This document shows, one piece after another, positions 1 through 64,000 of a stretch of 64,000 nt of DNA. The notes below the pieces were generated by a model, which saw nothing but the letters and a program-made list of their open reading frames with translations, was not told where the DNA came from and searched no databases. The translations under genes and the position numbers were made by a program. This DNA comes from an uncultured Tateyamaria sp. (GTDB lineage: Bacteria; Pseudomonadota; Alphaproteobacteria; Rhodobacterales; Rhodobacteraceae), in assembly GCF_947503385.1 (NCBI RefSeq), contig NZ_CANNDO010000002.1, positions 1-64,000 of the forward strand. Direction: 5' to 3'. Positions within the stretch are counted from its first letter, which is position 1. Every line of letters starts with the position of its first letter.

Positions 1-242
1 AGCGTGTTGATGGTGACGCCGATGGCGGTGTTCTGCATGATGATGGCGGGCCGTTTGCCCCCCATCCAGGCACCGGCACACAGGCCCATGCCTTCATCTT
101 CCTTGTTGGAGGGGATGTGAAAAATCTCCTCCCGCGCGTCAATCTCGTCAATCACGCCAGCCAGCTGCTTGCACGGCACCGTCGTGACAAACGAAACGCC
201 GTTCGCCACAAGATCGTCGGTGATCTTCTTGTCTATGTTCAT
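1..242 (-). CDS. comD: Sulfopyruvate decarboxylase alpha subunit, N-terminal part (cut by window edge)
   Basis: The first 80 codons are present; the gene runs off the left edge. The translation starts MNIDKKITDDLVANGVSF and has the thiamine-diphosphate decarboxylase features VPCKQL, then EDEGMGLCAGAWMGGKRPA and MQN, which match the PYR-domain half of sulfopyruvate decarboxylase (ComD), the subunit pairing with ComE to turn sulfopyruvate into sulfoacetaldehyde. The related phosphonopyruvate decarboxylases share this fold, but the HpsN-like gene just upstream on the same strand favours sulfonate breakdown. The start at 242 has only a weak GGAAA ribosome site. The gap to hpsN is 97 bp, so one operon is likely. 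Confidence 0.75.
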   Translation of the reverse strand, partial: MNIDKKITDDLVANGVSFVTTVPCKQLAGVIDEIDAREEIFHIPSNKEDEGMGLCAGAWMGGKRPAIIMQNTAIGVTINT

Positions 243-339
243 GTGGTTATTTCCAATTCTTGGCCCGGCACTGGTGGTGCCGAGCGGAGTGTAATGCAGA
301 TATCGTCAAACCGCGGCGCAGCGGGATAACGCGCGCGGG

Positions 340-1647
340 TCAGCCATTGGCGGTCAGGTCGAATGTCTCGTCCGGGAAGTACTTGGCCAGCCGGACGTCA
401 GCGGCGCGGGCGTGCCCCTCCATTCCTTCGAGGCGCGAGATGCGCGCGGTCGCCTCGGCCACGGGTTTGGAGCCCTCGCGGGTGGCGCGCTGCCACGTCA
501 CGATTTTCATATATTTGTGCACAGATAGCCCGCCCGTATAACCCGCCGCGCCAGAGGTGGGCAGAACGTGGTTTGTCCCCGATGCCTTGTCACCGTAGGA
601 TACGGTCGTTTCCTCGCCCAGAAACAGCGAGCCGTAGCAGGTCAACCGATCAAGCCACCATTCCAGATCTTGCGCCTGCACCGTCAGGTGTTCGGGCGCG
701 TAATCGTCTGAACAGGCTGCCATTTCCTCGCGGTCGGAACAGACAATCACCTCGGCATAGTCGCGCCACGCAGCGGCCGCGTTTTCGCGGTTCACCTCCG
801 GAAGGTCGTCGATCAGGCCGGGCACGAGGTCCATCACCTTTTCCGCCAGCGGGCGGTTGTCCGTCACCAGCCAGACGGGTGAATTGTAGCCATGTTCGGC
901 CTGACTGACCAAATCTGTCGCCACGATATGCGCATCCGCCGTGGCATCCGCAAGAATGAGGCTGTCGGTCGGGCCTGCGATCATGTCGATACCGACACGG
1001 CCAAAAAGGATGCGCTTGGCTTCGGCCACGAACTGGTTACCGGGACCGACAAGGATGTTCGCCTTGGGCAGACCAAACAGGCCAAAGGTCATTGCCGCGA
1101 CGCCCTGTACCCCACCCATGGCCATGATCTTGTCCGCACCGCAGATATGCGCCGCATAGACAATCGCCGGGGCCACGCCCACGTCCGGACGTGGCGGCGA
1201 ACAGGCCGTAATATGGCGGCAACCGGCTACTTTGGCGGTTGTAACGGTCATGATGGCGCTGGCGATATGGCTGTACCGCCCACCGGGCACATAGCAGCCC
1301 GCCGCATCCACCGGGATTGCCTTTTGCCCTGCGATCAAACCCGGCACCACCTCGTATTCCACGTCCGCCACGGTCGATTTCTGTGCTTCGGCAAACCGAC
1401 GCACGTTGTCATGGGCGAACCGGATGTCGGCCTTGAGCTTTTCGGGGACCAAGGCGTAGGCCGCTTCGATCTCTTCTGCACTCAACAGGATACTGCCGTC
1501 GTATTTGTCGAACTTCGCCGCAAAATCGAGCGCTGCCTGATCGCCGCCTGCTTCGATATCGGCCAGAATTTGCGTCACCGTTTCGTGGACATCAGTGGCA
1601 CCTGTGGCCGCGGTCAGAGTTGCTTTTTTGAGGTATTCACGGGCCAT
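340..1647 (-). CDS. hpsN: Sulfopropanediol 3-dehydrogenase, histidinol-dehydrogenase family (HpsN-like)
   Basis: About 435 residues of the HisD superfamily, NAD-dependent. Visible family marks are DAAGCYVPGGRY, PPRPDVGVAPA, VGPGNQFVAEAKR, SQAEHGYNSP with the zinc-type His, and SGTNHVLP followed by GLSVHKYMKIVTWQ. HpsN oxidises (R)-2,3-dihydroxypropane-1-sulfonate to sulfolactate in two steps. A true HisD would normally lie near his genes and have AEHDP; here the neighbour is comD, so DHPS catabolism is the better reading. The start is taken at 1647 (MAREYLKK, preceded by GGAACC); an in-frame ATG at 1668 would add MNGTSTN but lacks a ribosome site. Uncertain point: other HisD-like dehydrogenases act on different substrates. 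Confidence 0.75.
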   Translation of the reverse strand: MAREYLKKATLTAATGATDVHETVTQILADIEAGGDQAALDFAAKFDKYDGSILLSAEEIEAAYALVPEKLKADIRFAHDNVRRFAEAQKSTVADVEYEVVPGLIAGQKAIPVDAAGCYVPGGRYSHIASAIMTVTTAKVAGCRHITACSPPRPDVGVAPAIVYAAHICGADKIMAMGGVQGVAAMTFGLFGLPKANILVGPGNQFVAEAKRILFGRVGIDMIAGPTDSLILADATADAHIVATDLVSQAEHGYNSPVWLVTDNRPLAEKVMDLVPGLIDDLPEVNRENAAAAWRDYAEVIVCSDREEMAACSDDYAPEHLTVQAQDLEWWLDRLTCYGSLFLGEETTVSYGDKASGTNHVLPTSGAAGYTGGLSVHKYMKIVTWQRATREGSKPVAEATARISRLEGMEGHARAADVRLAKYFPDETFDLTANG

Positions 1648-1668
1648 ATTTGTACTGGTTCCATTCAA

Positions 1669-1851
1669 AAGCGTAAAATCAAGGCGCGGTGTGCGACCGC
1701 AGGTGATACGCTAATTGCGCAACAGGGACGGAACAAGCGCGTCTCGCCGGGCAATGGATCGCTTCGGAAACAACAAGCCGTATATTTGATAAATGCAATA
1801 CTGCGCAGCGGGTTCTCATCCCGCGAACAGACGTTTTGCGAAAAGAGGAAG
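1669..1851. other. hpsN upstream region
   Basis: There is no convincing gene here. The stretch should hold the leftward promoter of hpsN-comD. It contains a short palindrome ATTT-GAT-AAAT near 1788-1798 inside a longer GTAT...ATAC frame, which could be an operator, but nothing proves it. Its right edge is the 14-bp repeat that bounds the integrated element, so this DNA originally lay directly downstream of the tRNA-Ser gene. Confidence 0.4.
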
Positions 1852-1865
1852 TGGCGGACAGGAAG
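1852..1865. repeat. attL-type 14-bp direct repeat
   Basis: TGGCGGACAGGAAG, identical to 11907-11920. Read on the minus strand it is the last 14 nt of tRNA-Ser including CCA. The flanking bases differ on both sides, so the shared core is exactly 14 bp. It marks the host side of the island on the integrase-proximal end. Confidence 0.85.
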
Positions 1866-2005
1866 TACAAGTTTTTTTGATTTCACTCTTTTTCAGAGCC
1901 GTTCAATTTCGCTCTCTGTAACAAAAATTTTGTTGCAAAAACGGTAAGTTGCCGCCTTTTTCCCTTTCTATAGCGTTTCACAGTCGCTCAAGCTGTTTTT
2001 AAGCG

Positions 2006-2028
2006 AAAGCGTACCGAAAACGTACTGA
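2006..2028. promoter_or_regulatory. Candidate integrase arm-type sites, left end
   Basis: Two tandem near-copies, AAAGCGTACCGA and AAAACGTACTGA, lie 25 bp upstream of the integrase start. The same AAGCGTACC motif occurs twice at the other end of the island (11832-11853). Paired short repeats near both att cores are typical of integrase arm sites, and their position also allows autoregulation of int. This is inferred from sequence only. Confidence 0.5.
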
Positions 2029-2052
2029 ACTGAGGGGAAGGACTCGAACAAA

Positions 2053-3249
2053 GTGGCAAAGGTTTTGACAGCATTGCAGGTAAAGAACCTGCCAAAGGGA
2101 CAGCACACCATTGACCGTGGGCTACGGATGACGGCCAACGGCGATGGCACAGGCAAATGGCTGGCGCGCTATAAGTGGGGCGGTAAGGACAAGAGCATGG
2201 CACTGGGCGACTACCCGTACGTGTCGCTTGCCGATGCACGGGAGGCGCTGGCGGATGTTCGCGCCAAGGTGCGGCGTGGGATCGACCCGCGCAGCGAGAT
2301 TGAACAGGTGAAGGTTGCGGCCAAAGTTGCGGCGACCACGTTCAAGGAAGTGGCCGAACTGGCCGTGGCCGACTTCAAACCGACATGGAAGTGCGGCGGT
2401 GCAAAAAACGGGTTCATTCCAAAACTGCACGCCTACGTGTATCCAGCTATCGGCCACCTCGCCCTATCGGACATCAACGGCAAAGTGTTGGCCGACATGG
2501 TGCGGCACATGTGGCACGGCAAGCATCCAACAGCGCACAAGTGCCTCTTGCATACTGGCAAGATTTTGGATTGGGCAGATGCTGCGGAATACGACTGCGA
2601 TCCTTTAGCCGTCCGCCGCGCTCGCAAGCTACTCGGTAAAACGCGCCACACATCTACGCCTCAAAAGGCGCTGCATTGGACAGATGTGCCGGGGCATTAC
2701 CAGTCGTTGACGCATCTGACCATGCAGGGCCTTGCCGAAGCGTTTTATTTGCTGAACGCGCCGCGCGCTGGTGACGTTGTGACCGCCACATGGGACCAGA
2801 TAAGCAAGTGTGGGACGTTGTGGATCATCCCCGACACCAAGAACGGGCGGGAACACGTCGCACCGCTGAGTACGCAGGCGCAGGCGCTTTTGACCAAGGC
2901 CGACGCAATCTACAACGACCGCACGGGCTACATCTTTAAGAACCCGCACGCATGGAAAACCGGGCACGTCAGCTACAACAACTGGACGCAGTGGTATCGC
3001 CGAAACAACATCCAAGCGACGTCGCACGGTGCGCGGGGATCGTTCAAGACATGGGCGTCCGTGAACAAGGTCGAAGAAAACCAGATTATCGAGGAGTGCC
3101 TCATGCACGCCGTGCGACCGGCTCAAGAGCAAGTTTACTTGCGCGACCCTTTGACCGCGCGGCGACGCGTTATCATGCAAATGTGGGCCGATCTGCTAAG
3201 CGGTGACGCGTCGTCAAACGTTGTCCCGTTCGAACCCGTCGCCGTGTGA
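2053..3249 (+). CDS. int: Tyrosine recombinase, P4-type island integrase
   Basis: 398 residues starting at GTG, with GGGGAAGGA 11 bp upstream. The N-terminal part (about 1-80) is the arm-binding DUF4102 domain (RYKWGGKDKSMALGDYP, SLADAREA), followed by a SAM-like core-binding domain (about 95-190) and the catalytic domain. Candidate active-site residues are R238 (PRAGD), K263 (DTKNGREH), H325 and R328 (SHGARGSF), H352 (MHAVR) and the nucleophile Y362 (QVYLRDP). It should insert and excise the island at the tRNA-Ser 3' end. It sits at the end opposite the intact tRNA and is transcribed inward. The length is normal for the family. Confidence 0.92.
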   Translation: MAKVLTALQVKNLPKGQHTIDRGLRMTANGDGTGKWLARYKWGGKDKSMALGDYPYVSLADAREALADVRAKVRRGIDPRSEIEQVKVAAKVAATTFKEVAELAVADFKPTWKCGGAKNGFIPKLHAYVYPAIGHLALSDINGKVLADMVRHMWHGKHPTAHKCLLHTGKILDWADAAEYDCDPLAVRRARKLLGKTRHTSTPQKALHWTDVPGHYQSLTHLTMQGLAEAFYLLNAPRAGDVVTATWDQISKCGTLWIIPDTKNGREHVAPLSTQAQALLTKADAIYNDRTGYIFKNPHAWKTGHVSYNNWTQWYRRNNIQATSHGARGSFKTWASVNKVEENQIIEECLMHAVRPAQEQVYLRDPLTARRRVIMQMWADLLSGDASSNVVPFEPVAV

Positions 3250-3257
3250 TTCACTAG

Positions 3258-3282
3258 CGCGCCCCGCAAATTGTGGGGCGCG
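3258..3282. terminator. Hairpin after integrase
   Basis: A GC-rich stem (CGCCCCGC pairing with GTGGGGCG, 5-nt loop AAATT) begins 9 bp after the int stop codon. There is no T-run, so it may be a weak or factor-dependent terminator or an RNA-stabilising hairpin. Confidence 0.45.
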
Positions 3283-3432
3283 GTTGCACTTGGTGGTGTC
3301 AACAAAGGCCACCAAAACTCTGACTTTCCACAAAAATAATTTTGCCACCTTTATACCCGTTCGTTGTGCCTTGCGATGATCTGCCGTGTTCCTGTTTGCT
3401 TTGTGACGAAGCGAAAACAAACAAGGTGAAAC

Positions 3433-3642
3433 ATGACGCAAGTACCGCCAACCAACCCGCGCGAACCCGGAGACGTCCTTTGGAACCGGGGCGACACCCG
3501 CCAAGTGAATCCGGTTTCAAACGCGACGCACTGGCGGCATGTCAAACAAGGCATCCTGCCCGCGCCGACTGTCATTAACGGGCGAAATTATTGGTGGCGA
3601 TCTGAGTACATGGCAGCGTTGCGCAGTCAGGCCACCCAATGA
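3433..3642 (+). CDS. AlpA/excisionase-like small DNA-binding protein
   Basis: 69 residues. The segment HWRHVKQGILPAPTVINGR followed by NYWWRSEYMAAL (about 33-63) is the MerR-like winged-helix pattern of AlpA and excisionase proteins (xxGxLPxPxxx-GRxxxWxxSE). AAGGTG lies 6 bp before the ATG. In P4-like satellites and PICIs such a protein acts as excisionase or as activator of the island. Here it follows int and is closed by a strong terminator, so it forms its own transcript and may control both excision and the downstream genes. The fold call is good; the exact role is inferred. Confidence 0.65.
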   Translation: MTQVPPTNPREPGDVLWNRGDTRQVNPVSNATHWRHVKQGILPAPTVINGRNYWWRSEYMAALRSQATQ

Positions 3643-3680
3643 AAAACCCCTGCCGCTGGGTGAAGCGGCAGGGGTTTCTT
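3643..3680 (+). terminator. Strong intrinsic terminator after the AlpA-like gene
   Basis: A 13-bp perfect stem (AAACCCCTGCCGC pairing with GCGGCAGGGGTTT, 8-nt loop) ends in TTTCTT on the plus strand and has A-rich sequence on the other side, so it may work in both directions. It insulates the int/AlpA part from the replication and head genes. Confidence 0.85.
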
Positions 3681-3719
3681 ATGAGAGCGCGGGCGCTGCA
3701 GACGACCGCTTGCGCAAGC

Positions 3720-3746
3720 ACAACATACCGTTTCGCTCGGTGTTGT
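3720..3746. promoter_or_regulatory. Inverted repeat upstream of rep-like gene
   Basis: ACAACA and CCG arms pair with CGG and TGTTGT around a 7-bp centre (a 2-bp TA bulge sits in the left arm). It lies 20 bp before the ATG of the replication-initiator-like gene, the place for an operator or a replication iteron-like site. No family is recognised. Confidence 0.45.
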
Positions 3747-3765
3747 CAAAACTGAGAGTACCCAA

Positions 3766-4728
3766 ATGAAAAAACGACAAATCAAAGGTCACTTTGGGCG
3801 TGTTGGGTTGAGCGTTTTACGAGATCCGCGCATCAAGCTAAGGCATCTCAAATTGCTACTATACGTGTCCGCTCAGGCCGATGATTTTGACGGATACAAG
3901 CGCGAGACGATTGCGAATGAAGCTGGCTTGGGGAGTCCTTCGCGGGTGTCCGAGGCGCTCGGCGAATTGCAGGACATGGGGTACGTTTCATCTGCCATTC
4001 GCACATACAAAAGCGGCTGGCGTCGTGGTCTTTCGATCCGATTAACGGATGCATTCTTTGATGATGACAGACCTACCCCAAACGCGGACGTCAGAGGTCC
4101 AGATTTAGGGGAGGTCAAGAGGTCCGCAAATGGGGTAGGTCATGACGTCCGCAAATTGGGTAGGTCAATAAAGGATACTACAAAATACAATCATCATAAT
4201 ACAGGCGCGCAAGCGCGCGAGGATGATGATTTTGCAGAATTGGAAGAGTCCGACCTGCAACCGTCTCACCCAGACTGGTCACCCCCGAACTCATGGCAAG
4301 CATTCGCTCATGGCGAAGGTCTGACGTCAGAGCGCGTGTCGGAATTGACGGTGCGTTTTGTTGAGTGGGCAGGACGTGCCAAACGGCCAGAACAAAATTG
4401 GCGCAAGACGTGGGCGAGCTTTGTGCAGCGTGAAGCTGGCGATCTGACGGACCAAGATCGACTAGACGCGCAAAGCCAATTAGCCCCCATCCTGTCGCCG
4501 TGCGCTTGTTTCTATCGGTACAAGGGCGAGTCGTACTGGACTGGCAGCTATTTTGAGTATGCCGAAAGCAACGGGCTTGCTGACGACCGAATTGCACTTG
4601 AACAGGAAAAACGCACGGCGTGGTTACTTGAACGGTTCCCCGATCTCGATCTACGTCCGCCGATCAACATGGATGATGCACAGGGCCGCATATATGCGCA
4701 CTACATCGCGCAAGCACGTACCACATGA
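3766..4728 (+). CDS. Replication-initiator-like protein with N-terminal winged helix
   Basis: 320 residues. The N-terminal region (about 8-90: FGRVGLSVLRDPRIKLRHLKLLLYVS, then ANEAGLGSPSRVSEALGELQDMGYV) is a winged-helix DNA-binding domain like those of phage and plasmid replication proteins. The middle (about 100-170) is polar and low in structure; the C-terminal half (SWQAFAHGEGLTSERVSELTVRFVEW, then NWRKTWASFV) resembles the tail of phage O-type or RepA-like initiators. The position after the regulator is the usual place for a satellite rep gene. The stop overlaps a following ATGA. No helicase or primase motif is seen, so a DNA-binding initiator is inferred, not proven. Confidence 0.55.
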   Translation: MKKRQIKGHFGRVGLSVLRDPRIKLRHLKLLLYVSAQADDFDGYKRETIANEAGLGSPSRVSEALGELQDMGYVSSAIRTYKSGWRRGLSIRLTDAFFDDDRPTPNADVRGPDLGEVKRSANGVGHDVRKLGRSIKDTTKYNHHNTGAQAREDDDFAELEESDLQPSHPDWSPPNSWQAFAHGEGLTSERVSELTVRFVEWAGRAKRPEQNWRKTWASFVQREAGDLTDQDRLDAQSQLAPILSPCACFYRYKGESYWTGSYFEYAESNGLADDRIALEQEKRTAWLLERFPDLDLRPPINMDDAQGRIYAHYIAQARTT

Positions 4729-5163
4729 CCGCCGCCGATCTAGACCGCCAAGCGGCGTGTCTGGATCGTGGCGGCGCAGACGGCATGTCAGCGGCGTCTG
4801 GCGGACGAATATGACAGCGCGAAGGAAGATGGGCGCATGGCAAAGGGGCGCCCCAAAAGTCCCCAAGGTCCGGGGACTTTTCAAGGCACCACGTCCAGCG
4901 CCGGATTGTCCAGCCAACGCCTGTCAGAAGCGCGCAAGGTCCGGGATGCGGAAGAAGCGCCAAATATTGTTACGTCAACGCCATGAACGCAACAAAAGAC
5001 GCCAGATGGCGCGCTTTCTGACCTTGCCCGCCTTTGGTGCGTCTCGGAACGTCTGATCCAGCGCGCCAGTCGGCCCGTCACTGCAAGTGTCAACAAAACC
5101 AGCAACGGGCCACCCCGATCCGTCCAACCACGAATCGAGGCGATCCAAACTGTATCACTTTGA
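4725..5163 (+). pseudogene. Degraded ParB-like/HTH phage gene with frameshift and in-frame stop
   Basis: ATG at 4725 overlaps the previous stop but gives only 29 codons (MTAADLDRQ...). In another frame, from about 4768, the translation QRRLADEYDSAKEDG, then SSQRLSEARKVRDAEE, matches a domain common in ParB-like or replication-regulator phage proteins. That frame ends at a TGA (4984-4986) yet continues open with DGALSDLARLWCVSERLIQ, a clear helix-turn-helix pattern, to 5163. The simplest reading is one gene broken by a frameshift near 4760-4800 and a nonsense codon. Separate expression of a 49-residue piece from ATG 4837 is possible. Neither end has a good ribosome site. Confidence 0.45.
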
Positions 5164-5166
5164 TAC
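5152..5166. promoter_or_regulatory. Perfect palindrome GTATCA-CTT-TGATAC
   Basis: A 15-bp operator-like palindrome just before the next small gene. Its half-site TTTGATACCA recurs at 6128-6137 and, as TTTGATAGCA, at 6090-6099 in the divergent promoter region, suggesting one regulator for several island promoters. Confidence 0.45.
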
Positions 5167-5182
5167 CAAACGCCAAATTGAG

Positions 5183-5605
5183 ATGACCGATTCACACCAT
5201 TGCGCCCCCGGTGTATGTTTATGCGACATCAGGCGGGGGCCGAAAATGACCAGACGCGCGCTGCAACAGGGGCCACAAGCCCGCAAAGACGATCCGGCTA
5301 CCCAACCAACACTGCGCGACCTACTGGCCATGAGAGGCGCGCTTTTGTGGACCTGCAAAAGGGCGGCACCATCGCCCGCGATCGAGGTGACCATTGCCGA
5401 CGCGTTGGGACGAAAATGGACCTGCCACTGGGATGGTCAAACACATACGTGGCTAAGCTGTTCGACACGTCCATGTCAGCAAGCAACGCGTCGTGTTTTG
5501 GATGGTCTGTTTTTGCGGTGGCCGCGTGATCGTCTGGACAATGACGATTGGCGGGGAATCGGGCAACCGCTGATGTATCGCGGGCAATGGCAGTCGGGCG
5601 ACTGA
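5183..5605 (+). CDS. Hypothetical island protein, Cys-containing
   Basis: 140 residues from the ATG at 5183 (MTDSHHCAPGVCLCD); the frame is open further upstream to 5087. It has several cysteines (CAPGVCLCD, WTCKR, WTCHW, LSCSTRPC), which may bind a metal, and a C-terminal part rich in Trp, Arg and Asp. I do not recognise a family. Another frame (5200-5529) is also open, and the start lacks a clear ribosome site. It lies downstream of the palindrome at 5152 and before a hairpin at 5644, which supports a short transcription unit. Confidence 0.4.
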   Translation: MTDSHHCAPGVCLCDIRRGPKMTRRALQQGPQARKDDPATQPTLRDLLAMRGALLWTCKRAAPSPAIEVTIADALGRKWTCHWDGQTHTWLSCSTRPCQQATRRVLDGLFLRWPRDRLDNDDWRGIGQPLMYRGQWQSGD

Positions 5606-5643
5606 TCCGAATCGCATGGGGGTGCGCGGCGATCTAAATGAAC

Positions 5644-5671
5644 GGCCCCGACAAGCGTCATTGCCGGGGCC
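5644..5671. terminator. Hairpin between two convergent small island genes
   Basis: GGCCCCG pairs with CGGGGCC around a 14-nt loop. It lies 38 bp after the rightward gene ending at 5605 and 135 bp beyond the leftward gene ending at 5806. There is no strong T-run on either strand. I see no coding signal in the rest of 5606-5805. Confidence 0.4.
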
Positions 5672-5805
5672 TGATCTACCCGCGCGAAAGGATAGCGCGC
5701 TGATCTTGTCGGTGTTCTGAGGCGACGTCTCCGACTATCTCCCCCACTGTTTCGGCAACCGGCTTTCGCCACCGAAGCCCAAGGACCGCGTGGGCCGGTC
5801 CCTGA

Positions 5806-6078
5806 TTACAAAAACTTGCGGTAGTGCCCGTGCACGTTGACGTCCGGATCGTCGTTACGAACGTAGAGCGTGAACCCCACCGGAATCTCATCGTGCGTCA
5901 CCCGGTCCCGTTGTTGCAGGATGTGATAGGCCGCGTGGTCATCCGCAGGCAAAGCGTCGGCAATGGCAACGCGCAAATGCCCATATGCGTGGTCATTGGC
6001 CAAGGTCAGAGTGGTCGCACCGCCACCTAGTGGCATGTAACTGCCCGATGCTGTAAATTTGACGATCTCATCAGCCAT
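5806..6078 (-). CDS. Hypothetical island protein, only leftward gene in the element
   Basis: 90 residues: MADEIVKFTASGSYMPLGGG, a hydrophobic-polar middle with LRVAIADALPADDHAAYHIL, and a C-terminal beta-like part ending HGHYRKFL. AAGAGAG lies about 7 bp before the ATG, a good ribosome site. It is transcribed away from the head operon across a 91-bp divergent promoter region. No family is recognised. Position and small size suit a satellite accessory, for example one that redirects packaging or regulates the helper, but that is speculation. Confidence 0.55.
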   Translation of the reverse strand: MADEIVKFTASGSYMPLGGGATTLTLANDHAYGHLRVAIADALPADDHAAYHILQQRDRVTHDEIPVGFTLYVRNDDPDVNVHGHYRKFL

Positions 6079-6169
6079 TTTGCACTCTCTTTGATAGCAA
6101 TATTAATGGGTTACGCGTTTACACTCATTTGATACCATATGTGTCAATTCTTTTACACGGTTTTGGCGC
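6079..6169. promoter_or_regulatory. Divergent control region of the head operon
   Basis: This AT-richer 91-bp stretch separates the leftward 90-residue gene from the rightward head operon. It holds TTTGATAGCA (6090) and TTTGATACCA (6128), plus two copies of TTTACAC about 30 bp apart. These repeats look like binding sites for an island or helper regulator. No clean -35/-10 pair could be assigned. Confidence 0.45.
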
Positions 6170-6700
6170 ATGCATATCATCAGAGGCGACATCAAGGCGG
6201 CGGTATCGCTGGACGACATCAAGGCTGTCGGGCGCGTTGAGCATGATGAGGACGACACCATGTTGGCCCTATTGGCGGCGTCTGTGACGTCTGAGTATTG
6301 CCAGCGCCTCAACATTGCGCTGCTGCCTGAGACCATCACTGTGACGTTCGACACGTGGCTGTGCAATGTGCCTTTGCGCCTGCCCATTGGCCCGCTGTCA
6401 GAGGCTAACGCAGCGACACTGACGGCAAGCCAGACGATTGAGACGATGCAGGCAATAGCGCCGATTGACCTGACAACGCGTCATGGCGAGCGCCCCACGC
6501 TGACTGTGAACGCGTTGCCACAAGGCCCGCTGGTGGTCACCTACACCGCAGGCTTGCCCGCTGCACCGCAACACGTGCGCGCCGCGCTGGCCATGCAGGT
6601 GATGCATCAAGTGGACGCTCAGGACGTCGAGACACAGTCACGCCGCTATTCGCCTGCCTTTGCCGCTGCACTCAACACACGCAAACGCGTGTCAATTTAG
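6170..6700 (+). CDS. Phage gp6-like head-tail connector protein
   Basis: 176 residues. The N-terminal pattern (AAVSLDDIKAVGRVEHDEDDTMLALLAASVTSE as two short runs, about 10-45) and the late helix VRAALAMQVMHQVD (about 137-150) match the HK97 gp6-like family of head-tail connectors ('phage_connect_1/DNA packaging' proteins). These form the ring below the portal to which a tail can dock. It is the first gene of the head operon, placed before the terminase rather than after the capsid as in most tailed phages. In a cf-PICI it would be the interface to helper tails. Confidence 0.65.
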   Translation: MHIIRGDIKAAVSLDDIKAVGRVEHDEDDTMLALLAASVTSEYCQRLNIALLPETITVTFDTWLCNVPLRLPIGPLSEANAATLTASQTIETMQAIAPIDLTTRHGERPTLTVNALPQGPLVVTYTAGLPAAPQHVRAALAMQVMHQVDAQDVETQSRRYSPAFAAALNTRKRVSI

Positions 6701-6712
6701 GGCGGTTTTCCA

Positions 6713-6802
6713 ATGTCTTACCCCTCACATGGTCCCAATGCCCGCTCTCTCTCGCGGACCCCCTGCCGCCTGGCCAACTTACGCGCTCGCAATAGCCGGT
6801 GA
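6713..6802 (+). CDS. Small basic ORF coupled to terminase
   Basis: 29 residues, rich in Arg, Ser and Pro (MSYPSHGPNARSLSRTPCRL...). AGGGCGG lies about 9 bp before the ATG, and the TGA stop overlaps the GTG start of terL, so at the least it can act as a leader that delivers ribosomes to terL. It is too short to be a normal small terminase. No family is recognised. Confidence 0.35.
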   Translation: MSYPSHGPNARSLSRTPCRLANLRARNSR

Positions 6803-8325
6803 AAAAAGTGGCAAATGACGCAACAAAATGCATTCGCTTCATCGAGGGTGATTTGAAAATCCCCGAAGGGCCAAAAGCTGGTCAGCTGATGAAACTTGCG
6901 CCGTTCCAACGCAAATTTATCCGGGGTGCCCTTGGTTCTGACATTCGAATTGCGTGCCTGTCCGTGGGCCGTGGTGCCGCCAAAACTGCGCTGTCGTCGG
7001 CTATTGCTTTGGCTGCTTTCCTTGGCGTGTTCGATCCACAGCCTAACCGTGACGTTGTCATTGCAGCACGGACCCGAGATCAAGGCGCTATCGCATTCCA
7101 ATTCGTGCTCGGATTCCTGCGTTCGTTGCCCGAGGAACTGCAAAAGACGGTAAAAATCCGGCGTGCGCCGCGTCTGGAATTAGAGATCGAAACAGAGACG
7201 GGCCGCCACATTCTACGCGTGATCGCGTCAGACGGCATGACGGCACTCGGATCTTCGCCGACGTTCGTTCTTATGGACGAACGCGGTCACTGGGACGGCG
7301 TCAAAGGTGATGATCTAGAGGCCGCATTGCTGTCGGGTCTGGGCAAACGTGCGGGCCGCGCTCTGATTATCAGCACGTCAGCACGTGACGACGCGCACCC
7401 GTTTTCGATCTGGCTGGACAATCCCGGACCCGGTATTTTCATTCAAGAACACCGCCCACTGCCGGGGTTGCCTGCGGACGATCCGGACTCGCTGAAAGAG
7501 GCGAACCCCGGTGCCGAACACGGTATCGGTTCAAGTCTGGAATGGCTGCAAAGTGAGGCCAAGCGCGCCATTGCACGGGGCGGGCAAACTCTCATAAGTT
7601 TCCGCTTGTACAACCGCAATGAACGCGTCAGCGCCGAAGCCCGCGACGTCCTGCTAACGACTGACGAATGGTTGGCGTGCGAAGTGGACGAATTGCCGCC
7701 GCGTTCTGGTGACGTGGTGGTAGGGATTGATCTGGGCGGTTCTGCGTCCATGTCTGGTGTCGCGTTTTACTGGCCCGACACATCGCGCCTTGAAGCTTAT
7801 GGCACCTTCCCCGGCTTGCCGTCGCTGGAGTCCCGTGGCGAGGCGGACGGCGTCAAAGGCCGTTACGTCGAAATGCACTTGCGTGGCGAACTCAATCAAA
7901 TCGGTAAAAGCACTGTGCCTGTCGCTGATTGGTTGCGCAAAATCATCTCTCAAATTGACGGCGAAAAAATCGCGGCCCTAGTGGCTGATGGATATAAAAA
8001 AGCGGAAATTTCAGAAGCGCTTGTAGCAACTGGATTCCGCTGCCCGATCATTTGGCGGCGTATGGTGTGGCAGGAAGCAAGCGAAGACTGTGATCGTTTT
8101 CGCCGCGCTGCGTTCGACGGCGAAATTGCCTGTGACCCTTCCCTGTTAATGCGTTCCGCGCTGGCCGATGCCGTCGTACTCACCGATGCAAGTGGCAACA
8201 TCAAAATCGCAAAAGGCCGCTCTACAGGCCGGATTGACGCGCTGGCTGCTGCCGTTTTGGCAGTCGCACAAGGTGCTCGGATCAAGAACGGTGCAGTCAA
8301 AAAATCGCGCGTGGTGTGGGCATGA
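6799..8325 (+). CDS. Terminase large subunit (TerL)
   Basis: 508 residues from a GTG start. The N-terminal ATPase has the Walker A variant SVGRGAAKTA (K62), Walker B FVLMDERGHW (D160, E161) and the coupling-type segment IISTSARDD. The C-terminal RNase H-like nuclease has GIDLGG (D311), VADGYKK and a final GRIDALAAA (D480). This is the DNA-packaging motor and cutter of HK97-type phages. All catalytic residues seem present and the length is normal, so packaging should be functional. No clear small terminase is visible upstream; in cf-PICIs the island normally supplies its own TerS, so its absence or unrecognised form here is worth noting. Confidence 0.9.
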   Translation: MKKVANDATKCIRFIEGDLKIPEGPKAGQLMKLAPFQRKFIRGALGSDIRIACLSVGRGAAKTALSSAIALAAFLGVFDPQPNRDVVIAARTRDQGAIAFQFVLGFLRSLPEELQKTVKIRRAPRLELEIETETGRHILRVIASDGMTALGSSPTFVLMDERGHWDGVKGDDLEAALLSGLGKRAGRALIISTSARDDAHPFSIWLDNPGPGIFIQEHRPLPGLPADDPDSLKEANPGAEHGIGSSLEWLQSEAKRAIARGGQTLISFRLYNRNERVSAEARDVLLTTDEWLACEVDELPPRSGDVVVGIDLGGSASMSGVAFYWPDTSRLEAYGTFPGLPSLESRGEADGVKGRYVEMHLRGELNQIGKSTVPVADWLRKIISQIDGEKIAALVADGYKKAEISEALVATGFRCPIIWRRMVWQEASEDCDRFRRAAFDGEIACDPSLLMRSALADAVVLTDASGNIKIAKGRSTGRIDALAAAVLAVAQGARIKNGAVKKSRVVWA

Positions 8326-8642
8326 CAACGCGTCGTCAGGAACACAAACGGCATTCCGCCAAAGTCACCAGCACCAAACGGTGGGCCGTTCTGCGCCTCA
8401 AAATCATGGAACGCGACGAGTGGCGCTGCGTCAAATGTGGCGATTTTCGCCGCCTTGAAGTGGATCACATTGAACCCGTTCGAACGCACCCCGAACTGTC
8501 GTTTGATCCGGCAAATTTACAGACGCTTTGTCGTGTCTGTCATTCCGAAAAAACCCGTCACGAGGTGGGCTTTCGACCAATTTCCCAAGATCGCCAAGAC
8601 TGGCGGCAACTACTAAAAAAAGAGGCAAAAACACATGCTTGA
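8322..8642 (+). CDS. HNH endonuclease of the packaging module
   Basis: 106 residues from ATG 8322, which overlaps the terL stop (ATGA); an in-frame GTG at 8316 is possible. Zinc ligands C36-C39 (CVKCG) and C70-C73 (CRVC) frame the HNH core LEVDHIEPV (H49) with N65 and H74 (CHSEKT). Such HNH proteins sit next to TerL in many HK97-type phages and are needed for cos cleavage with the terminase. The tight coupling to terL supports that role rather than that of a homing endonuclease. Confidence 0.9.
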   Translation: MTTRRQEHKRHSAKVTSTKRWAVLRLKIMERDEWRCVKCGDFRRLEVDHIEPVRTHPELSFDPANLQTLCRVCHSEKTRHEVGFRPISQDRQDWRQLLKKEAKTHA

Positions 8643-9879
8643 ATCTGCAAAAATCATGCGCCGTCAGTCTGAGATTCGTTCTCAATTGTCGGAACTCGTC
8701 GGCAAAGAGACCACCGACGACGAAACGCGCCAGATTGACACTCTGGACGCCGAATATCGTGCAAACGAAACCAAATACCGGGGCGCTTTGATTGTCGAGG
8801 CGTCCGAACGTGACGCGGCGTCTGCCGAACTCGAAAACCGCTCTGCCGACGAGTGGCAGGGCCTTATTGACAACTTTGAACTGCGTCAGGTGGTGGCCAA
8901 TCTGGACACGGGCGCAGCTATCAGTGGTCAAACTGCCGAAGTCGTAACCGAAATGCGTGCGCAAGGTTCATTTCAAGGTCAGCCCATCCCTTGGGGCGCG
9001 CTGGAGCGTCGTGCGGGCGAAACTACCAGCGCAACCACGCCTGATCCGACGCGCACCATGCCGCTTGTTGACCGCTTGTTTCCTACCTCAGTGGCGGCGC
9101 AATTGGGGGCGTCTTTGGTGCAGGTAGGCCAAGGTTCGCTTGAATATCCGGTGTCCACGGCAAGCACGGTTGCAAGCTGGCAAACGGACGAAGTCACTGA
9201 CCTGCCGGACCCGGTTCCCTTCACCACGGCTGACGCGAAACTGTCGCCTGATTTTGCCCTTGGCGTCCGCATGAAAATCACGCGCAAGGCGTTGAAACAA
9301 AGCGGCGAAGGTCTCGAGTCTGCAATCCGTCGCGACATGAATGGCGCGATGCAAATGGAACTGGATCGCTCTTTGATCCTTGGCAGCGGTGCCGCTGGTG
9401 AGCCTCTGGGCATTATCCCCGGCGCGGCCACATACGGGATCAACGTTAACAACCTTGGCGCGGCGGCCACGTGGGCGGCGTTCCGGACTGAGGTGCTTGC
9501 ATTCATGGTGGGCAATGCTGCAAGCGGCCCCGGTTCGGTTCGCGCGCTGATCCGGCCCGAAGTTTGGGACCGCATGGACGGTTCGTACATCACGGGCACC
9601 GCTGTTACCGAATTCGAATTGATGCGCAAAGCCATGCTTGGCGTGATCATGACCACCAACGCCCTTGAAGCGCCTGCGGGTGGTGAAACAACTGCCGTAC
9701 TGGCGACGTCGGCAGGTGGCCTGCCACCTATCCACATCGGCGCGTGGGGCGGTATCGACCTGATCCGCGACCCGTACACCGACGCCGCGTCTGGCCAACT
9801 GCGCCTTACCGCTATCGCGACCATGGACCAGACGGTTGCCCGTGGCGCGCAACTGCGGATCGTAGAGGGTATTCAGTAA
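8635..9879 (+). CDS. Major capsid protein, HK97 fold
   Basis: 414 residues; the ATG lies inside the end of the HNH gene. The N-terminal ~100 residues are charged and helical (MRRQSEIRSQLSELVGKE, then EASERDAASAELENR), like the scaffolding delta domain that the prohead protease removes. The rest has HK97-fold marks: TTSATTPDPTRTMPLVDRLF, GSLEYPVST, LDRSLILGSGAAGEPLGI, IRPEVWDRM and a C-terminal GGIDLIRDPYT with TAIATMDQTVARG. The length is normal. The capsid gene precedes the protease and portal, the reverse of the usual phage order. Confidence 0.92.
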   Translation: MLESAKIMRRQSEIRSQLSELVGKETTDDETRQIDTLDAEYRANETKYRGALIVEASERDAASAELENRSADEWQGLIDNFELRQVVANLDTGAAISGQTAEVVTEMRAQGSFQGQPIPWGALERRAGETTSATTPDPTRTMPLVDRLFPTSVAAQLGASLVQVGQGSLEYPVSTASTVASWQTDEVTDLPDPVPFTTADAKLSPDFALGVRMKITRKALKQSGEGLESAIRRDMNGAMQMELDRSLILGSGAAGEPLGIIPGAATYGINVNNLGAAATWAAFRTEVLAFMVGNAASGPGSVRALIRPEVWDRMDGSYITGTAVTEFELMRKAMLGVIMTTNALEAPAGGETTAVLATSAGGLPPIHIGAWGGIDLIRDPYTDAASGQLRLTAIATMDQTVARGAQLRIVEGIQ

Positions 9880-9880
9880 C

Positions 9881-10438
9881 ATGCTTGAAGGACGCGCGGC
9901 GGGGGCCGTTGAGACGCGTTTCGCGTTCGACGGGTCCGCCATTATCGAGGGTGTTTTTCCCTATGGCGAACGCGCCTCTTTTGGCGCTGATCGTTTTGAA
10001 ACTTTCGCACCGGGTGCGTTCGCCGACTCGGTGCAAAGTGAGGCCGATATTCATTTTGTGTGGCAACACGACATGGGCAAACCGCTGGCCTCACGTGCTG
10101 GCGGTTCGCTGACACTTAACGATGCTGGCAACGCGTTGCGATTTGAGGCGCGTATCTCTGCCGATCATATGGCAATTGGCTTTGTAAAGGACGCGGTGGC
10201 CGCCATGCAGACCAGCTTGGTCAAGGGCTTGTCACCCGGTTTCCGCGTTTCATCGGCCAAAGATCAGGTGGTTACGCGTGAGGGTAATAACGTCCTGCGC
10301 ACCATCAAACGCGCCGAACTGATCGAACTATCGGCGGTGACAAAGGGTGCGTATCCCTATGGGCAGGTGCAAGCCCGCAACTGGACGCCTGAACCGTCCG
10401 CCCGGTCGGTGCATGTCCTGTCGAGGTGGCGCGCATGA
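9881..10438 (+). CDS. HK97-type prohead protease
   Basis: 185 residues, starting one base after the capsid stop. The N-terminal barrel (EGVFPYGERASFGADRFETF, FAPGAFADS) and the catalytic candidates H63 (VWQHDMGKPLAS) and S118 (VKGLSPGFR) match peptidase family U35/S78-like prohead proteases, as does AELIELSAVTKGAYP. It should cleave the capsid delta domain during maturation. The length fits the family, and the gene is locked between capsid and portal by a 1-bp gap and an ATGA overlap. Confidence 0.88.
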   Translation: MLEGRAAGAVETRFAFDGSAIIEGVFPYGERASFGADRFETFAPGAFADSVQSEADIHFVWQHDMGKPLASRAGGSLTLNDAGNALRFEARISADHMAIGFVKDAVAAMQTSLVKGLSPGFRVSSAKDQVVTREGNNVLRTIKRAELIELSAVTKGAYPYGQVQARNWTPEPSARSVHVLSRWRA

Positions 10439-11487
10439 TCTGGCCCTTTAAGCGAAAGCCTGTCGAAAATCGGGCATCGGCCACGGGCTACACGGCAAGC
10501 TTGATGGCGGCGCGTGCTGCCCTGATCACGGGGCGTGAGGGCATTGGCGAACTCACCAGCGCTGCGCAGTCGTGCGTCAGTTTATGGGAAGGCGGATTGA
10601 GCCTTGCGGACGTGAACGGCACGGACCTACTCACGCCGCCCATGCTGGCCCTTGTGGCCCGTTCTCTGGCATTGCGTGGGGAGTTTCTGGCCTTGATCCG
10701 GGAGGACGGACTTGTGGCTTGTCACGAGTGGGACGTCAGCACTCGGAACGGACGGCCAGTCGCCTATCGCGCGTCTGTAGCGGACACCGGCGGCGGCTAC
10801 ACAGTCACGGCCCTTGCCCCTGAGGTGATCCACGTGGTGACGGGTGCCCAGACAACAACGCCCTATGTCGGCACTCCACCTCTACGCCGTGCGGCTCTGT
10901 CGGCTGGTCTCGCCAATGCCGTAGAATCGGCCCTTTCAGACGTCTATCAGACGGCCCCTATCGGCAGTCAAATCGTGCCCATGCCCGAGGCCCAAGTGGA
11001 TGATCTGACGGCGCTGCGGGAAGGCTTCAAGGGCCGCCGTGGTTCCGTCTTGGTTGTCGAGGGCGTGGCACAAGCTACCGCCGCCGGTGCCTATCCTGAT
11101 CTGTTCAAACAGGCCACGGATTTGACGCCGAATTTGCAGCGTCTTGAGTCGTCTCAGGCTATCAAAGAGGCCCGCAATGCTATCGAATCCGTCTTTGGCG
11201 TTCTGCCTGCTCTACAGAACCCCGCCGCGACGGGGCCGGTTGTCAGGGAAGCGCAACGACACCTTGGGCAGTGGACATTGCAACCGCTTGCCAAGCTGGT
11301 GGCGCATGAGTGTTCTGCCAAGCTGGAGTCGCCGGTGACGCTGGACGTCATGCGCCCACTTCAAGCGTACGACTCGGGCGGACGTGCACGCACTGTCACG
11401 GCGCTGGTGCAGGCCATGGCGGCGGCTAAGGAGTCGGGCGTGGATGTAGAACGGGCGTTTGATCTGGTCGATTGGGGGCAGCAATGA
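10435..11487 (+). CDS. Phage portal protein, HK97 family
   Basis: 350 residues from ATG 10435 (MIWPFKRKPVENRA), which overlaps the protease stop; a GTG at 10426 would add MAR. Portal marks are the MAARAALITGREGIGELTSAAQSC helix (two pieces), PPMLALVARSLALRGEFLALI, LTPNLQRLESSQAIKEARNAI and the late helix QAMAAAKESGVDVERAFDLV. It is somewhat shorter than typical HK97 portals (about 400 or more residues), lacking part of the N-terminal and clip regions, which could reflect a satellite-adapted capsid. The call rests on overall pattern and position between protease and end genes. Confidence 0.8.
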   Translation: MIWPFKRKPVENRASATGYTASLMAARAALITGREGIGELTSAAQSCVSLWEGGLSLADVNGTDLLTPPMLALVARSLALRGEFLALIREDGLVACHEWDVSTRNGRPVAYRASVADTGGGYTVTALAPEVIHVVTGAQTTTPYVGTPPLRRAALSAGLANAVESALSDVYQTAPIGSQIVPMPEAQVDDLTALREGFKGRRGSVLVVEGVAQATAAGAYPDLFKQATDLTPNLQRLESSQAIKEARNAIESVFGVLPALQNPAATGPVVREAQRHLGQWTLQPLAKLVAHECSAKLESPVTLDVMRPLQAYDSGGRARTVTALVQAMAAAKESGVDVERAFDLVDWGQQ

Positions 11488-11741
11488 GTGGTGCCCTTGC
11501 CGACATGATGAATAGCGAATTCGCTCATGGTGAGCCTGTCTATGACGTGGTGTGGCTGAGCAACTTGGACGCTTGGGAGTGGTATAGCATCCCCGGCCCT
11601 GATCTGTTCCGCCACGCCGAAGGGTTCGGCATTCCGGAACGTGACGTGCAAGCTGTCGAGATTGACGGCGTTTGGCATATCCGCCTAAGCGAACCGTTGG
11701 CGCATGGGTACGGCGTGTACAGGCGGGCTTGCGATGGGTGA
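11484..11741 (+). CDS. Hypothetical small protein after portal
   Basis: 85 residues from ATG 11484 (MSGALADMMNSEFAHGEPVYD), overlapping the portal stop. It is acidic and rich in Trp and Tyr (VVWLSNLDAWEWYSIPG, VWHIRLSEPLAHGYGVYR). The placement suggests a head-completion or adaptor role, but I recognise no family. The ATGA coupling on both sides shows that it belongs to the head operon. Confidence 0.6.
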   Translation: MSGALADMMNSEFAHGEPVYDVVWLSNLDAWEWYSIPGPDLFRHAEGFGIPERDVQAVEIDGVWHIRLSEPLAHGYGVYRRACDG

Positions 11742-11799
11742 GTCGGGGGTGTTCTGGGCGCTGGTGTGCTTGGCGGCTTGGGCGGCTTTGCTGGTGTAG
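11734..11799 (+). CDS. Micro-ORF, 21-residue single membrane segment
   Basis: The ATG overlaps the previous stop by the same coupling seen through the operon. The product MGESGVFWALVCLAAWAALL is one hydrophobic helix. It could be a membrane-active peptide or chance. It is the last possible gene before the right attachment region, and it is the only candidate in the island for a holin-like function. Confidence 0.3.
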   Translation: MGESGVFWALVCLAAWAALLV

Positions 11800-11831
11800 G
11801 CTGACGCAACGTCATTGTCCCAGCAAATTCA

Positions 11832-11853
11832 AAAGCGTACCAGAAGCGTACCA
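11832..11853. promoter_or_regulatory. Candidate integrase arm-type sites, right end
   Basis: Two adjacent direct copies, AAAGCGTACCA and GAAGCGTACCA, 54 bp inside the right att core. They match the pair at 2006-2028 near the left core. The rest of 11800-11906 is AT-rich without coding signal. Confidence 0.55.
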
Positions 11854-11906
11854 AGGTCCACTAGAGACCTTTAAATATCTGTTTTTATTTCATATTTTTT
11901 GTTGAA

Positions 11907-11920
11907 TGGCGGACAGGAAG
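11907..11920. repeat. attR-type 14-bp direct repeat
   Basis: Identical to 1852-1865. It equals the final 14 nt of tRNA-Ser, from the acceptor stem through CCA, so insertion leaves the tRNA gene whole. Confidence 0.85.
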
Positions 11921-11996
11921 GGATTCGAACCCTCGAGACGGTCTCCCGCCTACGCACTTTCCAGGCGCGCGCCTTCGACCACTCGGCCACCTGTCC
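11907..11996 (-). tRNA. tRNA-Ser (anticodon GGA)
   Basis: 90 nt including an encoded CCA. The acceptor stem GGACAGG pairs with CCTGTCC, with discriminator G. A long variable arm follows the anticodon loop CTGGAAA, and the T arm contains GGTTCGAATCC. These are class II tRNA features, and the anticodon GGA reads UCC/UCU. It serves as the insertion site of the island, with its 3' end facing the element. Confidence 0.95.
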
Positions 11997-12003
11997 GCTG
12001 GCG

Positions 12004-12033
12004 GGTATATTGAACCCCACCCGTGGGATGCAA
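12004..12033 (-). promoter_or_regulatory. Likely promoter of tRNA-Ser
   Basis: On the minus strand, TTGCAT (12033-12028) and TATACC (12009-12004) are 18 bp apart, ending 8 bp before the tRNA 5' end. The fit to sigma-70 is fair. The remaining bases to 12128 show no gene. Confidence 0.45.
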
Positions 12034-12128
12034 GCGCAAATCCATCAATTTACTGGCTTATGGCGCAATGTGCCCTGATGAACGCGGCCAAGGGTTGCAC
12101 GACACGGGATAGCGACCCGGAGGGGCGG

Positions 12129-12497
12129 TCAGACTGTTGCGCGCCCGGTCAGGATCAGGGCCATGGCGATCACCAATTCAACAGCTATGGCCAACAGGAT
12201 GCCGCCGCCCACGACGCCTTGGGCCATTCCCAACACGCCGACCCCGGCGACAAGCAACAACGCCGTCGCCACCCCAGAAGCCAGCGCGCGACGGGCCGGG
12301 GATGGCGGCGCATCGCGGACCAGGAACAGCATCACGGCGAACCCGGCAAATGCCGCAGCGAGCCGCTGGCCCATAAAGGCCGCGTCACCTGCGAGCATGA
12401 GACCCCACGCAGCCGTAACCACATTCGGCACAGCAAAGAACGCGACCGCGAGAACGGAGAACAGCATGGCGCTCAGGGTTGCGACACTTCGAAACAT
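12129..12497 (-). CDS. Small four-helix membrane protein
   Basis: 122 residues from ATG 12497, two bases after the alaX stop. About four hydrophobic segments (LSAMLFSVLAVAFFAV, AAFAGFAVMLFLV, GVATALLLVAGVGVLGM, ILLAIAVELVIAMALIL). The topology recalls the DUF4345-like proteins at 34.0-34.8 kb, but sequence similarity is weak. It is the last gene of the leftward stress cluster. No function can be given. Confidence 0.65.
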   Translation of the reverse strand: MFRSVATLSAMLFSVLAVAFFAVPNVVTAAWGLMLAGDAAFMGQRLAAAFAGFAVMLFLVRDAPPSPARRALASGVATALLLVAGVGVLGMAQGVVGGGILLAIAVELVIAMALILTGRATV

Positions 12498-12499
12498 TA

Positions 12500-13222
12500 T
12501 CAAAACCCATCCAGATGCAGGTAGACGCGGCGGTTGCGGCGCCCTTTCTTTTCGATCTTGCCCAGACGCAGCCCGCCGATCTCGCCCGTGCGTGCCACAT
12601 GGGTGCCGCCGCAGGGTTGCAGGTCGATGGCGTTCGTGTCGCCGCCGATGCGGATCAGGCGAATGCGCCCTGCCCCCCGCGGCGGTTGCACCGACAGCGT
12701 TTTGACGAGCGCGGGATTGGCATCCAGCTCTTCTTCGCTGATCCAGTCTTCGGTAACTTTGTGATCCGCCTCGACCTGCGCGTTCAGAGCCGTTTCGATA
12801 GCGTCGCGGTCTTCGGGAGCGTCTTCCATATCGAAATCGAGCCGGCCGCGACCGGCGCTGATCGCGCCCCCGGTGACGCCAAAGGGCATGGCCACGGACA
12901 AAAGGTGCAGCGCCGTGTGGACGCGCATATGGGCATAGCGGCGATCCCAGTCGAGGGATTGTTCGACCTGCGCACCTGCGGGCGGCAGCGCGCGCGGTTC
13001 GGAGGGGACCAGCACAACCGTGTCGCCGTCGCCTTTTACGGCGGTGGCGATGGTCAGCGCGTTGCCGCCCCATGTGATGCGGCCACTGTCGCCGGGCTGG
13101 CCCCCACCAGTGGGGTAAAAAACTGTCTGATCCAGAATGATGCCACCTTCGTCCGTGTGACCGATGACTGTGGCCACCGCATCACGAGCATAGGCATCAT
13201 CACGAAAGAGCATGTGGGTCAT
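12500..13222 (-). CDS. alaX: Alanyl-tRNA editing protein AlaX-type
   Basis: 240 residues homologous to the editing domain of AlaRS: FYPTGGGQPGDSG near the N terminus, H102 and H106 (HTALH), and C204 and H208 (CGGTH) as the zinc/catalytic set. It hydrolyses Ser-tRNA(Ala) and so protects against misacylation. The ATG overlaps the stop of the MscS gene (ATGA), so it is in the same operon. All four ligands are present, so activity is expected. Confidence 0.92.
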   Translation of the reverse strand: MTHMLFRDDAYARDAVATVIGHTDEGGIILDQTVFYPTGGGQPGDSGRITWGGNALTIATAVKGDGDTVVLVPSEPRALPPAGAQVEQSLDWDRRYAHMRVHTALHLLSVAMPFGVTGGAISAGRGRLDFDMEDAPEDRDAIETALNAQVEADHKVTEDWISEEELDANPALVKTLSVQPPRGAGRIRLIRIGGDTNAIDLQPCGGTHVARTGEIGGLRLGKIEKKGRRNRRVYLHLDGF

Positions 13223-15627
13223 CTGCCGTCTCCGTCTGTGTCGGCGTCGTTTGCGTCGTCGTCGCCGACGGACGGGTCGATCTCGGGCTGGGGTTCGGGC
13301 GATTGCGCGGCAGTGGCCCCTGCCTGTTGCAGCGTTTCGGGATTGCGCAGCCAGACATCGCGCTGCGCAAAGGGAATTTCGATCCCTTCGGCGGCAAAGC
13401 GTTCTGCAATCTGGTGGTTGATGTCGTTGCGCACGCTCAGCGACCAGTTCACATCGCGCAAAATGATCCTCAGTTCAAAATCCAGACTGTCCGCGCCAAA
13501 ACCGGCAAAAAGGATCATCGGCGCGGGATTGGCCAGCGCCATGGGGTGCGCCTCTGCGATCTCGCGCAGGATGCCTTCGACACGCCGGGTGTCGGTGCCG
13601 TACGCCACCCCCACAGAGATGATCACCCGGCCCACCGTATTGCCGCGGGTGTAGTTCGTGACCGTGCCCGAGATCAGATCGGCGTTGGGCACAATCACGT
13701 CCGTACGGTCGAATGTCTCGATCCGGGTGGACCGGACAGAGATATTGCGCACATAGCCCATCTGCCCGCCCACCTCGATCCAGTCCCCTTCGGAAATGGG
13801 CCGTTCGATCAGCAGGATGATGCCGGAGACAAAATTCGACACGATGGTTTGCAGGCCAAATCCAATGCCAACCGACAGCGCACCAGCAACGATGGCAATG
13901 TTGGACAGGTCAATGCCAGCCGACGTTATCGCAACCAGCGCCGCCAGAAAAATACCGACATAACCGACACCCGCGACGACAGCAGTCTGACCACCGGTAT
14001 CAAGCTTGGTCTTGGGCAAAACCGACGTGCGCAGCGCGGCTTGCGCCCCACGGGTCAGCGCATACCCCAGCGCAAACACAACGATCAGCATAAAGAAGCT
14101 GCCGGGCGAAATCGTGATATCCCCGATGGTCAGGCCGTTGCGCAACCGGTCCCACAGATCAGTGAGGTCCGTGATGCGCGCGCCCCAGATCAGCGACAGC
14201 GGGATCGCTGCGGCAAGGATCAGGGCAAAGCCCACCAGCGTGGGGATCAGGCTTTCTGCGACGGAATGGCCGGGGCGCAGCGCGCTATAGATATCACGCA
14301 CCAATTGTTGCAGCAGCGCCAGAACGCCAAACAGCGCCAGCGTCTGGATCGCAGGGTAGATCAACGCCTTGGACGCAACACCGTAGCCAAGGGCCGCCAA
14401 TACCGGCGCCAAGGCACCGACAATGATCGCGCCCTGCCCCAAGAGCCGGATCACCCGCGCACCAAAGGCGCGTTCAGTCTGGCCGTCGCTTTCCGCTTCG
14501 CGCAGGTTGCGGCGCATCAGCCAGCCGATCCGCAACGTCAACAGCGACGCCACCACGATCAGCGGGAAATGCAGCACCGCCCGCGTGGCAAGGCTGTAGC
14601 GTTCGAACTCCGAAAACTGGTTGGTCAGGTACGACAGCGCCACAACCACACCAAGGATGAATGCATAGATCCGCCCCTCGGTCCGCCGTTCGGGCGGCAG
14701 CGTCAGCGGCGTTGGCAACGCCTCATCGCGCGGAAAAATGCGGCTGGCCAGCCAGAGCGCAAAGAAGATGGTAAAGCCCATGGGCTCCATCGCGCTCAAC
14801 AACACTTCGGCACGCGGGCCAAACAGGTCGGTCGCCCCCAACGCGCGCAGCAGCGCAAAGAGGCCCAACATGGGCAAGACGATCTGGCCCAGCGACACGA
14901 CAAAACCCGCAACACCAGAGCCGGTATGCGTATCGGCACGCTGGATACGGGTGGCAAGCGCCTCGCTCCACCGTCGGGACCGCGCCAGCAGCGCCACGCC
15001 AAGGATCACCAGCCCGATCACCAGCGGCAGGTTGTCCTGCGCCTGCGCCCGCGTGGCGGGGTTGCGCCATGCCTGCGACATGCCCGCCGCAGTGGCCGCC
15101 ACAGTTTCCTGCACGTCTCGCCATGCTTCGGGCCAGAGGCCGGGATTCACGGGCCACGGCCCCATGTTCAGTAACTGATCGGCCTGACGTTGGCGCAGAA
15201 TTTCGTCGATCTCGCCCACAATGCCGCCCGCCCGGCTAAACGCCTCTTCTGCGGTGCGGCGGGGGGTGCTGAGCCGTTCCAGCTGCGCATTCAGTTCGGC
15301 CCTGCGTGCCGCGATCTCGGTCGGTTCGGACCCGCCCTCTTCCGGCACAGGGCCAAGGGCGGCGATCTGCTCGCGCAATGTGGCGATGCGGCTGGCATTC
15401 GCGTTCAGTTGCTCTTGAAAGCGTCCGCGCCAGTCGACAATCTCGGCGCGCAGATTGTCGAACGCCTCGTCCGATGCACGGGCCGTTTCCACGGCGCGTT
15501 CGGCGCGGCTGGCCACGGTTTCCCATGCTTCGTAGTTTGGGCCGTTAGTGTCCTGCGCCCACAGGGCAACGGCAAAAAAGAGGGCCGCGACCAGCGCAAG
15601 CCCCGCCCGTATCGATGCAACTCTCAT
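13219..15627 (-). CDS. Large mechanosensitive channel, MscS family with DUF3772
   Basis: 802 residues from ATG 15627 (MRVASIRAG). A signal peptide (about 1-25, cleaving after LWA), a periplasmic helical region with EEGGSEPTEIAARRAELNAQ, then about ten membrane segments and the MscS pore/beta domain (about 560-770: LSVGIGFGLQTIVSNFVSGIILL split over the conserved pore helix, LIERPISEGDWIEVGG, NADLISGTVTNYT). The C-terminal tail is acidic. It gates in response to membrane tension and would release solutes on osmotic downshock. The start overlaps the cysK stop, which ties it to the cysK-trg group. Confidence 0.9.
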   Translation of the reverse strand: MRVASIRAGLALVAALFFAVALWAQDTNGPNYEAWETVASRAERAVETARASDEAFDNLRAEIVDWRGRFQEQLNANASRIATLREQIAALGPVPEEGGSEPTEIAARRAELNAQLERLSTPRRTAEEAFSRAGGIVGEIDEILRQRQADQLLNMGPWPVNPGLWPEAWRDVQETVAATAAGMSQAWRNPATRAQAQDNLPLVIGLVILGVALLARSRRWSEALATRIQRADTHTGSGVAGFVVSLGQIVLPMLGLFALLRALGATDLFGPRAEVLLSAMEPMGFTIFFALWLASRIFPRDEALPTPLTLPPERRTEGRIYAFILGVVVALSYLTNQFSEFERYSLATRAVLHFPLIVVASLLTLRIGWLMRRNLREAESDGQTERAFGARVIRLLGQGAIIVGALAPVLAALGYGVASKALIYPAIQTLALFGVLALLQQLVRDIYSALRPGHSVAESLIPTLVGFALILAAAIPLSLIWGARITDLTDLWDRLRNGLTIGDITISPGSFFMLIVVFALGYALTRGAQAALRTSVLPKTKLDTGGQTAVVAGVGYVGIFLAALVAITSAGIDLSNIAIVAGALSVGIGFGLQTIVSNFVSGIILLIERPISEGDWIEVGGQMGYVRNISVRSTRIETFDRTDVIVPNADLISGTVTNYTRGNTVGRVIISVGVAYGTDTRRVEGILREIAEAHPMALANPAPMILFAGFGADSLDFELRIILRDVNWSLSVRNDINHQIAERFAAEGIEIPFAQRDVWLRNPETLQQAGATAAQSPEPQPEIDPSVGDDDANDADTDGDGR

Positions 15628-16682
15628 CAAACGTCCTCAAACACACCGGGAATGGAGGCCGGTCCGCGATCAAGCCAGCCGGGCACCGGCAAGTCTTTTT
15701 CGCGCAGGAAATCCGGGTTGAACAGTTTTGACTGATACCGTGTGCCAAAGTCGCACAAGATGGTGACGATGGTGTGGCCCGGTCCAAGGTCGCAGGCCAG
15801 ACGGATCGCGCCCGCCACGTTCACACCTGTAGAGGCCCCCATGCACAGCCCTTCCTCTTGCAGAAGGTCAAAGACGATGGGCAGTGCCTCGGTGTCAGGC
15901 ACGTTGTAGGCAAAATCGGGCTTGAACCCTTCGAGGTTGGCCGTGATGCGCACTTGCCCGATACCTTCGGCGATGGACCCGCCCTGCATCGCAATCTCGC
16001 CCGTGGTGTAATAGCTAAAGAGGCCCGCACCGTCGGGATCGGCGATGCCGATCTTGACGCCTTTGGGCTGCAAAACTTCGGCCACACCGGCCAATGTCCC
16101 GCCCGAACCTACGGCACAGATAAATCCATCAACCTTGCCATCCGTCTGTTCCCAGATTTCGGGCCCCGTGGTTTCGACATGCGCCTGCCTGTTGGCGGTG
16201 TTGTCGAACTGGTTGGCCCAGATCGCACCATTCGGTTCCGTTTTGGCAAGTTCGGCAGCCAAACGTCCGGAATACCGCACAAAATTGTTGGGATTGCGAT
16301 AGGGGGCCGCCGGAACCTGCACCAATTCCGCACCGGCAAGGCGCAGCATGTCTTTCTTTTCCTGGCTCTGGGTTTCGGGGATGACGATCACCGTCTTGAA
16401 CCCCATCGAAGCCCCGACCAGCGCCAGACCAATACCCGTGTTCCCGGCGGTGCCTTCGACAATCGTGCCGCCTGGGCGTAACTCTCCGCTGGCCACGGCG
16501 TGTTTGATGATCGACAAGGCGGCGCGGTCCTTGACCGACTGGCCCGGATTCATGAATTCAGCCTTGCCCAGAATGGTGCATCCCGTCTCTTCGCTGGCGC
16601 GGCGCAGCTTGATCAGGGGCGTGTTGCCAACGGCAGCGGCAAGGTCGGGGGCAAACTGCATCGGGGTCATCCTTTTGGCCAT
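15627..16682 (-). CDS. cysK: Cysteine synthase A
   Basis: 351 residues, PLP fold type II. The PLP lysine is K51 (NPGQSVKDRAA); EGTAGNTGIGLA binds substrate and GSGGTLAGV the cofactor phosphate. It makes cysteine from O-acetylserine and sulfide. The N terminus has in-frame ATGs at 16682, 16670 and 16661; only the third has an AGGA 8 bp upstream, so the protein may begin at MQFAPD. In Rhodobacter sphaeroides cysK follows trgAB in the tellurite-resistance locus, and the same order occurs here. Confidence 0.93.
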   Translation of the reverse strand: MAKRMTPMQFAPDLAAAVGNTPLIKLRRASEETGCTILGKAEFMNPGQSVKDRAALSIIKHAVASGELRPGGTIVEGTAGNTGIGLALVGASMGFKTVIVIPETQSQEKKDMLRLAGAELVQVPAAPYRNPNNFVRYSGRLAAELAKTEPNGAIWANQFDNTANRQAHVETTGPEIWEQTDGKVDGFICAVGSGGTLAGVAEVLQPKGVKIGIADPDGAGLFSYYTTGEIAMQGGSIAEGIGQVRITANLEGFKPDFAYNVPDTEALPIVFDLLQEEGLCMGASTGVNVAGAIRLACDLGPGHTIVTILCDFGTRYQSKLFNPDFLREKDLPVPGWLDRGPASIPGVFEDV

Positions 16683-16715
16683 GTTTCTTGGGTGTAGCGG
16701 GCCGCAGGCATGACC

Positions 16716-17822
16716 TCAACCCATCCGAAGCCGCGCCCGGTGATGCGCCAGCCAGTAGACCAGCAGCGTCAGCGGCGCGTTTGCAGTGCGCCGGTCCTCG
16801 GCCATGGCCAGCAGGTCGGCAAAGTCGATCAGGTGACTGCGGATATTTTCACCTTCGTCGACAGCCCCGCCAACTTCGGCGGCATCATCCGGCAGATCAC
16901 ACAAACCGACAAACAGGTGAAAGAAATCCGTGGCAGCGCCGGGTGAGGCATAGCATTCGCCCACAGGCTCCAGTCGACCAAGGGTCAGGTGCGCCTCCTC
17001 TTGCGCCTCGCGTCGGGCCGCGTCTTCGGGCGCCTCGCCGGGATCAATTAGCCCCGCCACGGGTTCCAGTTGCCACAGAACCGGGTCGGCCCGCCCAATC
17101 GGGCCAAGGCGGATTTGTTCGACCAACAGCACACGGTCGCGTACGGGGTCGTAGGGCAACAGAATGGCCGCGTCGGTGCTGACAAACACCGCGCGGTCCA
17201 GCGTGTCAGACATGGAGCCGTCGAAATGCGCGTGCCGCAGCGCGATTTCCTCCAGCGCGAAAAAGTCGGAATAGGGCTGCGTGCGGCGCACAATCTCGAC
17301 CGCGCCGTCTATCGTCCCTGCCCCGTGGCGGCCTTGCTGTGCGAGCACTTTGCTCCACGCGCGGGCACGGATGCGGGGAAAGCGGCGGGCAATTTCGGTT
17401 GCGGGGACGGTGCCGAACCCGGCCATGACCTCTTGAGCGGCGAACGCGGTCATGTCGCCCCACTTGCGGACCCAGCCGTCAAGATCCCACGGGCCTGCCG
17501 CCGTCCAATCCGGCGTGTCCGAAACATAGACATCTGCCGTCAGCCCAGACGCGGTTGTGCAAGGCACCACGTCAAACTGAAAACCGGCCTCGTAGTAGTC
17601 AAGCCGCGCGCGGTCCGTTTCGGTCAGGCCCGAGACAACGATACCCGGTGCCGCGCTGCCCTTGTCCGGGGTCAGCATCGGGAACGGGCCTTCGGCGACA
17701 GCGTCCGTGCGGTATCCCGGCAAGCTGTCATCGGTCACATCAAGGCTGTTGAGCGCGCGGCCCAGCACAAGGGCGAGCAGCGGCCTGTGCCGTAACGTGC
17801 CAAAAAAGAACATGCGGGACAT
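16716..17822 (-). CDS. trgB: TrgB: gamma-glutamylcyclotransferase-like domain fused to NUDIX hydrolase
   Basis: About 368 residues. The first part (MSRMFFFGTLRHRPLLALVLGR to about 150) is an AIG2/GGCT-like fold with the YGTL-type motif FFGTL. The second (about 190-340) is a NUDIX ADP-ribose pyrophosphatase type with the box GLIDPGEAPEDAARREAQEE; the glycine after EE is replaced by H. TrgB of Rhodobacter has this layout and is linked to tellurite resistance, though its reaction is unsettled. Starts at 17837 and 17813 are alternatives; all overlap or adjoin the trgA stop. Confidence 0.85.
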   Translation of the reverse strand: MSRMFFFGTLRHRPLLALVLGRALNSLDVTDDSLPGYRTDAVAEGPFPMLTPDKGSAAPGIVVSGLTETDRARLDYYEAGFQFDVVPCTTASGLTADVYVSDTPDWTAAGPWDLDGWVRKWGDMTAFAAQEVMAGFGTVPATEIARRFPRIRARAWSKVLAQQGRHGAGTIDGAVEIVRRTQPYSDFFALEEIALRHAHFDGSMSDTLDRAVFVSTDAAILLPYDPVRDRVLLVEQIRLGPIGRADPVLWQLEPVAGLIDPGEAPEDAARREAQEEAHLTLGRLEPVGECYASPGAATDFFHLFVGLCDLPDDAAEVGGAVDEGENIRSHLIDFADLLAMAEDRRTANAPLTLLVYWLAHHRARLRMG

Positions 17823-17827
17823 GCGCG

Positions 17828-18268
17828 TCAGCGCCATCTGCGCCAGGCAATTTCGGTTGCGATCCCGGTCAGGACGCCCCCGATTGCCACGGTTCCCCAG
17901 ATTTGAATGGTCGACATCAGGATCACCCATTCTGCGCCGATCTCGAACACGGCTGTCAGCGCCTCGCCCGCACCGTCATAGCGGTTCTTCATCGCAAGGC
18001 GCGTCATCTCGTTGCAGGACTGGATGAACAGGCCCCAGAACACCAGCACAACGCCGCCCGTCAGGCCCACATTGACGGCAGATGTCCAGCCCCGTCCCGC
18101 GCGCCGTCCGATGAACACCCAACCCACGGCAAGACCCAACAGAACGTTCACATGAACGAACCAGCCAAAATTGGTGTCCTCTTCGAACAGGCGCATCACC
18201 ATGCCTGACACGACAAAAGCGAGGATCGCCAACCCCATTGCGCCAACCAGTTTGGCTGCGTCAGGCAT
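17828..18268 (-). CDS. trgA: Tellurite-resistance membrane protein TrgA
   Basis: 146 residues with four membrane segments (VGAMGLAILAFVVSGMVM, FVHVNVLLGLAVGWVFIG, VNVGLTGGVVLVFWGLF, TIQIWGTVAIGGVLTGIA). N-terminal MPDAAKLVGA and the motif QSCNEMTRLAMKNRYDG fit the TrgA family known only from Rhodobacterales. Order trgA-trgB-cysK with 4-10-bp overlaps matches R. sphaeroides. The mechanism is unknown; a membrane-stress role is as likely as a specific tellurite role, given the cfa and phr neighbours. Confidence 0.88.
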   Translation of the reverse strand: MPDAAKLVGAMGLAILAFVVSGMVMRLFEEDTNFGWFVHVNVLLGLAVGWVFIGRRAGRGWTSAVNVGLTGGVVLVFWGLFIQSCNEMTRLAMKNRYDGAGEALTAVFEIGAEWVILMSTIQIWGTVAIGGVLTGIATEIAWRRWR

Positions 18269-18287
18269 TGGCGTAATCCATCATGGT

Positions 18288-19496
18288 TTATCCGAGACGT
18301 TTGATTGTGATCTGCGTTACGTCGCAGTTGGCACTTTCGAACGTGGCCGCGCAAGAGGTGAGGTAAAAATTCCACATCCGGCGAAAGCGGCTGTCAAATC
18401 CCATATCGGCGATCTGGTCCCACTTTTCGTTGAACGTCTCGTGCCAGCGGCGCAGCGTGATGTTGTAGCTTTGACCGAATTCCACGGACCGCTCCACCGC
18501 CAGTCCCGCCTTTTGCACCTGCGTGCGCAAGGCAGAGGGGCTGGGCAGCATCCCGCCCGGAAAGATGTATTTCTGAATGAAATCCACGCCTCGCTGGTAT
18601 ACATCCCAGCGTCTGTCGGTGACGGTGATGATCTGGAGCGTGGCGTTCTTGCCGGGTTTGAGCCGTTCGCGCACTGTCTCAAAGTAGGTCGGCCAGTATT
18701 TCTGGCCCACGGCTTCGAACATCTCGATCGAGGCGATGCCATCATAGGTGCCACGTTCATCCCGGTAATCCTGCAACTTGAATTCGACCTGACCGGAAAG
18801 ACCTGCTTTTTCAATGCGTTTCTGAGCGTACTTAAACTGTTCTTCGCTGATGGTCAGGCCCGTGACCTTGAGACCGCGTTCCTTGGCTGCGTATTCCGCA
18901 AACCCGCCCCAGCCGCAGCCGATTTCCAGAATGTGATCCCCCGGCTGGGCCCCCATCTGGTCCACCATGCTGGCATATTTGGCGATTTGGGCGGCCTCAT
19001 GGCTTTCCTGTCCGGTCTCGAACAGGGCCGAGGAATAGGTCATCGTCTCGTCCAGCCAGAGGCTATAGAAATCGTTGCCCAGATCGTAGTGATAGCTGAT
19101 GTTCTTGCGCGCCTGTTCCTTGTGATTGCGCTGCAACCAGAACCGGAACTTTTCAAAGCGGCGCACTAGCCCCATGCCCGGAAAACCATCATAGATGTCT
19201 TCGTTGTCGGCGTGGACCCAATCCATAAAGGCCTGAAGGTCCGGCGTGCTCCACCATTCGTCGAGATAAGCGTCACAGAAACCCAGATCGCCCTCGCGGA
19301 TCAGCCGGGCAAACAGGTCTTTGTTGTGGATGTGCACCGCGGCCACAGGTCCGGGATTTGGCCCCTCGACCCGAAAGGTTCGGCCATCGGGCAACACAAA
19401 GTCGAGCCGCCCGGTATTTGTATTCTGCGCCATGGAAAAAACGCGGGCAAAATAGCGCGGCAGATGGCTTTGGCCATCAGTGTTGGTCAGGATCAT
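18288..19496 (-). CDS. cfa: Cyclopropane-fatty-acyl-phospholipid synthase
   Basis: 402 residues from ATG 19496 (MILTNTDGQSHLPRYF), which has GGGAGAG just upstream; the frame stays open to the phr stop but has no better start. SAM-binding site ILEIGCGWGGFAEYA, then GLTISEEQ and the CFA-specific SIEMFEAVG, PGGMLPS and RRMWNFYL. It uses SAM to methylenate unsaturated acyl chains in the membrane. In Rhodobacter a CFA-synthase gene neighbours the photolyase gene and belongs to the singlet-oxygen response, which fits the promoter upstream of phr. Confidence 0.93.
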   Translation of the reverse strand: MILTNTDGQSHLPRYFARVFSMAQNTNTGRLDFVLPDGRTFRVEGPNPGPVAAVHIHNKDLFARLIREGDLGFCDAYLDEWWSTPDLQAFMDWVHADNEDIYDGFPGMGLVRRFEKFRFWLQRNHKEQARKNISYHYDLGNDFYSLWLDETMTYSSALFETGQESHEAAQIAKYASMVDQMGAQPGDHILEIGCGWGGFAEYAAKERGLKVTGLTISEEQFKYAQKRIEKAGLSGQVEFKLQDYRDERGTYDGIASIEMFEAVGQKYWPTYFETVRERLKPGKNATLQIITVTDRRWDVYQRGVDFIQKYIFPGGMLPSPSALRTQVQKAGLAVERSVEFGQSYNITLRRWHETFNEKWDQIADMGFDSRFRRMWNFYLTSCAATFESANCDVTQITIKRLG

Positions 19497-19570
19497 GCTC
19501 TCTCCCATCAGCATGACTGTCAGGCTAACTGGACAGTCTGGCGGACGCAACCGTTCGGAGCCGTCCTCAT

Positions 19571-20989
19571 TCAAAAATCTCGGTTTTCATAAGCGCTTAG
19601 CGCGCGTTTGCGACCTTCGTCCGCAGCCACAATCGGGGCGGGATAGGTATCGGACGGCGACAAACCCCATGCGCGCGGTATGGCATCGAAATAGTCCAGT
19701 GCGTCCTCGTGCGGATTGCTGCGCCCCTCGGCGATCCAGCGGCTGACATAGGCGCGGTTCTTGTCGAATTTATCAAGCTGCGTGACCGGGTTGAACACCC
19801 GGAAATAGGGTGTCGCATCCGGCCCCGATCCCGCAGACCACTGCCAGCCCATCGCATTCGAGGCCGGGTCCCAGTCGATCAGGCAGTCTTCGAACCATTT
19901 TTGGCCAATCCGCCAGTCAGTCAACAGGTGCTTGGTCAGATAACTTGCCACGATCATGCGACCGCGATTGTGCATCCGGCCCGTTACGTACATCTCGCGC
20001 AGGGAGGCATCGACAAACTGGATACCCGTGCGCCCCTGTTTCCAAGCCGTGACCTCTTCGGTGTCCTCATCGGTGTTCCAAGGAAAGGCGTCCCAGTCGG
20101 GTTTCCAGTTGTCGGCCAGAATATGCGGCGTGTGATGCATCAGGTGATAGGCGAATTCGCGCCACACCAGTTCCTTGAGAAACGTCTCCGCCCCCGCTTT
20201 GCCCTCTTGGAGTGCCGCAAAACCTGCGTGCCAGCATTGGTGCGGGCTGATCTCTCCCAAGGCGAGGTTTTCGCTGAGGTTCGACGTGCGGTCAGCGGCA
20301 GGCAGGTCGCGCCCTGCATCATAGCCTGCGATCAGCTCGTCCGTGAAATAACCCAAGCGGTCGCGTGCCGCGTCTTCGCCCAAGCGCACAAAGGGGCGCA
20401 CGATCTCTGCCCCACGGCGCATGTCGCGGCCAAGATCCCAGTCCATGATGTCCTCACTGCCCGGCCACGTCTCGGGTGTGGGCACCTTGCCCGGCGTGGG
20501 CAGCGGCACGTCGACATCGCGGTCTTTCACCGCGCGCCAGAACGGGGTGTAGACCTTGTAAAAGCCGCCGGTCTTGGTCTCGGTTGTCCACGGCTCGAAC
20601 ATCAGGTGCCCGCCGTAGCTGCGCGCGTCGATATCCGCCTCTTTCAGGCGCGCCTTGATCTGAGTGTCGCGCACCACCGCCTGCGGATCATACAGCCGGG
20701 ACCAATAGACGGCCCCTGCCCCTGTATCCTTGATCAGCGCTTGCAGAACCGTCAGTGCGTCGCCCGACCGGCAGATCAGCCGACTGCCCTTGGCTTCGAG
20801 CGATTGGGCCACATGCGCCGCACCCAGGCCCCAGCGCCATTTTGGGGCTGCGCCCAGATCGTTGATACTGTCATCGCGGATGACAACAGGGATCACGGGC
20901 CGCCCCGTTTTGCAGGCGGCGGCAAAGGCGGTGTGGTCGCTCAGACGCAGGTCGCGCCGGAACCACATGATAATGGGGGAGCTGCTCAC
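19571..20989 (-). CDS. phrB: Deoxyribodipyrimidine photolyase, cryptochrome/photolyase family
   Basis: 472 residues from GTG 20989. The N-terminal antenna domain (IIMWFRRDLRLSDHTAF) and the C-terminal FAD domain (MHNRGRMIVASYLTKHLL, DPASNAMGWQW, SGSDAT-like SGPDATPYFRVFNP) are complete. It repairs UV-induced cyclobutane dimers with blue light. It heads the leftward phr-cfa-trgAB-cysK-mscS-alaX run and is preceded by a sigma-E-like promoter. Confidence 0.94.
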   Translation of the reverse strand: MSSSPIIMWFRRDLRLSDHTAFAAACKTGRPVIPVVIRDDSINDLGAAPKWRWGLGAAHVAQSLEAKGSRLICRSGDALTVLQALIKDTGAGAVYWSRLYDPQAVVRDTQIKARLKEADIDARSYGGHLMFEPWTTETKTGGFYKVYTPFWRAVKDRDVDVPLPTPGKVPTPETWPGSEDIMDWDLGRDMRRGAEIVRPFVRLGEDAARDRLGYFTDELIAGYDAGRDLPAADRTSNLSENLALGEISPHQCWHAGFAALQEGKAGAETFLKELVWREFAYHLMHHTPHILADNWKPDWDAFPWNTDEDTEEVTAWKQGRTGIQFVDASLREMYVTGRMHNRGRMIVASYLTKHLLTDWRIGQKWFEDCLIDWDPASNAMGWQWSAGSGPDATPYFRVFNPVTQLDKFDKNRAYVSRWIAEGRSNPHEDALDYFDAIPRAWGLSPSDTYPAPIVAADEGRKRALSAYENRDF

Positions 20990-21015
20990 TCTCGGTTTCC
21001 GTAACTGTTTGGTAA

Positions 21016-21044
21016 TCTTACGTAGGGCGTGCGGATATGGATCA
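21016..21044 (-). promoter_or_regulatory. Sigma-E (RpoE-ChrR type) promoter upstream of phrB
   Basis: On the minus strand TGATC (21044-21040) and TAAGA (21020-21016) are 19 bp apart and 27 bp before the phr start codon. The Rhodobacter RpoE consensus is TGATC and TAAGA with about 18 bp between them, and phrA is a known member of that singlet-oxygen regulon. Both hexamer cores match exactly. Regulation of this copy is inferred. Confidence 0.7.
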
Positions 21045-21082
21045 AGCCACGGGGACTTTACCCAAGGTCATCGCAAAGAAAT

Positions 21083-21108
21083 GGCCCCGGCACTGCCGCG
21101 CCGGGGCC
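21083..21108 (-). terminator. Terminator of the leftward BCCT gene
   Basis: The stem GGCCCCGGC pairs with GCCGGGGCC around an 8-nt loop. On the minus strand it is followed by ATTTCTTTG. It lies 27 bp beyond the BCCT stop codon. Confidence 0.7.
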
Positions 21109-21134
21109 TGTTTCTGTTGCCAAGGGCGGTCCGC

Positions 21135-22808
21135 CTATTCTGCGGGGGTCGCACCCTCGATCTCGGAATGCACTGTCGGCACACCAATGGCTTCGCGTTT
21201 GCCATCGTTGTAGATCGCCTTGATCAGCGACAGACACATCAGCACCATCACCACGCTGAAGGGCAACGCGCCGATCACCATCGCGGTCTGGATCGCCGAC
21301 GTACCGCCAGAGATCAGCAGACCGCCCACAACCAGCGCCAGCGCACCACCCCAGAACAGGATGTGCGGACGCGCCTTGGGACCTTCGTCACCGGCGGCAT
21401 TGATCGTGTTCACGATCAGCACGGCGGAGTCAGCGGAGGTGACAAGGAACGTCATCAGCAGCACAACGATCAACATCGCCATGCCCCAGGCCAGCGCCTC
21501 GGCAATCGGGGCCAGCATGAACTCGGTCATGGCAAAGATCTTGTCGCCATTGGCCGCGTCAAAGATCACGCCACTGGCGCCACCGTTCAGTTCCAGATCA
21601 ATGGCGGTGCCACCGGCCCATGCGAACCAGACAAAGCACATCAGCGACGGCACGATCATCGCGCCCAGCACAAACTCACGGATGCTGCGCCCACGCGAGA
21701 TGCGCGCAAGGAACAGGCCGACAAAGGGTGCAAAGGCGATCCACCACGCCCAGTAGAACACCGGCCACCAGCCCTGCCACTGCGTCAGCAGGAAGGATTC
21801 CGACCCTTCGACACCATCCGAAGACCAGACGTTGAGGCTCATCTGTGGCAGCGCGAGCAGATAGTCCCAGATCCCCACCACAAAGGCGGTCGCACCGAAC
21901 CATGTCGCGCCAAAGATGATGAAAAAGCCCAAAAGGACAATCGACAGCACCATGTTGATGTTGGACAACCACTTGATGCCCTTGCCGACACCTGACAGGG
22001 CCGAAAGCGTGGATGCGCCCATAATGGCCACAAGTGCCACCACGATGCCCACGAATGTCGCGCCGCCTTCGGCATCCATGAGGCCGCCGATCCCGATGCG
22101 GGTCAGACCTGCCACGAATTGTTCCACGCCAAAGCCCAGCGTTTGCGCCACACCGAGAATGGTCGCCACAACGGCCACGATGTCGATCAGATGCCCGACC
22201 TTGCCCGACAGCGACTTGCCAAACAGCGGTGTCAGCGACGACCGGATGGTCAGCGGCAGACCGCGGCGGTAGCTGAAGAAAGCAAGACTAAGTCCCGCAA
22301 CCGCGTAGCAGGCCCAAGCGCCCAAGCCCCAGTGCAGGAAGGACCATTTGTAGGCCATGCGCACGTTGTCCGCTTCGCCACCCGTCGTCACGCCCATGAT
22401 GGTTTCGGGGTTCGATCCGAAATGCGCGACGGGTTCGGCCACGGCCCATGTCAACATGCCGACACCGATGCCTGCACCGAACATCATCGAGAACCACGAG
22501 AAATTGGAAAATTCCGGCTTTTCACCCGGCTGACCCAGATTCATGCGTCCCGCCGTCGGCCAAAGTGCAAGGCCAAGGCAGACAATGATGAAAAAGGCCA
22601 CGACCCAGATGTACCACGCCGCAAAGTTGGCGAGGATCACCGAGTTGAGATCACCCAGCACCCGGCCCGACTGTGTCGGCCAAAAGATGCACCAGACCAC
22701 AAGGACCGAAATGATGATTTTACTGACGACCGTCACATCGACGCTGAAGCCACGGTAAAAACCGTTATCAGCCGTGCGGATCGGCAAATCCGTCAAAGGG
22801 GGTTTCAT
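21135..22808 (-). CDS. BCCT-family betaine/choline/DMSP-type transporter
   Basis: 557 residues, 12 membrane segments. BCCT marks include FSNFSWFSMMFGAGIGVGML, AEPVAHFGSNPET, the Trp-rich FYWAWWIAFAPFVGLFLARISRG and MTFLVTSADS. The glycine-rich MFGAGIGVG stretch is typical of sodium-coupled members. Substrates of the family are glycine betaine, choline, carnitine and DMSP; which of them is carried cannot be read from sequence. The nearby dmdA operon makes DMSP plausible. AGGAAGG precedes the ATG. It is divergent from a second BCCT gene. Confidence 0.9.
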   Translation of the reverse strand: MKPPLTDLPIRTADNGFYRGFSVDVTVVSKIIISVLVVWCIFWPTQSGRVLGDLNSVILANFAAWYIWVVAFFIIVCLGLALWPTAGRMNLGQPGEKPEFSNFSWFSMMFGAGIGVGMLTWAVAEPVAHFGSNPETIMGVTTGGEADNVRMAYKWSFLHWGLGAWACYAVAGLSLAFFSYRRGLPLTIRSSLTPLFGKSLSGKVGHLIDIVAVVATILGVAQTLGFGVEQFVAGLTRIGIGGLMDAEGGATFVGIVVALVAIMGASTLSALSGVGKGIKWLSNINMVLSIVLLGFFIIFGATWFGATAFVVGIWDYLLALPQMSLNVWSSDGVEGSESFLLTQWQGWWPVFYWAWWIAFAPFVGLFLARISRGRSIREFVLGAMIVPSLMCFVWFAWAGGTAIDLELNGGASGVIFDAANGDKIFAMTEFMLAPIAEALAWGMAMLIVVLLMTFLVTSADSAVLIVNTINAAGDEGPKARPHILFWGGALALVVGGLLISGGTSAIQTAMVIGALPFSVVMVLMCLSLIKAIYNDGKREAIGVPTVHSEIEGATPAE

Positions 22809-23266
22809 AAGGGGTTACCTTCCTGTTTGTCTTTTTTATGACCGACAGGAAACCACGGGTGCACTGATTAACGAAGGATTAATTACTCCCTTTCAGGTCG
22901 TAATGAGACTCAGATCGCCGTTTTTGTTTGTGCGGTGAAAAAGGGCGCCGCGTTTTCAGGGCGAGCGGCGATTTCACGCTGAGCGTGCCGCCTGCTTTCT
23001 GCGCGGTCGATCGAGAATCGCGGCGGCATGTGTCTGGCGTCCGTGTCCCATGACAGCCAATAAACCGTCCAAAAGCGTCAAACCGCTGGGGCCGTTCGTC
23101 GTAATTCCACGGCCCTTTGCCCCACACCCTGTCACCCTGATCGCACGGACCGCGTGGCAAGCCCGGTCCCAGGGGCGTTTCCCGAATAGCGGGAAATCGT
23201 GTACCCTCAGCCCACGGTCAATGACACGCAAGATGCCGGACCGCACACAGAACAGGGAGCCAAGAC
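22809..23266. other. Divergent BCCT intergenic region
   Basis: 458 bp with no convincing gene; open frames here are arginine-rich and lack ribosome sites. It must hold both BCCT promoters. A perfect inverted repeat TTTCCCG-AATAG-CGGGAAA lies at 23178-23196, about 70 bp before the rightward start, and is a candidate operator. AT-rich GATTAACGAAGGATTAATT near 22868 may belong to the leftward promoter. Confidence 0.5.
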
Positions 23267-25105
23267 ATGGCGATAAAGGAACCGTTCACGGACCTTGATA
23301 TCAACAAACAAGAGTCCGGATTTTATGAAGGCTACAGCCTTCCCATCGCGCTCAAATCCAAGACTATCATGGTCGCTCTTGTGCTGTGGGCCATCATCTT
23401 TCCGGTCAGCGCCAATGGCACGCTCGACAGTTGGAACTGGGCGTTGTTGCAGGGCTTTAACGCCTTTTACATCATCTCGGTCGGCTGTTTCGCCTTCTTC
23501 CTGTTTGCGCTGGCAATCCTGCCGACGGGCAAGCGAAAGTTGGGCGGGCATGACACTGTACCCGAGTTTTCCAACTTTTCATGGTTCTCCATGATGTTCG
23601 GCGCAGGTCTGGGCGTTGGCCTGATGGTCTTTGCCACCGCCGAACCGCTGGGTCTGTGGGGGTCAAACCCTGAAACGGTGGCAGGCAACGTCGCGGGCAA
23701 TTCACCCGAAGCGCTGACGTCAGCCTATCGCTACACGTTCCTTCACTACGGATTTCACGCGTGGGCCATCTATGTGGTGACCGGGCTGAGCCTCGCCTAT
23801 TACGCCTATACGCGGGACATGCCGCTGACCATTCGGTCGGCGCTGACACCCATTCTGGGCAAGGTCGCCAATGGCATCGTGGGTCACATCGTTGACGTGC
23901 TGGGCGTTGTGGCCACGATCCTTGGCGTGTCCGTCACCATCGGCTACGGCGTCAGCCAGTTTGTCGACGGGGTCTATGCCGTCACCGGTATGGGATGGCT
24001 GATGGGTGTCGCCGAAGGTGACGCGCCGCCGACGCCGTCCACGGTCGGCCTGTTGTCCGCACTGGCCGTCATCATGTTCCTGTCGATCCTGTCTGCGGTG
24101 TCAGGCGTGGGCCGCGGCATCAAATACCTGTCGAACCTCAACCTCGTCCTGTCCATCATCCTGCTGATGACATTTGTCATCTTCGGCAGTTTCATGTTCG
24201 CGATGACAACCTACGGCACAGCGCTGGTGGACTATATCATCCAGTTCATTCCGTTGAGTTTTGAGGCCTACAGCCCGCTGAGCGAAGAGGCGTTCACCGC
24301 CAATCTGCCAGAGGCGGCAGCCCCCCTTGCCACCGACCTCTATGGCGGAGCAACGAATGCATGGGGCAGCCTTGACGGCTTTACCGGCGGGCTCGAAGGG
24401 GCCGCGGCAGCGCTCGCACCCGAGGCACAGGCCGCAGCCTATGCGGCGGGCACCGAAGGTCGTCTGTTTGGCTGGCAATCGGGGTGGACGACGTTCTACT
24501 GGGCATGGTGGATCGCGTTCTCGCCCTTTGTCGGATTGTTCCTCGCGCGCATCTCCAAGGGCCGGACAATCCGGGAATTCATTCTCGGCTGTGTCTTCGC
24601 CCCGGCGCTGGTGTGCTTTGCGTGGATGACCATCTTGGGCGGCACCGCAATTGATCTGGAACTGCAAGGCGTGGCAGAGGGCGCCATCATTGGCGCGTCC
24701 AACACCAACAAGCTGTTTGTCACCCTCAGCTACATGATCGAGGGCGGTTTCCTGTCAGCGATTACCGTGATGTGCGTGGTGCTGATCATGACCTTCCTCG
24801 TCACCTCGGCGGATTCGGGCATCCTTGTGATGAACACGATCATGTCGGGCGGCGCGCAGGAAACCGGCGTCAAGCACCGGATCATCTGGGGCCTGATCAT
24901 GACCGGCGTGATTGGCGGTTTGATCATCGCGGGTGCCTCGGGCCGTGGCGGTGATCCGCTGGCCTCGCTGCAAGACGCGATGATCATCGGCGCCCTGCCC
25001 TTTACCATCGTCATGGTGCTGATGATGGTGTCGCTGATCAAGGCGCTGTTCAACGACAGCCGCCGTGCCAAGGCGGGCGACGTGGTGGGGCAACCCGCCG
25101 AATAA
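23267..25105 (+). CDS. BCCT-family transporter with Ala-rich insertion
   Basis: 612 residues; AGGGAG lies 7 bp before the ATG. It has the same BCCT core as the divergent neighbour (FSNFSWFSMMFGAGLGVGLM, FYWAWWIAFSPFVGLFLARISKG, MTFLVTSADSG) but is 55 residues longer. The extra length is mainly an insertion between membrane segments at about 335-400, rich in Ala, Gly and acidic residues (ANLPEAAAPLATDL, AAAALAPEAQAAAYAAG). Such a loop would face outward and could tune substrate capture. Substrate not assignable. A strong terminator follows. Confidence 0.9.
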   Translation: MAIKEPFTDLDINKQESGFYEGYSLPIALKSKTIMVALVLWAIIFPVSANGTLDSWNWALLQGFNAFYIISVGCFAFFLFALAILPTGKRKLGGHDTVPEFSNFSWFSMMFGAGLGVGLMVFATAEPLGLWGSNPETVAGNVAGNSPEALTSAYRYTFLHYGFHAWAIYVVTGLSLAYYAYTRDMPLTIRSALTPILGKVANGIVGHIVDVLGVVATILGVSVTIGYGVSQFVDGVYAVTGMGWLMGVAEGDAPPTPSTVGLLSALAVIMFLSILSAVSGVGRGIKYLSNLNLVLSIILLMTFVIFGSFMFAMTTYGTALVDYIIQFIPLSFEAYSPLSEEAFTANLPEAAAPLATDLYGGATNAWGSLDGFTGGLEGAAAALAPEAQAAAYAAGTEGRLFGWQSGWTTFYWAWWIAFSPFVGLFLARISKGRTIREFILGCVFAPALVCFAWMTILGGTAIDLELQGVAEGAIIGASNTNKLFVTLSYMIEGGFLSAITVMCVVLIMTFLVTSADSGILVMNTIMSGGAQETGVKHRIIWGLIMTGVIGGLIIAGASGRGGDPLASLQDAMIIGALPFTIVMVLMMVSLIKALFNDSRRAKAGDVVGQPAE

Positions 25106-25126
25106 GACCGGCACCTGAATGCGGCA

Positions 25127-25151
25127 GGGGCGCCCGACCGGCGCCCCTTTT
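25127..25151 (+). terminator. Intrinsic terminator after BCCT gene
   Basis: A perfect 8-bp stem (GGGGCGCC / GGCGCCCC, loop CGACC) is followed by TTTT, 21 bp after the stop. It may also serve the convergent HIT gene. Confidence 0.88.
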
Positions 25152-25159
25152 GTATTGAA

Positions 25160-25576
25160 CTAGAGGGCCGCGCGGATTTTCTCCGCATGGGCCTTGATCG
25201 CGTCCATATCCCCCATGGTGCCCGGCGGGCGCATCGCGACGCCTTCGTGCCTTGGATGGATGTGAAAATGCAGGTGAAACACTTCCTGCCCGCCTGCCGT
25301 CTCGTTGAACTGCTGCAAGGTGATCCCGTCTGCGTCAAATCCGGCCTTGGCGGCACGGGCCACCCGTCTGACCGTCCGCATCACCGCGGCCAGTTGCGCG
25401 TCGCTCGCATCCAGCACGTTCCGGCACGGTGTCTTGGGGATCACAAGGCAATGCCCATCCGTGCGTGGCATAATATCCATAAAACACAACGTGTCGTCAT
25501 CTTCATAGACGGTCACGTTTGGAATTTCGCCCCGCAGGATCTTGGCAAAGATGTTCTGGTCGTCATAGGCGGTCAT
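25160..25576 (-). CDS. HIT-family nucleotide hydrolase
   Basis: 138 residues with the histidine triad HLHFHIHPRH (H101, H103, H105, with H107 following), GHCLVIPKTP and an N-terminal NIFAKILRGEIP typical of HinT/Fhit-like bacterial proteins. It hydrolyses AMP-linked substrates such as adenosine phosphoramidates. It stands alone, convergent with the BCCT gene. Confidence 0.92.
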   Translation of the reverse strand: MTAYDDQNIFAKILRGEIPNVTVYEDDDTLCFMDIMPRTDGHCLVIPKTPCRNVLDASDAQLAAVMRTVRRVARAAKAGFDADGITLQQFNETAGGQEVFHLHFHIHPRHEGVAMRPPGTMGDMDAIKAHAEKIRAAL

Positions 25577-25701
25577 GACCTGCCCTCTTTTGTCGCTGAT
25601 GTCGCGGCACCCTAACGGAGATCGTAAAAAGCGCCAGCCTCATTGCTGCGACGATCTATGCGTCGTGAGACAGGCGTCTGAAATTATTTTCACACGCCTT
25701 C

Positions 25702-25745
25702 TTGAACAACGTTCACGTTCTTCCTAAATCGTGAACATCGTTCAA
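25702..25745. promoter_or_regulatory. Long imperfect inverted repeat at the start of a small membrane gene
   Basis: Two 16-bp arms, TTGAACAACGTTCACG and CGTGAACATCGTTCAA, match at 14 of 16 positions around a 12-bp centre. The right arm runs into the AAGGAG ribosome site of the gene starting at 25758. Within each arm GTTCACG/CGTGAAC is perfect. It is probably an operator dimer pair or a regulatory RNA hairpin. The protein that binds it is not recognised. Confidence 0.6.
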
Positions 25746-25757
25746 GGAGCAAGAAAA

Positions 25758-26045
25758 ATGAGTGATATGACCATGTTTGCCATCCCAGCCGGGATTGCCC
25801 TCGTCGCAGGTGTTTTTGGGTGGCTCACCGTGCATCTGCGCGCAAAGCCACTGTTCTGGTCCGTGCTGGGTCTGATTGCGGTGGTGTCGCTGGGCCTGTT
25901 TATGGCGGCGACCCAAGCATCCGGTTGGGATGGGCTGGCCTATATGATTATCCTGCTCTTCGGTGGTCTGCCCGCCGCCGCCGCCCAGTTGATTGGTGGA
26001 GGCGTCGGACTGGTGACACGCCAGCAGTTGCCGTTGCCGTCCTAG
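25758..26045 (+). CDS. Small membrane protein behind a long inverted repeat
   Basis: 95 residues from ATG 25758, with AAGGAG 8 bp upstream; a GTG at 25731 is less likely. Three hydrophobic segments (MFAIPAGIALVAGVFGWL, FWSVLGLIAVVSLGLFMAA, GLAYMIILLFGGLPAAAAQL). It ends four bases inside the acuI gene on the other strand. No family recognised. The strong ribosome site and the operator-like repeat suggest tight control. Confidence 0.65.
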   Translation: MSDMTMFAIPAGIALVAGVFGWLTVHLRAKPLFWSVLGLIAVVSLGLFMAATQASGWDGLAYMIILLFGGLPAAAAQLIGGGVGLVTRQQLPLPS

Positions 26046-27028
26046 GCGTTCACATCCACAACCGCGCGGCCCTTGACCTGACCTTTGAGAATGTCGGCAC
26101 CCAGTTGCGGCAGGTCAGACAGGGTCGCGGGTTGCACCATCGCCTCCAGCTTGTCCATCGGCAGGTCCTTGGCGATCCGCTCCCATGCGCGAACCCGGTT
26201 GTCATAGGGCTGCATGACGCTGTCGATGCCCAAAAGGTTCACGCCGCGCAACAAAAAGGGAATGACAGTGGCGGGCAAGCCTGCCCCACCGGCCAGCCCA
26301 ACGGCAGCAACGCTCGCGCCGTATTGCATCTGGCCCAGCAGCCGCGCCAGCATTGCGCCACCAACCGCGTCCACGCAGCCGCCCCATGTTTCGCCTTCGA
26401 GCGGGCGTTTGGTGGTCTCGTTCAGCTCTTCGCGTGCCACAATCTGCGTGGCCCCAAGTGAGGTCAGATAATCCGCAGTCTCGGGCCGCCCGGTCACACC
26501 CGCAACCTCATGGCCCAGATTGGCAAGGATTGCGGTCGCGACAGACCCCACACCGCCCGCGGCCCCGGTGACCAACACCGGACCACCTTTCAGCCCGTGA
26601 TCTTCGAGCGCCATGACAGCCAGCATGGCGGTGAACCCGGCGGTGCCCACCGCCATCGCCTGCCGCGTGTCCAGCCCCGCAGGCAGTGGCACCAGCCAGT
26701 CCGCCTTGACCCGCGCCTTTTGCGCATAGCCACCCCAATGCGCCTCGCCCACGCGCCAGCCGGTCAGGACAACCTTGTCACCGGGCGTGTAGCGATCATC
26801 ATCCGACGCCTCGACGGTGCCCGCAAAATCGATGCCCGGCACATGCGGATAGTTCCGCACCAGACCGCCACCCGGCCCGATGCACAGTCCGTCCTTGTAG
26901 TTCACCGTCGAATATTCGACGGCAACGGTCACTTCGCCTGCGGGAAGATCGTCCAATGACAGCTCGGTCACCGCAGCAGAGGTCTTGCCGCTGTCTTCAT
27001 CCTTATTGACCACCAGTGCATTGAACAT
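26042..27028 (-). CDS. acuI: Acrylyl-CoA reductase (NADPH), MDR family
   Basis: 328 residues from ATG 27028, with GGAGAG upstream. MDR quinone-oxidoreductase fold: YSTVNYKDGL, YPHVPGIDFAGTV, VLTGWRVGEAHWGGYA (an AcuI mark) and the nucleotide-binding VTGAAGGVGSVA. AcuI reduces toxic acrylyl-CoA to propionyl-CoA during DMSP and acrylate breakdown. It lies directly downstream of dmdA, the usual roseobacter arrangement. Confidence 0.93.
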   Translation of the reverse strand: MFNALVVNKDEDSGKTSAAVTELSLDDLPAGEVTVAVEYSTVNYKDGLCIGPGGGLVRNYPHVPGIDFAGTVEASDDDRYTPGDKVVLTGWRVGEAHWGGYAQKARVKADWLVPLPAGLDTRQAMAVGTAGFTAMLAVMALEDHGLKGGPVLVTGAAGGVGSVATAILANLGHEVAGVTGRPETADYLTSLGATQIVAREELNETTKRPLEGETWGGCVDAVGGAMLARLLGQMQYGASVAAVGLAGGAGLPATVIPFLLRGVNLLGIDSVMQPYDNRVRAWERIAKDLPMDKLEAMVQPATLSDLPQLGADILKGQVKGRAVVDVNA

Positions 27029-27053
27029 ATCGCTCTCCATGTCGCGGGGATGT

Positions 27054-27108
27054 CCCCGTCTCTGTTCCAAAAAAATCCCGGGGTGTCTGAGGGGCTGGCC
27101 CCTCAGTC
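27054..27108. repeat. REP-like intergenic repeat, copy A (dmdA-acuI gap)
   Basis: CCCCGTCTCTGTTCC, A7, TCCCGGGG, then a perfect hairpin CTGAGGGGC-TG-GCCCCTCAG. Near-copies of the same two-part unit occur at 34835 and 62476. On the coding strand of dmdA-acuI the hairpin comes first and could stabilise or attenuate the mRNA between the two genes. Confidence 0.7.
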
Positions 27109-27115
27109 CCGCACG

Positions 27116-28219
27116 TCAAAGCCAGAAGGCGTCCTGAACCGTTGCGCCCCGCATACCATCGGGCGTCTCGACCTCCAATGCCGTTCCGGCATCCCAGTGG
27201 GTCATGCGCACCATGCCAATGGATACGTTGGTCTCGAAATCCGGGCTCCAGGCGGCGCTTGTCACCTGCCCCACCCGCTTGCCGTTGCCGAAGACGGGCC
27301 ACGCCCGGTCGCAGGGCGGCACCGCGTCGCCGTGGATTGCGATGGGACGGATCTGTTGCACCGGCCCTTCCTTGGACACCCGCAACAGCGCATCGCGCCC
27401 GATACAGCCGATGGCGGTCTGCGTGTCGCAGAACCGGCCCAGCCCGCATTCATGCGGAGTGTTGTCGTCGGTCATGTCGTTGCCGTAACTCAGCAGGCCG
27501 CCTTCGATCCGTTCGATGCCATTGGGGCAGCCTGCGCGCACCTCCAAGTCCTCTCCAGCCGTGAAAAGGTCGTTCCAGAGCGCCATGCCAAGGGCGCTGT
27601 CGGGCAGGTAAATCTCGAACCCGCCCTGTTTGGAATAGCCCGACCGCGCAATGGCCAGATCAAGGCCCTCATACTGGAACATGTCAAAGCGGAAAAACCG
27701 GATGTCACGCACCCGCTCGCCAAAAACCCGTTCCATCAGTGCATCGGCCTTGGGACCCTGTACCGCCAGCGGTGACACGTCCGGTTCGTCCACCAGCACA
27801 TCCAGCCGGTAGCCATTGGCGATCCCCTTGACCCACAGCAGCAAATCCGAATCCGCAATGGAGATCCACCAACGGTCTTCGCTCAGCTTGACCGCCACGG
27901 GGTCGTTCAGCATCCCGCCGGTCTCATCCACGATGGGCACGTAATAGCACTGCCCCGGCAACATCCGGCGCAGATCGCGCGGGGTCAGCATTTGCATCAG
28001 GCGGCCCGCATCCGGGCCGCGCAGTTCAACCTGCCGCTCCACCGAGACGTCCCAGACCTGCACATGGTCCTTCAGGTGGCGATAGTCGGCCTCGACGCTT
28101 TCAAACACCGTGGGCAGCAGCATCCGGTTGTAGACGGTGTAGGCTTTGACGCCCGCGGCCTCGACCCCTTCGGAAAACGGTGTGCGGCGCAGGCGGCGCG
28201 ATGGGGATATGACGGCCAT
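27116..28219 (-). CDS. dmdA: Dimethylsulfoniopropionate demethylase
   Basis: 367 residues of the GcvT fold. DmdA-type marks: SRRLRRTPFSEGVEAAGVKA (first 25 residues), YTVYNRMLLPTVFESVEADY, PGQCYYVPIVDETGGMLNDP, ARSGYSKQGGFEIY, IERIEGGLLSYGNDMT and ENTPHECGLG-like NTPHECGLGRFCDTQTAIG. It moves a methyl group from DMSP to tetrahydrofolate, giving methylmercaptopropionate. The start overlaps the dinB stop (TGATG), so it is in one leftward operon with DUF2182, DUF1326 and dinB, and is followed by acuI. Confidence 0.96.
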   Translation of the reverse strand: MAVISPSRRLRRTPFSEGVEAAGVKAYTVYNRMLLPTVFESVEADYRHLKDHVQVWDVSVERQVELRGPDAGRLMQMLTPRDLRRMLPGQCYYVPIVDETGGMLNDPVAVKLSEDRWWISIADSDLLLWVKGIANGYRLDVLVDEPDVSPLAVQGPKADALMERVFGERVRDIRFFRFDMFQYEGLDLAIARSGYSKQGGFEIYLPDSALGMALWNDLFTAGEDLEVRAGCPNGIERIEGGLLSYGNDMTDDNTPHECGLGRFCDTQTAIGCIGRDALLRVSKEGPVQQIRPIAIHGDAVPPCDRAWPVFGNGKRVGQVTSAAWSPDFETNVSIGMVRMTHWDAGTALEVETPDGMRGATVQDAFWL

Positions 28220-28728
28220 CAGTCGTCCTCTGGCATAAAGATGATATCACTGACCGGCGCGGTCAGGCCCGCAGCGGTCATCATGGCGTGCAACTGACCC
28301 CGATGATGGGTCTGGTGCGTAAACAAATGCATCACGCAGCTTTCGAAAGGCGCGCGAAAGTCCTTTTTCATCATCCCGGAGTACCAAGACAATTCCCCCT
28401 TGAGCGCAACAGTGTCCAGCGCATCCGCCCAGAGCCGGATGGCCCCATCCATGCGGAAGCGTTCGGCGCTCCACACGGCGAACGTGGGTGTGAATTCTTT
28501 GTGCTGTTCGGCGGGCACCTCTGGCGCGGGAAATCCCGCGTCAAATCGGCTCATCCACATAAAATCGGCCCACAGGATGTGGTTCAGCGTCTCCATGATG
28601 GACCCAAAGAAAGCCCCGCGATCCTTGCGCAATATGTCGTCCGGCACACCTGCTAGCATTTCCATCAGTTGTTGGTTCTGCCAGGCGTTGTAACGGGCCA
28701 TGGTACGTACATAACCCGCGTCGATCAT
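28219..28728 (-). CDS. DinB-family protein
   Basis: 169 residues, four-helix DinB/YfiT-like fold. Metal-ligand histidines are seen in LNHILWADFMW (about 48-58) and HLFTHQTHHRGQ (about 133-144). Many members are thiol-dependent transferases (bacillithiol, mycothiol or glutathione), so a thiol-handling role beside DMSP demethylation is possible. It overlaps both neighbours by 1-4 bp. Function is unproven. Confidence 0.85.
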   Translation of the reverse strand: MIDAGYVRTMARYNAWQNQQLMEMLAGVPDDILRKDRGAFFGSIMETLNHILWADFMWMSRFDAGFPAPEVPAEQHKEFTPTFAVWSAERFRMDGAIRLWADALDTVALKGELSWYSGMMKKDFRAPFESCVMHLFTHQTHHRGQLHAMMTAAGLTAPVSDIIFMPEDD

Positions 28729-29432
28729 GGTTTGGGGCCTTTCCAGTCGATCGGGCAGATCTCGGCCGATTTGCCGCCAAAGTCCCAGATACGACCGTAG
28801 TCACGCACTTTGGATTTCACGCCGCGCGCGGCGATAATGTCGGGACCCATCCAGTATTTGGAATTGCTGATCATCACCGGGTGGTCGGGCGATTTGCCGT
28901 CGATCATCTCGATCTCGCCCTGAATTTTGCGCCCGATATAGAGGCCCCGCTTCTTGCCTTCGCGCACGATCTCGACCTTTTCACGCTCCGCCCCGCGGAT
29001 GTCACTGACCAGCATGGTAAACAGACCCGTCGTGCCGCCCGCCGCACCCGAGAAAATCTGCAGGATGCCGTTATAGGCCTTGCCGCTGGCGCGTTCGTCC
29101 ACATAAGCCGCGACCTTCCAGCCGCCCTCGCCCATGCGACCCGGAATTTCGACCATGAGACCCACGTTCAGGCCGCTCAGGTCCTCGCCTTCGAAATGGC
29201 CTTCGTCGATGGCGATGGCCATCCACGCATAGCAATGCCCTTCGGTTGGCGGGTGCGCACCAAGGCTTACCACGCAGGGGCAGAACACCTCGCAGGAGCA
29301 ATTCAGAAAAAGCTCGCCCTTGATCGCCCATTCGGTCGGACGCATCTGGCGCCGCCCCGGGTTGGGCATCCGGCTGTCGATCCGTTGGCTGATGGGGAGC
29401 TTGTCCGCATCGGGTCGTTTTTTCACCGCCAT
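28725..29432 (-). CDS. DUF1326 protein with CxC...CPC motif
   Basis: 235 residues; AGGAGG lies 5 bp before ATG 29432. After a charged N-terminal extension (1-30) comes the DUF1326 core: LNCSCEVFCPCVVSLGAHP with C45, C47, C51 and C53, then EGHCYAW, SGAAGGTTGLFTML and a late SNSKYWMGPDIIA. Four closely spaced cysteines suggest metal (Cu or Fe) or redox chemistry. DUF1326 and DUF2182 genes are often paired. It is translationally coupled to dinB. Its role is unknown. Confidence 0.85.
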   Translation of the reverse strand: MAVKKRPDADKLPISQRIDSRMPNPGRRQMRPTEWAIKGELFLNCSCEVFCPCVVSLGAHPPTEGHCYAWMAIAIDEGHFEGEDLSGLNVGLMVEIPGRMGEGGWKVAAYVDERASGKAYNGILQIFSGAAGGTTGLFTMLVSDIRGAEREKVEIVREGKKRGLYIGRKIQGEIEMIDGKSPDHPVMISNSKYWMGPDIIAARGVKSKVRDYGRIWDFGGKSAEICPIDWKGPKP

Positions 29433-29433
29433 C

Positions 29434-30222
29434 TTATCCTCCTATCGCATAGGGCCAGGCCAGAACGGCCAACCCCGCAAGGGTCAGCACGACCCCCATC
29501 GGTTTGGTCACAAAATGCCCGATCTGGGGCAGTTTTTCGATGACCATAAACAACGTGGCAAGGCCCATCCAAAGCAGGCTCATTACCCCGCCGACAAAGC
29601 CAAGCGCCATGAACCCCCAGCAGCAGCCCACGCAAAACGCGCCCAGACCCAGCCCCATGCGCACACCGCCCCGAAACCCGGTGCGCCAATGGCCCAGGAA
29701 ATACATCATCGGGCTGTGGCAAACGCCGTGGCAGACCTCTTTGGCGCGGGTAAACTGGAACGCCCCCACCGCAAGCAGCAATAGTCCCGCGAAGGTGGTT
29801 GTCTTGGAAATGCCCAGCATGTCGATCACCCCGCCATACAGCAGCGCCAATTGCACGCCCGCGATAATCGCAGCGAACGCCACCCACACAACGAAATAGC
29901 CCAGCACGACACCCAACCACCCGGTGCGCGTGCCGTCCGCACTGACCATCAGGTCCTCATAACTGCGCAAGGTCGGCACCAGTGTCGGCAGCATCATGGC
30001 CGCCATCATGATCGCCCACATCGTAAAGAGCGGGCCAAAATGCGCCATCGGCATATACATCGGCATCCGCGGGTCCATCGCGGCCATGCGCGCGCCCATC
30101 TCACCGGGGCGTCCCAACAGGTCGACATCCATGTTCACAGACATGGAAAACATGACCCACCAAGACGCAAGAATGGCCCCGAAGAACCCCAGCCACAGCG
30201 TGGAGCGGATCAGATGCGGCAT
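29434..30222 (-). CDS. DUF2182 membrane protein, Met/Cys/His-rich
   Basis: 262 residues with about seven membrane segments. The outer loop and next helix are strikingly rich in methionine (12 Met between about 42 and 77, including MPMYMPMAHF and WAIMMAAMMLP). Later come KEVCHGVCHSPMMYFLGHW and AFCVGCCWGF. Such clusters of soft ligands are typical of copper-handling membrane proteins. It is the first gene of the leftward dmdA operon and is divergent from gntR-mtoX. A metal importer or a membrane metal reservoir is inferred, not shown. Confidence 0.85.
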   Translation of the reverse strand: MPHLIRSTLWLGFFGAILASWWVMFSMSVNMDVDLLGRPGEMGARMAAMDPRMPMYMPMAHFGPLFTMWAIMMAAMMLPTLVPTLRSYEDLMVSADGTRTGWLGVVLGYFVVWVAFAAIIAGVQLALLYGGVIDMLGISKTTTFAGLLLLAVGAFQFTRAKEVCHGVCHSPMMYFLGHWRTGFRGGVRMGLGLGAFCVGCCWGFMALGFVGGVMSLLWMGLATLFMVIEKLPQIGHFVTKPMGVVLTLAGLAVLAWPYAIGG

Positions 30223-30284
30223 GAGACCTCCCTAAAGCCCAAACAGCGCGACTCAACCCTGAGCACATTTCTCTTGGCAGATTA

Positions 30285-30310
30285 AATGTCAGACATTAAA
30301 ATGTAAGACA
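30285..30310. promoter_or_regulatory. GntR operator between dmdA operon and gntR-mtoX
   Basis: AATGTC-A-GACATT (30285-30297) is a perfect palindrome, followed by AATGTAAGACA (30300-30310), a second near-copy of TGTCAGACA. It lies 1-26 bp before the gntR start in the 89-bp divergent region. TGT-N-ACA centres of this kind are typical FadR/GntR sites, so autoregulation and control of both directions are likely. Confidence 0.65.
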
Positions 30311-30311
30311 A

Positions 30312-31067
30312 ATGAAAATTGACCCCGACAGCACCAAGGACCTCTCCGCCCAGATCGCCGAGGCGATCCGCGCAGAGATTGTGGGTGGTCAGTTGATCGT
30401 GGATCAGCGCCTGCCGTCAGAGGCGGAACTGGCAGATCATTTTGAAGTATCGCGGCCCACGGTCCGCGAGGCGCTCAAGCGGCTGGCGGCGCAATCGCTG
30501 ATCCGGACACAGCGCGGCGCCACGGGTGGCGCTTTTGTGAATCGCCTGCGATTCGAGGACGCTTATGACCAGCAAGTGACCACGGCATCTCTGTTGCTCA
30601 GCATGAATGCGGTGAGTTTTGATGTGGCCTGCGAGGCGCGCTATGCGCTGGAACGCGCCTGTGCGCCACTGGCCGCGCAGCGCCGCACACCGGATCATCT
30701 GGCTACGATGCGGGCCGAAATCCATCGCCAGTGCCAGCCGGGCCTGACGGACGAGGCGTTCTGCGCGTCGGACGTGACCTTTCACCGGGCGTTGGTGGAT
30801 GGTGCGGGCAACAAGGTGCTCAGCTACCAGTTGGCGGGCGCGGTCGAGGCGATGCAGCCCCTGATGAACATGATCACCTTCACCGCGCGGTCGCGCGAGG
30901 CGATCGTGGCGCTGCACACCGACATTGCCGACGCGGTTGAAGCGCAGGACGCCGCCAAGACCGACGCAACCCTCATAAAACTAGAAGCCTATACCCGCGA
31001 GCTGGCGCATTCTGTCGTCACCGCGCGGGCGCAAAAGGCCACGTCAAAGGAGCAAACATCCGCCTGA
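30312..31067 (+). CDS. GntR-family regulator, FadR (FCD) subfamily
   Basis: 251 residues. N-terminal winged helix (about 10-75: RLPSEAELADHFEVSRPTVR, EALKRLAAQSLIRTQRG) and an FCD ligand domain (about 95-235) with the metal-type residues in SDVTFHRALVDGAGN and a late ALHTDIADAVEAQD. It is divergent from the dmdA operon and co-directional with mtoX. GntR-type regulators next to dmdA are known in roseobacters; the ligand may be acrylyl-CoA or another DMSP intermediate (inference). Confidence 0.9.
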   Translation: MKIDPDSTKDLSAQIAEAIRAEIVGGQLIVDQRLPSEAELADHFEVSRPTVREALKRLAAQSLIRTQRGATGGAFVNRLRFEDAYDQQVTTASLLLSMNAVSFDVACEARYALERACAPLAAQRRTPDHLATMRAEIHRQCQPGLTDEAFCASDVTFHRALVDGAGNKVLSYQLAGAVEAMQPLMNMITFTARSREAIVALHTDIADAVEAQDAAKTDATLIKLEAYTRELAHSVVTARAQKATSKEQTSA

Positions 31068-31134
31068 TCCCTGACAGAACAATAACCGCATGGGGCCGGG
31101 CATCGCATTCAGACCACACGTCAGGGAGGACGTT

Positions 31135-32535
31135 ATGAATTTAAGACCTGATCCGACATTTTACCCCTCGCCCAAAGACGCAATCAACGCTCCGGTCGAG
31201 AAACTGGCGTTTACGCTGATGCTCAGCCCGGACGGCACGAAACCCGATGGATTGGCTGTTGTGGACGTGGACCCCGAAAGCAGCACCTACAGTCAGATCG
31301 TGCACGAACTTTATGTCGACAACCTTGGCGACGAGTTTCACCATTTCGGCTGGAATGCCTGTTCCTCGGCACTGTCGCCGCTGACGGGGCACGCGTTTTT
31401 CGAACGCCGCTACCTGATCATTCCCGGCATCCGGTCGTCCCGCATCTACATCATCGACGTCAAGGAACCGCTCAAGGCCAAGGTCCACAAGGTGATCGAA
31501 CCCGAAGAGCTCTTTGCCAAAACGGGTTATTCCCGTCCCCACACGATCCATTGCGGCCCCGAAGGCATCTATGTTTCGACCCTTGGTGGCGGTGGTGAAG
31601 ATGGCACCGACGGCCCTCCGGGCATCTTCATCATGGATTGCGAGACCTTTGAAATCCTTGGCCGCTATGAGATGGACCGGGGCATTCAGGACAAGCACTA
31701 TGATTTCTGGTGGAACCTGCCGCGCGACTACATGGTCAGCAGCGAATGGGGCCTGCCGCCGCAATTCGAGAACGGCGTGGTGCCCGAGGATCTGTTGTCG
31801 AACAAATACGGCCACACGATCCACTTCTGGGATCTGCGTGGGCGCAAGGTAACCAAATCCATCGATCTGGGTGAAAACCACCAGATGGCACTGGAAATCC
31901 GGCCCGCCCACGACCCGGTCAAGGAATATGGCTTCTGCGGTGTGGTGGTCGACACCACCAATCTGCAAGGCGCAATCTTTACCTGGTGGCGGGATGAGAA
32001 TGGCGAATGGCAGGCGAAAAAGACCATCACCATCGACCCCGTGCCCGCCGATGCCGACGACCTGCCCGACCTGCTCAAAGGGTTTGGTGCGGTGCCGCCG
32101 CTGGTCACGGATATCGACCTGAGCCTTGATGACAAGTACCTCTATGTCGCGTGCTGGGGTCTGGGCGAGATGCATCAATACGATGTGTCCGACCCGATGA
32201 ACCCGGTGCTGGCGGGCAAGGTCGAGATCGGCGGCATCGTCGCCAAGACCAAGCATCCCAACGGCGAGGATTTTGGCTATGGGCCCCAGATGGTCGAGAT
32301 CAGCCGCGACGGCAAACGGGTCTACTGGACCAACTCGCTCTATTCCACATGGGACGACCAGTTCTATCCCGGCGAGCGTGGCGCCGCGATGGTCATGGCG
32401 CATGTCGGCGAGAACGGTGGCCTGACGTTGGACAAGGACTTCTGGACGAAGTTCCCAGAAGGCTATCGCAGTCACCAGATACGGCTTGAGGGCGGCGACT
32501 GTTCGACGGACAGTTTCTGCTATCCGTCCGTCTAG
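31135..32535 (+). CDS. mtoX: Methanethiol oxidase / SBP56 selenium-binding protein family
   Basis: 466 residues from ATG 31135, with GGGAGG 6 bp upstream. SBP56 family: FHHFGWNACSSALSP (H69, H70, C76), IPGIRSSRIYIIDV, GYSRPHTIHCGPEGIYVS, SSEWGLPP, YGHTIHFWDL and a C-terminal SHQIRLEGGDCSTDSFCYP. Bacterial members oxidise methanethiol to formaldehyde, sulfide and hydrogen peroxide using copper. The second Cys of the CSSC motif found in many homologues is Ala79 here. Lying opposite dmdA, it would consume the methanethiol made from DMSP. Confidence 0.87.
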   Translation: MNLRPDPTFYPSPKDAINAPVEKLAFTLMLSPDGTKPDGLAVVDVDPESSTYSQIVHELYVDNLGDEFHHFGWNACSSALSPLTGHAFFERRYLIIPGIRSSRIYIIDVKEPLKAKVHKVIEPEELFAKTGYSRPHTIHCGPEGIYVSTLGGGGEDGTDGPPGIFIMDCETFEILGRYEMDRGIQDKHYDFWWNLPRDYMVSSEWGLPPQFENGVVPEDLLSNKYGHTIHFWDLRGRKVTKSIDLGENHQMALEIRPAHDPVKEYGFCGVVVDTTNLQGAIFTWWRDENGEWQAKKTITIDPVPADADDLPDLLKGFGAVPPLVTDIDLSLDDKYLYVACWGLGEMHQYDVSDPMNPVLAGKVEIGGIVAKTKHPNGEDFGYGPQMVEISRDGKRVYWTNSLYSTWDDQFYPGERGAAMVMAHVGENGGLTLDKDFWTKFPEGYRSHQIRLEGGDCSTDSFCYPSV

Positions 32536-32546
32536 ATGGGCGTGAC

Positions 32547-33200
32547 GTGGAACTGACAGGGGCGGCGGGCCTGTGGCTCGCCGTCGTCCTTTCGGGTCTG
32601 TATCACGGACTCAATCCCGGAATGGGCTGGCCGCTCGCGGTCTCCTCCGCTCTGTTCGAGCGTCGTCGAAGCGCCCTTTGGCCTGCGCTCGGGGCGCTTA
32701 GCCTTGGCCATTTCGCGGCGATGCTGGGCATCCTGCTGCCCTTCTCCATGATGGCGATCCTGATCGACTATCAGCGGGAAATCCGCATCGGGGCCGGTCT
32801 GATTGTCATCGGGATGGGTCTTTATCTGGTCATCACCCGCCGCCACCCACGGTTTCTTGCACGAATTCCGCCACACAAGCTCACCCTGTGGTCGTTCCTC
32901 GTGGCGCTGGCGCATGGGGCGGCGCTGATGCTGGTGCCCATCTATCTTGGCCTTTGTGCGATCGAAGAACTGGACGCAGGCCACCGCGCCGCCTCCGCGC
33001 TTATGGCCACAACCGCGCTCGCGCTTGGCGTGGCGGTCCTGCACACCGCTGCCATGATCGGATCAGGCGGCGCACTGGCCTATGCCGTTCACCGGTGGTT
33101 TGGCCTGCAATTCCTCAAAAAGGGCTGGTTCGACCTCGAAACGGTCTGGGCTGTCAGCCTTATCGGGGTTGGTGTTCTTGGGCTTTGGACAGCACTTTGA
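32547..33200 (+). CDS. Polytopic membrane protein downstream of mtoX
   Basis: 217 residues from GTG 32547, 11 bp after mtoX. About six membrane segments. The first contains LYHGLNPGMGWPLAVS, which resembles the HxxxP..-type metal-site helix of NiCoT/UreH-like transporters; further His occur in LGHFAAMLG, VALAHGAALM and VAVLHTAAM. Four helices each carry one buried His, suggesting metal or ion transport. No exact family is recognised. Co-transcription with mtoX suggests cofactor supply or product handling. Confidence 0.7.
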   Translation: MELTGAAGLWLAVVLSGLYHGLNPGMGWPLAVSSALFERRRSALWPALGALSLGHFAAMLGILLPFSMMAILIDYQREIRIGAGLIVIGMGLYLVITRRHPRFLARIPPHKLTLWSFLVALAHGAALMLVPIYLGLCAIEELDAGHRAASALMATTALALGVAVLHTAAMIGSGGALAYAVHRWFGLQFLKKGWFDLETVWAVSLIGVGVLGLWTAL

Positions 33201-33284
33201 ACTGGCGTAGAACCGTGCAATGGCTAACCTGTGGTTCAGTGACGCGCGAGAGCGTCTGTTAATGCGAACCGGAACGTCCCGTAT

Positions 33285-33977
33285 ATGATGCGCTTTATCG
33301 ATTCCACGCTGGGCCGCTGGACCCGCCACTTCTTTTTCATCGTGGTGCGCAGCTACTATTCCCTGTTTTACAATGTCAGTTGCTCGGGCAAACACCTGCT
33401 TCAGGATCACCCGGGCGCATTGATCCTTGCGACACATGTGAGCCGCCATGACGGGCCGATCATTGCGGCCATTCTGTATACGACCACGCGGGTGCGCACG
33501 GTCGTGCATTACAACGAATACTACAATTGGCTGCAATGGTTCCCGATGTTCGTGATTTCGGCCATTCCGGTCAGTTCGCCACGCGAATGGCCAAAGGAAA
33601 AGCGCGCCGAACGCAAGGCGTTCAGCCTTGGTGTTGTCAGCAAGGTCCTGCACAGGGGCAACGCCGTGCTGCTCTTTCCTGCGGGCAAAACACGCCGCCA
33701 GCCCGAAGAAATCGTCGAACCGCATTATTCCGGTGCCTTTGATGTGGTCCAGTCCAATCCTGACATCCCCATCATGTTGGTGCGCATCGACGGCTTGGGC
33801 AAATTCCAGACCGCGCGCCACGACAGCTTTTACACCTTCATCGGTCGTAAAAAGGGCCGCCGCCACGTGAGCATCGACATCAAGCGGGTGGACGATCTGG
33901 ACACGTCACGCGATCTGGCCGCTTTCAACGCCGACCTTGAGGCCCGCTTCAACACGCCCATCCGCTCGACCTGGTGA
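33285..33977 (+). CDS. Lysophospholipid acyltransferase-like protein (PlsC superfamily)
   Basis: 230 residues. The acyltransferase motif HVSRHD (HX4D) sits in ATHVSRHDGPII at about 50-60, and FPAGKTRR stands at the place of the usual FPEGTRS; the Glu is replaced by Ala. One N-terminal hydrophobic segment (HFFFIVVRSYYSLFY). It probably transfers an acyl chain to a lysolipid. Because motif III is atypical, it is more likely a specialised acyltransferase than the essential PlsC. Confidence 0.78.
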   Translation: MMRFIDSTLGRWTRHFFFIVVRSYYSLFYNVSCSGKHLLQDHPGALILATHVSRHDGPIIAAILYTTTRVRTVVHYNEYYNWLQWFPMFVISAIPVSSPREWPKEKRAERKAFSLGVVSKVLHRGNAVLLFPAGKTRRQPEEIVEPHYSGAFDVVQSNPDIPIMLVRIDGLGKFQTARHDSFYTFIGRKKGRRHVSIDIKRVDDLDTSRDLAAFNADLEARFNTPIRSTW

Positions 33978-34022
33978 GACACGCCACTTGTCGGGCCCGG
34001 GCGACCGGGCTACGTGCGACGA

Positions 34023-34373
34023 ATGACGGACATTCTGAACCTACTGGCCTGCCTGCTCACCATTGCCTTCGGGCTCTTTGGTTTTCTGGCCCCGCGCTAT
34101 ACGGCGGCGGCGCTTGATCTGGCCCCCACAACCAGCACCATGGGCCTAAGCGAAATGCGCGCCAGCGTGGGCGGGCTGTTTGTTGTGGCGGGCGCGGCTG
34201 CGCTCTGGCTCGACCATCCGCTGACCTATGGTATGATCGGCTTTGCCTTTGCGGGGGCGGCGTTGGGGCGGGCACTGTCGCTGATCCTCGATGCCCCACC
34301 CGTGCGCAAGGTCCTGATCTTTGGCGGGATCGAGGCAGCCCTCGCCGCATGGTTCCTGTCTGCCAATTTGTGA
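34023..34373 (+). CDS. DUF4345-like four-helix membrane protein, first of tandem pair
   Basis: 116 residues from ATG 34023. Pattern LLACLLTIAFGLFGFLAPRYT, then TMGLSEMRASVGGLFVVAGAAALW and GMIGFAFAGAALGRALSLILD. The same blocks recur in the next gene, so the two are tandem paralogues. No function known for the family. Confidence 0.8.
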   Translation: MTDILNLLACLLTIAFGLFGFLAPRYTAAALDLAPTTSTMGLSEMRASVGGLFVVAGAAALWLDHPLTYGMIGFAFAGAALGRALSLILDAPPVRKVLIFGGIEAALAAWFLSANL

Positions 34374-34424
34374 ACCAAAACGCGCCTGCCGCGTTGGGGT
34401 CCTGAAACAGGCCAAGGATCCCAC

Positions 34425-34781
34425 ATGATGGAACTGATCTCATTTCTTAACTATGCCCTCGCGGGGGTGTCGATCATCTTTGGGGCTTTGGGTTGGCTCG
34501 CCCCGCGCTACACAATGGAAACGGTTGATCTGCGCGACGGCGGCTCGACGATGGGCCGGTCCGAAGTGCGCGCTGCATCCGGTGCACTGTTCGTCATTGC
34601 GGGTCTTGGGGCGCTGTGGCTCGACACGCCCGCCGCCTACGCCATGATCGGTTTCATCTGGGCAGGAGGTGCTGTGGGCCGTGCCACGTCGCTGATGCTC
34701 GACGGTCAAACCCGGCTAAAGTGGATTTTCTTTGGCTCCGAGGTTGCGGTTGCCGCCATGGCCCTAGCGATCAACCTTTGA
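34425..34781 (+). CDS. DUF4345-like four-helix membrane protein, second of tandem pair
   Basis: 118 residues; AAGGA lies 7 bp before the ATG. It has the same blocks as its neighbour: FGALGWLAPRYT, STMGRSEVRAASGALFVIAGLGALW, YAMIGFIWAGGAVGRATSLMLDG. Shared positions are about half, so the duplication is old. Confidence 0.8.
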   Translation: MMELISFLNYALAGVSIIFGALGWLAPRYTMETVDLRDGGSTMGRSEVRAASGALFVIAGLGALWLDTPAAYAMIGFIWAGGAVGRATSLMLDGQTRLKWIFFGSEVAVAAMALAINL

Positions 34782-34834
34782 CTAAAATATCGTAAAATCA
34801 ACGCATAACGCCACCGCCTTAAACCGACACTCCA

Positions 34835-34872
34835 CCCGTCTCTGTCCCAAAAAAATCCCCGCCGGAGGCTCC
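34835..34872. repeat. REP-like intergenic repeat, copy B
   Basis: CCCGTCTCTGTCCC, A7, TCCCCG, then GCCGGAGGCTCCC in place of the hairpin seen in copies A and C. It lies between the DUF4345 pair and the tmRNA promoter. Confidence 0.6.
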
Positions 34873-34878
34873 CACAGA

Positions 34879-34907
34879 TTGCAAACCGTGCACCGCTGGC
34901 CTACATA
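34879..34907 (+). promoter_or_regulatory. Sigma-70 promoter of ssrA
   Basis: TTGCAA (34879-34884) and TACATA (34902-34907) with exactly 17 bp between them, placing transcription start near 34914 at the front of the tmRNA acceptor piece. Confidence 0.7.
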
Positions 34908-34913
34908 TCAACT

Positions 34914-35235
34914 GTTCTTCGGAACTATGGACATAAACGCGCTCGTAATAAACGGATCGGACCCGGGGGCGGTACCCGGCGGCTCCACCAAACATCCTTT
35001 CGTTTGAAGGATCATGGGGCCGAAACAGGATCGACGGACGTCTAAAGGGGTTAGCTTTGTCTCGGCTGTCTGCCACCGTTACCGGCGAAAACAGTACAAT
35101 TGCAAACGACAATCGTGCTCCGGTTGCTCTGGCTGCGTAAGCAGTTCGAGTCGAACCGACTTTAAGCCCTCTCGCCTAGCCGCGTGAGGCGGGGTTCGCA
35201 GGCACCTGGCAACAGAAGCCTGCACTTCCCCACAA
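34914..35235 (+). ncRNA. ssrA: tmRNA, permuted two-piece alphaproteobacterial form
   Basis: The acceptor piece comes first and ends CGGCTCCACCA at 34990. A short processed loop follows, and the coding piece starts GGGGCCGAAACAGG at 35016, whose first seven bases pair with CGGCTCC. The tag frame 35102-35140 (GCA resume codon to TAA) encodes ANDNRAPVALAA, the alphaproteobacterial degradation tag. Pseudoknot-like stems follow the tag. The 5' end is inferred from the promoter; the 3' end is approximate (35215-35240). It rescues stalled ribosomes. sspB, whose product delivers tagged proteins to ClpXP, lies 2.7 kb away. Confidence 0.93.
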
Positions 35236-35330
35236 CTGACGTAGCTTCAATCAGCACACAGGGGCTGTTCAATTGGAATTAACCCAACGCGGTTAAAGAT
35301 GCGGTATCGGCCAATGGGAAGGACCGCGCT

Positions 35331-35759
35331 GTGCCACATAAGCCCGAAATTTTGCAGGCATGGCTTGACCGCATCTGGACGGCGGGTGAGATGGACGCCA
35401 TCCCCGAATTTTTTTCGCCCGACGCAACCGCAACCGGCATTCTGCCGGACATGGCCCTGTCCGCAACTGATATGCCGGAACTGGTGCAACTGATGCGCGC
35501 GCAATTGGGACCAATCGACGTGCGACTGGCCAAGGTCATGGATCAGGGCGACTGGATTGCGGCGTTGGTTGAGGTGCGCAGCCATGTGATCGACACCGGT
35601 GATCCTGTCCATGTCTTTGGCCAGATCATGGCGCAATTCGAAGGCCGTAAGATGGTTGAGGTCTACCACAGCTTCGACTTCCTCAGCTATTTCGAACAAT
35701 TGGGGCAACTGCCGCCAAATGCATTGGCGCTGTGTCTCACAGGGACCCGCCTGCGATGA
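35331..35759 (+). CDS. NTF2-like / SnoaL-type small protein
   Basis: 142 residues from GTG 35331, with GGAAGGA 8 bp upstream. Helix-rich start (ILQAWLDRIWTAGEMDAIPEFF) then beta strands (WIAALVEVRSHVIDTG, VFGQIMAQFEGRKMVEVYHSFD), the NTF2-like cone pattern seen in ester cyclases and aldolase-like SnoaL proteins. The substrate is unknown. It stands alone between tmRNA and the ChrB-like gene. Confidence 0.7.
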   Translation: MPHKPEILQAWLDRIWTAGEMDAIPEFFSPDATATGILPDMALSATDMPELVQLMRAQLGPIDVRLAKVMDQGDWIAALVEVRSHVIDTGDPVHVFGQIMAQFEGRKMVEVYHSFDFLSYFEQLGQLPPNALALCLTGTRLR

Positions 35760-35878
35760 TCGCTTGACCGCGCCGCGCTGCCCCGGCTAACAACAGCATA
35801 CGGGGGCATATGCGACTGCCCCATCAGGTCATACCGGCCCAAAGTCGCATCCTTTTGCATGGCGTAAAGGATGCTCAA

Positions 35879-36583
35879 ATGGACCTGACCCTTTTCACAA
35901 CAGCAGATGTTCTGCTGCCCCGACTTGGCACGGGGCATACCCCCACCCTGTTCGACGTATGCGTGCCCAAAGATGTGGCAGCAGACCCTTGGCGGTTGCC
36001 CGGCGCGCAACGGTTTGCGCATCGCGATATCGCTCGCATGGCTGACCGGATGGCCGCGGAGCAAGAGGCCGTTGTGATCTGCCAAAAGGGGCTGAAACTC
36101 AGCATCGGTGTCGCGGCGCATCTGCGCGCCCTGGGCCATTCGGCCCACGCCCTTGCGGGCGGTGTGCTTGGCTGGGGCGATGCTGGCCTGCCCCGTATCC
36201 GCGACACCAAAGCGGCGCAGACCTATGTCCTGTCGCCCCCCTGCACGCCAAACGCTTGTCTGGCAGTGTGGCTCATCCGGCGCTGGATCGCGCCCATGGC
36301 GGATATCCTTTGGGTGCCAGAGGATGCAGGCCCCGCTGTCGCGGACCGGTTCGATGGGGTTCACGTGCCGCCCGGAGAGGACACGGCAGCAATACTGGCG
36401 GATGCGGGGCTGCATTGGGCCCCCCTCGACACCTTTATGAATGAGGCGCGCGCGCAGCCTGATGGATGGGCCGCATTGCTCCGCGCACCGGAAAAAGTGC
36501 ACAACACACCCGACAGCGCGGCACTGGCCGCCCTGCCGGTGATCGACGCCGCGTGGACCGCCCTGCGAAAGGACATACCATGA
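35879..36583 (+). CDS. Rhodanese domain fused to ChrB-like C-terminal domain
   Basis: 234 residues from ATG 35879, with AAGGA 8 bp upstream; an in-frame ATG at 35810 is an alternative. First half: rhodanese-like (TLFDVCVPKDVA, VVICQKGLKLSIGVAAHLRALGH, GGVLGWGDAGLP) with the cysteine CQKG at the active-site loop. Second half: PNACLAVWLIRRWIAPMADI, then WVPEDAGP, like the C-terminal domain of chromate-resistance protein ChrB. Its stop overlaps the chrA start, so it is in an operon with the chromate transporter and probably senses or handles chromate. Confidence 0.78.
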   Translation: MDLTLFTTADVLLPRLGTGHTPTLFDVCVPKDVAADPWRLPGAQRFAHRDIARMADRMAAEQEAVVICQKGLKLSIGVAAHLRALGHSAHALAGGVLGWGDAGLPRIRDTKAAQTYVLSPPCTPNACLAVWLIRRWIAPMADILWVPEDAGPAVADRFDGVHVPPGEDTAAILADAGLHWAPLDTFMNEARAQPDGWAALLRAPEKVHNTPDSAALAALPVIDAAWTALRKDIP

Positions 36584-37830
36584 CCCCGAGCTGGACCGAA
36601 ATGACCCGCGTGTTTGGCCGCATTGGCGTTTTGTCCTTTGGTGGGCCAGCGGCGCAGATTGCGTTGATGCATGACAGCCTTGTGTCCCGCCACGCATGGC
36701 TGACCGAACAGCAATATCTGCGCGCGCTGTCGCTGTGCATGTTGCTGCCGGGCCCCGAAGCGATGCAACTGGCCACCTACGCGGGCTGGCGTTTGCGCGG
36801 CACGGCGGGCGGGCTGCTGGCCGGACTGCTGTTTGTGGTGCCGGGCGCGCTGGTGATCGTCGCGCTGGCGCTGGGATATGTCTGGTACGGGGATTTGCCG
36901 CTGGTGCGTGCAGCGTTTCTGGGCATCAAGGCTGCGGTGATTGTTATCGTGCTGCAAGCGCTGCTGCGTCTGGCGCGCAAGGCCTTGACTGGTGCGGCGG
37001 CGTGGGCGCTGGCCGGGGGGGCCTTTGTCGCGCTTTTTGCGCTTGGCCTGCCCTTTCCGCTGATCGTGCTGGCCGCCGGGCTCTTTGGGTATGTCACTGC
37101 GCGAACGCACAACGCGCCCGCCCCGCCTGCGGACAGACCAAAAGGGACTGTGCGCACCGTGCTGGTCTGGGCCGCGATCTGGGCCGCGCCGCTGCTGCTG
37201 TGCTGGATTTTTGCGCAACCTTTCCTGCTGCAAATCGGGCTCTTTTTCTCAAAACTTGCTGTGGTCACTTTTGGCGGCGCCTACGCGGTGTTGGCCTATA
37301 TGACGCAGGAGGTCGTGCAAAACTATGGCTGGATCGAAACGGGTCAGATGATCGATGCGCTTGGTCTGGCGGAAACCACGCCCGGCCCGTTGATCCTTGT
37401 GACCGAATTCGTGGCCCTGCTGGCCGGATACGCGCAAGGCGGCCTGCCCGTGGCCATTGCGGCGGGGGCGCTGACACTGTGGGTTACGTTTACCCCCTGT
37501 TTTCTATGGATTTTCGCCGCCGGCCCTTACCTTGACCACATCGCGGCGCGCCCGCGCCTTGCGGCGGCCCTTCAGGCCATTACGGCGGCTGTTGTGGGCG
37601 TGATCCTGAACCTATCAGTGTGGTTTGCCTTGCATGTGATCTTTGGCCAGATCGGCACCGGTGACGCGCTGCCAATCCCGGTGCCGGTGCTTGCGTCCAT
37701 CGACCTGTGGGCCGTCGTCCTCACCGCATTTGCGATGGTCCTGATGCTGTTGTTCCGGCTTGGCCTGCTCTGGAGCCTCGCGGTGCTGGCGACCTGTGGC
37801 GCGGCACTTGGCATGGTCGGGGTGGTATAA
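36580..37830 (+). CDS. chrA: Chromate transporter ChrA, two-domain CHR family
   Basis: 416 residues from ATG 36580 with an ATGA overlap. Two homologous halves, each with the CHR motif: FGRIGVLSFGGPAAQIAL and MLLPGPEAMQLATYAG in the first, FSKLAVVTFGGAYAVLAYM and LAETTPGPLILVTEFVALLAGY in the second. About ten to twelve membrane segments. It exports chromate (or transports sulfate-like anions). Length is normal for the long-chain family. Confidence 0.93.
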   Translation: MTPSWTEMTRVFGRIGVLSFGGPAAQIALMHDSLVSRHAWLTEQQYLRALSLCMLLPGPEAMQLATYAGWRLRGTAGGLLAGLLFVVPGALVIVALALGYVWYGDLPLVRAAFLGIKAAVIVIVLQALLRLARKALTGAAAWALAGGAFVALFALGLPFPLIVLAAGLFGYVTARTHNAPAPPADRPKGTVRTVLVWAAIWAAPLLLCWIFAQPFLLQIGLFFSKLAVVTFGGAYAVLAYMTQEVVQNYGWIETGQMIDALGLAETTPGPLILVTEFVALLAGYAQGGLPVAIAAGALTLWVTFTPCFLWIFAAGPYLDHIAARPRLAAALQAITAAVVGVILNLSVWFALHVIFGQIGTGDALPIPVPVLASIDLWAVVLTAFAMVLMLLFRLGLLWSLAVLATCGAALGMVGVV

Positions 37831-37906
37831 TCACGCCATTTGTCCGCCTGCCCCTTTCCTTGCCCGCAAATTGGGATAAGGTAGAACCAAATGGCGGAGA
37901 GTATAA

Positions 37907-38401
37907 ATGAGCCGCGGCATTGATTACGGCAATTTGATGCATGAGGCCATGCGTGGCCTCATCCGCAAGGTCCTGACGGACGTGTCGCAGAACGGGCTAC
38001 CGGGCGCGCACCACTTCTTTATCACCTTCGACACCAGTCACCCCGACGCAGAACTCGCCGATTGGCTGAGCGACCGCTATCCGGGGGAAATGACTGTGGT
38101 GATGCAGCACTGGTACGACAATCTTGATGTCGGGACCGATGGCTTTGCCGTGACGCTGAATTTCGGCGACGCACCAGAGCCGCTCTATATTCCATACGAC
38201 GCGATCAAGACATTCGTGGACCCGTCGGTGGAATTTGGTCTGCGCTTTGAGACGCAGGACAGCGATCAGGAGGATGCGCCCGCAGCGCCGCCCGAAATTC
38301 TGCCCAGCAGCGCCATCACCACACCCGAGGCCGACGGTCAGGACAAGGATGACAGCGGCAAACCCGCCGATGTCGTGTCACTGGACAGTTTCCGCAAATA
38401 A
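37907..38401 (+). CDS. sspB: SspB-type ClpXP adaptor
   Basis: 164 residues with GGAGAG before the ATG. The core (MSRGIDYGNLMHEAMRGLIRKV split, HHFFITFDTSHPDAELADWL, FPGEM-like YPGEMTVVMQHWYDNL, FAVTLNFGDAPEPLYIPYDAI) matches the alphaproteobacterial SspB that binds ssrA tags. A flexible acidic linker leads to the C-terminal VVSLDSFRK, the expected ClpX-docking tail. It lies near ssrA. Confidence 0.92.
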   Translation: MSRGIDYGNLMHEAMRGLIRKVLTDVSQNGLPGAHHFFITFDTSHPDAELADWLSDRYPGEMTVVMQHWYDNLDVGTDGFAVTLNFGDAPEPLYIPYDAIKTFVDPSVEFGLRFETQDSDQEDAPAAPPEILPSSAITTPEADGQDKDDSGKPADVVSLDSFRK

Positions 38402-38406
38402 TCCCG

Positions 38407-38955
38407 TCAATCGATGCGGGTCAAAAACGTCTCAACCGCGCGCAAAATCTCACCATCCCGGATGTTCTGGAACCGCAGGTCGAGACCGCCATCGGCAAGC
38501 GTCCGGTCATATTGCTGAAGGCTGTACCCGCCCGCCTCGCTGACAAACAGCGAATAGACCGTCAGCGTGTCACCATCAATGCGCGCCCAGACATACGGTT
38601 CCCCCTTCATCGGGTCTAGCTGTACACGGTGACCAAACACATTCTTTTGCTGAGCCGCCGCATAAACCGCTGCCCGCCCGCTGGGCACAAAGTCGATCGT
38701 GTAGGATTTTTCCTTGGTCCGCCCGTCGCTGCGATACGTCACAGAGGTCCATTTGACCTGAAACCCTTCCTTGGTTTCCGATATGTCGACGCTCATGTCG
38801 CGTGGAATCTTGGTGCCGTCAGCCGCGGTCACCTCTGCCGACCCTTCGTAACTGCCTGCAAACTTGGCGATTTCCGCCCGCGCGACGCTGGTCCACACCA
38901 TCAGGGCGGCAATCAACACCACGCAAAGCGCGGGCGACAAGCGGGAGCGGATCAT
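38407..38955 (-). CDS. Secreted protein of unknown function
   Basis: 182 residues from ATG 38955, preceded by AAGGAC. A clear signal peptide (MIRSRLSPALCVVLIAALMV, cleaving after VARA) is followed by a beta-rich domain: FAGSYEGSAEVTAADGT, then DISETKEGFQVKWTSVTYR and WARIDGDTLTVYSLFV. No family recognised with confidence; the pattern suits a periplasmic lipocalin-like or avidin-like barrel. The frame extends upstream to 38985 without better support. Confidence 0.75.
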   Translation of the reverse strand: MIRSRLSPALCVVLIAALMVWTSVARAEIAKFAGSYEGSAEVTAADGTKIPRDMSVDISETKEGFQVKWTSVTYRSDGRTKEKSYTIDFVPSGRAAVYAAAQQKNVFGHRVQLDPMKGEPYVWARIDGDTLTVYSLFVSEAGGYSLQQYDRTLADGGLDLRFQNIRDGEILRAVETFLTRID

Positions 38956-39122
38956 GGGGCAGTCCTTCTGAACGGGCATATGCACCTTTCTATATAGGGG
39001 GACAGCCCGCGTCTTGCACTAGCTGCGCGCAATTTGAACCACCGCGACATGGCTGCCGCTTGTGAGCGCAGGCAGGCGCAGGTAAACGCAATCAACCGGA
39101 ACTGACATCGCAGGAGAGCCCA

Positions 39123-40514
39123 ATGGCCGACACGCGCACCGAAACCGACAGCTTTGGCCCGCTGGAGGTGCCTTCCGACAAGTATTGGGGCGCCCAGACC
39201 CAGCGGTCGATCATGAACTTTCCCATCGGCTGGGAAAAGCAGCCTGTGCCGGTTGTGCGCGCGCTTGGCGTGATCAAAAAGGCGTGTGCGATGCAGAACA
39301 AGGCCCAGGGCACGCTGGATGCGCGTCTGGCAGACGCAATAGTCGAGGCCGCGGGCGAGGTTATCGACGGCAAGCTCGACGACAATTTTCCGCTGGTGGT
39401 CTGGCAAACAGGTTCGGGCACACAGTCCAACATGAACGCCAACGAGGTGATTGCGAACCGCGCCATTGAATTGCTGGGTGGTGTGATCGGTTCCAAGGAT
39501 CCGGTCCATCCGAACGATCACTGCAATATGGGACAGTCATCGAATGACACCTTTCCCACCGCTATGCACATCTCGACCGCGATGACCGCGCGGGACGTGT
39601 TGCTGCCGGGATTGCGCAAGCTGCACGCGGCCTTGGCGGCCAAGGCAGAGGCGTTCAAGGACATCATCAAAATCGGGCGCACGCATACGCAGGACGCCAC
39701 TCCGCTGACACTGGGTCAGGAGTTTTCCGGCTATGCGCATCAGGTCGCCATGGGCATCGCCCGGGTCGAGGGCGCCCTGCCCCGCATCTATGAACTGGCC
39801 CAAGGCGGCACCGCCGTTGGCACCGGGCTGAATACACAACACGGCTGGGCCGAGGCGGTGGCAGGCCATATGGCCGACATCACCGGCCTGCCCTTTGTCA
39901 CCGCCCCCAACAAATTCGAAGCGCTGGCCGCCCACGACGCCATGGTCGAAATGTCGGGCGCGCTAAAGACGGTTGCAGCATCCCTGTTCAAGATTGCCAA
40001 CGACATCCGGCTGCTGGGCTCCGGCCCGCGGTGTGGTCTGGGCGAATTGATGTTGCCTGAGAACGAACCCGGCTCGTCCATCATGCCGGGCAAAGTGAAC
40101 CCGACGCAGTGCGAGGCGCTGACACAGGTTTGCGCCCACGTGATGGGGAACGATGCCGCCGTCGGATTTGCCGGGTCGCAGGGTCATTTCGAGCTGAACG
40201 TCTACAAACCCATGATGGTGTACAACGTGTTGCAATCCATGCAGCTGATCGGCGACGCCTCTGTGGCGTTTACAGACAACCTTGTGGACGGGTTGCAGGC
40301 GGATGAGGTGCGTATCGACAAGCTGATGCGCGAGTCACTTATGCTGGTCACCGCGTTGGCCCCCGAGATCGGCTATGACAACGCCACCAAAGTTGCCAAG
40401 ACCGCGCACAAGAACGGCACCACCCTGATCGAGGAAGCGGTGAAGATGGGATTTGTCACCGAAGAGCGGTTCAATGAGGTCGTGCGCCCCGAAAACATGA
40501 TCGGACCCAAGTGA
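39123..40514 (+). CDS. fumC: Fumarate hydratase class II
   Basis: 463 residues, with AGGAGA 7 bp before the ATG. The signature [11 protein letters not shown] and substrate motifs [26 protein letters not shown] and [20 protein letters not shown] are intact. It interconverts fumarate and malate in the TCA cycle with no iron-sulfur cluster. It heads an operon with three small overlapping genes. Confidence 0.97.
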
Positions 40515-40723
40515 GCACGCCCATCAATCTGAACAAGGCCCGCAAGGCCCGCGCGCGCGCCGAGAACAAGGCGCGCGCTGACGCCAATGCGGTGACGTTC
40601 GGATTGACGAAAGCAGACAAACGCTCCGCTCAGGTTGAAAATGCCCGCGAGGCGCGAAAATTGGATGGCCAAGCCCTTGAGATGCCGCGCAAAGGCGCAG
40701 ATGACGGCTCCGAAAAGCCATAA
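40511..40723 (+). CDS. DUF4169 small basic protein
   Basis: 70 residues from a GTG overlapping the fumC stop. [20 protein letters not shown], then [13 protein letters not shown] and [12 protein letters not shown] form a charged helical protein typical of DUF4169, found after fumC in Rhodobacterales. Function unknown. Confidence 0.8.
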
Positions 40724-40766
40724 ATTGTCTGTATTCGCTTGGACCGTGACAGTGACAGGTGTTTCG

Positions 40767-40934
40767 ATGACGCAACCCAATGCCGCCGATCAGGCTCAAA
40801 AACAGCGGATCCGTGCATTGCGCCGGGCGCGCCGCTATCTGCGTGCCAATCAGGGCGCTTTGGCGCGGGTTCTGAACACCTATGCGCGGGTTGCAGAGCT
40901 TGACCCCGCGCGCCGTTTCCTGCCTGACCAGTGA
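40767..40934 (+). CDS. Small basic hypothetical protein
   Basis: 55 residues (MTQPNAADQAQKQRIRALRR..., ending ARRFLPDQ). The stop overlaps the GTG start of the next gene, which supports translation. It is highly basic and helical, perhaps nucleic-acid binding. No family recognised. Confidence 0.5.
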   Translation: MTQPNAADQAQKQRIRALRRARRYLRANQGALARVLNTYARVAELDPARRFLPDQ

Positions 40935-41161
40935 GCGGTCGCCCCGAAAAACACTCCCTGACCCTCAAGGGGCACCGGACCAGCGTATCGCTCGAGCCTG
41001 AATTTTGGGACGCGTTCCGCGAAATTGCTGCCGAAGACGGCTTACCAATCAATGCTTTGGCCGCTGAAATTGATGTAACCCGCGGCGCCGATGTTGGCCT
41101 CGCTTCGGCCATACGTGTATTCGTACTGCGCCGGGTGCGTGCGCGGGGCACGAAGGCATAA
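40931..41161 (+). CDS. Ribbon-helix-helix domain protein
   Basis: 76 residues from a GTG overlapping the previous stop. GHRTSVSLEPEFWDAFREIA and INALAAEID with GLASAIRVFVLRRVR match the RHH_4 family found beside fumC in alphaproteobacteria. It is probably a small DNA-binding regulator; its target is unknown. Confidence 0.85.
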   Translation: MSGRPEKHSLTLKGHRTSVSLEPEFWDAFREIAAEDGLPINALAAEIDVTRGADVGLASAIRVFVLRRVRARGTKA

Positions 41162-41257
41162 GCGGTCCCGACATCTTCGACCCACACAGATGATCCAACC
41201 GCGACGGCTGGCCGGAAAACACCATGCGCCCCGGCCAGACATGCGTTTGGCAATCGC

Positions 41258-42151
41258 TTAGCTGATCGACGCGTTGTAAATCTGGTCGATATTCTTACCC
41301 AAGGCCGCCACGAACCCTGCATCGTCCATGTCGCGGCGCAGCCCTTCGGTCAGGGCACGGCTAAAGCTGGCGATCATCTTGTGGTTCTGTGCCAGTTTCG
41401 CGCTTGCCTCATCCGTCGAATACCCCCCCGACAGTGCCACCACGCGCAACACGCGCGGATGATCTGCCAGCGCGTCGTAACGGCACGGCACATCCGGCAA
41501 GGTCAGCTTGAGGATCACGTTTTGATCCGCCGACAGTTTTTCGATATGCGCCATCAGCGCATCTGCCAGCATATCTTCGCACGCGGCCTTGGTGTCGGAA
41601 TGAATGTTGATCTCGGGTTCGATGATCGGCACCAGACCGGCCGCCAGCACCTCGTGGGCAACATCGAACTGATTTTCAGCAATGGCGGCGATGCCGTCCG
41701 CGTTGGCGGACTGGATCACCGAACGCTCCTTGGTGCCAAAGATGCCCATGTCACGCGCCTCTGCCAACCGCGCGGCGAGGCCGGGCATGGGTTTCAGCAA
41801 TTGCACGCCCTGCGCCTCGTCCTCAAGGCCCTTGTCGATCTTCAGAAACGGCACAACGCCGCGCGTTTTCCACAGATGCGTCGCAACCGGCGTATCCCCG
41901 ATCCGTTCATGGATTGTCTTTTCGAACAGGATCGCGCCAATCACCTTGTCGCCAGTGAAATCCGGACTCTCGATGATGCGCGCCCGCATTTTCTGCATTT
42001 CTGCAAACATCTCTTCGTCGCCGGAATAATCCTCTGGCATAACACCGTACAGCGCGAGGGCCTTGGGTGTGGACCCGCCCGATTGGTCGAGCGCAGCGAT
42101 AAAGCCTGCCCCTTGCTCCATTTGAGCGCGCATCTTGGCAAAATCGGACAT
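41258..42151 (-). CDS. Fructose-bisphosphate aldolase class I
   Basis: 297 residues from ATG 42151, with AAGGAG 6 bp upstream. GFIAALDQSGGSTPKAL, FEKTIHER, GVVPFLKIDKGLEDE, PIIEPEINIHS and the Schiff-base lysine in NVILKLTLPD are visible. It is the short bacterial class I form. It cleaves or forms fructose-1,6-bisphosphate in glycolysis and gluconeogenesis. Single-gene unit. Confidence 0.93.
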   Translation of the reverse strand: MSDFAKMRAQMEQGAGFIAALDQSGGSTPKALALYGVMPEDYSGDEEMFAEMQKMRARIIESPDFTGDKVIGAILFEKTIHERIGDTPVATHLWKTRGVVPFLKIDKGLEDEAQGVQLLKPMPGLAARLAEARDMGIFGTKERSVIQSANADGIAAIAENQFDVAHEVLAAGLVPIIEPEINIHSDTKAACEDMLADALMAHIEKLSADQNVILKLTLPDVPCRYDALADHPRVLRVVALSGGYSTDEASAKLAQNHKMIASFSRALTEGLRRDMDDAGFVAALGKNIDQIYNASIS

Positions 42152-42231
42152 CAGGTACTCCTTGGACGTCGGGGGTTGTTGCGACCCTCCTAACCCATTC
42201 AACACCCCCGGTTAATCCCGCAGACGCGGTG

Positions 42232-43578
42232 TTAGCGCTGACGTTTGCGGATTTCTAACCAGATGCCGTCTTTGGCGCGCACTGTGAGGTGTGCAACAGG
42301 CACCGGGACACGGTCAGGCACGGGCAAAACCACGTGATCGCGCAAAAGACGCGCCAGAATCAGTGGCCCTTCGACCATCGCAAAGCCCGCGCCGGTGCAG
42401 ACCCGCGCCCCGGCCGAGAACGGAATGAACGCATCACGCATACAGCTTTTGCCGTTTTCGGTCTGCCAACGGCCCGGGTCAAAGTCGTCAGGCTGATCCC
42501 AAAGACGCGTGTGGCGATGCAGGTGCCACGGGCTGATGACGACCTGCGCGCCCTTGGGCACGTCGCGATCCCGGAATGTTTCGGGGCATGTCGTTTCCCG
42601 CACCATCATCGGCACCGGAGGATAAAGTCGCAGGGTTTCACGAAACACGTCCCGCGCCACGGGCAGTTTGGACATCACGCTGAATTCGCAGGTGTCCAGA
42701 GCTTGCGCCTCTGTCGCGATGCGGTCTTGCCACTCTGGAAAACACGCCACAAGGTAGAGCGCCCATGCCAGCGCAGAGGCACTGGTTTCGTGCCCTGCGA
42801 GAAAGAAGATCGCGACCTGATCCACCATCTCTTCGGCGTCAAAGGTCTCGCCGGTTTCGGGATCGACGGTCGTCATGATCTTGGTCGCCAAATCATCCGG
42901 CGCGGTGCCATCCGCGATTTCCGCCGCGCGCCGCTCGACCAGTTGGGTGATCAGCCTGCGGATCTCAGCCGCAGTGGCGCGCGTGTTCCGCCGAAACCCA
43001 CGCGGCAGCCACGCCGGCAGCGGGACAAAAGCGGCAAGGTTCAGGATCGGCTGGCTGCGCTGATAGGCGCGGAACGCGTGAAAAACGGCCCCCGCCAATT
43101 CATCCTCAATCGGCAAGGAAAAGAGCGTCCGAAAAATCACATCAGCGGCGGCATGGCTGATCTGGGCCTCAATTTCTGTCGGCCCCTCTGGCAAACGTGC
43201 CGCTGCCGCTTCGGAGGCGTCCCACATGGCCGGGAACGTCTCGCGCAGGCGACCGCCCTCAAAGGCGGGGTCGATGATACGACGCTGCCGCTCCCATTGC
43301 GCGCCGTTGGTCAAAAAGACGGAATTGCCCAGCAACGGCCGCAGCCCCTCGCTGATCCGGTCGGATTTGGGGAAGTCCTTGGGCCGTTCCCTGAGCACGG
43401 TTTTGACCAACGCGGGCTGGTTCATCAGGTAGCTGCGAAAAAACGGAGTGCGGAACTCGGCCATCCATGCGCGGTAGAGACGCTCGGGTTGTGCCGACAA
43501 TATGTCCTGTCGAAACAGCCGCATGTACCGCCACAGCGACACGCGGTCCGGCCTGCTGGGCGGTTTGGGCGGTGTCAT
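42232..43578 (-). CDS. Cytochrome P450
   Basis: 448 residues. Haem-thiolate loop FIPFSAGARVCTGAGFA with C394, I-helix AGHETSAS (about 261-268), ExxR in RETLRLYPPVP and the meander PDDFDPGRW. The sequence type resembles CYP4/CYP102-like fatty-acid or terpenoid hydroxylases of soluble bacterial kind. No ferredoxin or reductase gene is nearby. The start overlaps the stop of the upstream hydrolase (ATGA), so both are made together. Confidence 0.93.
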   Translation of the reverse strand: MTPPKPPSRPDRVSLWRYMRLFRQDILSAQPERLYRAWMAEFRTPFFRSYLMNQPALVKTVLRERPKDFPKSDRISEGLRPLLGNSVFLTNGAQWERQRRIIDPAFEGGRLRETFPAMWDASEAAAARLPEGPTEIEAQISHAAADVIFRTLFSLPIEDELAGAVFHAFRAYQRSQPILNLAAFVPLPAWLPRGFRRNTRATAAEIRRLITQLVERRAAEIADGTAPDDLATKIMTTVDPETGETFDAEEMVDQVAIFFLAGHETSASALAWALYLVACFPEWQDRIATEAQALDTCEFSVMSKLPVARDVFRETLRLYPPVPMMVRETTCPETFRDRDVPKGAQVVISPWHLHRHTRLWDQPDDFDPGRWQTENGKSCMRDAFIPFSAGARVCTGAGFAMVEGPLILARLLRDHVVLPVPDRVPVPVAHLTVRAKDGIWLEIRKRQR

Positions 43579-44798
43579 ACCGCAACCGAGGTGTATTTGG
43601 ACACAGGAATGTCGATCCGGGATTTGGAGGGCCGGCGATCCGCATAGCGGTCCGCCAAGGTAACAGGCCCTGCGGTGATCTGGAAATAGTCATAATCCTT
43701 GGGCCGGTCAAAGGCGCACAGGTACTGGAAATGCAGACGAAAAAAGCGCCAGCGCAATTCCTTCCACCGCTCCGGGCTGAGGGTCTGGGTGAAGGCGGCG
43801 GAAAAGACCAGCGGCCAGCGTTTGCCCTCGGGTGCCACGCCAGAGACGGCCACAGGATCACACAGCGCAAAGGCACAGCCATCGCCGGGCGCTGTGACAT
43901 CCACCCATGTCAGTTCGTCGCGCATCGACAGGTATTGCAAGTCAGCCCGCAGGCGGTGCGCCTCGGGCAAAAAGGACACCATGGGCACAACCTGCCCCAA
44001 CGACAGGAACCCAAGCGCAGGACCGGTCGCGGGCACCCGGCCCTCGCGGATCAGGTCGGCAAGGATGGACACGGCCAGATGCGCGCCAGAGGAATGGCCA
44101 ACCACCAGCACCTCGTCGACATCGTCCTGCATCGCTTCGGCAATGCTGTCGCCAAAGCTGCGCATCCGCGCCTCCAACGCGTCCGGGTTCGCACCACGCG
44201 AGGCTGCCGAATAGGCGTAGTCGTGCATCAGGTAGTAGGCAAAAAACCGGCCGTCCTTGGATTTGAACCAGCGCAGCAAGCTGACAAAGGCCACCGCCCC
44301 CCCGCCGCTGCCCAACCATGATCCGACACCGGGCCAGATCGTGTCCCCAAGGCGCCAGATCAGCGCCCATAGCAGAACCGCCAACAGCAACTGGCCCACC
44401 AACATGCCCACCGGGTAAAGGGCGGCAATCACCGGCCCCTTGCGCAGGCGCATCAGGCGGCGTAGCGCGCCCGACGCGATATAGGTCCATGCGGTGCGCA
44501 CAAGTTGCAGATAGGTGCCGGGGATCGACGCATCCATGCTGTCACGGACGATATCGGACCAGACCAGAACCTCGACGTCGGCATGGGTTTGCGCGTCGTC
44601 AATGCGTGCTGCCACCTGCCAACCGTAATGCGCGCCCTTTGGCGCGGGTGTCAGCGCCAGTTCGTAGCCGGATATGGCCGCCTGTGCGACCCCTTCCTTG
44701 CGATAAAGCTCGCGGTATCGGCGGGGGTGAATCGGGTCGTAGCCGGGAATGTAGAACACCCGGCGGCGTGACACGGTTTTTGGATGCGCGCTGCTCAT
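43575..44798 (-). CDS. Membrane-anchored alpha/beta-hydrolase-like protein coupled to P450
   Basis: 407 residues from ATG 44798. Start RRRVFYIPGYDPIHPRRYREL; the nucleophile elbow VLVVGHSSGAHLAVSILAD has Ser at about 237. Between them (about 122-178) lies a hydrophobic hairpin (VIAALYPVGMLVGQLLLAVL, then AVAFVSLLRWFK), so the catalytic domain is tied to the membrane. It could release or esterify a lipid substrate for the adjoining P450. No named family is recognised. Confidence 0.72.
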   Translation of the reverse strand: MSSAHPKTVSRRRVFYIPGYDPIHPRRYRELYRKEGVAQAAISGYELALTPAPKGAHYGWQVAARIDDAQTHADVEVLVWSDIVRDSMDASIPGTYLQLVRTAWTYIASGALRRLMRLRKGPVIAALYPVGMLVGQLLLAVLLWALIWRLGDTIWPGVGSWLGSGGGAVAFVSLLRWFKSKDGRFFAYYLMHDYAYSAASRGANPDALEARMRSFGDSIAEAMQDDVDEVLVVGHSSGAHLAVSILADLIREGRVPATGPALGFLSLGQVVPMVSFLPEAHRLRADLQYLSMRDELTWVDVTAPGDGCAFALCDPVAVSGVAPEGKRWPLVFSAAFTQTLSPERWKELRWRFFRLHFQYLCAFDRPKDYDYFQITAGPVTLADRYADRRPSKSRIDIPVSKYTSVAV

Positions 44799-44883
44799 CA
44801 ATGCACCTTTTGGCGCATTCTAGCGATGTTGTGGGGCCAAAGTAAGGCGGAAGCTGCCGGTTGGTTTCCGTGCCCGAAACCGA

Positions 44884-45636
44884 TCACCCCAGCGTGGCCA
44901 AGGCCGGAAACTGCTCCAGCAGCCAAAAGGAGAACCACGTGAACAGTCCGGTCAGCATCGCCAGCCCCACCAGAACCAAAAGTCCTCCCATCACCCTTTC
45001 GATCAGGACCATGTGGCGTTTTATCCGGTTCATGAACCCCATGGCACGGCTCATGAACATCGCCGCCAGCAGGAACGGTATCCCAAGACCGGCTGCATAA
45101 ATGCCCAGCAGGACCGTGCCGCGTGTCACGGACGCCTCAGACGCGGCAAGTGTCAGGATCGCGCCCAGTTGCGGTCCGATACAGGGCGTCCAGCCAAAAG
45201 CAAAGGCAAGGCCAAGGATATATGCGCCAAAAGACGACCCGCCCTGATCCCCCGCATCCATCCGCGCCTCGCGATCAAGAAACGAGATGCGGAAGACACC
45301 AAGGAAATGCAGGCCAAAAACGATGATCACAGCGCCGGAAATCTGCGCAAATAGCACCTGGTTCTGCAAGAAAAACGCGCCAAAGGCGGACGCGGCAAAG
45401 CCAAGGATGATAAAGACTGTCGACAGGCCAAGGACAAAGAACAGCGCCGCAATCGTGGCCCGGCTGCGCCCGCGCCCGTCTTCGGATATCTCGCCCACGC
45501 TCATGCCCGACATATACGCAAGATAAGGCGGCACAATAGGCAGCACGCATGGGCTGAGAAAGCTGATGATGCCCGCCAGCAAGGCCACGCTCATGGCAGG
45601 CAGCAGGCTCGCGTCGATGATGTCAATTCCGAACAT
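44884..45636 (-). CDS. ccdA: Cytochrome c biogenesis protein CcdA
   Basis: 250 residues from ATG 45636, six membrane segments. The redox cysteines lie in ISFLSPCVLPIVPPYLAY and FGWTPCIGPQLGAIL, the hallmark of CcdA. It passes reducing power from thioredoxin across the membrane to periplasmic thiol proteins for haem attachment. Divergent from tusA. Confidence 0.93.
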   Translation of the reverse strand: MFGIDIIDASLLPAMSVALLAGIISFLSPCVLPIVPPYLAYMSGMSVGEISEDGRGRSRATIAALFFVLGLSTVFIILGFAASAFGAFFLQNQVLFAQISGAVIIVFGLHFLGVFRISFLDREARMDAGDQGGSSFGAYILGLAFAFGWTPCIGPQLGAILTLAASEASVTRGTVLLGIYAAGLGIPFLLAAMFMSRAMGFMNRIKRHMVLIERVMGGLLVLVGLAMLTGLFTWFSFWLLEQFPALATLG

Positions 45637-45720
45637 GAAACCCACCTAACCAACCGCACGCCCGGCGTCACGGGGGCACGCAGTCACATGTGCGTGGACA
45701 TGCTGAAACATCGCGCCTAA

Positions 45721-45957
45721 ATGGCAACTATGACCGATCCACATATGCTTGATGCTGTGGGCCTGCTGTGCCCCCTGCCCGTACTCAAGGCGCGCAAGCG
45801 TCTGGCCGCGTTGTCGTCGGGGGACGAGATCACCGTTCAGGCAGATGATCCTGCCGCAATCGTCGACATCCCGCATTTTTGCGCCGAGGCCGGCCATACG
45901 CTTGTCTCAAGCGATCTGGACGGCCCCGTGCATGTTTACGTGATCCGCAAGGGCTAG
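45721..45957 (+). CDS. tusA: TusA-family sulfurtransferase
   Basis: 78 residues. GLLCPLPVLKARK has the CPxP active-site cysteine at position 17 of the form starting at 45721; ATG 45730 is an alternative start. It carries persulfide sulfur for tRNA thiolation or other sulfur transfer. The gene ends 5 bp from the convergent rne stop. Confidence 0.9.
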   Translation: MATMTDPHMLDAVGLLCPLPVLKARKRLAALSSGDEITVQADDPAAIVDIPHFCAEAGHTLVSSDLDGPVHVYVIRKG

Positions 45958-45961
45958 GCCC

Positions 45962-48610
45962 TTACTTGCCGCCCAGTGACCACCAGCCGCGCCGTTTTGG
46001 CTTGGCCGGTTCGTCGGGTGCCGGGGCTTCGGCCACGGGGTCCGGTGCGGCGGCGGCGGCCACGGGCTCCGGCGTGGGCTCAGGCTCTGCCACGGGTTCA
46101 GGTTGCGGTTCGGGTGCCGGGTCCGCTGCGGCCTCTGCATCCTCTGCCGGGGCTTCTTTGGCGTCGTCCGCTTTGGCCTTGGTGGAACGCGAACGTGTGC
46201 TGCGTGTCCGTGTGGGCGTTTTGCGCGCAGGCTTTTCTTCGGGCTCTGCGGTCTCCTCCGCTGGTGCCTCTGCGGCTTCAGGTTCGGACGATGCGGCGCT
46301 GTCCTCGGCCTTGGCTTCGGTTTTCGACTTTGCCGTCGACCGGCTCCGGCTGGAGCGGCGCTTGGGCTTGGCCTCTTCGGCGTCCGGCGTTGCTTCGGCC
46401 TCTGCTTCGGCGTCGGGTTGTTCCGCTGGCTCGGCTGTTGTGTCTGCCGGCCCGTCTTCGGACGCAGCATCGGTGTTGGCGGTATCGCCATTGTCCTGCG
46501 AGCCATCACCGTTTTCACCGCTGCCGGACTTGCTCCGCCGACGACGGCGCCGACGGCGGCGCTTGGGCTTGGTCTCGCCATCTTCGGACGGGGTGTCGGC
46601 ACCGGGTGCCGCGGGGGCGTCATCGACTTCTGCTTCGGCTTCGTCCACCTCATCCATGATCGACGTGTCCACCGAGACAACAGGCGCCTCGACGGCCTTG
46701 ACCACCCGGGTTGCGGTCTTGAATTTTTCGAGCGCAAAGTCGGGGCTGACCAGATGCGGCTCACCCTCGACCCGGACCGACAGGCCATAGCGGGCCTCGA
46801 TCTGCGCGATGTGCTCGCGCTTCTGGTTCATCAGGAAGTTGGCGATGCCGACGGGGCATTTCACCAGCACCTCGCGCGAGCGGCGGCGCGTGCCTTCCTC
46901 TTCGATCTGGCGCAGGATCGACAGCGCAAGGTTGTCGTCCGACCGGATCAGGCCCGTGCCATGGCACGCCTGACAGGGCTGCGTCGTCGCCTCGATCATG
47001 CCGGGGCGCAGGCGCTGTCGCGACATCTCCATCAGACCAAAGCCCGAGATGCGGCCCACCTGAATGCGCGCACGGTCCGTCTTGAGACGGTCCTTCATGC
47101 GCTTTTCCACGGCGGCGTTGTTCTTGCGCTCGTCCATGTCGATAAAGTCGATGACGATCAGCCCCGCAAGGTCTCGCAGACGCAACTGGCGCGCCACTTC
47201 TTCGGCGGCTTCGAGGTTGGTCTTGAGCGCGGTTTCCTCAATCGACCCTTCCTTGGTCGACCGACCTGAGTTCACGTCGATGGCGACCAGTGCCTCGGTG
47301 ATACCGATCACGATGTAGCCACCTGATTTCAGCTGCACCGTCGGGTTGAACATGCCGCCCAGATAGGTTTCGACCTGATAGCGCGCAAAGAGCGGCAGGC
47401 TCTCGCCGTAGAGTTTCACGTTCTTGGCGTGGGACGGCATGATCATCTTCATGAAGTCCTTGGCGATGCGGTAACCGCGCTCGCCTTCGACGAACACTTC
47501 GTCAATCTCGCGGTTGTAGAGGTCGCGGATCGACCGTTTGATCAGGTCGCCTTCCTCGTAAATCTTGGCCGGTGCGATCGACTTCAGCGTCAACTCGCGG
47601 ATTTGTTCCCAGAGCCGTTGCAGGTATTCGTAATCGCGCTTGATCTCGGCCTTGGTCCGCTTGGCCCCGGCGGTGCGCACGATCAGACCGGCACCTTGCG
47701 GCACCTCGATCTCGCCCGCGATTTCCTTGAGCTTCTTGCGGTCGGCGGCGTTGGTGATCTTGCGGCTGATGCCGCCACCACGTGCGGTGTTAGGCATCAG
47801 GACGCAGTAGCGACCCGCGAGGGACAGGTACGTGGTCAGAGCCGCGCCTTTGTTGCCGCGCTCTTCCTTGACGACCTGCACGAGCAGGATCTGACGGACC
47901 TTGATGACTTCTTGGATCTTGTAGCGGCGCGGACGAGGTTTGCGCGGCGGGCGGATGTCTTCCTGATCGTCCTCATCGGCGACGGATTCGATGCTGTCGT
48001 CCTTGGACGCGGCATCGGCCGCCTTCCCCTCGGACGCGTCATCGTCATCCGCTTGGTCGGCGGAGGTCGCCTCGTCGCTTTGCTCCTCGGCCTCATCGGC
48101 ACTGGGCGTTTCGACGGGGGTCTCCTTGACGGTCTCCATGGGCGACGCGGCTTCGTCCTCGGGGACTTCGGCCTCTTCGAGGTCGATGGTTTCCATCCCC
48201 TCGATGTCCTTGGAGGTGGTCGCATCCCCGGTGTCGGCCTTGGCCGCCTTGGAACGGGACGAGCGGCGGCGCTTGGGCTTGGGCTTGTCCTCTTCTTCGT
48301 CGCGGGCCTTTTGCGCTTCGGCGTAGGCGCGCTCTTCCTCCATCAGGGCTTCACGGTCGGCGACGGGGATCTGGTAGTAATCGGGATGGATTTCCGAGAA
48401 CGCAAGGAAGCCGTGGCGATTGCCGCCATAGTCGACAAAGGCCGCCTGTAGCGACGGCTCGACCCGGGTTACTTTTGCGAGATAGATGTTGCCAGCAAGC
48501 TGGCGCTTGTTTTCGGATTCAAAGTCAAACTCCTCGACCTTGTTTCCGTCCACCACCACGACGCGGGTCTCTTCCGCGTGGGTGGCATCGATAAGCATTT
48601 TCTTAGGCAT
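45962..48610 (-). CDS. rne: Ribonuclease E
   Basis: 882 residues from ATG 48610 (MPKKMLIDATHAEETRVVVV). The N-terminal S1 domain is split by a long acidic/KR-rich insertion (about 95-230), as in other alphaproteobacteria. The catalytic core has AIDVNSGRSTKEGSIEETAL and LIVIDFIDMDERKNN (metal Asp residues) and the zinc-link CQACHGTG. The C-terminal ~250 residues are low-complexity, alternating acidic and KRRSSRSRS-like basic runs that act as degradosome scaffold and RNA-binding sites. It processes rRNA and turns over mRNA. Confidence 0.96.
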   Translation of the reverse strand: MPKKMLIDATHAEETRVVVVDGNKVEEFDFESENKRQLAGNIYLAKVTRVEPSLQAAFVDYGGNRHGFLAFSEIHPDYYQIPVADREALMEEERAYAEAQKARDEEEDKPKPKRRRSSRSKAAKADTGDATTSKDIEGMETIDLEEAEVPEDEAASPMETVKETPVETPSADEAEEQSDEATSADQADDDDASEGKAADAASKDDSIESVADEDDQEDIRPPRKPRPRRYKIQEVIKVRQILLVQVVKEERGNKGAALTTYLSLAGRYCVLMPNTARGGGISRKITNAADRKKLKEIAGEIEVPQGAGLIVRTAGAKRTKAEIKRDYEYLQRLWEQIRELTLKSIAPAKIYEEGDLIKRSIRDLYNREIDEVFVEGERGYRIAKDFMKMIMPSHAKNVKLYGESLPLFARYQVETYLGGMFNPTVQLKSGGYIVIGITEALVAIDVNSGRSTKEGSIEETALKTNLEAAEEVARQLRLRDLAGLIVIDFIDMDERKNNAAVEKRMKDRLKTDRARIQVGRISGFGLMEMSRQRLRPGMIEATTQPCQACHGTGLIRSDDNLALSILRQIEEEGTRRRSREVLVKCPVGIANFLMNQKREHIAQIEARYGLSVRVEGEPHLVSPDFALEKFKTATRVVKAVEAPVVSVDTSIMDEVDEAEAEVDDAPAAPGADTPSEDGETKPKRRRRRRRRRSKSGSGENGDGSQDNGDTANTDAASEDGPADTTAEPAEQPDAEAEAEATPDAEEAKPKRRSSRSRSTAKSKTEAKAEDSAASSEPEAAEAPAEETAEPEEKPARKTPTRTRSTRSRSTKAKADDAKEAPAEDAEAAADPAPEPQPEPVAEPEPTPEPVAAAAAPDPVAEAPAPDEPAKPKRRGWWSLGGK

Positions 48611-49030
48611 GAAAGTCCATTGCACACGCACCTGCGCCGCGCCCCCGGAGGGGCCAGCGTGCGGTGGATGTGTCTTGTTTGAGCGATATGGGACGCGCGG
48701 CAGGGAGAGCCGGTCGGGCCTCCTGCTGGGATCAATCCTGTCCTCACGCGCGTCATCGCGGTTCTTCTCCGATGCGCACCGGCCCTCGGGCCGTCCGCAT
48801 CCATTCTACGCGCTGCGCCAGACCTCGGCCTGCGTCAGCATCTCATGGCCATTGCTGGCCCAATCGGTCTGAAGAGGGTTTTCACGCCTCGTCAGCGAAA
48901 CTCATACAGGCTGCGACGCGAATGCGCGTCGCCTGCCCATTGGACTAGATAAGGGCAATGCAGGCGCAAAGACAATGGCCAATCGCGATTGGCGGCGATG
49001 CAAGACGCCAATCTTGGCGCAGCAGCCCCG
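48611..49030. other. rne upstream/leader region with strong palindromes
   Basis: No credible gene. It should contain the rne promoter and leader. Two striking signals are present: a perfect 8-bp stem GCGACGCG-AATG-CGCGTCGC (48913-48932) and a 16-bp perfect palindrome GCCAATCG/CGATTGGC (48978-48993). The first may be part of a 5'-leader structure; RNase E commonly controls its own mRNA through its leader. Function of both is inferred. Confidence 0.45.
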
Positions 49031-49946
49031 TCAGACCACGACGGCACAGCGTTCGCGGATGCGATACAGTTTCTTGCGGGCCCCGGCGTGCACACCATAA
49101 TTGAACAGCCCGGGCGTATCCCTAGTCTGGGCGCGCATGGTTTCGCGCACCGCAGGCAGGGCGATGTCCTCGCCCACATATTCAAACGGATTCACGATAC
49201 GCTGATGTTCCTGCGCCCAAAGCAATGTGCGTTTTTCCGACGCACGTGTGCCGGTCGATAGCGTCATGCATCAGGGCGGCTTGCGGCGCGCGCGCTTCCA
49301 CCCGGCCATTTAACATGAACCGGTCGAAATGCTTGAGATGCAGCATCTAAAGATGATCCAGCAGGTGCCGTTCGCCCAGAGTGTTGGCATGGCTGCCGGG
49401 GGTGAATTTCGCCGGTTTGCGCACGAGGTTCGGTTTGGACTATCTGCGTTTCGGGCCAAAGGTGCGCCGCCGCGACAGGATCGTGTGTGACGCGCCAATG
49501 GAATGTGGTTCGTCGCGGGGAGAATGGATCGGGTCAAGGCACAGTGGTGCAATGTTCACTGGCGCCGTGTCGGCATCCCAAATATACGTTTGCAGATGAT
49601 CGACGAGGTTCGGAGACACCTCCGGGTCCGCCACGACGAACTCATCCATATCGCTCAGGATCATCGAGTTGTAATTCGTCAACATGCCCGAAACGAACTG
49701 GCTCATCATGTTCCAGCGCCGCCGTTCGAAACGGAACTTGGTTTCGTTCCGCGGGATGTGGATCACGTTGGCACCTTTGGCAATCGCGTCATGTCTTGGG
49801 TCCAGACCGCGACTGAAGATGTAGAGGTTTTCGGGCCCCAGCATCCCGGCACAGTCGTTGTACCACCGCTCGAGGATGAAATAGCCGCGGTACACCATCG
49901 CGACCACGCCCAAAGGCGTCTTGGTTGCGTCAATACCTGCTCTCAC
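49031..49946 (-). pseudogene. Decayed family-2-like glycosyltransferase
   Basis: The 5' part (GTG 49946) reads VVAMVYRGYFILERWYNDC, then GPENLYIFSRGLDPRHDAIA and NYNSMILSDMDEFVVADPEV, a Glyco_tranf_2_4-like transferase with the DMDEFV metal motif. The frame is then broken by TAG at 49440-49442, again by TAG at 49347-49349, while coding sense continues in frame (KFTPGSHANTLGERHLLDHL, LKHFDRFMLNGRVEARAPQ). A frameshift near 49200-49260 moves it to the frame LLWAQEHQRIVNPFEYVGED, which ends at 49031. Three lesions make a real pseudogene likely. Confidence 0.75.
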
Positions 49947-50064
49947 TGCCGCGATGCGGGCATGGCCCCGCGTGTATTGATGGCAAGACGATATGAGTGA
50001 TTCGCCCCCGCAACTCTTTGTCAGGGCTTGGAGGGCGGAGCCAAAAACCCATTGCAGCAGACCC

Positions 50065-50757
50065 TCAGTCGGCGGACAGTCGGGATGCGGCGTCGCTCAC
50101 CAGATGGGCCGCTGTCCACAGGTCATGGGCGATGTGCTGGCCCAAGTCGGGCAGCGCCAGATCGGGGGCGCGCAGGTCGGGTATCTGCACCGCGCGACAC
50201 CCCGCGCGCACTGCCGCCATGATGCCCCGGTCGCTGTCTTCAAAGGCCGCGCAATGTGTCGGGTCCACGTCCAGCGCAGCAGCCGCTTGCAAATAGGGCG
50301 CGGGATCGGGCTTGTTCGCGTGTACTTCGTCGCCGCCAATCACAGTCTCGAAACATGCGATCAAGCCCGCCACATGCAGATGGTGCCGCGCGGCGTCCCC
50401 ACGCGTTGACGTCACAACCGCCATGCGCGCGCCCTGCGCACGCAGCCCTGCAAGCGTTTTGGATACAGTCGGACGCAGGGGCACATGCGTTGACAGTTTG
50501 TGCTGCACCACGTCACGCCATTCCGACAGAAACCGCGCGCCCTCTTGCGTGCTGCCCATCAGATCGGTGACGCGGTCCTGTGTCATCGCCTCGGACGAGC
50601 CAATCAAGGTAAGAAAGAAGGCGTGGGCATCCTCCGCATCATGCCCCCGCGCCGCAGCCAGCGGGACAAAAGCGTCAAGGCAGACCCGCTCGGTGTCGAG
50701 CAAGAGCCCGTCCATATCGAACAGATACGCCGCCGGTGGTGAGGTGTAATGTGCCAT
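50065..50757 (-). CDS. HAD-superfamily phosphatase
   Basis: 230 residues from ATG 50757; the frame is open upstream to 50829. Motif I YLFDMDGLLLDTE, motif II VVTSTRGDAARHHL, motif III NKPDPAPYL and motif IV AFEDSDRGIMAA with a C1 cap domain mark a beta-phosphoglucomutase/phosphoglycolate-phosphatase type HAD enzyme. Substrate not assignable. Confidence 0.9.
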   Translation of the reverse strand: MAHYTSPPAAYLFDMDGLLLDTERVCLDAFVPLAAARGHDAEDAHAFFLTLIGSSEAMTQDRVTDLMGSTQEGARFLSEWRDVVQHKLSTHVPLRPTVSKTLAGLRAQGARMAVVTSTRGDAARHHLHVAGLIACFETVIGGDEVHANKPDPAPYLQAAAALDVDPTHCAAFEDSDRGIMAAVRAGCRAVQIPDLRAPDLALPDLGQHIAHDLWTAAHLVSDAASRLSAD

Positions 50758-50849
50758 GTAACTGCCCTGCCCCGTTGCTTGTGCCGCAGGCATGGCAGGT
50801 GTGCGGGGCCGAAACCAGCCCCGCGCCAATCAGCTTTTGTGACAGCCCG

Positions 50850-52184
50850 TTACAGGTAGTCCGCGCGTTGCAGCCCGTATTTGGCCATCTTTTCGTTCAG
50901 GGTCCGCCGCGGCAGGCACAGCTCTTCCATGACGGACGCGATGGAACCCTTGTGGCGGCGCATCGTGTTGTCGATCAGCATCCGTTCGAACGCCTCGACA
51001 TATTCCTTGAGCGGCTTGCCTTCGGTGGTCATCACCGGCTGCATTTCCTCGTGGTCCGACATCAGCAGTGACGCGATAGACCCGGTGCCACGGCGCGATT
51101 GCAGTACGGCCCGTTCCGCAATGTTGATCAGCTGGCGCACGTTTCCCGGCCAAGGGGCTTGTAACAGCTGTGCGGCCTCCTGCGCGGACACCTTGGGCGC
51201 TTCGCAGCCATATTCGTCTGCAAACTGGTCGCTGAGCCGGGTGAACAGCGTCAGAATATCCTCGCCCCGCTGGCGGAGCGGCGGGACAGTGATTTTCAAA
51301 GCGGCCAGACGGTAGAACAGATCAGGCCGCAGCGCGTCTTCGCAGGTCTTGCCCGCCTCCTGCATGTTGCAAATGGCGACAATGCGCGTCTCGGCGGGCG
51401 TGCCCTGTTCGTTGATCACCGACAAAAGGCGCGCTTGCAAGCTCTCGCTCAGCGCCTCGATATCCTCAAGCACCAGCGTGCCGCCCCGCGCCTCTTCGAC
51501 CGCAGGCAGTTGACCGTCCTCGGGCAGCATCGGGCCAAAGAGCCGCTTGGTCAGCGCTTCCTCCTCCCATGCGGAACACGAGATCAGCACGAATTTCTTG
51601 CCAGCGCGGCTGCCCACGGCGTGCAGGGCATGGGCGACCAGCGTCTTGCCTGTGCCTGTCTCACCGTCGATCAGGACGTGACCGTCGGCTTGCCCCAGAT
51701 CCAAGATATCCTCGCGCAGACGCTCCATCACAGGTGCGTTGCCGATCAGCTTTTTCATCAGCTGACCACCATCTGACAGCTCGCGGCGCAAGGCGCGGTT
51801 GTCCATCGTCAGACGGCGCGCAACCGTGGCCTTCTTGGCCAGATCGCTCATCCGGTCGGGGTTGAACGGTTTTTCAAGGAAATCGAACGCGCCCACGCGC
51901 ATTGCCTCGACCGCCATGGGCACGTCGCCGTGCCCTGTGATCATGATCACCGGCAGCGCACTGTCATTGCCCATCAGCTTTTTCAGGAACTGCATCCCGT
52001 CCATACCCGGCATCTTGATGTCCGAGATGACAATGCCGGGATATTCCGGCCCCAGCACCTTGAGCGCATCCTCGGCGCTGGCAAAGGTTTCAGTGTCGTA
52101 GCCGGACAGCGCCAGCCACTGGCTGATCGATTGGCGCATGTCCTGTTCGTCATCCACGATGGCAATCTTCATGGCTTGGGTCAT
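50850..52184 (-). CDS. dctD: DctD-type response regulator lacking the GAFTGA loop
   Basis: 444 residues from ATG 52184. Receiver domain (phospho-acceptor D55 in VISDIKMPG; ITGHGD; EKPF), AAA+ domain with Walker A GETGTGKT (174-181) and a C-terminal Fis helix-turn-helix (SIASVMEELCLPRRTLNEKMAKY). In place of the sigma-54 contact GAFTGA there is RLFGPMLPEDGQLPAVEEARGG split, about 215-234, shortened, and the Walker B reads LVLEDIE rather than LFLDEI. NtrC of Rhodobacter also lacks GAFTGA and works with sigma-70. Pairs with the sensor kinase DctB. Confidence 0.85.
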   Translation of the reverse strand: MTQAMKIAIVDDEQDMRQSISQWLALSGYDTETFASAEDALKVLGPEYPGIVISDIKMPGMDGMQFLKKLMGNDSALPVIMITGHGDVPMAVEAMRVGAFDFLEKPFNPDRMSDLAKKATVARRLTMDNRALRRELSDGGQLMKKLIGNAPVMERLREDILDLGQADGHVLIDGETGTGKTLVAHALHAVGSRAGKKFVLISCSAWEEEALTKRLFGPMLPEDGQLPAVEEARGGTLVLEDIEALSESLQARLLSVINEQGTPAETRIVAICNMQEAGKTCEDALRPDLFYRLAALKITVPPLRQRGEDILTLFTRLSDQFADEYGCEAPKVSAQEAAQLLQAPWPGNVRQLINIAERAVLQSRRGTGSIASLLMSDHEEMQPVMTTEGKPLKEYVEAFERMLIDNTMRRHKGSIASVMEELCLPRRTLNEKMAKYGLQRADYL

Positions 52185-52201
52185 ATGTCTTCCCTCCGGT
52201 C

Positions 52202-53986
52202 TCATTGGGCCGCGGCGATCTTGTTCTTGTCGGCACTCGCCCCATCGTCGAGCACCGGCAACTGCATCTCAAAGACGGCACCGCCCGCTTGTCCGTTGCG
52301 CGCGGTGAGCCGTCCTCCCAAATCGTTCACAATGCCCGACGAAATGGCAAGGCCCAGCCCCACCCCGTCGCCGGGTTGCTTGGTTGTGTAAAACGGCTCA
52401 AAGAGCGCATCGAGATCCTCGATGCCCGGACCGTTGTCGCGCACGGTCAGCGTCACCGTTTCACCGGCTGACAGGATGATATCCACCTGCGGCTCACTCA
52501 CCGATTTGGTGGCGTCGATGGCATTGCGCAACAGGTTCACCATCACCTGTTCGATGCGCAGCCGGTCGCCCAGCACCATCATCGGCGTGGGCGGCACAAT
52601 CCGGTTGATCAAAACCCGCCGCTGACGCAGCTGCGGCTCCATCATCGACAGGGATGAGGCCAGCGCATCACCCATGTTTACAGGGCTCAACTCGTCCTGT
52701 CCCTTGCGAGCATAGGATTTTAGCTGCCGCGTGATCGCCCCCATCCGCTCGATCAGATCATCGATCCGGCCAAAGCTGACCAGCGCCTCTTCGGGCCGGT
52801 TGCGCCGCAACAGCAGACGCGCGCCGGCGAGGTAGGTCTTCATCGCCGCAAGCGGCTGGTTCAACTCGTGACTGACCGCCGCCGACATCTCACCCAGAGC
52901 AGCCAGTTTCGACGACTGCTGCAACGTCTGTTCGGCCACGGCGAGGTCCTCTTGCACACGCATCCGTTCGGCGACTTCTCGCTGCAACTGCGTGTTCAGG
53001 CGGCGAAGCTCTGCCGACTCGCGTGCAAAGAGCGCCAGCCGCAGGGCCGACCGGCGGCTCATTGCATAAAACGCCAGCGCCAGAAGCAGTGCGAATCCCA
53101 TGATTTCCATCGCCAGAACCCCATTCACCCGCTCACGCACCGACGCGTAGGTCGTGAACGACGTCATGCGCCAACCCCGAAACGGAATGCGCGTCTCCAG
53201 CCGCATAACCCCTTCGCCCTGCAGATAAGCGTCAGGCGGCAAAGCCGTCCAATCCGCCGTGGCACGGATGGCGCGTTCGATGGCACTTTGCGCCGGTTGC
53301 GCGGCCAGCGCATCCTCTTCGGTGCGACCACGCCAGCGCGGCTCCGTTGCCAAAATGATTTCGCCGGTGCTGTCTGTCACAAGCACAGCCGCCGATATCC
53401 CGGCCCATGCCCGCTCAAACTTCTGCAAATCCACTTCGACCACGATGACGCCCAGCACATCGCCCCCCGCAACGATCCTGCGTGAGTATACAAAGGCATA
53501 GCCGCCGCTCTCGCGCTGCGACGTGGTGAAAATCGTGTCCGTGGCACGCAAGGCTTCGAAAAAGAACGCCGTGCCGCGGTGGTTGGTGCCCAGCACATTG
53601 CGGTCTGTGGCGGCAACGACCCGCCCCTCAACGTCCAGCAGCATCAGGTTGGCCGCGCCAATCTCTTCGACAAAGGAAATCAGGCGCGCGGTAGACTGTG
53701 CGAAATCCGACGAATTCAACGCGCCGATCAATGTGGGGTCACGGGCCAAAAGCTGCGGGACAACCGCGCTTTGCCGCAGCTCGCTCAACAGGTTGCCGGA
53801 ATAGAGCGCAAGCCGCAGTTCAGCCCGGTTGCGGGTCGTTTCCGTAAACCGGTCGGTTAGCAGCATGTTGGTAAAAAAGACGGTGGCAATGGCCGTGCCT
53901 GCGAACACCAGCAGCGCAAGACGCGCGCGCCAACTGATCGTCCGTGTCCGCGCGGGTGCCCCCGCCTGTTTCGTGTCACGCGCCAT
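52202..53986 (-). CDS. dctB: C4-dicarboxylate sensor histidine kinase DctB
   Basis: 594 residues from ATG 53986. Two membrane segments (about 20-40 and 300-320) enclose a periplasmic double-PAS sensor (ANLMLLDVEGRVVAATDRNV, GYAFVYSRRIVAGGDVLGVI). The cytoplasmic part has the H box AAVSHELNQPLAAMKTYLAG and the ATPase boxes QVMVNLLRNAIDAT, VRDNGPGI and GVGLGLAISSGIV. It senses succinate, fumarate or malate and phosphorylates DctD. The genes for a TRAP carrier are not in this window. Confidence 0.9.
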   Translation of the reverse strand: MARDTKQAGAPARTRTISWRARLALLVFAGTAIATVFFTNMLLTDRFTETTRNRAELRLALYSGNLLSELRQSAVVPQLLARDPTLIGALNSSDFAQSTARLISFVEEIGAANLMLLDVEGRVVAATDRNVLGTNHRGTAFFFEALRATDTIFTTSQRESGGYAFVYSRRIVAGGDVLGVIVVEVDLQKFERAWAGISAAVLVTDSTGEIILATEPRWRGRTEEDALAAQPAQSAIERAIRATADWTALPPDAYLQGEGVMRLETRIPFRGWRMTSFTTYASVRERVNGVLAMEIMGFALLLALAFYAMSRRSALRLALFARESAELRRLNTQLQREVAERMRVQEDLAVAEQTLQQSSKLAALGEMSAAVSHELNQPLAAMKTYLAGARLLLRRNRPEEALVSFGRIDDLIERMGAITRQLKSYARKGQDELSPVNMGDALASSLSMMEPQLRQRRVLINRIVPPTPMMVLGDRLRIEQVMVNLLRNAIDATKSVSEPQVDIILSAGETVTLTVRDNGPGIEDLDALFEPFYTTKQPGDGVGLGLAISSGIVNDLGGRLTARNGQAGGAVFEMQLPVLDDGASADKNKIAAAQ

Positions 53987-54023
53987 GGCGGCCAATCTAC
54001 GACGCCGCCGCCGCCCGCTCAAG

Positions 54024-54692
54024 TCACGCGGAGGTCAACTGCCCCGCCAATGCGCGAAAGAGCGCCGTACCGTCCGTGCCTCCATGCCCGGCATCCGCCG
54101 CCCGTTCCGGGTGCGGCATCATCCCAAGGATGCGCCGGTTGTCCGACAGGATGCCCGCGATATCGCGTTGCGACCCGTTTGGATTGTCGGTGTAGCGGAA
54201 CACCACCCGGTCCTCGCCCTCAAGCCGGTCAAGCGTTGCCGTGTCCGCGAAATAGTTGCCATCATGATGCGCGATGGGAATATCGACCACGTCGCCGGCA
54301 TTGTAGCCTTCGGAAAAGGCGCTTTGCGACGTCTCAACACGCAAGCCAACGGTTTTGCAGACATATTTCAGCCCGGCATTGCGCAACAGCGCACCGGGCA
54401 GCAATCCGGTCTCCGTCAGCACCTGAAATCCGTTGCAGATGCCCAGCACGTAACCGCCGCGGTCCGCATGGGCCCTGAGCGCCCCAACAATCGGCGCATT
54501 GGCCGCAATCGCACCGCAGCGCAGGTAATCGCCAAAGGAAAACCCGCCTGGAACGCCGACTATGTCCACATTGTCAGGCAAGGCGGTGTCCTTGTGCCAG
54601 ACCATGTCCACATCCGCACCCGCAGCCCGGAACGCCACCGCAAGATCCCGGTCGCAATTCGATCCCGGAAAGACGATCACCGCCGCCTTCAT
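54024..54692 (-). CDS. purQ: Phosphoribosylformylglycinamidine synthase, glutaminase subunit
   Basis: 222 residues from ATG 54692, overlapping the purS stop. Class I amidotransferase: [25 protein letters not shown], nucleophile Cys in [11 protein letters not shown] and the His-Glu pair in GMMPHPERA. It supplies ammonia for FGAM formation in purine synthesis together with PurS and PurL. Confidence 0.96.
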
Positions 54693-54919
54693 GACATATC
54701 GATCCGGTAGCTTTCGATGACCGTATTGGCGAGCAGCTTTTCGCACATCTCCGTCACCTGCGCCTCGGTGGTGCCATCGGCCAGATCAAGCTCGATGACC
54801 TTGCCCTGCCGCACCCCGTTCACGCCCGCGAACCCCGATGCACCAAGCGCATGACGCACCGCTTCCCCTTGTGGGTCCAGCACGCCATTCTTCAGAATCA
54901 CATGTACCGTCGCCTTCAT
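54689..54919 (-). CDS. purS: Phosphoribosylformylglycinamidine synthase subunit PurS
   Basis: 76 residues from ATG 54919 ([20 protein letters not shown]). [14 protein letters not shown], then [14 protein letters not shown] match PurS, which bridges PurQ and PurL. It lies in the order purC-purS-purQ with an ATGA link to purQ. Confidence 0.95.
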
Positions 54920-54973
54920 CCTGTCCCGGTCCCCCGCTTCTTCTCTTTCCAAATACTCAAAAGCCACGTCGCC

Positions 54974-55735
54974 TCAATTGATGAGGGTCGGTTTGGTCAC
55001 CGGCTGCGCGTTCATTGGCATCACGCCCAGACGGCGCGCCACTTCGGTATACGCATCCGCCAGATTGCCCAGATCGCGTCGGAACACATCTTTGTCGAGC
55101 TTTTCGCCCGTTTCGATGTCCCACAGCCGGCAACTGTCAGGGCTGATCTCATCCGCCACGATCAGGCGCATGAAATCGCCGTCGTAGACCCGTCCGATCT
55201 CGATCTTGAAATCGACCAACCGGATACCGACAGCCATCATCACGCCGCTGAGAAAATCGTTCACTCGCAGTGCAAGGCTGACGATGTCATCCATGTCCTG
55301 CTGGCTGGCCCAGCCAAAAGCGGCGATGTGCTCTTCGGTCACCAGCGGATCGCCAAGGTTGTCGTCCTTGTAACAATATTCGACGATAGGTCGTGGCAAT
55401 TGCGTGCCCTCATCGATGCCCAGTCGCTGGCTCATTGTGCCAGCGGCATAGTTCCGCACGATCACCTCAAGGGGGATGATCTCGCAGGACCGCACCAGTT
55501 GCTCGCGCATGTTCAGGCGTTTCAGGAAATGCGTCGGCACGCCGATCTGGTTCAGACCGGTCATAAAGAATTCGCTCAGGCGGTTATTGAGCACGCCCTT
55601 GCCTTCGATCACGTCCTTTTTCTGCGCATTGAAGGCGGTGGCGTCATCCTTGAAGTACTGCACGATGGTGCCCGGTTCGGGACCTTCATAGAGGATCTTG
55701 GCTTTGCCTTCGTAAATCTTTTTGCGTCGCGCCAT
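54974..55735 (-). CDS. purC: SAICAR synthetase
   Basis: 253 residues. [19 protein letters not shown], then [34 protein letters not shown] and [21 protein letters not shown] show a complete PurC. It joins aspartate to CAIR in purine synthesis. 54 bp separate it from purS. Confidence 0.96.
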
Positions 55736-55906
55736 GGGCGTCCTTTCGCTGGGGCAGCGCTGCTGAATCTGCCCGACAGTGAGGCTCTCATAAGCAATCG
55801 GGTCATATGCCGCAAGCGATGGGCGTGCTGATGCGCATCAAAGGGGTTGCGCGCATCCGCACAGGCTCGCATATCTGGTGCAACGCAATCCCCGGGGAGA
55901 GACCTG

Positions 55907-56224
55907 ATGAGCACCTTTGATGACCGCGAAAACGCGTTTGAGAACAAGTACGCCCATGACGCGGAAATGCAGTTCAAGGCTGACGCGCGCCGCAACAAGC
56001 TGTTGGGCCTGTGGGCGGCAGAATTGATGGGCAAATCCGGCGACGATGCCGCTGATTATGCCAAAGAAGTGGTCAAGTCTGATTTTGAAGAGGCCGGTGA
56101 CGAAGATGTCTATCGCAAAGTGTCGGGCGATCTGGGATCGTTGGCGGACGAGGCGACAATCCGCGCCAAAATGGCGGCGCTGATGGTCGAAGCCAAGAGC
56201 CAACTCATGAAGGAAACCAGCTAA
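55907..56224 (+). CDS. F1-ATPase inhibitor zeta-subunit-like protein (DUF1476)
   Basis: 105 residues from ATG 55907, with GGAGAG upstream. MSTFDDRENAFENKYAHDAE, then RRNKLLGLWAAELMGKSGDDA and DFEEAGDEDVYRKV agree with the zeta inhibitor of the Paracoccus denitrificans ATP synthase. Its N-terminal segment enters the F1 catalytic interface and blocks ATP hydrolysis. The gene stands alone. Confidence 0.9.
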   Translation: MSTFDDRENAFENKYAHDAEMQFKADARRNKLLGLWAAELMGKSGDDAADYAKEVVKSDFEEAGDEDVYRKVSGDLGSLADEATIRAKMAALMVEAKSQLMKETS

Positions 56225-56376
56225 ATCAATATTTTGACTGGCCAAATTCAACTGCCCAAACGCGCATGGTTCCGGCTGTGCGCGTTTTTAATTGCTCAAA
56301 TTGATCACTTAACGCATCGGTCATTTCAGCGTCCTAGAGTGAGGCTCGGGTCAAGGGGGGTCAAAGGGGCGCAGGC

Positions 56377-58275
56377 GTGGTTGGTAACGGGTTCACGGCG
56401 CAGACTGCGCCTCAGATTTGGGCCAGACGTGCTGCGCGTGCCATTGTACCGGCGGCGATTTTATTGTTTTGCGGCTGGGTTCTGTCGCAAAAGCTAAGCG
56501 TCGAATTGCTTTTGTCACTGCCTGAACGGCTTGGGGATATCGCCCCATGGCAATGGCTGTGCGCAGCCGTTTTGACAACGCTCAGCCTCTACAGTGTGGG
56601 GCGTTACGACGTTCTCGCGCACCGCTTTTTGCGCACCGGCTTGCCGGAACGCAACGCCCGCTGGACCGGCAGCATCGCCATCGCTGTTGGTCAGGCACTT
56701 GGGTTTGGCCTGTTCACCGGCGCGTTGGCACGCTGGCGCATGATGCCCGCATTGGGGCCGGTCAAAGCCTTCAGGCTTTCCGTTTTCGTCTCCATCTCTT
56801 TCATCATTGCATGGGTTGTGGTGACAAGCGTGGTGAGCCTCGTCCTGCCTGCGCCGACATGGGCCAAATGGGTGGCCGCGCTGGGTTGCGCCTGCGCCTA
56901 TATTGGCATGATCGCTTTGTTCTTCTGTCCCGAACTGCGCATTCGGAGCCTGCGCCTGCGCTTGCCGGGATGGCGATTGAGCGGTGGGATACTGTTCTGG
57001 GCCTTTGTGGACACATTGGCCGCTGCTGGCGCGCTCTACGTGATGCTGCCTGCGGGTACGGTCGGCTTTGCCACGTTCTATCCTGTGTTCCTGATTGCGA
57101 TGGGGGCCGCCCTTCTGTCGAACACACCCGGCGGGCTCGGTCCGTTCGAGGTGATCATGCTGTCCATCCTGCCCGGTGTCGGGATCGACGTCGCGCTGAC
57201 CGCGATCCTTGGCTACCGCATTGTGTATTACGCCATACCGGCGGGCCTTGCGGCACTGGCCTTGATACGTCCGTTCCACGATGCAAGGCCCCGGCGCCCG
57301 TTCCTCCGGTCCTCTATCGCCACGGCGCCACGCAGCGAAGTGGGCGTTGTGCGCCAAAACGGGGGCGCGCTGCATGACTTTGGCAACACCTCTCTGGCAC
57401 TGTGGCCAACGGGCCAGACCATGACGCTTGTGGCCGATCCCCTGTCCGGCAAGGTGGAGCACGGCCTTGGCATGTTGATGGAACGGGCGCGCGACACCGC
57501 CGCGATTCCGATGGTTTACAAGGGCGGTGCGCGGCTGGCGGCCACCGCCCGGCGCGCGGGCTGGTCCGTGTTGCACATTGCAGATGACGCAATTGTTCCG
57601 CTGGACAGGTTCGACGTGAACACGCCCGAGCGTCGTACCTTGCGGCGCAAGCTGCGCGCAGCCGACCGCGTGGGTGTGGAACTGTGCGTCGACCAACCGC
57701 TGCCGCACAAGGATCTCGCCTATATCGACGCACATTGGCAGGACCAACATGGTCGGGCACGCGGTGGCAGCATGGGACGCTATTGCCCGAACTACATGGT
57801 GGATCAATGGGTTGCGGTGGCGCGGATCAACACGCGATGCGTCGCCTTTGTCACGGCGCACATGGCGCGCGATGAATGGTGTCTTGACCTGATGCGGCAC
57901 ACCGATGACGCGCCTGACGGGACCATGCACGCGCTCGTCCATGCCGCAATCGAAGCCGCGCAGGCGCAAGGGGCCAAGCGGTTCTGTCTGGCGGCAACCC
58001 CCGCCTGCCCCGACCCCGGCTCCGCTTTTTGGCGATGGGCGATGATGCAGTTTGTACAGGTCGCGGGTGGGGTTGGATTGCGGCAGTTCAAATCCAACTT
58101 TGGCCCGGTCTGGCGGCCCCGCTACGCGGCATCGACGACGCCTTATGGGCTGTTCATCGGGTTGGCCGACATCTTGCGCACCATCCAGTTTCCCGGTCCC
58201 GTCACAACTGCCACCACAAACGCAGCTCATGATTTAGATGAGAATTATGAAGTGGCTTCACATCGCGCGGCATGA
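56377..58275 (+). CDS. MprF-like bifunctional membrane protein (flippase + DUF2156 aminoacyltransferase)
   Basis: 632 residues from GTG 56377. The N-terminal half (about 15-300) has eight or so membrane helices of the LPG-synthase/flippase type, including SNTPGGLGPFEVIML. The C-terminal half (about 330-620) is a DUF2156 GNAT-like acyltransferase: NTPERRTLRRKLRAADR, GGSMGRYCPNYMV, FRWA-like FWRWAMMQFVQVAGGVGLRQ and FKSNFGPVWRPRY. It should add an amino acid to phosphatidylglycerol and flip the product, lowering surface charge. Confidence 0.82.
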   Translation: MVGNGFTAQTAPQIWARRAARAIVPAAILLFCGWVLSQKLSVELLLSLPERLGDIAPWQWLCAAVLTTLSLYSVGRYDVLAHRFLRTGLPERNARWTGSIAIAVGQALGFGLFTGALARWRMMPALGPVKAFRLSVFVSISFIIAWVVVTSVVSLVLPAPTWAKWVAALGCACAYIGMIALFFCPELRIRSLRLRLPGWRLSGGILFWAFVDTLAAAGALYVMLPAGTVGFATFYPVFLIAMGAALLSNTPGGLGPFEVIMLSILPGVGIDVALTAILGYRIVYYAIPAGLAALALIRPFHDARPRRPFLRSSIATAPRSEVGVVRQNGGALHDFGNTSLALWPTGQTMTLVADPLSGKVEHGLGMLMERARDTAAIPMVYKGGARLAATARRAGWSVLHIADDAIVPLDRFDVNTPERRTLRRKLRAADRVGVELCVDQPLPHKDLAYIDAHWQDQHGRARGGSMGRYCPNYMVDQWVAVARINTRCVAFVTAHMARDEWCLDLMRHTDDAPDGTMHALVHAAIEAAQAQGAKRFCLAATPACPDPGSAFWRWAMMQFVQVAGGVGLRQFKSNFGPVWRPRYAASTTPYGLFIGLADILRTIQFPGPVTTATTNAAHDLDENYEVASHRAA

Positions 58276-58308
58276 GACACCCCAACCCTGACATCAAAGA
58301 GGCGTCTC

Positions 58309-59322
58309 ATGTCCAATCCCCTGCTCTCCCTGCTCAATGAACGCGGCACGTTGCTGGCGGATGGGGCCACGGGCACCAACCTGTTTGCCATGGGGCTCGA
58401 AGCAGGCGATGCGCCCGAACTGTGGAACACCGATGCGCCGGACAAGATCGTCGCGCTCTACCAAGGCGCAGTGGACGCGGGCAGCGACATTTTCCTGACC
58501 AATTCCTTTGGTGCGAATGCGTCACGGCTTAAACTGCACGACGCAGGCCACCGGGCATTTGAGTTGAGCAAGGCTGCCGCCGAGATCGGGCGCAATGTGG
58601 CCGACAAAGCGCCGCGCACCGTGATCGTTGCGGGATCGGTCGGTCCCACGGGCGAGATCATGGAACCCGTCGGCGCGCTCAGCCACGCGCACGCAGTCGA
58701 GATGTTCCACGAGACCGCTGCCGGTCTCAAGGCGGGTGGTGCCGATGTCGGCTGGGTCGAGACGATTTCGGCCCCCGAAGAGTTTGCAGCCGCCGCCGAA
58801 GGCTTTGCGCTGGCAGGGCTGGATTGGGTCGGCACCATGAGTTTCGATACCGCAGGGCGCACCATGATGGGTGTCACCAGCACTGATCTTGCCAGCCAAG
58901 CCGCGACCCTGCCCAACCCGCCGCTCGCCTTTGGTGCCAATTGCGGCACCGGCGCATCGGACCTGTTGCGCACGGTCTTGGGCTTTGCCGCCACCGGAAC
59001 CGAACTGCCCATCATCGCCAAGGGCAACGCAGGCATCCCCAAGTTTCACGACGGCCACATCCACTACGATGGTACGCCCGACCTGATGGCTGACTATGCC
59101 GAACTGGCGCGCAATTGCGGAGCACGGATCATCGGCGGGTGCTGCGGTACAACGCCGGATCATCTGCGCAAGATGCGCGCCGCGCTCGACACCCGCGCCA
59201 AAGGCCCCGCGCCGACATTGGACGAGATTGTGGCGGCACTTGGCCCCTTCAGCTCTGCCAGCGATGGCACCGGCGACGACACGCCTCCGGCGCGCAAACG
59301 CCGCGGCCGCCGCGCGGCCTAG
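58309..59322 (+). CDS. bmt: Homocysteine S-methyltransferase (betaine-homocysteine type), split MetH subunit
   Basis: 337 residues. Zinc-site cysteines C212 (GANCGTG) and C278, C279 (IGGCCGTTPDH); substrate region LLADGATGTNL and TNSFGANASRL. It transfers a methyl group to homocysteine to give methionine. The corrinoid protein gene 1.3 kb downstream suggests that methylcobalamin on that partner is the donor, as in the split methionine synthase of Phaeobacter relatives; glycine betaine is the alternative donor. The C-terminal RKRRGRRAA is unusually basic. Confidence 0.85.
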   Translation: MSNPLLSLLNERGTLLADGATGTNLFAMGLEAGDAPELWNTDAPDKIVALYQGAVDAGSDIFLTNSFGANASRLKLHDAGHRAFELSKAAAEIGRNVADKAPRTVIVAGSVGPTGEIMEPVGALSHAHAVEMFHETAAGLKAGGADVGWVETISAPEEFAAAAEGFALAGLDWVGTMSFDTAGRTMMGVTSTDLASQAATLPNPPLAFGANCGTGASDLLRTVLGFAATGTELPIIAKGNAGIPKFHDGHIHYDGTPDLMADYAELARNCGARIIGGCCGTTPDHLRKMRAALDTRAKGPAPTLDEIVAALGPFSSASDGTGDDTPPARKRRGRRAA

Positions 59323-60395
59323 AACAGGCTGAGCTGATCGGACGGGGGAACGGGCGGCAAGAACAGATCGGTCCGCATCGGCGGCGCCTCAGTTCGCAGC
59401 CCCAACCGTTTGACAGCCAGATTGAACCGATGCGCCACCATCTCTGCATAGCTGCCCGTGCCCCGCATCCGATGCCCCCAGCGGGCATCGTAATCCTTGC
59501 CGCCGTGCATCTCGCGCAGTTTGGACATGACCCGACCCGCACGGTCAGGATAATGCGCGGCCAGCCATTCCTGCCAGAGCGGCGACACCTCCTGCGGCAG
59601 GCGCAGCATGATCCAGCTTGCCGTGCGCGCACCAACCGCCTTGCCTGCGGCAAGGATCGCCTCAAGCTCGGGATCGGTCAGCGCCGGCACCATGGGCGAG
59701 GCCATGATGCGCACCGGCACTCCGGCCGCACTCAACCGTTCGATCATGCGCAACCGGCGTTCGGGCGACGGTGCGCGCGGCTCCATCCGGCGGCACAAAT
59801 CCGCATCCAGCGTTGTGACCGACACGCCCACCCGCACCAGCCCGCGCCGCGCCATCGCGCCCAAAATGTCCAAGTCCCGCTCGATCAGCGTGCCCTTGGT
59901 CACAATCGCGACCGGATGCCCACAGTCCGCCAACACCTCAAGACAGGCGCGCATGATCCCATGCTCTTTCTCGACCGGCTGATAGGGGTCGGTGTTCGTC
60001 CCGATGGCCATAGGTGCCACAGTGTAGGTTTTGCGCCCCAGTTCCTTGCGCAGCACCGCGTCGATGCCGGGCCGCGCCACCAGCCGCGTTTCAAAATCAA
60101 GCCCCGGCGACAAGCCCAGATAGGCATGTGTCGGACGCGCGAAACAGTAGACGCAGCCATGCTCGCATCCACGATACGGGTTGATCGAACGGTCAAAAGG
60201 CAAATCCGGCGACCTGTTGTAAGTGATCGCGCTGCGCGGACGCTCAACACTTACTTGGGTGCGCAAAATCGGCTGTTCCTCGTCCCGGTCCCACCCGTCG
60301 CTGTCACCATGGCGCGTCACGGTGCTGTAGCGGCTGTCGGCGTTGCTCACCGCCCCACGCCCGCGCGCCAGCTGAGTCCGAAGGTCCTGTTCCAT
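59319..60395 (-). CDS. Radical SAM protein, PA0069/SPL-like family
   Basis: 358 residues from ATG 60395; the frame is open upstream to 60590. CEHGCVYC (C77, C81, C84) binds the 4Fe-4S cluster; INPYRGCEHG and HAYLGLSPGLDFET, then GTNTDPYQPVE and LTVVTKG-like AIVTKGTLIERD are typical of Rv2578c/PA0069 proteins related to spore photoproduct lyase. The reaction is unknown. It is convergent with bmt (4-bp overlap of stops). Confidence 0.9.
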   Translation of the reverse strand: MEQDLRTQLARGRGAVSNADSRYSTVTRHGDSDGWDRDEEQPILRTQVSVERPRSAITYNRSPDLPFDRSINPYRGCEHGCVYCFARPTHAYLGLSPGLDFETRLVARPGIDAVLRKELGRKTYTVAPMAIGTNTDPYQPVEKEHGIMRACLEVLADCGHPVAIVTKGTLIERDLDILGAMARRGLVRVGVSVTTLDADLCRRMEPRAPSPERRLRMIERLSAAGVPVRIMASPMVPALTDPELEAILAAGKAVGARTASWIMLRLPQEVSPLWQEWLAAHYPDRAGRVMSKLREMHGGKDYDARWGHRMRGTGSYAEMVAHRFNLAVKRLGLRTEAPPMRTDLFLPPVPPSDQLSLF

Positions 60396-60601
60396 GGCGC
60401 GACAATAGAACACATCGTGAACATACGCCACTATAGACTGCCCATACCCCGCCTTAACATGCCGTGGCATACGAAAGTGACACGCCGCGTCGCCCTTGGT
60501 GCGGGCCATGTCGCAATTCGGACAGTCGCACCGCGACAATCTGCCCGATAACCCCGGAAACAAACGGCCTTTTAGCCCGCGCGCCAGCAAAGGAACGCAA
60601 A

Positions 60602-61299
<698 letters not shown>

Positions 61300-61300
<1 letters not shown>

Positions 61301-61839
61301 TGTTCCCTGCGGGTTTCGATCCGCAACCGGTACTGACAGGGCGTACGCTACATCTGCGCCCGATGACGACGGACGACCGTGATCCGCTTTTTGCGGCGGC
61401 GTCCGATCCTTTGATCTGGGAACAGCATCCGGCGCGCAACCGGCACGAACGCGCTGTGTTCGACCCGTATTTTGACGCGCAACTGGCGCGCGGCTCCGCG
61501 CTCGTGGTCGAGCGGCGCACAGACGGGCGCGTGATCGGTACGTCGTGCTACTATGTCACGGACGAGGTGCCGCCCGCGGTTTCCATCGGTTTCACCTTTC
61601 TCGAACGCGCGCATTGGGGCGGTGCGACAAACCACGAGATGAAGACGCTGATGCTGGATCATATCTTTGTCAGCCTGGACACCGCATGGCTGCACGTGGG
61701 CACGGACAACATCCGGTCTCAAAAGGCGACGGAAAAACTGGGCGCCACCCTGCGCTACCAAGCGGATCTGGATCTGGGCAACGGGCCGGCGCGCTATTTG
61801 TGTTATGCTCTGCCGCGTTCGGTCTGGCGCGGCCAATGA
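61300..61839 (+). CDS. GNAT acetyltransferase, RimJ/RimL type
   Basis: 179 residues; the ATG at 61300 overlaps the previous stop (TGATG). TLHLRPMTTDDRDPLFAAAS, then VIGTSCYYVTDE, HWGGATNHEMKTLMLDHIF and NIRSQKATEKLGATLRYQ show a full RimJ/L fold. Substrate unknown. It is co-transcribed with the corrinoid protein. Confidence 0.88.
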
Positions 61840-62471
61840 CCCTGCCTGACGACACAACCCTGACCGAAGCGGGGCTGCGCATCAGCGGGTCGGGCCGCAT
61901 CCTGCTGATCGCATGTGGCGCGCTTGCGCGCGAAATCCTTGATCTCAAACGCGCCAATGGCTGGGACCATATGGACCTGACCTGTCTGCCGGCCAAACTG
62001 CACCTTTATCCCGATCAGATCACCGACGCCGTAAAGGCCGCCGTTGCGCACCACCGTGATGCCTATGACGACATCTTTGTCGTCTACGCCGATTGCGGCA
62101 CGGGCGGGCAATTGAAAACGGCGTGCGACATGATGGGCGTTGAGATGGTTCCAGGCCCCCATTGCTATAGTTTTTTCGAAGGGAACGAACGCTTTGCGCG
62201 ACAAAGCGAAAGTGAAATCACCACGTTCTACCTAACGGATTTCCTCGTCCGTCAGTTTGAGGCTTTTGTCATCAAACCCATGGGCCTCGACCGTCACCCC
62301 GAACTCCGCGACATGTATTTCGGCAATTATGAAAAACTTGTCTACCAAGCCCAAACCGATGACCCGGCCCTCACGCAAAAGGCCAAGGCAGCAGCAAAAA
62401 CACTTGGCCTGTCCTTCGAACGTCGTTTCACAGGCTACGGCGATCTCGCCACGGAACTGGCAAAACGCTGA
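61836..62471 (+). CDS. DUF1638 protein
   Basis: 211 residues from an ATGA overlap. LLIACGALAREILDL, then LPAKLHLYPDQITDAVKAAV, VVYADCGTGGQL and GPHCYSFFEGN with conserved Cys, Asp and His suggest metal binding. DUF1638 genes often neighbour corrinoid proteins in bacteria and methanogens, so a role in corrinoid or methyl-transfer chemistry is likely. Reaction unknown. Confidence 0.85.
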   Translation: MTLPDDTTLTEAGLRISGSGRILLIACGALAREILDLKRANGWDHMDLTCLPAKLHLYPDQITDAVKAAVAHHRDAYDDIFVVYADCGTGGQLKTACDMMGVEMVPGPHCYSFFEGNERFARQSESEITTFYLTDFLVRQFEAFVIKPMGLDRHPELRDMYFGNYEKLVYQAQTDDPALTQKAKAAAKTLGLSFERRFTGYGDLATELAKR

Positions 62472-62475
62472 TCCT

Positions 62476-62531
62476 GCCCCGTCTCTGTCCCCAAAAATCC
62501 CGGGGAGTTTGAGGGGCAGCGCCCCTCATCC
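62476..62531. repeat. REP-like intergenic repeat, copy C
   Basis: GCCCCGTCTCTGTCCC, CAAAAA, TCCCGGGG, then the hairpin GAGGGGC-AGC-GCCCCTC. Same orientation and order as copy A. It lies between the convergent DUF1638 and sufE genes and may end both transcripts. Confidence 0.7.
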
Positions 62532-62570
62532 AAAAAATGAATCGCGTCGCGCGGCAGCGCGTCCGTGGGA

Positions 62571-62978
62571 TCACGCCGTGGCGGCGACACTGCGAATACG
62601 CTCAATCATTGCCCGCAACCCGTTGGACCGCTGCGCTGACAAATGATCGTTGAGCCCCAACCGCTCCATCTCGGCCCGCGCATCCACATCCAGCACATCT
62701 GCGACCGGCAAGTCGTTGTAGAGCTTGCGCAGCACTGCGATCAGCCCGTTCACGATCATCGCGTCGCTTTCGCCATCAAAGCGGAACACCCCGCCCTCAA
62801 TCTGCGGATGCAGCCACACCTGGCTCGCGCAGCCGTCGACCTTGGTCGCAGGCACCTTCAGCGCGTCAGGCAGCGGGTCCATTGCCTTGCCTGCGTCAAT
62901 GACAAACCTGTACCGGTCTTCCCAGTCATCCAGAAACGCGAAATCCTCAACGATCTCTTCGAATGCCGCACTTGCCAT
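62571..62978 (-). CDS. sufE: SufE-family sulfur acceptor
   Basis: 135 residues from ATG 62978 (MASAAFEEIVEDFAFLDDWE), with AGGGG upstream; the frame is open to 63080. DRYRFVIDAGKAM and the active cysteine in KVDGCASQVWLHP fit SufE, which takes persulfide from SufS for Fe-S assembly. The suf operon itself is not in the window. Confidence 0.93.
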   Translation of the reverse strand: MASAAFEEIVEDFAFLDDWEDRYRFVIDAGKAMDPLPDALKVPATKVDGCASQVWLHPQIEGGVFRFDGESDAMIVNGLIAVLRKLYNDLPVADVLDVDARAEMERLGLNDHLSAQRSNGLRAMIERIRSVAATA

Positions 62979-63114
62979 ATTTGCCGCCCCTTCTGCTTGC
63001 CAATCCACGTAAGGAGCGGCGCGCCAAAGGTCCAGCCCTGCAAAGGGACGCTTTTCATCGCGCTCCGCATCCGCTACCACTCGTGATCAAAGTCCACAGG
63101 GGCAGAGCAGTCCG

Positions 63115-63645
63115 ATGACCAAGCTAACCATCCTTATCCTTGTCGCTGCCATGACATTGGGGGCGTGCAGTACACGGCTGAATCCGTTTAACTGGTTTGG
63201 GCGTGGCCAGTCCGAGCCCGTCCAGTCACCACAAGACACCAAAGAGAAAAACCCCTTGATCCCGGAAAGCGAGCGGTTGCGGCTGAACCTTTTTGGGCTG
63301 CGCAATGCCGATGACGCCGAATATCCGGGCGGCCCGATTGATCAGGTCAGTGATCTGGTGATCGAACGCGTGCCCGGCGGCGCTGTGATCCGGGTGTCGG
63401 GCGTGGCGGATTATCAGGGCGCGTATGGCGTGCGGCTGCAACCCGCGAATGAGGACGAAGTGTCCGAAGACGGCGTGCTGACCTATCGGCTGGAGGTCAT
63501 CCGGCCAAACAGCGCGCGTGTCGGCGGCCCTGAACGGGTGCGCACGGTAACAGCCGCCCGTCGTGTGACCGACAACCAATTGGTCGGGGTTCGGACCATC
63601 CGGGTTGAAGGCCTGCGCAACGCCCAGACGTCGCGGCGCCGCTAG
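63115..63645 (+). CDS. Lipoprotein of unknown function
   Basis: 176 residues. Signal peptide and lipobox LTILILVAAMTLGACS with lipidated Cys18. The mature part has a short linker, then DQVSDLVIERVPGGAVIRVSG and VLTYRLEVIRPNSARVGGPE, and ends TSRRR. The pattern is conserved in Rhodobacterales outer-membrane lipoproteins, but no role is known. Confidence 0.82.
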   Translation: MTKLTILILVAAMTLGACSTRLNPFNWFGRGQSEPVQSPQDTKEKNPLIPESERLRLNLFGLRNADDAEYPGGPIDQVSDLVIERVPGGAVIRVSGVADYQGAYGVRLQPANEDEVSEDGVLTYRLEVIRPNSARVGGPERVRTVTAARRVTDNQLVGVRTIRVEGLRNAQTSRRR

Positions 63646-63654
63646 AATCCGGAT

Positions 63655-64000
63655 CTACTCGTCCAGCGGGACGATACGCACGCTTTCGCCCTTGGCCGCC
63701 AGCGCGACGCGGCCATCACACAGGCGCAGCGCGTCCTCGCCAAACACTTCTGACCGCCACCCCTTCAGTGCCGCGATATCGCGTTCACCCGCCGCCAAGG
63801 CGTCGAGATCGGACGCGGTCGCAATCAGCTTTGCCGCCACACCGGCGCTTTCTGTCTTTGCCTTGAGCAGCACGCGCAGCAAATCCGCCAGCGCCGGGTT
63901 CACCTGTAGCTTTTCGCGGCTGCGGTCGGGTTGCGGCATCGCATCGGGTGACATCGACAACCCGGCCTTCACCGCCTTCAGAATGCCGTCGGCAATGTCC
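63655..64000 (-). CDS. rnd: Ribonuclease D, C-terminal part (cut by window edge)
   Basis: 115 codons at the 3' end; the gene continues past the right edge. VNPALADLLRVLLKAKTESA, then GVAAKLIATASDLDALA and ALKGWRSEVFGEDALRL belong to the HRDC/C-terminal region of RNase D, a 3'-5' exonuclease for tRNA maturation. The catalytic DEDD part is outside the window. Confidence 0.85.
   Translation of the reverse strand, partial: DIADGILKAVKAGLSMSPDAMPQPDRSREKLQVNPALADLLRVLLKAKTESAGVAAKLIATASDLDALAAGERDIAALKGWRSEVFGEDALRLCDGRVALAAKGESVRIVPLDE

What the first reader, a model, noticed from the sequence alone, without database searches (positions are those of the whole stretch)
1852..11920. Candidate capsid-forming phage satellite (cf-PICI) in a marine roseobacter
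A 10.07-kb element with perfect ends has integrase, AlpA-like regulator, rep-like gene and a full head/packaging set (connector, TerL, HNH, capsid, protease, portal), but no tail, lysis, repressor or holin gene. This matches capsid-forming PICIs described in enterobacteria and other hosts, which make their own small capsids and borrow tails. The TerL and protease active sites and zinc ligands are intact, arguing for function. Several genes (90-aa leftward gene, 140-aa Cys protein, 85-aa end gene) are unrecognised and could be new hijack factors.
Basis: partly seen in the sequence, partly recalled or inferred. Interest (0 to 1): 0.88.

Follow-up and report, generated by a model that had tools for sequence, protein, structure and literature searches.

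The report
Head-making, tail-less phage satellite family
This is a 10-kb DNA island that carries genes for its own virus head but none recognised for a tail; it belongs to a large family, found almost only in one bacterial family, that probably borrows tails from ordinary phages.

Summary
The element is real: 10,069 bp between 14-bp repeats, one at the 3' end of tRNA-Ser, with integrase, head/packaging genes (TerL, HNH, capsid, protease, portal, adaptor) and no recognised tail gene. One same-genus genome shows the empty site. It is not a lone prophage remnant: 40 of 394 genomes of its family carry this TerL type; 31 elements with both ends found span 9.3-12.1 kb (mean 10.4), mostly at tRNA or tmRNA genes, and 144 IMG/VR contigs are of this type. 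Head genes are under purifying selection (median dN/dS 0.08-0.17). Their TerLs form one clade far from the phages and the one E. coli capsid-forming satellite tested. It works like a cf-PICI, but looks like a separate lineage, with several cf-PICI traits not found. New here: the neck comes in two mutually exclusive types. Adaptor type divides the portal tree exactly (1 change, 108 dereplicated elements), while capsid and terminase trees need 16 and 9 changes: portal and adaptor travel together, heads are exchanged. Closure proteins of the two types resemble two siphophage groups, suggesting different helpers. Excision, packaging and tail capture are untested.

The parts
1852..1865 (+). attL, 14-bp repeat
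   Evidence: identical to 11907-11920; empty site in G1043
2053..3249 (+). tyrosine integrase, 398 aa
   Evidence: PF13356, PF22022, phrog_1
3433..3642 (+). AlpA/excisionase-like regulator, 69 aa (weak)
   Evidence: phrog_66 E 0.0012; clusters with genes of 9 relatives
3766..4728 (+). replication-initiator-like protein, 320 aa (weak)
   Evidence: phrog_270 E 9e-5
4768..4986 (+). small ORF, 72 aa, unknown
   Evidence: phrog_799 E 0.0014 only
5183..5605 (+). 140-aa Cys-containing ORF, orphan
   Evidence: no PHROG, Pfam best 0.011; no relative among 469 element proteins
5806..6078 (-). 90-aa leftward ORF, orphan
   Evidence: no family; no relative in 198 genomes; single-sequence model pLDDT 63, mostly strands
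6170..6700 (+). head-tail adaptor, type B (gp6-like), 176 aa
   Evidence: phrog_442 2.5e-11; C09 profile 2e-50
6799..8325 (+). large terminase (conserved from about 6820)
   Evidence: phrog_9 1e-62; 40 of 394 family genomes
8316..8642 (+). HNH endonuclease
   Evidence: PF01844 1.4e-10, phrog_144
8635..9879 (+). HK97-fold major capsid protein, 414 aa
   Evidence: PF05065 8.8e-12
9881..10438 (+). S78 prohead protease
   Evidence: PF04586 1.2e-22
10426..11487 (+). portal protein, short (about 350 aa), type-B side of the portal tree
   Evidence: PF04860 1.2e-10; portal trees
11472..11741 (+). 85-89-aa end ORF, orphan
   Evidence: no family; no relative among 469 element proteins
11907..11920 (+). 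attR, 14-bp repeat inside the tRNA 3' end
11907..11996 (-). tRNA-Ser(GGA), host gene kept intact
   Evidence: ARAGORN

Best explanation
A capsid-forming phage satellite. Shown from sequence: it sits at the 3' end of tRNA-Ser as an integrase-bearing island and encodes an HK97-type head (capsid, protease, portal), its own large terminase and HNH nuclease, and its own head-tail adaptor, but no recognised tail or lysis gene; relatives keep this design under purifying selection at about 10 kb. Inferred: a helper siphophage triggers excision and replication; the element's terminase fills small heads with the ~10-kb genome (volume scaling from HK97 suggests about T=3, my estimate); adaptor and, where present, closure seal the head and present it to helper tails; helper lysis releases chimeric particles that inject and integrate. 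Portal plus adaptor act as an inherited neck unit with two alternative types, each probably matched to a different kind of helper tail.
Against: No excised circle or packaged DNA of an integrating member was found: the two closed contigs (L154, L268) show no tyrosine-integrase match and look plasmid-like. No closure profile hit and no small terminase in the window element. Helper unknown. The tail search is not exhaustive: it flagged only 5 of 14 control records, missing the second resident element and several phage-like loci. The PHROG and Pfam scans of 143 accessory proteins list only 25 of 132 and 25 of 58 families; PF04883 (gp10-like, 'putative tail-component') is in 2 members, one of them probably the L063 protein that PHROGs calls Neck1. 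PHROGs calls one 86-aa protein in two relatives 'tail fiber', though NCBIfam calls it a spike base. AlpA and rep calls are weak.
Confidence: 0.8

Rival explanations
1. Decaying prophage that lost tail and lysis genes.
For: Head genes are HK97-type; a survey of Rhodobacteraceae prophages reports a taller length peak at 10-15 kb that its high/medium-quality set does not show (passages of PMC8224337).
Against: Same five-gene block and ~10-kb size in elements at different sites; purifying selection; no TerL match between 48% and 35% identity in the genome scans.
Confidence: 0.05
2. Satellite that uses the tail of the host's gene transfer agent (GTA) rather than a phage tail.
Against: The window's own adaptor did not match the GTA one at E<=1e-3. 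Closure proteins are nearer phages: C13 to Paracoccus phage Shpa (48.5%; hhalign 99.7% against 93.8% for the GTA protein) and C11 to YuA-type M6 (38.7%; hhalign 98.8%). A Labrenzia phage adaptor matches C09 about as well (97.3%) and a sewage record, itself like a GTA, better (98.9%). Recalled: GTA DNA enters via competence proteins, ill-suited to a circularising island.
Confidence: 0.08
3. A complete minimal phage with its own unrecognised very short tail.
For: Several accessory ORFs per element are unassigned.
Against: Neck parts (gp6-type adaptor, Hc1 closure) are those used to attach long tails (role recalled); outside the core and neck no gene cluster is shared by most members, as a tail would have to be (by a gene caller that misses small genes); the longest ORFs without any match were 270 and 250 aa.
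Confidence: 0.05

Closest known systems
cf-PICI of E. coli O157:H7 EDL933 (EcCIEDL933; NZ_CP008957 1680329-1694760, identified by recall and gene content, L074)
   Same: Integrase, HTH regulator, capsid, S78 protease, portal, adaptor, HNH, TerL; no tail or lysis gene annotated
   Different: Order there is capsid-protease-portal-closure-connector-HNH-TerS-TerL, here adaptor-TerL-HNH-capsid-protease-portal; has TerS, SSB and a DUF927 protein; TerL 21% identical, capsid no hit; apart in the TerL tree; about 14.4 against 10 kb
cf-PISP satellite-plasmids of Vibrio (PMC13230959, passages and one section read)
   Same: Own head, packaging and neck genes, no tail; the two circular IMG/VR contigs of this family, without a detected integrase, are alike in lifestyle
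   Different: 15.8 kb, found in Vibrio only and capsid grouped with gammaproteobacterial cf-PICIs, per that paper
HK97-type siphophages of Alphaproteobacteria (Paracoccus phages Shpa and Pthi1, Rhizobium phage 16-3)
   Same: Same protein families; C13 closure 48.5% identical to Shpa
   Different: Tailed, 38-60 kb; best-ranked TerL in the phage collection 27% identical
RcGTA-like gene transfer agents
   Same: Adaptor fold and B-type adaptor sequence; spike-base protein in a few members
   Different: GTA has tails, no integrase and packages host DNA (recalled)

Membership tests
cf-PICI | Own capsid, protease, portal, terminase, HNH and adaptor | tested here: met
cf-PICI | No tail and no lysis genes | tested here: met
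   window genes; tail set: (moderate sensitivity, 5 of 14 controls); lysis judged from family scans only
cf-PICI | Integrase and specific att site | tested here: met
cf-PICI | alpA regulator | tested here: inconclusive
   phrog_66 E 0.0012 in the window; PF05930 in 4 of 143 scanned accessory proteins of relatives
cf-PICI | Pri-Rep replication gene | tested here: inconclusive
   only a weak initiator-like match in the window; helicase/primase genes in some relatives
cf-PICI | Small terminase | tested here: inconclusive
   none recognised in the window
cf-PICI | Stl-like regulator | tested here: inconclusive
   none recognised in the window; no Stl profile was run
cf-PICI | Head genes fall with those of the E. 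coli cf-PICI | tested here: not met
   TerL apart, 100/100; capsid no BLASTP hit. Only one published cf-PICI was compared
cf-PICI | Induced by a helper and packaged with helper tails | not testable with these tools
   needs experiment
Gene transfer agent | Full head-tail cluster, no mobility genes | tested here: not met
   integrase and att present, no tail hit
Intact prophage | Tail and lysis modules | tested here: not met

The most novel reading that the evidence does not exclude
These islands are satellites of gene transfer agents: they make their own heads and portal-adaptor necks to fit the host's own domesticated GTA tail, so a bacterial DNA-exchange machine is itself parasitised by a selfish island.
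Probability: 0.07. Interest if true: 0.93.

Novelty: new variant of a known kind. Interest (0 to 1): 0.72.

Why it matters
[quoted passage not shown] Part of it is filed in IMG/VR as short viral contigs, and it may explain the 10-15 kb peak of low-quality prophages in PMC8224337 (inference). The exact match between portal side and adaptor type, against free exchange of heads, gives a sequence signature for how such satellites may choose or change helpers, and it can be tested with cultivable strains. No paper on these elements turned up in ten searches of the held library (listings capped). The Cell Host Microbe 2023 and NAR 2023 satellite papers and Eppley 2022 were not held, so prior mention there cannot be excluded.

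Tried and rejected
Prophage remnant: rejected on size, selection and distribution. Tail fibre: PHROG label phrog_12296 in L035 and L063 traced to an 83-87-aa protein that NCBIfam names spike base. Excised circles as proof of mobility: only 2 of 149 IMG/VR loci have terminal repeats; both lack a tyrosine-integrase profile hit and a match to the tRNAs of the genome loci, so they are not counted as excised islands. Empty site: of 8 congener stretches, only G1043 (L123) shows the left flanking gene; in the other 7 that gene is not in the stretch taken and the match is little more than the tRNA itself, so they say nothing. Window capsid alone as query found nothing in IMG/VR; alignments did. Iterated closure and HNH profiles mixed with each other and were replaced by single-pass profiles for adaptors, closures and neck; only integrase positions are used. 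The home-made gene caller misses genes (lost the window's AlpA-like and HNH genes). Orphan 90-aa protein: single-sequence model pLDDT 63, no conclusion. Foldseek gave no PDB match at E<=0.001 for the type-A adaptor; its best rows are neck proteins at E 0.005-0.05, and the viral library gave 11 at E<=0.001. Three IMG/VR loci (L277-L279, capsid 29-30%) have phage tail hits and are left out of the satellite count (149 to 146), and L231 and L258 are second loci of contigs already held (146 to 144). att repeats for L035, L036 and L044 were picked by hand because they lie at the tmRNA, tRNA or serC-leader end although other repeats of equal or greater length existed. L046 has no repeat of 13 or more at its tmRNA and was not counted; eight other loci lack one end at contig edges. 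PADLOC was not run.
Full report
Observation. The window holds a 10,069-bp element at 1852-11920 bounded by the 14-bp repeat TGGCGGACAGGAAG. This is the only pair in the window, with about 0.0005 copies expected by chance. The right copy is the 3' end of tRNA-Ser(GGA), which stays intact. Element G+C is 0.577, against 0.614 for the window to its right. In G1043, a genome of the same genus, the gene left of the element (hisD by my reading), tRNA-Ser and the gene at 12500-13222 follow one another without the island (L123). The other 7 congener stretches taken do not reach the left gene and are uninformative. Only 2 of 20 genomes of the genus, own included, carry this TerL type.

Gene content. Pfam and PHROGs identify integrase, TerL, HNH, HK97-type capsid, S78 protease, portal and head-tail adaptor. 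AlpA-like and rep-like calls are weak. The 72-, 81-, 140-, 90- and 85-aa ORFs have no convincing family. The 90-aa protein has no relative in 198 family genomes, own copy aside.

Not a remnant: a family. A TerL search at E<=1e-30 hits 41 of 394 genomes of the host's family. One (G118) has only a 29%-identical phage-like TerL, leaving 40, own included, whose matches are 48-68% identical (own 100%), some of them fragments. Of 385 genomes drawn from the class, one outside the family (G670) has it at 58%; the other matches at E<=1e-20 are 28-35%. Of 299 drawn from the phylum, the three at 61% or more lie in the same family. The genome-contig scan gave one locus, a Maritimibacter MAG. I took 40 neighbourhoods; L070 and L071 are phage-like. 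Of the other 38 plus L001, 36 of 39 show TerL-HNH-capsid-protease-portal in that order, and three (L047, L057, L061) end at contig edges. Repeats at both ends were found for 31 elements, window included: 9,317-12,085 bp, mean 10,434, SD 573; the longest carries a transposase. Sites are tRNA-Asn, Arg, Ser, Glu, Cys, Phe, Leu, Thr and Lys, tmRNA (2), and in three genomes the serC leader (RF00517); for L001 and L060 the repeat looks like tRNA but no intact tRNA was called there.

No tails found. Tail proteins from eight phages and the resident GTA-like cluster were searched against 189 records. Five had hits: three are phage-type contigs drawn in by the capsid scan (L277-L279), and two match a protein annotated tail completion or Neck1. 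So 0 of 186 satellite-type records (184 distinct) had a tail-tube, tape-measure or tail-fibre hit at E<=1e-4. The same set flagged only 5 of 14 control records, so sensitivity is moderate. Among the genes called in the genome elements, the longest outside core and integrase were primase, helicase, transposase, topoisomerase or rep-like, and those without any match were 270 and 250 aa or shorter. Among the 25 of 132 PHROG families listed for 143 accessory proteins, the one tail label ('tail fiber') is a spike-base protein by NCBIfam.

Selection and abundance. Alignments of TerL and capsid found 445 and 481 relatives in IMG/VR; only the best 80 of each were kept, 149 loci from 147 contigs. Of the 149, 117 hold all five core genes. 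Among 139 loci not cut by the flank limit the commonest length is 10-11 kb (29) and the longest 14 kb; the ten cut ones come from contigs of 12.4-25.9 kb. Independent close pairs give median dN/dS of 0.084 (TerL, 43 pairs), 0.149 (capsid, 40), 0.172 (protease, 30), 0.118 (portal, 24) and 0.154 (HNH, 29). Two contigs are closed circles of 9,923 and 9,970 bp without a tyrosine-integrase match; one has a protein with a sub-threshold RepL match and a T5orf172 protein, so plasmid-like members may exist. Some IMG/VR contigs come from isolate genomes and may repeat elements of the genome set.

Relation to known satellites. The TerL tree puts 41 satellite rows on one side of a very long branch (3.18 changes per site on their side of the midpoint root, 100/100), and HK97, Rhizobium phage 16-3, a Klebsiella phage, other alphaproteobacterial elements and the EDL933 satellite on the other. 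The bootstrap had not settled, the program warns of long branches, and only one published cf-PICI is included. Against the EDL933 element, TerL is 21% identical (E 2e-7), protease 29% (E 2e-11), HNH 38% over 47 aa, capsid no hit. A review passage says capsid trees show three radiations of cfPICI (PMC11389934, passages); this may be another one or fall in one of those three.

Portal and adaptor co-inherit, heads do not. With 36 labelled elements the adaptor label needs 1 change on the portal tree (support 99), 6 on the capsid tree (at least 4 forced by well-supported branches) and 5 on TerL (at least 3). One-clade trees are rejected for capsid (p 2e-39) and TerL (p 2e-85). With 126 labelled rows it is 1, 16 and 9; after dereplication at 95%, 108 labelled rows give 1 (support 91), 16 (at least 11 forced) and 9 (at least 7). 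These larger trees are FastTree trees with some weak branches. Direction is unknown: necks may move between heads or heads between necks. On the circle, portal and the type-B adaptor lie on the same non-core side, so one exchange could carry both.

Mechanism. Most likely a cf-PICI-like life cycle with its own ~10-kb head and borrowed siphophage tails, type A and B necks fitting different helpers. The host has other elements it might meet: a GTA-like cluster, a further capsid locus on C2, and a second head-encoding element on C6. Helper identity, induction, packaging and tail capture are inferred. The GTA-tail reading is not excluded, but closure proteins argue for phages.

Noticed in passing
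G000:C6 about 155180-171160 (L105, L106): A second ~16-kb head-encoding element in the same genome at tRNA-Ser(CGA): a 14-bp repeat at the tRNA end (one of two 14-bp pairs found), integrase 39% identical to the window's, portal and protease-capsid fusion closer to the EDL933 satellite than to HK97, no TerL or tail hit, and a 775-aa NACHT-domain protein as possible cargo.
   Followed up: partly
L044, L045, L063: Elements of this family sit at the serC leader RNA (RF00517) rather than at a tRNA.
   Followed up: partly
L035:10711-10959, L063:5077-5337, and L145: Some satellites carry an RCAP_Rcc01079-family spike base protein, which PHROGs labels tail fiber; satellite heads may bear GTA-like head spikes (L145 by profile only).
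   Followed up: partly
L154, L268 (IMG/VR): Closed circles of 9.9-10.0 kb with the same head block but no tyrosine-integrase match: possible satellite-plasmids.
   Followed up: partly
L084, L085, L087, L088: Other alphaproteobacterial loci hold head genes in further orders (L088 with a primase-like match to the EDL933 one); possibly more unrelated head-making satellites. Of these four only L084 hit the tail set.
   Followed up: no
window, L032-L069: Integrase lies at the end away from the tRNA in the ten elements at Asn, Ser and Lys sites, and at the portal-side end in the others where it was found.
   Followed up: no
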